Below, one piece after another: positions 1 through 27,804 of a stretch of DNA of 27,804 bases (position 1 is its first letter; every line of letters starts with the position of its first letter). The notes beneath the pieces are model-generated. The model was given only the letters and a program-made list of their open reading frames with translations. It was not told the origin of the DNA and did no database searches. The position numbers and the translations under genes were made by a program. Source of the stretch: Thermoplasmatales archaeon UBA509 (GTDB lineage Archaea; Thermoplasmatota; Thermoplasmata; Thermoplasmatales; Thermoplasmataceae); assembly GCA_002498845.1 (NCBI GenBank), contig DAJC01000028.1, positions 4,329-32,132 of the forward strand, read 5' to 3'.

Positions 1-39
1 ACAAAATACTGAAATACATTTCCTGATTGAATTCCTCAG

Positions 40-96
40 GGTTGGGACTCTCCTCCCCAAGAGACAGAAATCCCAACCGTCCGAGGTGAAAAAACC
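40..96 (+). promoter_or_regulatory. 5' leader hairpin and ribosome binding site of the S53 protease
   Basis: An 8-bp perfect inverted repeat, GGTTGGGA at 40-47 and TCCCAACC at 71-78, encloses a second short stem (CTCT 48-51 with AGAG 60-63) in the probable leader. A GAGGTG ribosome site at 83-88 lies 8 nt before the ATG at 97 and fixes the start. The loop contains a CCTC stretch that could pair with GAGG, but any regulatory effect is speculation. Confidence 0.5.
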
Positions 97-3000
97 ATGG
101 ATAATAGGTATAAAGTTATTGTCTCTGTGATCGTGGTTGCACTTTTTGTTGCCTCAGTCATGGTGTATGGCGTAAGCAACGCAACCGGGCGAACAGGGAT
201 AGAGAGCTCGACCGCACCGGCGAGCACAATGTCTTCTGGCCAGCTGGTGCAGATGCAGGGAGCGTCCGTAAACGGGCAGCTTTCCAAATTTGGGAACTTC
301 CAGCTTGTAAGCGAAAATTCCCAGTTCAATCCAAATGCCCAGCTTGTTGTGACCCTGAGCCTTAAGCCCACAGGAAACCTTTCATCGTACGTATCCGCCA
401 TATCAAATCCGGATTCGGCTATGTACAGGCAGTACACGTCGGCAGCGGGGCTTGGAAATATGTTCGGGGTTTCACAGCAGGCTTACAGCTCCATTGTGTC
501 TTACTTCAGCCAGTACGGCCTTAACGTGCAGACGAGTCCTGCAAGGCTGTCTCTAACACTTGTTGGTACAGTCTCACAGTTTGAATCAGCATTCGACACG
601 CAGATAGGGGCATATGCCATACAGTATACCAGCGATGGCGTCTGGATGCCACTGTTCGGCAATGGCAGTGCAGTTCCGGGAAGTGTTTCTCTGTCACCGG
701 TTGAATACGTCAACACCGCCGGCCTGAACATGCCAGCAGGTATAGCGCAGTACGTTAGCGGAGTAACAGGCCTTGACGGCATGGCTGCCTCGCCTGATCT
801 GATGCTGCCCTACGGCATGAGTCCCAGCGGAGTTGTGCCTGGCCTGTATAACAGCACCGGAACATCAGTGACATTGAACTCCTCACAGGCTCCTGGAAGC
901 ATATACAACCCGTATGATCTCGGATCAGTTCAGAACATAACGGATGCGAACTACACATGGGCACCTAACTATCTGACACCAACTGATGCAGCATTCAATG
1001 ATCCCTTTGGAAATTACCAGTTCATATTCCCGAGCACCATGCACGTGCTCACTGGAGCCAGCAATTTATGGTCCGGGCAGTCCACCATTGCAAGTGAGCC
1101 AGACATGGGCCAGGGTGTTACCGTGGCCGTCATAGAGGTTGGAGACCTGCCACTCTCATGGCTTCAGGGATTTGCTAAGGAAGTATGGAACAACCCCAAC
1201 CAGATCACAAGCAGGCTCAGCGTTGTCAATCTTCTGGGTGCAAATCTATTCGATGGAGAGATATATGGGTGGACTCTTGAGACAGCACTTGACATAGAAT
1301 ATGTAGCAGCAATGGCTCCAGCCGCACACATTGACCTTGTGGCAGTGCCCAATCCCCAGTTCTCGTCCTTTGACTATGCCTACCAGTATATTGCCCAGAA
1401 CCTGGTGAGCGGGAACAATGCAACTGATTCAATCAGCATCACCAGCAACTCCTACGGCAGCGGGGAGGAATATACGGCATTCTTTGGCTCTCCCATGTAC
1501 ATGACCGTTGAAAACACCCTGCTGTCCGAGCTTAATGCAGTTGGTGTGACGAACTTCTTCGCATCTGGTGATTATGGATCATACGCAGCAGCGTTTGAGT
1601 ATGGGGCAACGTCGGCTGGAATGCCTGCCATAGCCACTGGATCCACCAGCGTAGGCGGAGGACAGCTCACAGCAGAGAGCAATGGGGTCGTTTTCCCGGA
1701 AACTGGCATCTACGCACTGAATTCCCAGTTTGACCTCGAGATGCAGGTTGCACCGGCCACTGGTGTGGAGTCATACACGTACTGGTCATATGGTTTTGGT
1801 GAGGATGGCACATTCAAGGGATTCATCGGCGGAGGATTCGGTCAGTCCATAATGTCTTCACAGCCCTGGTGGCAGAACGCCCTTGACACATACAGTTCAG
1901 GGGCAAGGATGGACCCCGTTGTCAGCGGACCTGCCGCATTCAACATGTCCGTATATACGGGATTCTGGAACCTCTTCTATGGTGGAACATCATTTGCAAC
2001 TCCAATAACTGCAGGTGAATGGGCACTCATAGATGAACAGGCAAATGTGGCCTTCGGATCTCCATCCATGGGAGACATAAACCCGACACTGTACCAGGCA
2101 CACAATGCCTATGAAGCAGGAATGTCCTCGGTTCACTTCAATCCCTACATAGACATGCAGAACATCGGAAAGGGATTCAACTATGGGCCTACAAACAGCT
2201 TTGACTGGTACTATTTCAACCTGAGCATAAACGAGCCCTCTGATCCAATTGTGCCCTGGTGGATTTTCACCCTTGGAAACCCGGCCGGAAACAACTGGAA
2301 CTACCTGCAGGGTCTTGGAATGATCAACGTCGGAATCATGGACAGCGCACTCATTGGCCAGGTACCGAGCACACAGCACGCCCTGATGAATGAGCCATTC
2401 ACCGTAATGGCACTGACTCCTTCCGGCCCAGCTCAGTTCGAAACCCTTGTTGGAGGTACCACATACACATTCCAGGTGATACTTGCCAACGGCCAGCCTG
2501 GAGGATACTACACTGTGGAGGCTTATTCCGGTGGACCCAATAACGGCATGTATGGAGGAGGGACAGTAACACAGATACACACCAATGCACAGGGGATGTT
2601 CAACTACACGCCTGTCTACAACATGAACTCTCCAAGCCCGGCCGCCTCAGAGTACGGCTACTTCCTCGTTTCGTCAGTGGCAAGCAGTGAAGGGAGCTTC
2701 CAGCAGTTTGCTGTTGTTCTTCCGCCGGTGACAAGCGGGAACCTGACACTTGGTGTCACAAACGCACTTGGCATGCTTGAAACAAGCGTTGCGGAAGTTC
2801 CAATGTTCATGGACACCCAGACCGGCTATTACAACCTCATTGGCGCTACCGGTGAAGTGTTCCTCAATGGAACTCCCGTTAGCAATGCTGTTGTGCATGA
2901 AGTATCGGTGAGCAACGCACAGTTCTCGTTCGAGGATCCCACACTGCCTGTATCAAGCTATGCACCGGGAGTGCAGATTGGAACGTTCCTGTCTGACGGA

Positions 3001-4320
3001 AGGGGCATGTTCAACTTCTGGACGGATGCTTTCCTTGCAGAGATCAATGGCCCTCTGTACACACAGGTTGAGATGATCTACGCCACATACGGAAACCTCA
3101 CCAGCAACATGGTGACTGTGTACATAGAACCGCAGAGCGGAAGCTTCTATCCAAACATCGGCCTCAACAGTGCCGGCACAGCTCTGGTGGGAACAGTGAC
3201 CTTCAGTGACATGAAATACGTGAATTACGTGAATATATCCATAGGATCAGAGCCTGGACAGTATGTGAATGTCAGCTATCCGCCACAGTTTGTCGATTCA
3301 CTCACAGGTGTGCCCGTAAGTGGGGTGTTCAATGGCGTGATCCCTGTGAACTTCACAAATCTGCCGCCTGCTGGTACCCCCATTGTGGTGAACATGGTTG
3401 CCCAGGGATACAACGATCTGTCATTGAGTTTCAGCTTTTTCGGGTTCACCTTTGCCATACAGGATGTGCAGAATCCCATAGTGTGGTCTGATCCACTGAT
3501 CATCAGCAACCCGGGTGCAATGCCTGCAACTGTGCTTTCAGCCTCTCAGACCGGCCTGGTGAACGGGAACCTGACACTCTCCTATTCGGCATCCTCTGAA
3601 ACCCCACTGGTGAGTTCCAGCATATCTGTGGCATCTGCGGCAGGACAGCAGGTTGTTTCCCAGAATCTTCCCATGATGGGCACATTGGTCATAAACACTG
3701 CAGACTATCCTGACGGATACTACACAATAACTTACTCAGTGACCACATCTACGGGGCTGGTATCCACATCTCAGGAAACTGTCTACATAGACAACACACA
3801 GGCCCAGCTTGAAACACAGATAGCAAGCCTTGAAGCAGAATACTCATCGGCAATACAGCAGTTGAACACCCTCAAGGCAGAGCTGTCACAGTCGTCAGTC
3901 AGCAGCAGTGCACTCCAGAGCCAGATAGCTACACTGAACCAGACAATCAGGGAAATGAGCTCCAGCCTTGCATCTGCTGAATCTCAGGAAAACCTCACCT
4001 CTTCAGAACTACTGAGTGCTGAGACGCAGCTACTGAACGCAGAAAAACAGAACGGAGCTGACCAGCAGCAGATCCAGCAGATGAACAGCGAGATTTCCCA
4101 GTACAAGGCAAACGCCACAGCGCAGCAGAACACCATAGCTTCATTGCAGCAGCAGATTGCAAACCTCCAGCAGCAGATAAACGCACTGAGCGGGAAGAAC
4201 AATGACAGATCCCCATTCTACTATATCGGCGGTATAATGGATGCTGTCATCGTGGGAATTGTGGCAGCAGTGGCATCTGTCAGCGTCTACAGCTACGGGA
4301 GGCAGAAGAAGAAAAACTGA
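97..4320 (+). CDS. Membrane-anchored sedolisin-type (S53) acid protease with coiled-coil stalk
   Basis: This is a secreted serine-carboxyl endopeptidase of the sedolisin/kumamolisin family, expected to work outside the cell at low pH. Residues about 7-28 form a signal or membrane segment, and about 65-205 resemble the pro-kumamolisin activation domain. The catalytic domain runs from about 340 to 760. All expected residues are visible: Glu395 and Asp399 in ETALD, the oxyanion Asp492 in ASGDYG, and the nucleophile Ser632 in GGTSFATP. The next 450 or so residues look like beta-sandwich repeats. Residues about 1234-1364 are a Gln-rich coiled coil, followed by a transmembrane helix (about 1377-1400) and a basic tail (RQKKKN). 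The protein would therefore stand on a stalk from the membrane. It is far longer than typical family members, which are mostly protease plus prodomain. The GAGGTG ribosome site supports this start. The family call is firm; the roles of the C-terminal domains are inferred. Confidence 0.92.
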   Translation: MDNRYKVIVSVIVVALFVASVMVYGVSNATGRTGIESSTAPASTMSSGQLVQMQGASVNGQLSKFGNFQLVSENSQFNPNAQLVVTLSLKPTGNLSSYVSAISNPDSAMYRQYTSAAGLGNMFGVSQQAYSSIVSYFSQYGLNVQTSPARLSLTLVGTVSQFESAFDTQIGAYAIQYTSDGVWMPLFGNGSAVPGSVSLSPVEYVNTAGLNMPAGIAQYVSGVTGLDGMAASPDLMLPYGMSPSGVVPGLYNSTGTSVTLNSSQAPGSIYNPYDLGSVQNITDANYTWAPNYLTPTDAAFNDPFGNYQFIFPSTMHVLTGASNLWSGQSTIASEPDMGQGVTVAVIEVGDLPLSWLQGFAKEVWNNPNQITSRLSVVNLLGANLFDGEIYGWTLETALDIEYVAAMAPAAHIDLVAVPNPQFSSFDYAYQYIAQNLVSGNNATDSISITSNSYGSGEEYTAFFGSPMYMTVENTLLSELNAVGVTNFFASGDYGSYAAAFEYGATSAGMPAIATGSTSVGGGQLTAESNGVVFPETGIYALNSQFDLEMQVAPATGVESYTYWSYGFGEDGTFKGFIGGGFGQSIMSSQPWWQNALDTYSSGARMDPVVSGPAAFNMSVYTGFWNLFYGGTSFATPITAGEWALIDEQANVAFGSPSMGDINPTLYQAHNAYEAGMSSVHFNPYIDMQNIGKGFNYGPTNSFDWYYFNLSINEPSDPIVPWWIFTLGNPAGNNWNYLQGLGMINVGIMDSALIGQVPSTQHALMNEPFTVMALTPSGPAQFETLVGGTTYTFQVILANGQPGGYYTVEAYSGGPNNGMYGGGTVTQIHTNAQGMFNYTPVYNMNSPSPAASEYGYFLVSSVASSEGSFQQFAVVLPPVTSGNLTLGVTNALGMLETSVAEVPMFMDTQTGYYNLIGATGEVFLNGTPVSNAVVHEVSVSNAQFSFEDPTLPVSSYAPGVQIGTFLSDGRGMFNFWTDAFLAEINGPLYTQVEMIYATYGNLTSNMVTVYIEPQSGSFYPNIGLNSAGTALVGTVTFSDMKYVNYVNISIGSEPGQYVNVSYPPQFVDSLTGVPVSGVFNGVIPVNFTNLPPAGTPIVVNMVAQGYNDLSLSFSFFGFTFAIQDVQNPIVWSDPLIISNPGAMPATVLSASQTGLVNGNLTLSYSASSETPLVSSSISVASAAGQQVVSQNLPMMGTLVINTADYPDGYYTITYSVTTSTGLVSTSQETVYIDNTQAQLETQIASLEAEYSSAIQQLNTLKAELSQSSVSSSALQSQIATLNQTIREMSSSLASAESQENLTSSELLSAETQLLNAEKQNGADQQQIQQMNSEISQYKANATAQQNTIASLQQQIANLQQQINALSGKNNDRSPFYYIGGIMDAVIVGIVAAVASVSVYSYGRQKKKN

Positions 4321-4336
4321 TTGAACAGGAGAAACA

Positions 4337-4377
4337 TTTTTCCATATTTTTTATACATTTTTATCTTCATTTTTTTC
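4337..4377 (+). terminator. T-rich terminator after the protease gene
   Basis: Several runs of five to seven T residues follow the protease stop codon, as expected for archaeal factor-independent termination on the plus strand. The tract overlaps the 3' end of the convergent MFS gene. Confidence 0.5.
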
Positions 4378-5566
4378 CAGTAAAATTCTTCCTGAACAGG
4401 AAATAATAAAGGAAAGGGTCCATTATTGTTATTATTCCCCCAATAAGAGGCGGATACACTACATTGATGGCCAGGAGGCTACCTGCAACAGGAGGTGAAG
4501 CCGCTGAGAAACCGGTCCTTGTCATTGACGTTGCTCCAGAAGTAGTTGCCCTCTCTGATGGATCCACGAGTCCCATTGCAAAGGATTGCCTCACCGGAAC
4601 CGCTCCCATCTGCATCCCCTGCCTCAGCACATACAGCGCCGCTGCAACCAGCAGCAATGGCGTTACTGCCAGCGCTATCAGTGCAATTGATGCAGCTATT
4701 CTTGTCCATATTATGGAAGAAAGCTCTGTTTCAGGATGCAGGATCCTTGGCAGAATCAGCATGACCAGCAGGACAAAGAGATTGGAGAGACCGAAGATTA
4801 TTCCTATCTCGCCCGAGGATATGCCGAACCTGAGATGAAACCAGAGTGAAAATATTGGTGAAATGAAGCCTGCACCTATGCCACTGGGAATGGTTGGAAG
4901 AGACAGCTTCATTATGTTCTTCCATGACAGGTTTGGAAGGATGTGCCTGCTCCTCACCCCATTATCCCTGAGGAACACTGTGATCAATGCGCCAGCTGCC
5001 CCCATGATGCCGGCAAGGTAGAAAAGATAGTAGACATCTATTTTTTCAGCCTCCACAAGATCTATAAGGAATGATCCTGCACTGGCCGCCATTATGCCCA
5101 GAGCAGAGGCAAGAGACAGTATTTTTGAGAATTCTTTCCTCTCTGTGAATTCAGTTACTAGAGCCGTCTGAACTGCACCAAACGGGCCTCCTGATCCTAT
5201 GGGGCCCCCGCCGGATCCTGTAAATCCGCCAACTCCGCTGAGAACTATGAGCACCAGTATATCCTTTGAACTCAGAAAGAGCATGGAAGACATGGAAAAA
5301 AGTGCGAAGAGGCCAATGAGAACCAGCTTCCGACCATAATGGTCAGCCATCATTGCCAGCAGAAATGACAGAGCTGAACTGAGGAGTATTGCCCCACCCA
5401 GTATCAGTCCAATCTCTATGAGGGAATAACCAAGATGATGCAGATACAGGCTGAGCAGCACATTGAGAAAGCCGTAACTGAAGCTCAGCAGTACTCGCGC
5501 CGATACAATGTCCGCAAGATTCCGCCTCTTTCCACTGGCAGTGGTTATCTTTCCTGTTTCTGTCAT
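4367..5566 (-). CDS. MFS family transporter
   Basis: This is a multi-pass membrane protein of 399 residues with about twelve hydrophobic segments, the usual size of a major facilitator superfamily permease. Between helices 2 and 3 it has the loop ADHYGRK, matching the conserved MFS motif (G-x-x-x-D-[RH]-x-G-R-[RK]). A Gly-rich stretch around residues 113-130 (FTGSGGGPIGSGGPFG) is unusual for the segment around helix 4. A GGAG ribosome site lies 8 nt before the ATG. The gene is convergent with the protease and appears monocistronic. The substrate cannot be assigned; a drug or metabolite exporter is one possibility. Confidence 0.85.
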   Translation of the reverse strand: MTETGKITTASGKRRNLADIVSARVLLSFSYGFLNVLLSLYLHHLGYSLIEIGLILGGAILLSSALSFLLAMMADHYGRKLVLIGLFALFSMSSMLFLSSKDILVLIVLSGVGGFTGSGGGPIGSGGPFGAVQTALVTEFTERKEFSKILSLASALGIMAASAGSFLIDLVEAEKIDVYYLFYLAGIMGAAGALITVFLRDNGVRSRHILPNLSWKNIMKLSLPTIPSGIGAGFISPIFSLWFHLRFGISSGEIGIIFGLSNLFVLLVMLILPRILHPETELSSIIWTRIAASIALIALAVTPLLLVAAALYVLRQGMQMGAVPVRQSFAMGLVDPSERATTSGATSMTRTGFSAASPPVAGSLLAINVVYPPLIGGIITIMDPFLYYFLFRKNFTGKK

Positions 5567-5690
5567 CCAATTCTCTCCTTATTCTGTTTCCAGCTTCACA
5601 TGCTCTATGACCAGACTATCTAATGGTACAGAAATCCCGCTGATGGCCCCAGCATATCTCAGCATATACTTTTTGCCAGCAAAAATATGT

Positions 5691-5866
5691 CGTGACATCC
5701 TCCCGCCCTATGGAACGGGGCTTCCTGCTTCTGCGATCTGAGTTGCCCTTGCGGATAGTGCCCTGATCTCCACAGGCGTAACTTGGGAAGTGCCCCTCCA
5801 TACTTTCTCTAATGCCCTATTGTAGATTCTAAGAATAACCTTACAAAGTCCGGAGTCGAATTCAGA
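5691..5866 (-). mobile_element. Remnant of a TnpB (IS200/IS605-type) element: C-terminus plus right end
   Basis: On the minus strand an open stretch of 52 codons ends at a TAG (5708-5710). Its last residues, TPVEIRALSARATQIAEAGS followed by PVP, resemble the C-terminal tail of archaeal TnpB proteins. The stop is followed by a GC-rich hairpin (CCCGCCC with ACGGGG on the plus strand) and then GATGTCACGACA on the minus strand. The 37 bases at 5691-5727 match 26461-26497 at 27 positions. A stop codon at 5867-5869 cuts the frame, and no upstream TnpB domain was found. This is a dead 3' fragment. No intact transposase is present. Confidence 0.65.
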
Positions 5867-5950
5867 CTAAAAAAGTGTGGGTTGAACGCTCTCCCTGAAT
5901 CAACCAGCAATGGTATTTTCAACATAATACTGGAGTAAGTAAGGAAACTA

Positions 5951-6443
5951 ATGATTCTCATACTCAAAATCATAGGGCTGGTTTATTTTCTCACCGGTGC
6001 TCCAGTCTGATCCGTTTATGTCATAGTCACAGCATTCATCGCAATCGCCATAGATGTATACAGCGTAAAAACAGCGAGAATGCCCGTACTCACACTTAGA
6101 TCTCTTATTCCATCTAGGGCGTGGGTTATCGGAAGTGGCACTACAGTTGAGGCGCCGCTCCCGGATACAGTCCCCCAGTGATGTTGTACTCATTCATTCC
6201 GGGGAAGGGATTCAGGTGGATGGTATCATTCTTGAGAGTTCTGTCCTGGTCATGGATGAACTTTCATTGATTGTGAAAACTATGGCAGTCCACAGGCAAT
6301 CATTCAGTAATCTCGACAGTGGGCCGGCGGATTTCGAGAAGTACCTGGTCATGTCCGGTTCACTGATAGTACATGGAAGTGGGATTCATGCTCAAGCCCT
6401 GCTTAAGCTGCGAAATGTGCTGCGGGCATTGAAGCTTTCATGA
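5951..6443 (+). pseudogene. Frameshifted fragment of a P-type cation-transporting ATPase
   Basis: From 5951 one frame reads a hydrophobic segment (LILKIIGLVYFLTG), an in-frame stop at 6008, a second membrane segment (SVYVIVTAFIAIAID) and the start of an actuator domain. It stops at 6179. A +1 shift in the C run at 6171-6175 restores the frame and gives PSDVVLIHSGEGIQVDG, as in the P-type ATPase actuator domain (PGDVV..GD.IPADG). The conserved DESSLTGES is degraded to DELSLIVKT, so the TGES dephosphorylation motif is lost. MSGSLIVHGSG follows, like the family's SGT-V-GSG. The phosphorylation (DKTGT) and nucleotide-binding domains are missing. The pattern resembles calcium-pump-type ATPases. 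This is a dead gene; traces may continue to about 6508 in another frame. Confidence 0.7.
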
Positions 6444-6508
6444 ACCATGTAGAAGGTAAACTCAATGAAATTGTGGATTCCCTGAAAGAATGGCGGTACA
6501 TGGCCGGT

Positions 6509-7486
6509 TTAATTTTTCTGATAAAAATCATCAAGAAATGTCTTCATTGCATCCATCACAGCATCATTTTCGGATTTTAGGCCTACAGTAACCCTCACCA
6601 TTCTGCTCAATGGATTCTCTAACTTCCTGACAATTATTCCATTATCTTTCAAGAACTGGAAACAGTCAAGGTTCACAAGAATGAAATTAGCTTTGCTGGG
6701 AAAAGAAAAGTGTGATATCTCCCTGTAAATCCTCTCCCTCTCATGTATTATGTATTCCACATTCTTCATGATTTCCTGTCTGTAGTCAAGCATAAGGCTG
6801 GCAGCGGCATGTGAAATGGTGCTCAGGATAAATGGAGGAATGGTGTCCAGTATCCTGCCCATCGTATCAGAAGAGGATAATGCGTACCCTACGCGAAGCC
6901 CTGCCAGTCCAAATGCTTTGGAGAAAGTTCTCAGGACGATTAGGTTATCGTAATCCCTTACAAGATCTGTGTAGCTCCTCCCGGCAAACTCACCATAAGC
7001 CTCGTCCACGATAACTGTTCTCCCAGTTTCAAGCAGTCTTTTTACCGTGTCTTTCTTTGCTGTATCACCTGTTGGATTGTTTGGAGAACAGACGACATAG
7101 GATGAATCCGCCATGTCAAGCATTCTGTCCACATCCGGCTGGAACAGCCGCGTCATGGGAATCTCAGTGAAATCTATGCCTTTTGCCTTTGCAAAGAATC
7201 TGTACATACTGAATGTTGGAGTGCTGGTCACTATGCGGGTATTTCTCAGGAAATCGAACAGAAAAGTGATAACCTGATCACTGCCGTTGCCGACAATCAC
7301 ATTATCAGCGCTTAATCCGTAAAGCCTGCCGATTTTTTCTCTGAGACTCTCCGAATAATCCTCAGGATAACGATTCATTTCCATACCGTTGATAATTTCA
7401 ATCAGTTCAGTTTTGAATTTTTTCGGTACTTCAAACGGGACCTCGTTCCTGTCAAGCCGTATAATTTTCTTCACCTTATGGCTCAT
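6509..7486 (-). CDS. hisC: Histidinol-phosphate aminotransferase
   Basis: This is a PLP enzyme that converts imidazole acetol phosphate to histidinol phosphate using glutamate. Numbered from the start chosen here, the PLP lysine is Lys190 in RTFSKAFGLAGLRVG. Asn137 and Pro138 lie in SPNNPTG, and Asp161 and Tyr164 in DEAYGEF; all are typical of class I/II aminotransferases of the HisC branch. An ATG 14 codons upstream of this start (7528) is possible but has no ribosome site. The ATG at 7486 has GGAGG 10 nt upstream, and the protein then begins MSHKVKKIIRLDRNE, as the family does. It overlaps hisIE by 11 nt and is the last gene of the operon. Confidence 0.95.
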   Translation of the reverse strand: MSHKVKKIIRLDRNEVPFEVPKKFKTELIEIINGMEMNRYPEDYSESLREKIGRLYGLSADNVIVGNGSDQVITFLFDFLRNTRIVTSTPTFSMYRFFAKAKGIDFTEIPMTRLFQPDVDRMLDMADSSYVVCSPNNPTGDTAKKDTVKRLLETGRTVIVDEAYGEFAGRSYTDLVRDYDNLIVLRTFSKAFGLAGLRVGYALSSSDTMGRILDTIPPFILSTISHAAASLMLDYRQEIMKNVEYIIHERERIYREISHFSFPSKANFILVNLDCFQFLKDNGIIVRKLENPLSRMVRVTVGLKSENDAVMDAMKTFLDDFYQKN

Positions 7487-8117
7487 TTGTGTCACGCCTC
7501 CTGGAAAGCTCCTGCATAACGTCATCAAGCTTTATGCCGTTGAAGGAAAGCAGAACAAGAAGGTGGTATATCATGTCTGCGGTCTCATATATGGTCCTGT
7601 CACGTGAACTGGCAACAAGTACCTCCACAGCTTCCTCTCCGAACTTCTTGTATATCTCCTCGCGTCCTTTATTAAAAAGACTTTTTGTGTAGGAGTTCGC
7701 GTCTCCGGAGAGTTTTCTCCGGCTAATGACGGTTTCAAGGTCCCTGAGAACAGAGAGTGAATAATTCAGGCCTGTGGATTTAACTATCTTTTTCCCCAGT
7801 TCAGAGTGGAAGCAGCTGAATTCTCCAGTGTGGCAACCTGGCCCTTCCTGTTCTACCCTGATCAGAATGGAATCGGAATCGCAGTCAGAATATATCTTCA
7901 CTATTTTCTGGGTGTACCCACTGGTCTCACCCTTCATCCTGATCCTGCCTTTTGACCTCGAATAATAGTGTGCAAATCCAGTGGAAACAGTCAGTTCCAA
8001 AGCTTCCTTATTCATATAGGCCAGTGTTATCACAGCTCCAGACCGATCTTCCACAACAATGACCGGAATCAGGCCGTCTATAAACTTGAGACTGGATATA
8101 TCAGGACTTTCTGACAA
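7476..8117 (-). CDS. hisIE: Bifunctional phosphoribosyl-AMP cyclohydrolase / phosphoribosyl-ATP pyrophosphatase
   Basis: This is a fusion that carries out steps two and three of histidine synthesis. The N-terminal HisI half (about 1-115) holds the metal and active-site signature PGCHTGEFSCFH. The C-terminal HisE half (about 120-213) has GREEIYKKFGEEAVEV and ETADMIYHLLVLL, the MazG-like pyrophosphohydrolase motifs. The length of 213 residues is normal for a HisIE fusion; many archaea instead keep separate hisI and hisE genes. The start is TTG behind a GGAGAGG ribosome site, and the gene overlaps hisF by 17 nt, consistent with translational coupling. Confidence 0.95.
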   Translation of the reverse strand: MSESPDISSLKFIDGLIPVIVVEDRSGAVITLAYMNKEALELTVSTGFAHYYSRSKGRIRMKGETSGYTQKIVKIYSDCDSDSILIRVEQEGPGCHTGEFSCFHSELGKKIVKSTGLNYSLSVLRDLETVISRRKLSGDANSYTKSLFNKGREEIYKKFGEEAVEVLVASSRDRTIYETADMIYHLLVLLSFNGIKLDDVMQELSRRRDTNEP

Positions 8118-8856
8118 CGATACCTCTCCTTTCCAGATATTTCTTCAGTTCAGACACACTGAATTTTCCGTAATGGAAAACGGAAGCACCCAGGGCGGCA
8201 TCTGCTCCTGCACGAAATACTTCGAAAAAATGTTCCGGAGTGCCGGCTCCACCGGATGCTATCACAGGTATGCTAACATTCTCGCTCAACTTTCCTATGA
8301 GATTTAGATCGTATCCTTTCTCAGTTCCGTCTGCATCCATTGAAGTGACCAGCAATTCTCCTGCACCAAGATTCTGGGCCTCACGCGCCCATTCAATGGC
8401 GTCTGTGCCCCTTGGAGTCCTGCCGCCGTGCGAATACACTTCGTAAAATCTGCCATTGAACCTGCAGTCTATGGCTACAACTGTGTTTGAGGAACCAACA
8501 ACATCAGATATCTCCCTGATCAGGCCCTTCCTCTCTATTGCCGCAGTATTGACAAAGATCTTGTCGGCACCGTTCCTGATCAAATCCCCGGCATCTTCAG
8601 CAGATCTGATGCCTCCTCCAACGGTAAAAGGTATAGATAGCGATGATGAGACTTCCCGGGACAGTTGCCTGATTGTACCTCTATTTTCACGCGAAGCCGA
8701 AATGTCCAGAAATACTATTTCGTCTGAGCCCTCGTTCTCGTATCTTACCGCCAGTTCAACAGGGTCTCCTGCGTCTCTCATATCCTTGAACTGTACACCT
8801 TTCACAACCCTTCCGTCTTTCACATCCAGCGCCACAACTATTCTTTTCGCAAGCAT
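8101..8856 (-). CDS. hisF: Imidazole glycerol phosphate synthase, cyclase subunit
   Basis: This is the (beta-alpha)8-barrel cyclase that uses ammonia from HisH to turn PRFAR into imidazole glycerol phosphate and AICAR. The two catalytic aspartates are present: Asp11 in VVALDVKDGR and Asp130 in VVAIDCRFNG. Phosphate-binding glycines are visible in FTVGGGIRS, FVNTAAI and IASGGAGTPEHF. The length of 251 residues is standard. Its ATG shares one base with the hisA stop (TAATG), and it pairs functionally with hisH in the same operon. Confidence 0.97.
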   Translation of the reverse strand: MLAKRIVVALDVKDGRVVKGVQFKDMRDAGDPVELAVRYENEGSDEIVFLDISASRENRGTIRQLSREVSSSLSIPFTVGGGIRSAEDAGDLIRNGADKIFVNTAAIERKGLIREISDVVGSSNTVVAIDCRFNGRFYEVYSHGGRTPRGTDAIEWAREAQNLGAGELLVTSMDADGTEKGYDLNLIGKLSENVSIPVIASGGAGTPEHFFEVFRAGADAALGASVFHYGKFSVSELKKYLERRGIVVRKS

Positions 8857-9539
8857 TATCCGACACCCGCCAGTTCCTGAAGTTTGATACGATTTTCGTA
8901 GATGGCTTTACCCACTATGGCCCCGGAAAAACCGTATTCCTCCAGTTTCCTTAAGTCCTGTATGCCGGATATTCCCCCAGCATAGATCATCTCCTCCCCT
9001 TCCCAGAATATCTTAAGATCATGTATTCCACTAAGTGTTCCGTCTTTTTCAACATCCGTATAAATGAATCTCTTCACATACTTTCTGGAATTTTCAAAGA
9101 GCGAAATCACGCTCAGGTCAGAATTTTGTACCCAGCCTTTTGTTGCAGCTTTCATTCCCCTGGAGTCAAGGCTTACCGTTATACCGGGAAATTTTTCCGA
9201 CGCCTTCTGGAGAAATACAGCATCAGCCGCTGATGTACCCAATATTACTGCAGACACTCCTGCATCAAAAGCATCCTTTATATTTTCCATGGTCCTGATG
9301 CCACCCCCAAGCTGTATCCATGACCCTGTTTCTCTTGCTATCTTTCTCACAGTATCCAGGTTCCCCGGTATACCTGAAAATGAACCGTCCAGATCCACTA
9401 TGTGCAGTTTCCTGAAATATCCCGAGAATTTCACGGCAAAATCCAAAGGATCGCCATAAATTTTCGCGCTTGAACGCTCTCCCCTGGCAAGTCTTACCGC
9501 CTTGCCGTTCATCAGATCTATGGCAGGATATATCTCCAA
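8856..9539 (-). CDS. hisA: ProFAR isomerase (phosphoribosylformimino-5-aminoimidazole carboxamide ribotide isomerase)
   Basis: This is the (beta-alpha)8-barrel isomerase of the fourth step, an Amadori rearrangement, and a paralogue of HisF. Catalytic aspartates Asp8 (PAIDLMNGKAVRL) and Asp125 (VSLDSRGMK) are present, with phosphate-binding loops IQLGGGIRT, ILGTSA and IYAGGIS. At 227 residues it is slightly short (the family is usually about 235-245). The start is TTG, with a G-rich ribosome site (GGGGG) just upstream inside the end of hisH and a 2-nt gap between the two genes. Confidence 0.96.
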   Translation of the reverse strand: MEIYPAIDLMNGKAVRLARGERSSAKIYGDPLDFAVKFSGYFRKLHIVDLDGSFSGIPGNLDTVRKIARETGSWIQLGGGIRTMENIKDAFDAGVSAVILGTSAADAVFLQKASEKFPGITVSLDSRGMKAATKGWVQNSDLSVISLFENSRKYVKRFIYTDVEKDGTLSGIHDLKIFWEGEEMIYAGGISGIQDLRKLEEYGFSGAIVGKAIYENRIKLQELAGVG

Positions 9540-9541
9540 GA

Positions 9542-10120
9542 CTAGACCCCCATCTTACTGAAATTCCTCAGCAGCTTTTTCCCGTTCTCGCCGGATTTCT
9601 CCGGGTGAAACTGAACTCCATAGATATTATCTTTTTTTATTGCAGCGGGGAAGATCTCGGCGTCATGTTCAGAGTAGGCCTGGATAAATTCTTCCGGGAC
9701 ATCAATCCTGTATGTGTGCACGAAGTAGAAATAAGAATTATCATCAATGTCTTCGAAGAGACAGTGGGATTTCTTGAATCTGACACTGTTCCAACCGATG
9801 TGGGGTAATCTTTTTCCAGTGAGCCGGACGGTCCTGCCGGGAATCACACCGAGACCTTTTCCCAATCCTTCTTCACTCTCCTCTGTGAGAACCTGCATGC
9901 CAAGGCATATGCCCAGAACAGGAATTCCTTCCCTAATGCGATCCAGCAGAACCCCCCGTAATCTTTCCAGTTCAGAGGCCACTGTATGAAATGATCCAAC
10001 ACCTGGCAGCACTATCTTTTCAGCTTTCTCAATTTCGTACTGATCGGCCGTTACTTTTCCACCCACGGCTTTCGCCACATTGGAGAAGTTTCCAATTCCA
10101 AGATCGACTATGGCAATCAC
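9542..10120 (-). CDS. hisH: Imidazole glycerol phosphate synthase, glutamine amidotransferase subunit
   Basis: This is a class I glutaminase that supplies ammonia to HisF. The catalytic triad is visible: Cys72 in GICLGMQ, and His172 and Glu174 in VQFHPEKSG. The N-terminal GIGNFSNV and the oxyanion-region LPGVGSF are typical. The length of 192 residues is normal. The start is GTG, overlapping the hisB stop as GTGA. Two genes (hisA, then hisF) separate its start from its partner's end, but all lie on one transcript. Confidence 0.96.
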   Translation of the reverse strand: MIAIVDLGIGNFSNVAKAVGGKVTADQYEIEKAEKIVLPGVGSFHTVASELERLRGVLLDRIREGIPVLGICLGMQVLTEESEEGLGKGLGVIPGRTVRLTGKRLPHIGWNSVRFKKSHCLFEDIDDNSYFYFVHTYRIDVPEEFIQAYSEHDAEIFPAAIKKDNIYGVQFHPEKSGENGKKLLRNFSKMGV

Positions 10121-10644
10121 GTCAGACTCCCCTTTGTGCTCTCCAGCCTGCTGGATGGCTGAATTGCCTGTTCCATTGCTTTTCCGAGGGCTTTGAAGGA
10201 TGCCTCGGTTATGTGATGCGGGTTCTGTCCTGCCATCTGGATAACATGAATGGTGGCCCCCAGTGTCCTGGAAAACGCCAGATAGAATTCTCTGACAAGA
10301 TTCAGGCTGAATCCTTCATCATCATTGTAAGACAGCGTGAAATTCAGGAAAGGACGTGAGATGTCCACTGCAACCATCACAAGAGCTTCATCCATCGGTA
10401 TTACTGCATTGCCGAAGCGCTTTATTTCCGAAAGTTCGCCCCTGATTGCCTGGGCAATTGCTATGCCCATGTCTTCCCACAGGTGGTGCCTTAAATCCCA
10501 CTTGGCCTCGATTCGCGCAGGCATGTTCATGTAGAAGAACAGCGTCTTAAGCATGTGGTCAAGTATTTTATCTCCCGTATCGATGAGAGTGATTCCATCT
10601 CCAGTCTCTACAGTTATGTCAACTTCGTTTGTTTTCCTCTTCAA
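10117..10644 (-). CDS. hisB: Imidazoleglycerol-phosphate dehydratase
   Basis: This enzyme dehydrates imidazole glycerol phosphate to imidazole acetol phosphate and binds manganese at His/Glu clusters. These clusters are visible as LDHMLKTLFFYM, HHLWEDMGI and HHITEASFKALGKA. The 175 residues cover the dehydratase domain only. The phosphatase domain fused to HisB in enteric bacteria is absent, so histidinol phosphate must be hydrolysed by a protein encoded elsewhere. The N-terminus is a little short. The TTG start overlaps the hisD stop as TTGA. Confidence 0.95.
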   Translation of the reverse strand: MKRKTNEVDITVETGDGITLIDTGDKILDHMLKTLFFYMNMPARIEAKWDLRHHLWEDMGIAIAQAIRGELSEIKRFGNAVIPMDEALVMVAVDISRPFLNFTLSYNDDEGFSLNLVREFYLAFSRTLGATIHVIQMAGQNPHHITEASFKALGKAMEQAIQPSSRLESTKGSLT

Positions 10645-11768
10645 TTTCTTGCCTCCATAGATTTTCTGTGTGCTGCCATGCCTTCAATCGAAGCCAGTTC
10701 CATGCCGGACTTCCTGAATTTCATGAATTCGTCTCTTCCGGTGTATGCCACGGATATTCTCTTCGTGAAGTCCCATACTGTCAGTGCGGATGAAAAAACA
10801 GCAGACCCTCCGGTCGGAAGGATGTGATTAACTCCGAGAAAATAATCACCGGCTGGGACAGGCGAATATGGACCCATGTAAACAGCTCCGGCATTTTCAA
10901 CCATATCGATTAATCTCATGGGATCCATCACCAGGAGTTCCAGGTGCTCCGGAGCCAGTTCATTGGCACTGGAAATGCATTCTTCCAGAGTGGAATATAT
11001 CCTTATGTCGACCCCTTCTGCTTCACATACCCGTGCCAGTTCTGACGACGTCGTCAGGAGCCATGCCTTTGAATCGGGTCCGTGTTCAAGTTGCGAAGCC
11101 AGATCCGCCATTACGTACTTCGGATCTGCCGCTTCATCTGCAATGATGCATATTTCTGAAGGGCCGTTCAGGCCATCTATCCCTACTGTCCCAAATACCT
11201 GCCTCTTGGCTTCGGTTACAAATGCATTACCGGGGCCAAAAATCTTCTGTACCGGTTTCATGCCTATCCCGTATGCCATTGCACCTATGGCCTGTATCCC
11301 GCCAATCCTGTATATTTCGCTAATATCCAGCTTCTTCGCAATATACAGCAGGGCCGGCTCTATTTTTCCGCCATTCGGTGCCGTCACCACTACTATTTCC
11401 CTGACTCCTGCAATTCTTGCGGGAACCGCAGACATTATGAGACTCGAAGGAAGGGGCTTTCCACCGGGAACATACAGTCCGATTCTTTTCAGAGGACGCT
11501 CCACTATGCCGTACATAGACCCATTCTGCGTGAAAAGTGTGGAGTGATTGATCTGTGCGGAGTGCACATTACGAACTCTTTCAATCACCGTGTCGATGGC
11601 GCTGATCTGATCGGGATTCATCAATGAATCTGACTCTTCAATTTCCTCAGCCGGAACCCTGATGGGTCCGACATAATTATCAAAACGGGAAGAATATTCT
11701 TTCAGAGCTTCCTCACCTCTCTGCTTTATGTCATAAAGAACTTCCCGGGTATATTTCTCAATATCCAT
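10641..11768 (-). CDS. hisD: Histidinol dehydrogenase
   Basis: This zinc- and NAD-dependent enzyme oxidises histidinol twice to give histidine. Visible motifs include YVPGGKPLPSSLIMSAVPA, IGGIQAIGAMAYG, KIFGPGNAFVTEAKR, GPSEICIIAD, QLEHGPDS and PEHLELLVMD, which carry zinc-binding and catalytic residues. At 375 residues it lacks part of the N-terminal region of the usual 420-430-residue enzyme, but the catalytic core is intact. The ATG start overlaps the end of hisG by 11 nt. Confidence 0.94.
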   Translation of the reverse strand: MDIEKYTREVLYDIKQRGEEALKEYSSRFDNYVGPIRVPAEEIEESDSLMNPDQISAIDTVIERVRNVHSAQINHSTLFTQNGSMYGIVERPLKRIGLYVPGGKPLPSSLIMSAVPARIAGVREIVVVTAPNGGKIEPALLYIAKKLDISEIYRIGGIQAIGAMAYGIGMKPVQKIFGPGNAFVTEAKRQVFGTVGIDGLNGPSEICIIADEAADPKYVMADLASQLEHGPDSKAWLLTTSSELARVCEAEGVDIRIYSTLEECISSANELAPEHLELLVMDPMRLIDMVENAGAVYMGPYSPVPAGDYFLGVNHILPTGGSAVFSSALTVWDFTKRISVAYTGRDEFMKFRKSGMELASIEGMAAHRKSMEARN

Positions 11769-12375
11769 TTTCTATCACCTTTTCCATCCGTGTTACCACG
11801 CTGTTGATTTCCTCGAATTTTGATTTCTGGGATATGCGGTTTACAATAAGCTGGGCATAAACGTCAGTGATCTTCTGAATCTCGGACAGGCCATTTTCCC
11901 TGAGAGTTGTTCCCGTATCAACAATATCTGCAATGGCATCCGCTATGCCTAGACGTGGTGCAAGCTCTATTGACCCTGAAAGGGGTATAACCCTGACGTC
12001 AAGGCCGAGGGAATCAAAGTATTTCTTCGTAATGTTCCGGTACTTTGTTGCAATCCTGAATCCATCCATATCCTGCGGTCTTATGTCACTTCCTGAAGGA
12101 ACTGCCAGACTGATCCTGCAGTTGCCAAAATTGAGTCTTAGCGGAATGAATACGTCAGGCTGGTTCTCCTGGGTGATATCGCTGCCCACTATTCCTATGT
12201 CCGCAGCATTGAGAACATACATGGGCACATCTGACGGTTTGGCCAGCATGATTTCGTAGCCGTCTGTTCGTATGATAAGCGACCTGTTCTCAGGTGCATC
12301 TGCACTGATGCCTATGTCCCTGAGCAGGCGCATTGAAGGTTCGAAAAGTCTTCCCTTAGGCAGAGCTATTCTCAT
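11758..12375 (-). CDS. hisG: ATP phosphoribosyltransferase, short form (catalytic subunit)
   Basis: This is the committed first step, joining ATP and PRPP. The 205 residues match the short HisG form, which lacks the C-terminal ACT-like regulatory domain of the long form (about 290 residues). It begins RIALPKGRL, has DIGIVGSDI, and ends with the PRPP-binding stretch DAIADIVDTGTTLRENGL. The short form needs HisZ as a regulatory partner, and hisZ lies immediately upstream with a 20-nt overlap, so a HisG-HisZ complex is expected. Confidence 0.95.
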   Translation of the reverse strand: MRIALPKGRLFEPSMRLLRDIGISADAPENRSLIIRTDGYEIMLAKPSDVPMYVLNAADIGIVGSDITQENQPDVFIPLRLNFGNCRISLAVPSGSDIRPQDMDGFRIATKYRNITKKYFDSLGLDVRVIPLSGSIELAPRLGIADAIADIVDTGTTLRENGLSEIQKITDVYAQLIVNRISQKSKFEEINSVVTRMEKVIENGY

Positions 12376-13267
12376 TCGTCACCACCTCCACAGGTATCCC
12401 CATCTTTATCAGTTCCTGCGCCCTTGAATATGCTTCCGAAGGGGTTCTTCCGCTTACAGGGACACGGGCGGAACTCTTTCTCGTATCGTAAAGTGAGGCA
12501 AGTGAATCAAGGTTGAATGCAAATCCCACAGCCTCTATGTCACCAATCCGGTAACTTCCACCGTTCCCAATCAGGCGTTCGAATCTGGGCGAATAAATCT
12601 CGAATACAAGATTGTCATAATAGGAATGGAGTCCCACGGTTCCCAGATCAATTATGACCCTCTCGTGATTGACTTCTGATACCACATCATCAATCTGGCT
12701 GAATCCACTCTTTTTCCCCCGGGAATTTATCATTTCCCATATCCTTTTTTTTATTGAGTTTTCTATTGGCAGATCGTCAATTGCAGAAAAATTCCTCCTG
12801 GAAACTGCGTCCAGTATCACGTCACTGTATTCCGGAACTTTTCCGGCAATATTTTTCCATATCCCAACACTTCCAACATCAATGTAAAAATCTGTGATTC
12901 CGAGATTATTCATGGCGGAAATTGCAATATTGAGAATCTCCACAGTGCTCCACTTTTTGTCTCCCCCTATGAACTCCACTCCCGCCTGCCAGGTTCCCAT
13001 TACTCCTTTCCTGATGACCTCGGAAACGTAGAAGAGTCTCAATTTTTCCTGTCTTCCCTTCAGGTTAACGGCAATTTGGGATGTTATGTCAGGCCTCACT
13101 ATACAGAACTCATCATTGTAGGTGAATTTCATGCCATCCCGCAGTTCGTGCCTAAAGGCTTCAACAGTAGGCAGGAAAACTTCCTCGTAGCCCCACAGTT
13201 CAAAGATATTTCGCAATCTGCGAACTACTTTCGAAAGCGATGCTGATCTGGTAAAAACATCGCTCAA
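12356..13267 (-). CDS. hisZ: ATP phosphoribosyltransferase regulatory subunit
   Basis: This is a histidyl-tRNA-synthetase-like protein without tRNA function that activates short HisG and carries feedback inhibition by histidine. Class II synthetase features are visible: GYEEVFLPTVE (motif 1 region), CIVRPDITSQIA (motif 2 region) and YRIGDIEAVGFAFNLDSL near the C-terminus. At 303 residues it is shorter than most bacterial HisZ and far shorter than a true HisRS. No anticodon-binding domain of normal length is present. The start is TTG, with AAAGGAGG 7 nt upstream, and this is the first gene of the operon. The pairing with short HisG argues strongly for HisZ rather than HisS. Confidence 0.9.
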   Translation of the reverse strand: MSDVFTRSASLSKVVRRLRNIFELWGYEEVFLPTVEAFRHELRDGMKFTYNDEFCIVRPDITSQIAVNLKGRQEKLRLFYVSEVIRKGVMGTWQAGVEFIGGDKKWSTVEILNIAISAMNNLGITDFYIDVGSVGIWKNIAGKVPEYSDVILDAVSRRNFSAIDDLPIENSIKKRIWEMINSRGKKSGFSQIDDVVSEVNHERVIIDLGTVGLHSYYDNLVFEIYSPRFERLIGNGGSYRIGDIEAVGFAFNLDSLASLYDTRKSSARVPVSGRTPSEAYSRAQELIKMGIPVEVVTNENSSA

Positions 13268-13274
13268 AACAAAA

Positions 13275-13319
13275 CCTCCTTTCCAGAAGGTACAAAAACG
13301 GACGCCCCGTATTTAAAAC
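13275..13319 (-). promoter_or_regulatory. Promoter and ribosome site of the histidine operon
   Basis: On the minus strand a TATA-like GTTTTAAATAC (13309-13319) lies about 27 nt before the AAAGGAGG ribosome site (13275-13282), which is 7 nt before the hisZ TTG. The spacing fits a start of transcription near 13290 and a short leader. No TGACC-N6-GGTCA operator is present here. Confidence 0.55.
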
Positions 13320-14072
13320 TGATGAAGACAGCTTTTCTCGGCAAAAAACTTCGTTGATAGGGAATAGGCACACGCTGTGCTGCCGAAGCTGTACTTATAC
13401 ATCATAAGCTCGACTCCTTTATTGCTGAATCATATTTAATTGTGTCGCCGAGTCGAGGTAAGACGTTACGGTTCCTGTAACTGAAACACTGATTGGAAAA
13501 ATTTCGCAAGATTTGCATGCCGGCACCTGCCACAGAAAATGCTAAAATCAGAATAAAGGGGTTGCCTCATAACAAATCGAGAAGGCAGTCTGAACGTGGA
13601 AAATTCAAGCTATTTCCTGGCAGTTGATATTCCCTTTATATCTATTTCATCCTTGAGGATGAGGTGCTCGTTCCGATATTCAGGACATTTCCCGGTGTAA
13701 TAGTCCATTCAAATTTACACGTCGTTGACTGTCACAGAGCGTAGAATAGTGGATCTCCGCCCCAGGATATTTCGTCAGAGAAAGAAATGATCGAATCCAT
13801 GACCTCTTCTCCCATCTTTCGCAGGAAATTCCGGTACAAAGATTGCTGCCAGAATTCCATTCGGCCCGAAGATGCTCTGTTCCTCATTCCATGCCATCTG
13901 GCTTTGCAGATGCAGGCACGCATGAAGCAATATGCTATCTGACCGTTCCTTTTCTGCCTGCCAGGAGACACTGCAATGTGCTGGAAATAATAACCGAGAT
14001 GGAATCTATTTCTAAATCTGGAAATTCATAACCTGATCCGGAGGATGTGATAGAAGAACTCAGAGCGTAAAT
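13320..14072. other. About 750 bp without a recognisable intact gene
   Basis: The stretch holds only scraps. An 8-bp perfect inverted repeat, CTCGACTC (13409-13416) and GAGTCGAG (13450-13457), flanks an AT-rich segment next to a smaller CTTAT/ATAAG repeat. On the minus strand around 13620-13710, a short frame starting MDYYTGKCPEYRNEHLILKD looks like a damaged zinc ribbon of the kind seen in some transposases or transcription factors. Further up the same strand (13732-13971), a 79-codon frame gives no family I recognise. A plus-strand frame at 13843-14031 is equally unplaceable. I read the region as promoter sequence plus degenerate DNA. Confidence 0.4.
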
Positions 14073-14927
14073 TCAACATTTTTCCTGTTTAACTACAAAT
14101 TTCAACATCTCTGAAGCAACATCAGTGCCCGAGGCTGCAGTGGTTCCCCTGAACTCCATGGTGCCATTTATTTCATTAACCACTGGCCCCCCATCTGTTT
14201 CCATTATGTCCACACCGTAAATTCCGGTATCCAGAAAGCTCACAGACTTTATAGCCAGCTCCTCAATTTCACTGTCTTTCGGAAGCTTTTCCACCCTTCC
14301 CCCAATTGCAGCATTTGTTCTCCATTCATCTCCGGTCTGGTATCTATACATACCGGCAATGATCTCCTCTCCTGCCACTATGATCCTGATGTCCCGCCCT
14401 GGTTTTCTCACAAATTCCTGAAAGTAGTACACTGACTGTATGGGGTGCATCAGTGATCTATCATGAAGAACCGCCTGAGCTGCGAATTTATCCTTTAAAA
14501 GTGCGATCATTCTCCCCCAGCTTCCAGTAATGGGCTTGAGAACCGCTTCGCCATTGAATCTTTCCATAAAAAGCCTGAGCGCAGCATCCTCGTCAAATGC
14601 GAAAGCCGTAAATGGTGTTCGAATTCCGTTTTGATACAGGTGGAGGGATGTCATCATCTTATTGCCAGTAATTTCCAGGGATCGGTATGTATTTACAACA
14701 CGATGATTCATGTGTTCGAGTACCGCGGTAGAAAAGAGACCTCTGTAGAACCCAACTGATCTTTGAATGCTTATGTCTCCAAGGTTTTTCGGACATTTAT
14801 CGCCCAGAGCAGGTGAGAATTTCCTGATGTCCACCGACACAACCGAAATGCTCATTTCAGAAGCTTTCTTCAGCAGTTCCTTTTCTTCCCATCTGAGTAC
14901 GTCATAAAGAATTGATACTGTTACCAT
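14073..14927 (-). CDS. lysX: LysX/ArgX-type ATP-grasp ligase, paralogue 1
   Basis: This is an ATP-grasp ligase that joins an amino acid (alpha-aminoadipate for LysX, glutamate for ArgX) to the C-terminal glutamate of LysW. Visible motifs are LYDVLRWEEK at the N-terminus, VLKPITGSWGRM in the ATP-grasp core, QEFVRKPGRDIRI, and GVDIMETDGGPVVNEINGT with the metal and nucleotide ligands. The C-terminal specificity stretch, NGTMEFRGTTAASGTDVA, differs clearly from that of paralogue 2. Its lysW partner lies 130 bp upstream. The pairing suggests a separate amino-acid branch, possibly glutamate to ornithine, but substrate choice is not provable here. I chose the ATG giving MVTVSILYD; an ATG six codons upstream (14945) is also possible. 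Confidence 0.85.
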   Translation of the reverse strand: MVTVSILYDVLRWEEKELLKKASEMSISVVSVDIRKFSPALGDKCPKNLGDISIQRSVGFYRGLFSTAVLEHMNHRVVNTYRSLEITGNKMMTSLHLYQNGIRTPFTAFAFDEDAALRLFMERFNGEAVLKPITGSWGRMIALLKDKFAAQAVLHDRSLMHPIQSVYYFQEFVRKPGRDIRIIVAGEEIIAGMYRYQTGDEWRTNAAIGGRVEKLPKDSEIEELAIKSVSFLDTGIYGVDIMETDGGPVVNEINGTMEFRGTTAASGTDVASEMLKFVVKQEKC

Positions 14928-14948
14928 TTTTACCAATCCAGTCATAAA

Positions 14949-14962
14949 GTGAATACATTCAC
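14949..14962. promoter_or_regulatory. Near-perfect palindrome upstream of lysX paralogue 1
   Basis: GTGAAT-AC-ATTCAC has 6-bp perfect half-sites and lies about 20-35 bp before the possible lysX starts. It is roughly 35 bp downstream of an AT-rich, TATA-like segment (about 14986-15005). It differs from the TGACC-N6-GGTCA operators. It could be an operator for an internal promoter between lysW1 and lysX1; this is inferred from symmetry and position only. Confidence 0.3.
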
Positions 14963-15055
14963 AACAGATTGATATTCTACATGCACAAATAATATGTTAT
15001 TAAAATTTTTCATAATATCACGAAAAATTCACAGGGATTTGTATTATAATTTAAA

Positions 15056-15226
15056 CTACTCTCCCCAGTCTTCCTTAATATTCTCAGCAGCAGCCAGCTT
15101 AACCTGACCACCATCAAGTGATACTATCTCGAACTCCACCCCGCAGTCCGGGCATGTCAGTATCTCTCCAACCATTGCATCCTCGGGAATGTGCAGGTCT
15201 CCACCGCATGTTGTGCATTCATTCAT
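15056..15226 (-). CDS. lysW: LysW-type amino-group carrier protein, paralogue 1
   Basis: This small acidic carrier has a C-terminal glutamate whose gamma-carboxyl is linked to the amino group of the substrate, protecting it during biosynthesis. It has four zinc-ligand cysteines (Cys4, Cys7, Cys25, Cys28 in CTTCGG and CPDCG) and the diagnostic C-terminus EDWGE. Its length of 56 residues is normal. I place the start at the second ATG because GGTGGAG lies 9 nt upstream of it, and the protein then aligns with paralogue 2 from residue 1. It is divergent from ACT-domain regulator 1 and upstream of lysX paralogue 1. Confidence 0.93.
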   Translation of the reverse strand: MNECTTCGGDLHIPEDAMVGEILTCPDCGVEFEIVSLDGGQVKLAAAENIKEDWGE

Positions 15227-15264
15227 CGTAGTTTTCTCCACCATGGTAATGACTAAGCATCGGC

Positions 15265-15298
15265 AAATATTAATTACTTATGACCTATATGGTTCATA
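15265..15298. promoter_or_regulatory. Divergent promoter with palindromic operator (regulator 1 / lysW1)
   Basis: A TATA element, AAATATTAATTA (15265-15276), is almost symmetric, so it could serve both directions. Downstream toward regulator 1 lies TATGACC-TATATG-GTTCATA (15279-15298), an inverted repeat with one mismatch in the half-sites. It ends one base before the ATG at 15300. Its centre is about 18 bp from the TATA centre, as at the other two copies of this operator in the window. Binding there would block the regulator transcript, which looks leaderless or nearly so. Confidence 0.65.
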
Positions 15299-15299
15299 A

Positions 15300-15971
15300 A
15301 TGCACAAGCCCAGCAATACCGCAATAAGCGTAAATCGTGCAGTGCGCGATATCATGGAGAAAGATCTATTCCTCAACATTTCACTAAGGAATGGATATGC
15401 CAATCTGAGTGGCATTGCAAGATTTATTGCCCCCAAGGTAGAATCCAGGCTTGGGGAGCTTCCCAACAGGGAGGCTATAATGTCAGCTATCAAGCGTAAC
15501 CGCAGTAACGTATTCAGCATGGAGACAGCATTGAAATCCGCTCTTGCTGCATCCACAGTGAGAATGACAACGGGGATGGTTCAACTGATCTTGCCCAACC
15601 TCTATTTTCCAAGAATGCTTGATTACTTTCAGGCTGGAATTACCAATGGGTCGGTGTTCCTTTCCACCGGTCTCCAAAATGCAAGCTTTGTGGCCGAGAA
15701 AACAACTCTTCAGGGCATGGACAGATCCCTCAGGAGACTTGTATCTAATATAAGGGAAAATGTCTCCGCAATGCACTTGATTATATCCGGGAATGCCCTG
15801 GAGACCCCAGGATTTCTCACCTCTCTCTTCGAGAAGCTTTCAATGGCGGGTATCAATGTCATTGGAACGGCTAACTCGTATTCCGATCTGGTCATTCTTG
15901 TGGACGATGAGAACTCCAGTGAAGCCTTCTCCGCCATAAATGATATGATAAGATACTCCAGGTTGCCTTAA
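15300..15971 (+). CDS. ACT-domain putative amino-acid regulator, paralogue 1
   Basis: This 223-residue protein is homologous end to end with the product at 25769-26449. The N-terminal part (about 8-70; DLFLNISLRNGYANLSGIAR, then EAIMSAIKRNR) looks like a helical, possibly DNA-binding domain. The C-terminal part (about 155-220; ETPGFLTSLFEKLSMAGINV, then SSEAFSAINDMIRYS) looks like an ACT-type ligand-binding domain. It resembles, from memory, the archaeal family described as a predicted regulator of amino-acid metabolism with an ACT domain (COG2150). It is divergent from lysW1, and its promoter carries the shared TGACC-type operator. I infer an autoregulated repressor sensing an amino acid; no function is proven. 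Confidence 0.75.
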   Translation: MHKPSNTAISVNRAVRDIMEKDLFLNISLRNGYANLSGIARFIAPKVESRLGELPNREAIMSAIKRNRSNVFSMETALKSALAASTVRMTTGMVQLILPNLYFPRMLDYFQAGITNGSVFLSTGLQNASFVAEKTTLQGMDRSLRRLVSNIRENVSAMHLIISGNALETPGFLTSLFEKLSMAGINVIGTANSYSDLVILVDDENSSEAFSAINDMIRYSRLP

Positions 15972-15987
15972 CCCGCCGGAATGTTGG

Positions 15988-16013
15988 CTGGTTATGAGAG
16001 AACCAGTGTTTTT
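15988..16013 (+). terminator. Hairpin plus T-run after regulator 1
   Basis: CTGGTT (15988-15993) and AACCAG (16001-16006) form a 6-bp stem with a 7-nt loop, followed within 3 nt by five T residues (16009-16013). It sits 17 nt after the regulator stop and looks like a terminator. Confidence 0.5.
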
Positions 16014-16315
16014 CATGCCCTGATACCTTCAGATTTCCTAGACTGGTTCACGGATCCGCGATCTTTTTCCCGCCGCGGCAAACATGCGGGATTATGAAGA
16101 GTGAATTATTTTGCAGCCATATCATCAAAAGCATTGGCCAAGTTTGCAAAATAGCAATATTATGCCTGCATCTCAAGTATTTACAGACATAGTGGGGGCC
16201 ATCAGCTACAGAAATATTAATCGGCAATTAAGGAGAGCAATGGTTCGTATGCTCATACCGCCTATCATAATCGCGGCTGAAGATAAGGTAAAACCAGAAC
16301 TGAAGGAAATGGATA
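16014..16315. other. Gap between regulator 1 and homocitrate synthase
   Basis: About 300 bp lie between the convergent ends of regulator 1 and homocitrate synthase. A plus-strand frame from a TTG at 16111 to 16323 could give 70 residues ending MVRMLIPPIIIAAEDKVK, then PELKEMDIR. It lacks a convincing ribosome site and resembles no family I know, so I do not call it a gene. Nothing else was seen. Confidence 0.35.
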
Positions 16316-17488
16316 TCAGGTGATACGGCTCTGAGTGCTGACATCACCTACAGAAACTGTCTGCAGTTCACTGACCATGGCCATAATTGCATCATCGGTG
16401 AATGATGAGACTTCAGGGCTGCTCTTTATACGTTCCATCAGGATGTCAAGCTGGTTCCCACTGCATTTGAGTCCAAGGCTGCTGAGCCTGCTTGCAAGTG
16501 CATGCTTTCCCGTATACTTATCAATGGTGAAATCTCTCTCCCGCCCGAAGAGGGAGGGGTCAATAAATTCATAGGTTGAAGGGTTGTTCATAATCCCGGC
16601 AACATGGACACCTGATTTATGCATGAAAGCATACCTTCCAGTAACAGGATAATTGGGCTGTAATTTGATTCCACTGAATCTCTCGACCATTTCCGATACT
16701 CCAGCAAGCTTTGTCAGGTCTGCAGCCTCTATGGACATGTGATATTTCAACGCCACAGCAATAACCTGAGTCGGCGTGATACCTACCCTTTCTCCCAGTC
16801 CGTTTACAGTGGCATGAACGATTGTTGCTCCTCCTTCAACTGCTGCAAGAGAATTTCCCACCGCATTACCCAAATCATTATGGGCATGTATGTCAAACTC
16901 AAGTCCTGGGAAGGATCTCGACAGTTGCCGGAACATGGCCCTTGTCCTCCATGGAAGCATGATCCCCACCGTGTCTGCTATACCGATTCGATCTGCTCCC
17001 GCAGATTCTGCAGTACGTATCACGTCTGTAAGATAGTCCCAATCCGTCCTGGATGCATCTTCCGGAGTGAATCTTACCTTTACACCCTGGGATCTAGCCC
17101 TTTCCACTCCCTCGCCTATTATCTGAAGGGCCTCTTCCTGTGTCCTGTGGGTTTTTGAAGAAAGATGTGTTCCACTGACTCCATAGAAAATGGCTACCCT
17201 GTCCACTCCTGTGGATACTGCAAGATCAATGTCTGACGCCATTGATCTGCTGTGGGCTATGAGTTCAGAGGATATCATCCCCTGGTCTTTCATCCTAACT
17301 ATCTGCCTGATGCCTTCCAGTACATCAGGTGAAACTGATGGATGTCCTGTTTCTATCATTCTCACACCCAGATCAGATAGGCTCCGTGCGATCATGACCC
17401 TCTGTTCAACTGAGAAATTAACTCCAGGGGTCTGCTCACCTTCTCTCAGGGTCGTATCAAGGATTCCTGCGTATCTTTTGGTTATCAT
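16316..17488 (-). CDS. lysS: Homocitrate synthase
   Basis: This enzyme condenses 2-oxoglutarate and acetyl-CoA to homocitrate, the first step of the alpha-aminoadipate lysine pathway. It is a TIM-barrel enzyme with LDTTLREGEQTPGV at the N-terminus (Asp11 metal ligand, Arg15). His201 and His203 lie in DIHAHNDLGN, and the lid region has NGLGERVGITP. The later YAFMHKSGVHVAGIMNN is typical of the homocitrate/isopropylmalate synthase group. At 390 residues it lacks the long C-terminal LeuA allosteric domain, which favours homocitrate synthase. The neighbouring lys genes agree. It has its own promoter with the shared operator. 2-isopropylmalate or citramalate synthase is the alternative. Confidence 0.85.
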   Translation of the reverse strand: MITKRYAGILDTTLREGEQTPGVNFSVEQRVMIARSLSDLGVRMIETGHPSVSPDVLEGIRQIVRMKDQGMISSELIAHSRSMASDIDLAVSTGVDRVAIFYGVSGTHLSSKTHRTQEEALQIIGEGVERARSQGVKVRFTPEDASRTDWDYLTDVIRTAESAGADRIGIADTVGIMLPWRTRAMFRQLSRSFPGLEFDIHAHNDLGNAVGNSLAAVEGGATIVHATVNGLGERVGITPTQVIAVALKYHMSIEAADLTKLAGVSEMVERFSGIKLQPNYPVTGRYAFMHKSGVHVAGIMNNPSTYEFIDPSLFGRERDFTIDKYTGKHALASRLSSLGLKCSGNQLDILMERIKSSPEVSSFTDDAIMAMVSELQTVSVGDVSTQSRIT

Positions 17489-17521
17489 TGCAAAATTATC
17501 AAGAGCCTGTATAATAGCTTA

Positions 17522-17551
17522 TTGACCAATACTGGTCAAACATATAATAAA
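17522..17551 (-). promoter_or_regulatory. Homocitrate synthase promoter with palindromic operator
   Basis: On the minus strand a TATA element, TTTATTATAT (17542-17551), is followed by the palindrome TTGACC-AATACT-GGTCAA (17522-17539). The 6-bp half-sites are perfect, and the palindrome is centred about 16 bp downstream of the TATA centre. This is the same motif, in the same position, as in the two regulator promoters. The start codon is 33 bp further on, giving a leader of about 30 nt without a strong ribosome site. Confidence 0.65.
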
Positions 17552-17582
17552 TTAAACTTAATTCCAATTTTCAGTTAAAGTT

Positions 17583-18647
17583 TCAAAGATTCTTCAGGAT
17601 TGAAGCTGTAACATCGGCCGTTCCTGCTTTCCCGCCCATATCAGGTGTAAGGCTCCCTGCAGATTCCAGTATCCTGTGAACTGAGTCCTCAACCGCCCTG
17701 TGTGCATCCATGAGTATCTTATCCTGATACCTATTTGCCAGCCACTCAAAGAGCATTGAAACCGAGAGAATTTCAGAAAGAGGGTTTGCAAATCCTTTAC
17801 CAGCAATGTCAGGCGCTGTTCCATGTGAAGCCTGTGCCATTGCCCAGTTATCGCCGAAATTAAGTGACGGGGCAATCCCCAGGCTCCCGGCCACAGCCGC
17901 TGCCTCGTCCGAGAGTATATCGCCGTACATGTTGGTGGTGGCTATGACATCGAACTTGCCCGGATTGAGTATCAGGTCATATGCAACCGAGTCCACCAGC
18001 CGATCTTCGGAAAGGATGCCATGGCAGTCCGCAGCCTTCTTCCTGAACTCATCCAGGAACAGTCCGTCCGTAACACTGAGCACATTGCCCTTGTGAACCG
18101 CTGTCACCTTTTTTCTCCTGGCGGCCGCATAACGGAATGCGACATCGCTGATCTTGGCCATTTTCTCCCTTGTTATTACACGCACTGAAAGCGCCACATC
18201 CCTGGTGGGCATGAATTCCCCACTGCCCAGGAACATGTTTCTATCGGCATAAAACCCCTGGGTGTTCTCCCTGACTATAAGCGTGTCGATGGGATCAAGT
18301 CTTCCCCTCAGGTATGTTCTCACCGGTCTGATGTTGGCGTAGAGATCAAAATGGGTCCTTATGGCACCTGACGGACTCTTCTGCCCCCTTGAACCGGGAT
18401 AACTGCCAACTTCCAGTGGCCCCAGTATGAGCCCATCTGACATTTCAATCTTCTTAAGAACCTCATCTGTGAGGGGCTTGCCCCACAACTGGAATGATTC
18501 CCATCCAACCGGCACCTTGCTGAAAGATATAAGGCCGGATGAACCAAGCCTGTCCATTGCTGCAGAAAAAATAGAAACAGCTGACTCCACCACCTCTGGT
18601 CCGATGCCGTCTCCGGCAGCCACGCTTATGTCGTATTTATCCTTCAT
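17583..18647 (-). CDS. Homoisocitrate dehydrogenase (isocitrate/isopropylmalate dehydrogenase family)
   Basis: This beta-decarboxylating dehydrogenase probably converts homoisocitrate to 2-oxoadipate. It has the N-terminal GDGIGPEVVES, the substrate-arginine region GAIRTHFDLYANIRPVR, RENTQGFYADRN with the catalytic Tyr region, HKGNVLSVTDGLF with the catalytic Lys, and the metal site TTNMYGDILSDEAA. Near the end it has SHGTAPDIAGKGFANP. From the ATG chosen (18647, with AAAGGA just upstream) it has 354 residues, normal for the family. An ATG 15 codons earlier lies inside the upstream gene and lacks a ribosome site. Context favours homoisocitrate over 3-isopropylmalate as substrate, but a dual role is possible. 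Confidence 0.83.
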   Translation of the reverse strand: MKDKYDISVAAGDGIGPEVVESAVSIFSAAMDRLGSSGLISFSKVPVGWESFQLWGKPLTDEVLKKIEMSDGLILGPLEVGSYPGSRGQKSPSGAIRTHFDLYANIRPVRTYLRGRLDPIDTLIVRENTQGFYADRNMFLGSGEFMPTRDVALSVRVITREKMAKISDVAFRYAAARRKKVTAVHKGNVLSVTDGLFLDEFRKKAADCHGILSEDRLVDSVAYDLILNPGKFDVIATTNMYGDILSDEAAAVAGSLGIAPSLNFGDNWAMAQASHGTAPDIAGKGFANPLSEILSVSMLFEWLANRYQDKILMDAHRAVEDSVHRILESAGSLTPDMGGKAGTADVTASILKNL

Positions 18648-18663
18648 ACTGAATCCTTTGTCC

Positions 18664-19173
18664 TCACAGCGGCTCGCTGTCAATATATCCATTGGATCTG
18701 AGCACTTCTATTATGCCGCCTGACCTCACGATATTCATCAACAGGTCTGGAATCCTGTTGAATTCTCTCACTGATCCGTCCTGTTCCCTTGTTACAGTGC
18801 AGTTCTGGAAGTCAACCTGTATGATATCACCCTCGGCGATCCATTGCGTAATCCCGTCCATACGCAAAACCGGTAGCCCACTGTTAACGGCGTTTCTCAT
18901 GAAAAGTCCGTTGACGGTTTCTGCCATCACCAGCACTATACCGAGACCCACAAGATTTGCCGCTGCTGGTCGAGAAGAGCCCACCCCAAAATTCCGGCCT
19001 GCAACGATGATGTCGCCCCTATTAACCTGGGAGGCCCATCCGGGCCTGTTTGCCCACATTGTATACTTTGGCCTGTCTTTCTCCGGAAGCGTATAACAAA
19101 TGTGTGGATACATGAGGTCCGTGTTTATGTCGTCTCCAAAACCCCACACCCTTCCCCTGATCTTGTCATCCAT
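18664..19173 (-). CDS. lysU: Homoaconitase small subunit (LeuD-like swivelling domain)
   Basis: This is the small subunit of a heteromeric homoaconitase/isopropylmalate isomerase. It pairs with the adjacent large subunit to isomerise homocitrate to homoisocitrate. Typical elements are GDDINTDLMYP and NFGVGSSRPAA, with GDIIQVDF in the C-terminal half. The usual substrate loop after the TD motif (YLRT in homoaconitase, YLVY-like in isopropylmalate isomerase) is replaced by a longer HICYTLPEKDRPKYTMWANR segment. The substrate is therefore inferred from gene context. The length of 169 residues is normal. It begins directly after the stop of the large subunit. Confidence 0.82.
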   Translation of the reverse strand: MDDKIRGRVWGFGDDINTDLMYPHICYTLPEKDRPKYTMWANRPGWASQVNRGDIIVAGRNFGVGSSRPAAANLVGLGIVLVMAETVNGLFMRNAVNSGLPVLRMDGITQWIAEGDIIQVDFQNCTVTREQDGSVREFNRIPDLLMNIVRSGGIIEVLRSNGYIDSEPL

Positions 19174-20436
19174 CTATGAACCTCCAGGTATGCTGCTGGG
19201 GCTCACTATCTCACCTGCAACTGCCGAGGCCGCCACTGTGGCTGAAGATGCCATGTATATCCTGGCATCTCTGGAACCCATCCTTCCCTTGAAATTCCTG
19301 GTTGTTGATGTTATGGCAGTTTCTCCGTCAGCAAGGAGGCCCATGTGGCCGCCCATGCATGATCCGCAGGTTGGATTGGTCACGATCCCTCCGGCCTTCA
19401 CTATTGTTGGGATGTAGCCAAGTTCCATCCCCCTTAGATAGATGGACTGGGTGGCAGGCGTCACAATCAGCCTTGTTCCTGAATGCACCTTTCTTCCCTT
19501 TAGAATCCTTGCTGCCACTTCCAGATCGGACAGTTTCCCGTTGGCACATGATCCGATGGTGCACTGGTCAACCTTGATTCCCTGTATGTCATCCACCGGC
19601 CTGGTATTCCCGGCAACAGAATCTGGAAGTGCGGCCATGGGCACTACCTCGGACATATCAAGCTGGTATGCGCCTGCATAACTGGCAGATGGGTCAGGAG
19701 ACACCGGGGAATATTCCTGAACTCCTCGTTCCTGAACATAGGACCGCAGTACCTCATCACCTGGAAAGACGGCAAATTCCACACTCAGTTCAGCACACAT
19801 GGTTGAGATAACCGTCCTCTGATCCATGTTCAGGGTCCTCACACCGTCTCCTGCAAATTCAATATTCATGTTGGGCATATTCCCAAGATCTCCGGCCATT
19901 TTCAGGAAAACATCCTTTGCTTCGGACATTCCTGAAAGTTTTCCAGAAAGGTCAACCTTAAGTGTTTCACCCACAGCGAACCACGTTTTTCCTGTGCACA
20001 TGACCTGCATGAGTTCTGGCGTTCCAAGTCCTCTGCTCAGCATGTTGAATGCCCCGGCAGCCACCGAATGGGAATCTGTATTGGCCACGATCTGGCCGGG
20101 ATAGAACCATCCTGACTCGGCGGCAAAGGCGTGAGCTATTCCTCCAGACCCGTAGTCATAGAAATCATTCAGGTTCAGTCTCTTCACCAGCTTTCGTATC
20201 TTGGCAGTGCCATTGGCCATCTCCACGTTTGGCGCAGGTACAAAGTGATCGAAAACAACGCTGATCTTTGATGGGTCAAAGACCCTTGCCGGTGGATTCT
20301 GGATCAGTTCAGGATGCTGGCCCGCTATGTCAAGCAGGATCACTCTGTCCACAGACACGGTTACTATGTCGCCCGGTTCCACCTTCCCTGAACTGTCCGA
20401 AGAATGTGAGGACAGTATCTTCTCAGCAATATTCAG
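19174..20436 (-). CDS. lysT: Homoaconitase large subunit, apparent CTG start
   Basis: This is the iron-sulfur catalytic subunit of the homoaconitase/isopropylmalate isomerase family. Cluster ligands are seen in TIGSCANGKLSDL and NPTCGSCMGGHMG, with DSHSVAAGAFN in the N-terminal half. The first conventional start, GTG at 20382, removes the conserved N-terminus. The same frame continues upstream through AEKILSSHSSDSSGKVEPGD, which matches the family's usual beginning, and then meets a stop. The only plausible initiator is CTG at 20434-20436. It overlaps the lysK stop as CTGA and follows a GGGGAGAGGG ribosome site. With it the protein is 420 residues, the normal length. Most other junctions in this operon show the same 4-nt overlap with ATG or GTG. 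Confidence 0.85.
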   Translation of the reverse strand: MNIAEKILSSHSSDSSGKVEPGDIVTVSVDRVILLDIAGQHPELIQNPPARVFDPSKISVVFDHFVPAPNVEMANGTAKIRKLVKRLNLNDFYDYGSGGIAHAFAAESGWFYPGQIVANTDSHSVAAGAFNMLSRGLGTPELMQVMCTGKTWFAVGETLKVDLSGKLSGMSEAKDVFLKMAGDLGNMPNMNIEFAGDGVRTLNMDQRTVISTMCAELSVEFAVFPGDEVLRSYVQERGVQEYSPVSPDPSASYAGAYQLDMSEVVPMAALPDSVAGNTRPVDDIQGIKVDQCTIGSCANGKLSDLEVAARILKGRKVHSGTRLIVTPATQSIYLRGMELGYIPTIVKAGGIVTNPTCGSCMGGHMGLLADGETAITSTTRNFKGRMGSRDARIYMASSATVAASAVAGEIVSPSSIPGGS

Positions 20437-21548
20437 GCCGTCCCTCTCCCCTTTTCACTGATGGCCTGGCCTTCCTTTCGGCCTCGTTCCAGATTCAACA
20501 GTGCGTCTGCAACTATTTCGGCGCTTCTCCATACTTCCTCAAGCGATATTTCCTCCAGTTCTGTATGTGAAAGCTGAGGGTTGCCCGGCCCATAGGTCAC
20601 ACAGGGTATTTTCCATCTTGACCCAAGTATGTTCATATCGCCGCTCCCGCTCTTGAATAGCAACTGCGCTTCACTTCCGGTGTTCTTTCTCACAGATTCC
20701 TTGAAGGCTGAGATCAGAGGTGTCTTCAGCCCTGAAACATAAGGTTCCACACTGCTTCTGATCATGAAAGATGGTTCAGAAGCGGTGGAGGATTTCACCA
20801 GGTCCAGTATTTCTGAAAGGACGTCATCCTGCTTTCTGGATGGAGGGTATCTTACATCAAGGGTCATCGCGGCATTTGAAGGGGTCATGTTGTCTGCATC
20901 CCCTGCCCTTATGGATGTGAGTGCAGCTGAAACCTTTGAAAATTCCCTGTTCTTTCCAAGTTTATCCCTGACTGAATTCCATGCCTCCACGGCAGATTCC
21001 ACAGCACTCTGGCCCAGCCAGGGAGCACTGGCATGCACCTGCCCCGACCTGAATTCCATATCCAAAAGGATGCGCCCACGGTAGCCAACTGTTATGCCTG
21101 TTACTGCAGAGGGTTCACCAAAAATGGCATAGTCTGATCTGGGCTGGCTGGAGGCTACTTCCATTATGCCCTTGCCAGGTCCCTCTTCACCCACAGCAGC
21201 AATCATACGTATGGTTCCGCTGAATCCTCTCTGTTTTGCCATCGACACGCCAAACATCAGTGATACCAGTGAGGATTTTGCATCCGTTGCCCCCCTTCCA
21301 TAAAGCGTGTCTCCATCCTCCCTCACCGGTAGCTGGCCGGGAACAGTGTCTATGTGCCCGCAGACAAGAATTTCCGGAGATCCGCCGCTGAAAATTGAAA
21401 CACCATTACCGGCCCTGTCCACTAAGAATTCGTCTGCGCCCAGGCGCAAAATTTCCCTTCCAAAGTATTCTACAGCCTTCTCCTCATTCCCTGTTGGAGA
21501 ATATATATCCACAAGCTCTTTCACCACCCTGTCTGTGGGATGCGTCAC
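20433..21548 (-). CDS. lysK: [LysW]-lysine / [LysW]-ornithine hydrolase
   Basis: This is an M20-type metallopeptidase that frees lysine (or ornithine) from LysW in the last step. Metal and catalytic residues are visible: His65 and Asp67 in VCGHIDTVPG, Asp89 in GRGATDAKS, and Glu121-Glu122 in VGEEGPGKG. Further on are FGEPSAVTGITVGYRGR, the dimerisation-loop VHASAPW and a C-terminal SHTELEEISLEE. Its 371 residues are normal for LysK. The start is GTG overlapping the lysX stop as GTGA, and its own stop overlaps the homoaconitase CTG. Confidence 0.93.
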   Translation of the reverse strand: MTHPTDRVVKELVDIYSPTGNEEKAVEYFGREILRLGADEFLVDRAGNGVSIFSGGSPEILVCGHIDTVPGQLPVREDGDTLYGRGATDAKSSLVSLMFGVSMAKQRGFSGTIRMIAAVGEEGPGKGIMEVASSQPRSDYAIFGEPSAVTGITVGYRGRILLDMEFRSGQVHASAPWLGQSAVESAVEAWNSVRDKLGKNREFSKVSAALTSIRAGDADNMTPSNAAMTLDVRYPPSRKQDDVLSEILDLVKSSTASEPSFMIRSSVEPYVSGLKTPLISAFKESVRKNTGSEAQLLFKSGSGDMNILGSRWKIPCVTYGPGNPQLSHTELEEISLEEVWRSAEIVADALLNLERGRKEGQAISEKGRGTA

Positions 21549-22393
21549 CTGAGGCCCTCCCTGACATAATCCATGATTTCGCCGGGAACATCCACCTGTG
21601 CTACCCTAACAGTGTTCTTGAACTCGGTAGTGCTGTTCACCTCGTGCACCACATAGCCATTTTCAGTTTCCATGATGTCAACCCCGAAAACGCCTTTCCC
21701 AACACTTCTTGCCGCCCTTATGGATATGTCCTCAAGTTCCGGTGTGATGGGGCATTTTTCGGCTCTGCCACCAATTGCCGTGTTGGTCCTCCAGTCATCG
21801 TCCGACTGGTATCTGTAGATTCCTCCGATGACCCTGTCCCCCACAACGAATGTTCTGATGTCCCTGGGCGGCCGTTTTACGAATTCCTGTAGATAGAAGA
21901 TGGAATATAATGGGTACATGTATTCCCTGTCCTCCATTACGGCCGATGCAGCCGTCCTGTCATTGAGAAGCGCCACCATCCTGCCCCAGCTCCCTGTAAC
22001 AGGTTTCAGAACCGCCCTGCCTCCGAACTTGGAGGAAAACTGCTTCATGGCTGTAGGGTAAGAGGCTGCCACTGAAGTCTTTGGAGTTGGCACGCCATTC
22101 TTCACCAGGGCAAGTGATGTCAGCATCTTGTTTCCCGCCACATCAATGGTGTTGAAGTCGTTTATGACCTTCTGCCCCTTGAACTCCAGATAGGCTGTTG
22201 AATGCAGGCCGCGATAGTAGGAAGTGCACCTCTGGAGAGTCACAGATCCATATTCTCCAGGCAGTGGCGCATCAAGGTCCATATCCATGTCCTTGACATC
22301 CACCATGTTGATCTCCATGCCCCGGTCCTGGCCAGCCTTAAGCAGTGCCTTTTCCTCCCATCTCACAAGATCGTATACCATTGAGATTTTCAT
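21545..22393 (-). CDS. lysX: LysX-type ATP-grasp ligase, paralogue 2
   Basis: This is a ligase that attaches alpha-aminoadipate (or glutamate) to LysW, inside the main lys operon between lysJ and lysK. The 282 residues contain MVYDLVRWEEKAL, VLKPVTGSWGRMVALL, QEFVKRPPRDIRTFV, NTAIGGRAEKCP and GVDIMETENGYVVHEVNST. The final specificity stretch, NSTTEFKNTVRVAQVDVPGE, is closer to the Thermus LysX sequence as I remember it than paralogue 1 is. I therefore favour the lysine role. The ATG overlaps the lysJ stop as ATGA, with a GGGGGG ribosome site inside lysJ. Confidence 0.9.
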   Translation of the reverse strand: MKISMVYDLVRWEEKALLKAGQDRGMEINMVDVKDMDMDLDAPLPGEYGSVTLQRCTSYYRGLHSTAYLEFKGQKVINDFNTIDVAGNKMLTSLALVKNGVPTPKTSVAASYPTAMKQFSSKFGGRAVLKPVTGSWGRMVALLNDRTAASAVMEDREYMYPLYSIFYLQEFVKRPPRDIRTFVVGDRVIGGIYRYQSDDDWRTNTAIGGRAEKCPITPELEDISIRAARSVGKGVFGVDIMETENGYVVHEVNSTTEFKNTVRVAQVDVPGEIMDYVREGLR

Positions 22394-23595
22394 GCTGCAC
22401 CCCCCTGCTTTAGCTGGTCATCAAGAGCCCCCTTTATTTTCACGATGGCCTCATCCACCTGCTCCCTTGTGAGGATGTAAGGCGGAAGCATCCTTATGAT
22501 GTTGATGCCAGAGTAGAGGGTTATGACGCCCCTGTCCAGAAGATTCATCAGAACGGGCAGAAACCTGATTCTAAGCTCAAGGGCAAGCATCATGCCTATC
22601 CCTCTGGCATGGCTAACCAGACGATGGTTTCCCAGATCCTCCTGCATCCTTTCCAGAAAGTATTTTCCAGTATCCCTTGCCTTCTCCACATATCCATTCC
22701 TGAGCCGGTCTATAACTGCACTTCCTGCGGCACAGGCCAGCGGGTTGCCTCCTGTTGTTGAACTCTGCTCTCCTATTTCAAGGGCATCCACGAACTCGCT
22801 CCTCCCCACTGTAACTCCCATGGGGATGCCTCCGCCTATGCCCTTTCCTACCGTCATGATGTCCGGTGTTATGCCCCAGTGCTCATGGGCCCACATCTTT
22901 CCAGTCCTCCCCAGGCCTGACTGAATCTCATCCATGATGAGAAGCGTCCCCGATGCCTCTGTCATTTCCCTCACTTCCTTAAGATACTGGTCTCCGGGAA
23001 GGTTTATTCCGCCCTCCCCCTGAACCGGCTCCAGAAAGACGGCTGCCACGTCGAAGGATGAAAGGGCTTTCCTGAGCATTTCTGCATCGCCAAATTTCAC
23101 AAATTCAACATCGCCAACAAGAAGATCCTGGAACGATTTCCTGTATTTTGAGGAATGCGTGACTGAGAGTGACCCCAGTGTCTTTCCGTGGTATCCCCTT
23201 TCCATGCTTATCATCCTGTGTCTCCTGGTGGACTTCACTGCAATTTTTATTGCGGCTTCAACAGCCTCGGTTCCGCTATTGGAAAGAAAAGCCCGGTTAA
23301 GCCCCCTGGGCGCTATTGACATGAAGTCCTTTAGAAATTCAGCTCTTGCAGGGCTGTAAACCGAGGCATGAGTTATGTATACCTTCTCCATCTGCTGCAT
23401 TATGGCTTCCTTGATTTTCTCATCAGAGTGTCCAAGGATGGCAACCCCATAGCCGCTCATGAGATCCAGATACTCTTTACCGTCCAGATCCCATATGTTT
23501 GCGCCCTGGGCCCTGGCGGCCAGTACCGGTATCTTCTGGTAGGTTCCCGCCAGGAATTCATCCTCTATCTTCTGGAAATATTCGTTATCCATCAT
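22390..23595 (-). CDS. lysJ: [LysW]-aminoadipate semialdehyde / [LysW]-glutamate semialdehyde aminotransferase
   Basis: This is a class III PLP aminotransferase of the ArgD/LysJ type that aminates the LysW-bound semialdehyde. The PLP lysine is Lys251 in TVGKGIGGGIPMG. SNSGTEAVEAAIK (phosphate binding), ERGYHGKTLGSLS, FLEPVQGEGG and MDEIQSGLGRTG with Asp222 are all present. The length of 401 residues is normal. It overlaps lysZ by 4 nt. An ATG one codon later is an equally likely start. It may act in both lysine and arginine synthesis, as in Sulfolobus. Confidence 0.92.
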   Translation of the reverse strand: MMDNEYFQKIEDEFLAGTYQKIPVLAARAQGANIWDLDGKEYLDLMSGYGVAILGHSDEKIKEAIMQQMEKVYITHASVYSPARAEFLKDFMSIAPRGLNRAFLSNSGTEAVEAAIKIAVKSTRRHRMISMERGYHGKTLGSLSVTHSSKYRKSFQDLLVGDVEFVKFGDAEMLRKALSSFDVAAVFLEPVQGEGGINLPGDQYLKEVREMTEASGTLLIMDEIQSGLGRTGKMWAHEHWGITPDIMTVGKGIGGGIPMGVTVGRSEFVDALEIGEQSSTTGGNPLACAAGSAVIDRLRNGYVEKARDTGKYFLERMQEDLGNHRLVSHARGIGMMLALELRIRFLPVLMNLLDRGVITLYSGINIIRMLPPYILTREQVDEAIVKIKGALDDQLKQGGAA

Positions 23596-24401
23596 TTTTC
23601 AATCACCGTTTTCATTTTTCCCTGGACTGCATTTTCAAGCGGGTTTGATATGGTACCTGAACTGATGACGACCCTTCCTGCTCCACCGGCCAGTGCCTCC
23701 CTTGCTGCAATCAATTTCTTGTCCATTCCGTTTCCCACACCCCGTATGGCTTCATCTAGTTCCGTCCCTGCAATATGCGGAACCAGTGAATCTTCACGCA
23801 TCACACCAGTAACATTTGTCAAAAGAACAAGCAGATCCGCCTTCAGAGAACCTGCTATTGCCGCCGCAGCCCTGTCTCCGTCAACATTGAGCGCCTCACC
23901 GTCTTTGCTGACTGCTATTGGAGCTATGACCGGCAACTGGCCAAGATCCATAAGGCCATTCAGGAAGGCTGAATTGATCTCTGTTATCCTCCCTGTGTAG
24001 CCTCCATCTACAAACATGGGACGTCCGTTCCCGCTCAGTATCTTCAATCGGCTCTTGCGCTCAGCAACCATCAGTCCTGCATCTATGCCGGTGATGCCCA
24101 CCGAATTTCGGCCGTATTTTCTCAGGGCAAGAACAATATCGGTGTTTATCCTGCCTTTCATTGCCATAAGAAAGACCTCCATTGTTTGTGCATCCGTATA
24201 TCTGCTCCTTACTCCGTCAGGAGATGTGACAAATCTGGGTTCAATGCCAAGTCTCATGGTCAGGTCAGTTACCGCCGGCCCACCGCCATGGACAAGAACA
24301 ATCCGGTCATTCTCATAATATGCAATTTCCTTTATGAGAGAATCTGGAACTCCGCTGCTGGCAATGCTTCCACCAACCTTCACCACTGTGACCATGATCA
24401 C
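23592..24401 (-). CDS. lysZ: [LysW]-aminoadipate / [LysW]-glutamate kinase
   Basis: This is an amino-acid kinase of the ArgB type that phosphorylates the side-chain carboxylate on the LysW conjugate. The N-terminal KVGGSIA, HGGGPAVTDL, the DGGYTGRI segment, NVDGDRAAAAIAGSL and LLTNVTGVM are diagnostic. The length of 269 residues is normal. The GTG start overlaps the lysY stop as GTGA. A better ribosome-site spacing (GGTG, 6 nt) exists for the ATG two codons later (24395), so the true N-terminus may be MVTVVKVGGS. Confidence 0.93.
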   Translation of the reverse strand: MIMVTVVKVGGSIASSGVPDSLIKEIAYYENDRIVLVHGGGPAVTDLTMRLGIEPRFVTSPDGVRSRYTDAQTMEVFLMAMKGRINTDIVLALRKYGRNSVGITGIDAGLMVAERKSRLKILSGNGRPMFVDGGYTGRITEINSAFLNGLMDLGQLPVIAPIAVSKDGEALNVDGDRAAAAIAGSLKADLLVLLTNVTGVMREDSLVPHIAGTELDEAIRGVGNGMDKKLIAAREALAGGAGRVVISSGTISNPLENAVQGKMKTVIEK

Positions 24402-25450
24402 ACCAGCCTGAGAGGAGCCGAATTGAGGCCTGCATTTTCAGGGTATCCCATCATTATGTTCATTGATTGGATTGCATTACCTGCTGCACCCTTGATCAGG
24501 TTATCAATTGCTCCTATGGCAACAACTCTGTTCACATGCCTGTCAATTGCAAATCCCAGGTCCACGAAATTCGATCCGATTACCAGCTTTGGATCCGGGT
24601 ACCTGAAGAGGCCATTGGGATCCATCATGAATCTTATGAATGGCTCGTTTCGGTACATGGAGCGATAAGCCTTCCATAAATCAGTTTCCGTAAGCCTGTG
24701 TTCTGTAAATATGCTTGATGTTGTCAGTATGCCCCTCACCATATTCACCGAATGTGCAGACATGGTAACGGTCACCCGTTTTTCGGCAGCAATTGATAAT
24801 TCCTGCTCAATTTCACCTATGTGCCTGTGATCCGAGGGGCTGTAAATCCTCACCGAATTAAATCTCTCAGAAAAATGGGTTGCGGACGTGGATTTGTTGC
24901 CAGACCCAGATGATCCTATCTTGGCATCTATTACGGTGATACCGGCCAGCAATCCGGATTTTGCCAGCGGTGCCAGGCTGTATATGGATGAGCTTGCAAT
25001 GCAGCCGGGAACAGCGATCAGCCTTGAATTGCGTATCTCGTCCCTGTGAAGTTCAGGCATACCATAGGTGAACTTCTGCAGGAGATCCGGAGCAGGATGT
25101 TCCCAACCGTACCATACTGGATACTGGGAGCTATCCTTCAGCCTGAAATCGGCGCTCATGTCTATGATCCTTGTGCCTGTTTCAACAAGCTGCGGTGTTA
25201 TCTTCACGGATGATCCATGTGGAACTGCCAGAAACAGAATGTCCACCTTTGCTGCAACATCCATTGGCGTTTCATCGGTGAACTTCAGGTTCGTGTAACC
25301 CTTCAGGTTGGGATGAACCCTGGTGATGTATTCCCCAGCATTGTGCTTTGATGTGGCTGCGGTAATTTCAACTTCGGGATGATTCAGCAGGAGCCGGAGG
25401 ATTTCTCCGCCTGTGTATCCGGATGCGCCGATAATGCCTACTTTAGACAA
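24398..25450 (-). CDS. lysY: [LysW]-aminoadipyl / [LysW]-glutamyl phosphate reductase
   Basis: This is an NADPH-dependent reductase of the ArgC/LysY type that makes the LysW-bound semialdehyde. It has the Rossmann start KVGIIGASGYTGGEILRLL, the catalytic Cys in AVPGCIASS, a GSSGSGNKS loop and the His-containing HRHIGEIEQEL stretch, all as in the family. I prefer the TTG at 25450 because a GGA sits 9 nt upstream and the family begins close to KVGI. Another TTG three codons earlier (25459) is possible. The gene follows lysW2 after a gap of about 45 bp. Confidence 0.92.
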   Translation of the reverse strand: MSKVGIIGASGYTGGEILRLLLNHPEVEITAATSKHNAGEYITRVHPNLKGYTNLKFTDETPMDVAAKVDILFLAVPHGSSVKITPQLVETGTRIIDMSADFRLKDSSQYPVWYGWEHPAPDLLQKFTYGMPELHRDEIRNSRLIAVPGCIASSSIYSLAPLAKSGLLAGITVIDAKIGSSGSGNKSTSATHFSERFNSVRIYSPSDHRHIGEIEQELSIAAEKRVTVTMSAHSVNMVRGILTTSSIFTEHRLTETDLWKAYRSMYRNEPFIRFMMDPNGLFRYPDPKLVIGSNFVDLGFAIDRHVNRVVAIGAIDNLIKGAAGNAIQSMNIMMGYPENAGLNSAPLRLV

Positions 25451-25495
25451 AAATATCAATCCAAAAAGATAGAAAATGATTCGGAGGCAGGCTGA

Positions 25496-25669
25496 TCATT
25501 CGCCCCAGTCTTCCCTTATTTCCTCTGCTGCCCTCAGGACAGGGTTTCCATCACGTATTTCTGAAACCTCATACTCAACTCCGCAATCCGGGCAACTCAC
25601 AATCTCGCCTTTTATTACATCATCGGGAACCTGCAGCGACCCGCCACAAACATTACACTCTGTTTCCAT
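25496..25669 (-). CDS. lysW: LysW-type amino-group carrier protein, paralogue 2
   Basis: This 57-residue carrier is the first gene of the main lys operon and is easily missed because of its size. It has four zinc-ligand cysteines (Cys5, Cys8, Cys26, Cys29 in CNVCGG and CPDCG) and ends in EDWGE, the diagnostic C-terminus that carries the substrate on its last Glu. An AGGTG ribosome site lies 6 nt before the ATG. It is clearly homologous to lysW1 over its full length. It is divergent from ACT-domain regulator 2. Confidence 0.93.
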   Translation of the reverse strand: METECNVCGGSLQVPDDVIKGEIVSCPDCGVEYEVSEIRDGNPVLRAAEEIREDWGE

Positions 25670-25722
25670 ATCTCACACCTTTTCTGTCATCATAAGATGG
25701 CAATATACCGTTTCAGTCTTGG

Positions 25723-25757
25723 AAAATATTAATATTTTATGACCTATTCTGGTCATA
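25723..25757. promoter_or_regulatory. Divergent promoter with palindromic operator (regulator 2 / lysW2 operon)
   Basis: AAAATATTAATATTTT (25723-25738) is a perfect 16-nt palindrome that looks like a TATA element usable in both directions. It is directly followed, toward regulator 2, by TATGACC-TATTCT-GGTCATA (25738-25757) with perfect 7-bp half-sites. The operator centre is about 17 bp downstream of the TATA centre. Toward lysW2 the operator lies upstream of TATA, so the same protein could repress the regulator and have a different effect on the lys operon. Confidence 0.7.
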
Positions 25758-25768
25758 GTTTGACTTAA

Positions 25769-26449
25769 ATGACCAAAATGGAGCTAAGTATAAACGGCCT
25801 TGTGAAAAACATGGTTACCAATGACATATTCCTTGCAACATCACTGAACAGGGGATACGTGAATCTCAGCGCTGTTGCTCGCGACCTCAAGCCAGCAATC
25901 GAGATGCGGTTGGGGCAGGACGTAAATACAGAGGCCATAATTTCTGCTCTGAAGAGAAACAGGGATACGTCCAGAAAATATGATAACAGGGTCCTGGAAT
26001 CCATGGCCCAGACCAGTGTGCAGATGCTGACCTCTGTCACCAAGTTTGTGCTTCCCGTGAACAAGAACGAAAGGGTTTTCAGGGAAATGTATGAACTGAA
26101 AATGCCCGGGGCAGTTTATATTTCCACCGGAACTGAGTTCACCACATTCATAGTTGAGGACAGGAACCTTGGCTCATTTTCTGAAATTATCAGGAGAGGC
26201 ATAGTAGACAGGAAGACTGGACTGGCCGTGATAATAGTGAAGAGCCCCGTCTCAATGATTGAAACCCCGGGGTACCTGATGTCGCTCTATTCCAAACTGG
26301 CATTTTCCGGGATAAATGTGGAAGAGACAACCAACAGTTACACAGACGCCATCATTGTTGTCAGCGAACGAGATTCCAGTGAGGCCTTCATGGCAATTCA
26401 TGATCTCATACAGTATGCTAGGGAACATGTCCGTACTGGCAAACGATAG
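25769..26449 (+). CDS. ACT-domain putative amino-acid regulator, paralogue 2
   Basis: This 226-residue paralogue of the protein at 15300-15971 shares an N-terminal helical region (DIFLATSLNRGYVNLSAVAR, then EAIISALKRNR). It also shares the C-terminal ACT-like domain (ETPGYLMSLYSKLAFSGINV, then SSEAFMAIHDLIQYAR). The likely family is the archaeal ACT-containing predicted regulator of amino-acid metabolism. It lies divergent to lysW2 and the whole lysine operon, and a perfect TATGACC-N6-GGTCATA operator covers its own promoter. I infer feedback control by lysine, arginine or a precursor, with autoregulation. An ATG three codons downstream is an alternative start. DNA binding itself is not shown by any motif I can name with certainty. 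Confidence 0.75.
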   Translation: MTKMELSINGLVKNMVTNDIFLATSLNRGYVNLSAVARDLKPAIEMRLGQDVNTEAIISALKRNRDTSRKYDNRVLESMAQTSVQMLTSVTKFVLPVNKNERVFREMYELKMPGAVYISTGTEFTTFIVEDRNLGSFSEIIRRGIVDRKTGLAVIIVKSPVSMIETPGYLMSLYSKLAFSGINVEETTNSYTDAIIVVSERDSSEAFMAIHDLIQYAREHVRTGKR

Positions 26450-26460
26450 ACTGGATCTGT

Positions 26461-26595
26461 TGTGATATCGCCCCTCCCTGTCGGATGGGGTTTCCTGATA
26501 CATGGATTGGCATCTGCCTGTATGGATATATTCCGCACATACCCGGAGTGGCAATCTCCACAGGCGTGAATTCGGATATTCAATTTCGTGGACAA
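26461..26595 (-). mobile_element. Second remnant of a TnpB (IS200/IS605-type) element 3' end
   Basis: The plus-strand hairpin CCCCTCC with GGATGGGG (about 26471-26490) and the following TTCCTG match the end of the element at 5691-5727. A further shared block lies at 26554-26570 (ATCTCCACAGGCGTGAA; compare 5766-5781). On the minus strand this block can be read as FTPVEIA or as IHACGDC, the two usual C-terminal readings of TnpB-like genes, and neither frame extends into an intact transposase. Both remnants lie in the same orientation. Confidence 0.55.
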
Positions 26596-26677
26596 TTGGG
26601 ATCAGGCACTCTGGAGGCAAATGTCAATATCCGATCCAGCGTGGGATTCTCACTGTGCTGCCGACCCATAGAGATAA

Positions 26678-27550
26678 ATGAATGCTGCCATTCTGCTGCC
26701 TCAGGGTGCCCCTATTTCCAATACAGGTTCACTTGCTGTTTCTCCCCGATATATCATCACAGAACGCAGAAGTCTTCTTCCATTCTCTGGCCGGAATTTC
26801 AGGTATCCAGTTCATGTGGCTTCAACCTCCTCACAAAAATTTCAGGATCAGGGAATAAATTTTACATTCTTCATTCCATGGCGGAAAATGTACAGGAGAT
26901 ATTATGTTATAAGGGATAACGCAGCGAATCCCCCCTATGCCGGCAAGCCATGGCTGATGTCTCTTGGCTCCCATGGAATAGTCATTGGAAAGACAGGATC
27001 TGGGAAATCCAACTATCTGCTCCACATCCTCAAGCATATCGACAGGGAAGACTGCAACATTGTCCTGTTAGATCCCCACGGGCAAACTGCAGAAATAACG
27101 GCCACATCATCTCATTTCGCACCAATATACATCATTCATTCTCATGGCACGACTTCTGACATTGGTGAGCCTACACAAGTAAGCTACCCCCTGAATGGGG
27201 TAAACTATACCTCCGTTATCTTCAATAATGGATTTAACCCAAGTACATGGAGTGATACCTCTCCAAGCATGACTGTTGGCGGAGGTGCGGGTGCCACTTT
27301 TACTACATCTGGCCAGACTATGAATTCTGTGGGCTTCTCCATTTCAGCAGTCATTAGCGGTTCTACAGATGTTCTTTCTGGCACGCTGACCGGTGTTACT
27401 AGCGGAATCTGGGATTGGTGGACCTTTTCATATCATTACTACGGTTTTACGTATACATTTCCCAACCTCGGGGTAGGTACTTACGAACTTCAGGCTCTTG
27501 CCGGAGGCAGTTCGGAGGGTGTCGGGTATGCTTTTAATTACGTGTCATGA
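26678..27550 (+). CDS. Chimeric ORF: truncated HerA/VirB4-like P-loop ATPase fused to a beta-rich secreted tail
   Basis: The middle of this 290-residue frame holds a Walker A motif (GKTGSGKS, residues 104-111) and a Walker B-like NIVLLDPHGQ (127-136), as in HerA/VirB4-type DNA-translocating ATPases. The rest of such an enzyme (another 200 or more residues) is missing. After about residue 155 the sequence turns into a Gly/Ser/Thr/Tyr-rich, aromatic beta-type chain (ending GVGYAFNYVS), typical of secreted surface proteins. The reading frame runs through the join. No strong ribosome site precedes either candidate start (26678 or 26888). I read it as a gene-fragment fusion created by rearrangement beside the TnpB remnant, probably not a working ATPase. 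Confidence 0.5.
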   Translation: MNAAILLPQGAPISNTGSLAVSPRYIITERRSLLPFSGRNFRYPVHVASTSSQKFQDQGINFTFFIPWRKMYRRYYVIRDNAANPPYAGKPWLMSLGSHGIVIGKTGSGKSNYLLHILKHIDREDCNIVLLDPHGQTAEITATSSHFAPIYIIHSHGTTSDIGEPTQVSYPLNGVNYTSVIFNNGFNPSTWSDTSPSMTVGGGAGATFTTSGQTMNSVGFSISAVISGSTDVLSGTLTGVTSGIWDWWTFSYHYYGFTYTFPNLGVGTYELQALAGGSSEGVGYAFNYVS

Positions 27551-27595
27551 AGGGGGATATGGGTTTATTAATCCCCAAATATTTGGTGATCTGTC

Positions 27596-27790
27596 ATGAA
27601 TAGGAAGTCGAAGCTGATAGTGGCACTGGCGATTTCGACATTTGTGGTATCATCATCCATGCTCTATGCAAGCCTTGCGCCCCGAACTTTGAATGTGATT
27701 CAGGAGACTTCCGAGATAAAAGCCAGTGTCCCATTGTTCGTGAATTATTCCGGACCCATAATTTCTGAAAAGTTTCAGATTGATCCTTAA
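27596..27790 (+). CDS. Small protein with N-terminal signal/membrane segment
   Basis: This 64-residue ORF starts MNRKSKLIVALAISTFVVSS, a basic start followed by a hydrophobic stretch to about residue 26, like an archaeal signal peptide or membrane anchor. The rest is short and ends at a stop (27788-27790). The N-terminus resembles in style that of the S53 protease at 97. It could be a small secreted protein or the surviving start of a longer precursor. An AT-rich upstream stretch with ATTTGG lies before the ATG. Function is unknown. Confidence 0.4.
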   Translation: MNRKSKLIVALAISTFVVSSSMLYASLAPRTLNVIQETSEIKASVPLFVNYSGPIISEKFQIDP

Positions 27791-27804
27791 CTCCACGTTT
27801 TTTG

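Follow-up and report, generated by a model that had tools for sequence, protein, structure and literature searches.

One palindromic site appears to control lysine, and perhaps arginine, genes in a Thermoplasmatales archaeon and also precedes two sensor-protein genes

Introduction

Three copies of the palindrome TGACC-N6-GGTCA lie before amino-acid genes of Thermoplasmatales archaeon UBA509. Do they mark a single regulon, which protein would bind them, and would binding repress or activate? The window, i.e. the whole stretch of 27,804 nucleotides analysed here (contig DAJC01000028.1), had previously been read from its letters and open reading frames, and this sequence-only reading proposed one regulon and suggested repression. 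Judged from the sequence and from related genomes, the archaeon appears to control its lysine (perhaps arginine) genes via one palindromic site, which also stands before two sensor-protein genes. The distance between operator and promoter core is kept in related species, which suggests an amino-acid switch of a kind so far uncharacterised.

Results

The regulator gene Reg1 (15300-15971, plus strand, 223 aa) diverges from lysW1 (15056-15244, minus strand), which encodes a 62 aa carrier protein matching the Pfam model Zn_ribbon_LysW at 49.5 bits (cut-off 27) and has a second in-frame ATG at 15226. On the minus strand lysW1 is followed by LysX-like ligase 1 (14073-14945) with RimK and LysX_preATP_grasp domains; its TIGR02144 score of 256.1 bits stays under the cut-off of 275.6. 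Homocitrate synthase (HCS) is encoded at 16316-17488 on the minus strand (TIGR02146, 463.8 bits, cut-off 413.55). The second carrier gene, lysW2 (25496-25669, minus strand, 57 aa; Zn_ribbon_LysW, 54 bits, cut-off 27), diverges from Reg2 (25769-26449, plus strand, 226 aa) and is the first gene of the lysine run, with eight further lysine genes after it (17583-25459, minus strand). The ORF list and family matches identify these eight as LysY, LysZ, LysJ, LysX2, LysK, the large and small subunits of a homoaconitase-type enzyme and a homoisocitrate-type dehydrogenase; their order is kept in the nearest genome, G001. The lysW genes diverging from both regulators had gone unnamed in the earlier reading.

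Our window scan recovered the three copies as first described, two of them perfect and operator 1 with one mismatch. Operator 1 (15281-15296, TGACCTATATGGTTCA, TGACC-N6-GTTCA; previously delimited as 15279-15298) is identical in G001, G002 and G004. Operator 2 (17523-17538, TGACCAATACTGGTCA, previously 17522-17539) is a perfect TGACC-N6-GGTCA in front of HCS, where it is also perfect in G001, G002, G047 and G036 and carries one mismatch in G058. Operator 3 (25740-25755, TGACCTATTCTGGTCA) is perfect and extends with 7-bp arms to TATGACC-N6-GGTCATA (25738-25757).

Two perfect copies in the window compare with a mean of 0.01 in dinucleotide shuffles, none of 100 shuffles reaching two. With up to one mismatch there are three copies, where shuffles average 1.19 and 4 of 100 contain at least as many; with up to two mismatches there are six against 13.6 expected. 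The bare motif is therefore notable for its perfect copies, its position and its conservation, not for its number. TATA box and operator 3 together form a block in which 27 of 33 columns are invariant across four genomes, compared with 19 of 66 in the remaining spacer. Chance occurrence of the operators was ruled out by the shuffle counts together with this block.

A scan of G001 allowing one mismatch returned 39 places, 33 of them inside mechanically called ORFs. Only three lie between genes with an A/T-rich octamer at 17 bp, and these are the same three sites. Within the one-mismatch limit, the scan rules out a large regulon in G001. The motif is rarer than its reversed control, both in this genome (39 vs 81) and among perfect places in 77 genomes of the family (78 vs 142). 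Of the 78 perfect places, eleven outside the lysine genes, at ten loci, were inspected; nine are in ORFs and two, in L085 and L086, are intergenic. Place 248975 of G001 falls right where a called ORF of 229 aa begins, with 7/8 A/T at 17 bp; this ORF has a weak Cas4-like match under cut-off and lies opposite thiamine-phosphate kinase. Gene calls being mechanical, this place may sit in a promoter.

All 28 lysW loci were taken in. The operator occurs in 11 of their promoters, and it is precisely here that the examined locus holds a divergent regulator gene; at the other 17, operator and regulator gene are both absent. Regulator remnants were searched for beside lysW in G016, G009 and G116, and none were found. 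Among HCS promoters, 5 of 20 carry the operator, counted over the 21 loci L101-L121 minus the partial L119 and leaving out L122-L130 (at most 39% identity, probably isopropylmalate synthases) as well as rows without loci. The G001 scan and the recurrence at orthologous lysW and HCS promoters support one operator and one lysine/LysW regulon, in line with the earlier claim of a single regulon. It had been held that many random copies without promoter bias, or lack of conservation, would speak against that claim; neither does, since 33 of the 39 G001 places fall in ORFs and orthologous promoters keep the motif. Genome-wide, however, the motif is not enriched.

In a search without preferred spacing, 13 of 13 divergent promoters proved to have an all-A/T octamer whose distance to the operator centre is exactly 17 bp. 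Upstream of Reg1 this is the TATA-like element TATTAATT (15268-15275), assigned by inference to both Reg1 (plus) and lysW1 (minus). Its centre is 17 bp from the operator centre, it lies about 27-28 bp from each ATG, and an all-A/T octamer stands at the same 17 bp in G001, G002 and G004. The palindromic TATA-like element TATTAATA inside AAAATATTAATATTTT (25727-25734) would likewise serve both Reg2 (plus) and lysW2 (minus). Read from lysW, this near-symmetric A/T box has the operator on its upstream side, at 17 bp and next to the BRE. Training on 100 G001 upstream regions yielded a poor TATA/BRE matrix, and only the A+T peak (0.79 at -28) was usable.

For HCS we propose the TATA box CTATTATA (17510-17517, minus strand), 25 bp before the ATG, which would imply a leaderless message. 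At 17 bp the window itself has 8/8 A/T on the side chosen by the earlier reading and 7/8 towards the gene. When seven HCS promoters are compared, 7/7 have an octamer of at least 7/8 A/T on the gene side, 24-28 bp before the ATG in 6/7, and 4/7 (window, G001, G058 and G051) have one on the other side. We place the box on the gene side because of these counts, and the earlier HCS TATA box is disfavoured, although the window alone would favour it. The claim that the operator is centred 16-18 bp downstream of TATA stands for Reg1 and Reg2, where the TATA-like octamer precedes the operator by 16-17 bp from centre to centre, and probably not for HCS. With TATA boxes and starts as predicted, the same palindrome has a gene-side octamer at 17 bp for lysW and HCS and lies downstream of it for the regulators.

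Reg1 and Reg2 are paralogues (37% identical), and the ACT-domain proteins are likely binders of the operator. By similarity to Reg2, Reg1 comprises an N-terminal helical domain and a C-terminal ACT pair. ACT_7 (PF13840) matches Reg1 at 33.7 bits (cut-off 27), Reg2 at 28.6 bits and 24/24 members of alignment A1 at E ≤1. DUF7523 (PF24367) scores 20.5 and 21.5 bits, both under the cut-off of 27, and 36.2 bits in a distant relative (L099:8411-9070). Sequence profiles gave no match to the Lrp/AsnC family in Reg1 or Reg2 (Pfam, NCBIfam) or in 24 relatives (Pfam, E ≤1). Pfam matches in Reg1 and Reg2 were ACT or DUF7523 only, with no amino-acid kinase domain; NCBIfam aspartokinase models match Reg over the ACT end at 18-25 bits, far under their cut-offs. 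Pfam profiles and a fold search of the N-terminal domain, which returned nothing clear, found no recognised DNA-binding fold. A sequence search against solved structures matched the ACT part only, fold matches of whole Reg lie mainly over it, and the search for related loci gave six loci only. More distant Reg relatives adjoin arginine genes and an amino-acid permease. The searches made found no DNA-binding role for this ACT-domain family. Among open-licence PMC papers on ACT-domain or lysine regulators (archaea, Thermoplasma), none on the operator or a Reg protein was found, which is weak evidence of novelty.

Discussion

Our preferred reading, which we hold tentatively and at slightly less than an even chance, is that the operator is the dimer site of Reg1/Reg2 and that the three sites form a small lysine/LysW regulon with autorepression and activation of the biosynthetic genes. 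Direct observation covers the sites and how well they are conserved, their 17 bp spacing from an A/T-rich octamer and their co-occurrence with a regulator gene. Reg would bind through its N-terminal helical domain, while its ACT pair, which resembles that of aspartokinases, would sense lysine or arginine, perhaps aminoadipate. One near-symmetric TATA box would fire in both directions at each divergent promoter. On the regulator side the operator would lie between TATA and start, so that bound Reg would block RNA polymerase and repress its own gene. On the lysW side, and probably at HCS, the operator would abut the BRE from upstream (about -51 to -36 by calculation), where bound Reg would most likely help TBP or TFB to bind; the end product would abolish this help, as proposed for LysM. 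Archaeal activators usually bind upstream of BRE/TATA (PMC2995911; PMC5937170), and from the operator position at lysW and HCS we infer control, more likely activation. The repression formerly suggested from position suits the regulator genes by geometry; that position does not apply to either lysW transcript, nor probably to HCS, where the operator is upstream of BRE/TATA.

A serious possibility, although we would not expect it to be the correct one, is that Reg represses throughout, blocking polymerase at its own promoter and covering the BRE at lysW and HCS, so that all transcripts would fall with plentiful lysine or arginine. If the HCS TATA box of the earlier reading is right, and its side is fully A/T in the window, polymerase would be blocked there too. 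TFB occlusion is possible since, at the divergent promoters, the operator core ends right beside the A residues of the BRE. The regulator-side operator has the standard repressor position, TrmB is reported to repress by covering BRE and TATA (PMC4706686), and the targets of the archaeal Lrp-type FL11 include lysJKYZ, with an effector that amplifies repression (PMC2995911). Against this, the 17 bp spacing recurs in the unrelated lysW and HCS promoters, and an occluding repressor should be less strict about spacing. Activation by Reg may also be cast as a one-site, one-TATA switch, a proposal we consider rather doubtful as a whole: a symmetric TATA would fire both biosynthetic gene and regulator, ACT-domain Reg would repress itself and activate lysine/arginine genes, and the whole operator would have been exchanged in sister genera without adjacent regulator, where these genes have a TACGAA repeat unrelated to it.

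It is unlikely that the operator is bound by a different DNA-binding protein with its gene elsewhere, the ACT proteins being only regulon members or modulators. In favour of this, Reg lacks a recognised DNA-binding fold, and G047 has the operator at HCS although no Reg was detected there; this assembly is also without LysW and LysY and has HCS on a contig of 3.3 kb, so that missing sequence is likely, and the joint presence or absence of operator and adjacent Reg gene at the lysW loci argues against a separate binder. It is very improbable that the three-site match reflects chance, or promoter ancestry shared without function. The scarcity of the motif relative to its reversed control and the ORF location of most of the inspected perfect non-lysine sites would be in line with it; the two perfect copies, the conserved block, and the site and spacing common to unrelated lysW and HCS promoters speak against it.

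If Reg does act as an autorepressor and activator, an uncharacterised archaeal ACT-domain protein family gains a function together with its binding site and targets, and LysW-based lysine/arginine synthesis gains a regulator unrelated to LysM by sequence. A compact natural promoter also becomes available for probing whether a single operator has opposite effects on two genes with a common TATA box.

LysM of Sulfolobus, a member of the Lrp family, regulates lysWXJK, lysine genes of the LysW pathway (PMC2995911), and the LysM iModulon of S. acidocaldarius includes homocitrate synthase (PMC8578740). Activators of the Lrp type have their sites a few bp upstream of the BRE, and the effector is proposed to inactivate activation (PMC2995911). 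The likeness lies in the control of LysW-pathway lysine genes and in a site just upstream of the BRE, as predicted here for lysW. The proteins differ: Reg is an ACT_7 protein, without Lrp/AsnC match in Pfam and NCBIfam at the thresholds used. Compared with the tandem ACT regulatory domains of aspartokinases, Reg, at 223-226 aa, has an N-terminal helical domain in place of a kinase-domain match. TFB-RF1 of Pyrococcus furiosus is reported to have a similarly small and local regulon, in which a palindrome keeps a conserved spacing to the BRE and TATA downstream of it (PMC5937170); TFB-RF1 acts through weak BREs, whereas the lysW BREs are not evidently weak. The TGM palindrome of TrmBL1/Tgr in Thermococcales activates upstream of BRE/TATA and represses downstream, with both effects in one divergent region (PMC4706686; PMC4158304). 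With the promoters as predicted, the present palindrome would likewise be read in two ways. That TrmB-family protein has a sugar regulon and a TATCAC-N5-GTGATA site; in the present case the regulon concerns amino acids, the protein has ACT domains and the site is TGACC-N6-GGTCA.

Results

The window carries an archaeal amino-acid gene cluster, as judged from ORF calls and family profiles. The closest comparison genome, G001, has 35% of sampled 31-letter words in common with the window and retains its lysine gene order. On the - strand this run comprises, in order, lysW2 (25496-25669), LysY, LysZ, LysJ, LysX2, LysK, homoaconitase-type large and small subunits and a homoisocitrate-type dehydrogenase; homocitrate synthase (HCS, 16316-17488, - strand) comes last, beyond a gap and with an operator of its own. 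A second lysW, lysW1 (15056-15244, - strand), is followed by a LysX-like gene (both within 14073-15244). The ACT-domain paralogs Reg1 (15300-15971, + strand) and Reg2 (25769-26449, + strand), 223-226 aa long and 37% identical, each diverge from one lysW gene; their named relatives come from uncultured Thermoplasmata (6 loci). The duplicated genes at 14073-15244 and 21545-25669, a pair each of lysW and LysX-like genes with one divergent regulator per lysW, possibly represent separate branches for lysine and arginine. In an ORF at 26678-27550 (+), the start of which is also found in G001, a HerA-like P-loop segment lies about midway and gives way to secreted-protein-like sequence.

The three copies of the operator TGACC-N6-GGTCA reported by the sequence-only reading are borne out by the window sequence, at 15281-15296, 17523-17538 and 25740-25755. 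Two perfect copies are far beyond chance (0.01 expected); the count of three at ≤1 mismatch, reached by 4 of 100 shuffles, is only mildly unusual.

The lysW and HCS genes were sought in 77 family genomes, and 28 lysW loci and 20 HCS promoters were evaluated. The motif proved to be conserved at orthologous promoters, as the proposal of a single regulon had demanded, namely at 11/28 lysW and 5/20 HCS promoters (≤1 mismatch). The same 11 lysW loci (motif within 200 bp) carry a divergent Reg relative within the locus examined, and the remaining 17, including two with short upstream sequence (L133, L135), carry neither. Were the loci independent, which those of related genomes are not, the chance of such a split would be 4.7e-8. 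The 11 loci span nine genomes and six genera, with Reg identity as low as 37%. Among the 17, a 2-mismatch site precedes lysW in G009 (L133) and, in a by-eye alignment, a 4-mismatch remnant occupies the corresponding place in G016 (L138); both look like operator decay following regulator loss, and a search for a regulator remnant beside lysW in these two genomes found none. Genomes lacking an adjacent regulator encode more distant ACT relatives elsewhere. Distant Reg relatives lie next to argininosuccinate synthase in two genomes and next to an amino-acid permease in one, and other palindromes lie upstream of some of them (L024, L032, L099). When the lysW2/Reg2 spacers of four genomes are compared, 27 of 33 columns are invariant in TATA box and operator versus 19 of 66 elsewhere; the operator arms are invariant and 5/6 central bases variable, as would be expected of a dimer binding site.

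The motif shows no genome-wide enrichment, since it is rarer than its reversed control both in G001 (39 versus 81 places at ≤1 mismatch) and across the 77 genomes (78 versus 142 perfect places). All 39 G001 places were sorted by mechanical gene calls and by an octamer of at least 7/8 A/T, 17 bp away on either side. Six are intergenic, eight have the octamer, and the three with both are the Reg1/lysW1, HCS and Reg2/lysW2 sites, for which reason the G001 regulon within ≤1 mismatch appears to consist of these three promoters. A one-mismatch site at G001 248975 (L008:1501-1516), with 7/8 A/T at 17 bp, lies at the start of a called 229 aa ORF (weak Cas4-like match below cut-off; thiamine-phosphate kinase gene opposite) and may be a further promoter site. 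G051 has two perfect intergenic copies outside its lysine loci (L085, L086).

All 13 divergent promoters, window included, have an all-A/T octamer downstream of the operator in lysW orientation, with exactly 17 bp between the two centres (octamer TATTAATA, its own reverse complement, in 8; AATTAATA in 4; TATTTATA in 1). By eye, no second TATA-like box common to lysW and regulator was seen across these genomes; a TATAT nearer lysW2 in the window and G001 is missing in G004 and G051. We infer that the octamer acts as TATA for both genes. At Reg1/lysW1 it lies about 27-28 bp from each start codon, which suggests two leaderless messages. The sequence-only reading had put the operator downstream of TATA in all three promoters; this holds for the regulator genes, but probably not for HCS, where an octamer of at least 7/8 A/T at 17 bp occurs on the gene side in 7/7 promoters versus 4/7 on the other. 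The window alone, in which the non-gene side is the richer in A/T, does not decide. We prefer a gene-side TATA box because of these counts, its distance of 24-28 bp from the ATG in 6/7 promoters (G051 is an unclear exception) and the agreeing A+T maximum at -28 (0.79) among 100 sampled G001 genes.

Beyond the five HCS promoters with a site, G051 has a 2-mismatch version, and G012 and 13 others have none. The HCS site of G047 is perfect; Reg, LysW and LysY were sought in that assembly and not found. By eye, the HCS operator of G047, G058 and G051 (L103, L104, L121) has an additional ATGACC half-site upstream of it, at a distance of 20 bp or roughly two turns of the helix. In G012 (L120) the TGACC operator is present at lysW/Reg, whereas HCS is preceded by a TACGAAATTCGTA palindrome, as though two operator systems coexisted. 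In genera without an adjacent regulator, TACGAA occurs twice, 20 bp apart, in 12/13 HCS promoters (L106-L118), and TACGAA plus TTCGTA, 27 bp apart, in 13/14 lysW promoters (L142, L144-L156), the fourteenth having TTCGTA twice, 20 bp apart. This motif is probably a second lysine operator, unrelated to TGACC-N6-GGTCA.

Discussion

Repression, earlier suggested from operator position, fits the regulator genes, where the operator lies between predicted TATA and start site; at lysW, and probably at HCS, it abuts the upstream side of the predicted BRE. PMC2995911 describes LrpA as blocking RNA polymerase from the former position and Lrp-type archaeal activators as binding just upstream of the BRE with constrained spacing; PMC5937170 reports a like arrangement for TFB-RF1. 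Operator-bound Reg would thus repress its own gene and activate lysW and HCS, a combination of autorepression and biosynthetic activation that we favour tentatively, at close to an even call. Alternatively, the bound regulator could repress all transcripts, occluding the BRE at lysW and HCS, to which we give a substantial minority chance; the spacing common to two unrelated kinds of promoter, lysW and HCS, argues for activation instead.

Our literature searches, covering open-licence papers, found no role for the Reg family or the TGACC-N6-GGTCA operator. The position-dependent logic of control is already known: for TrmBL1, an excerpt of PMC4706686 has the side bound set repression or activation, both within one divergent region. 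The role proposed here also resembles that of Sulfolobus LysM, which regulates LysW-pathway genes; in contrast to LysM, an Lrp protein, Reg is not Lrp by the profile tests made.
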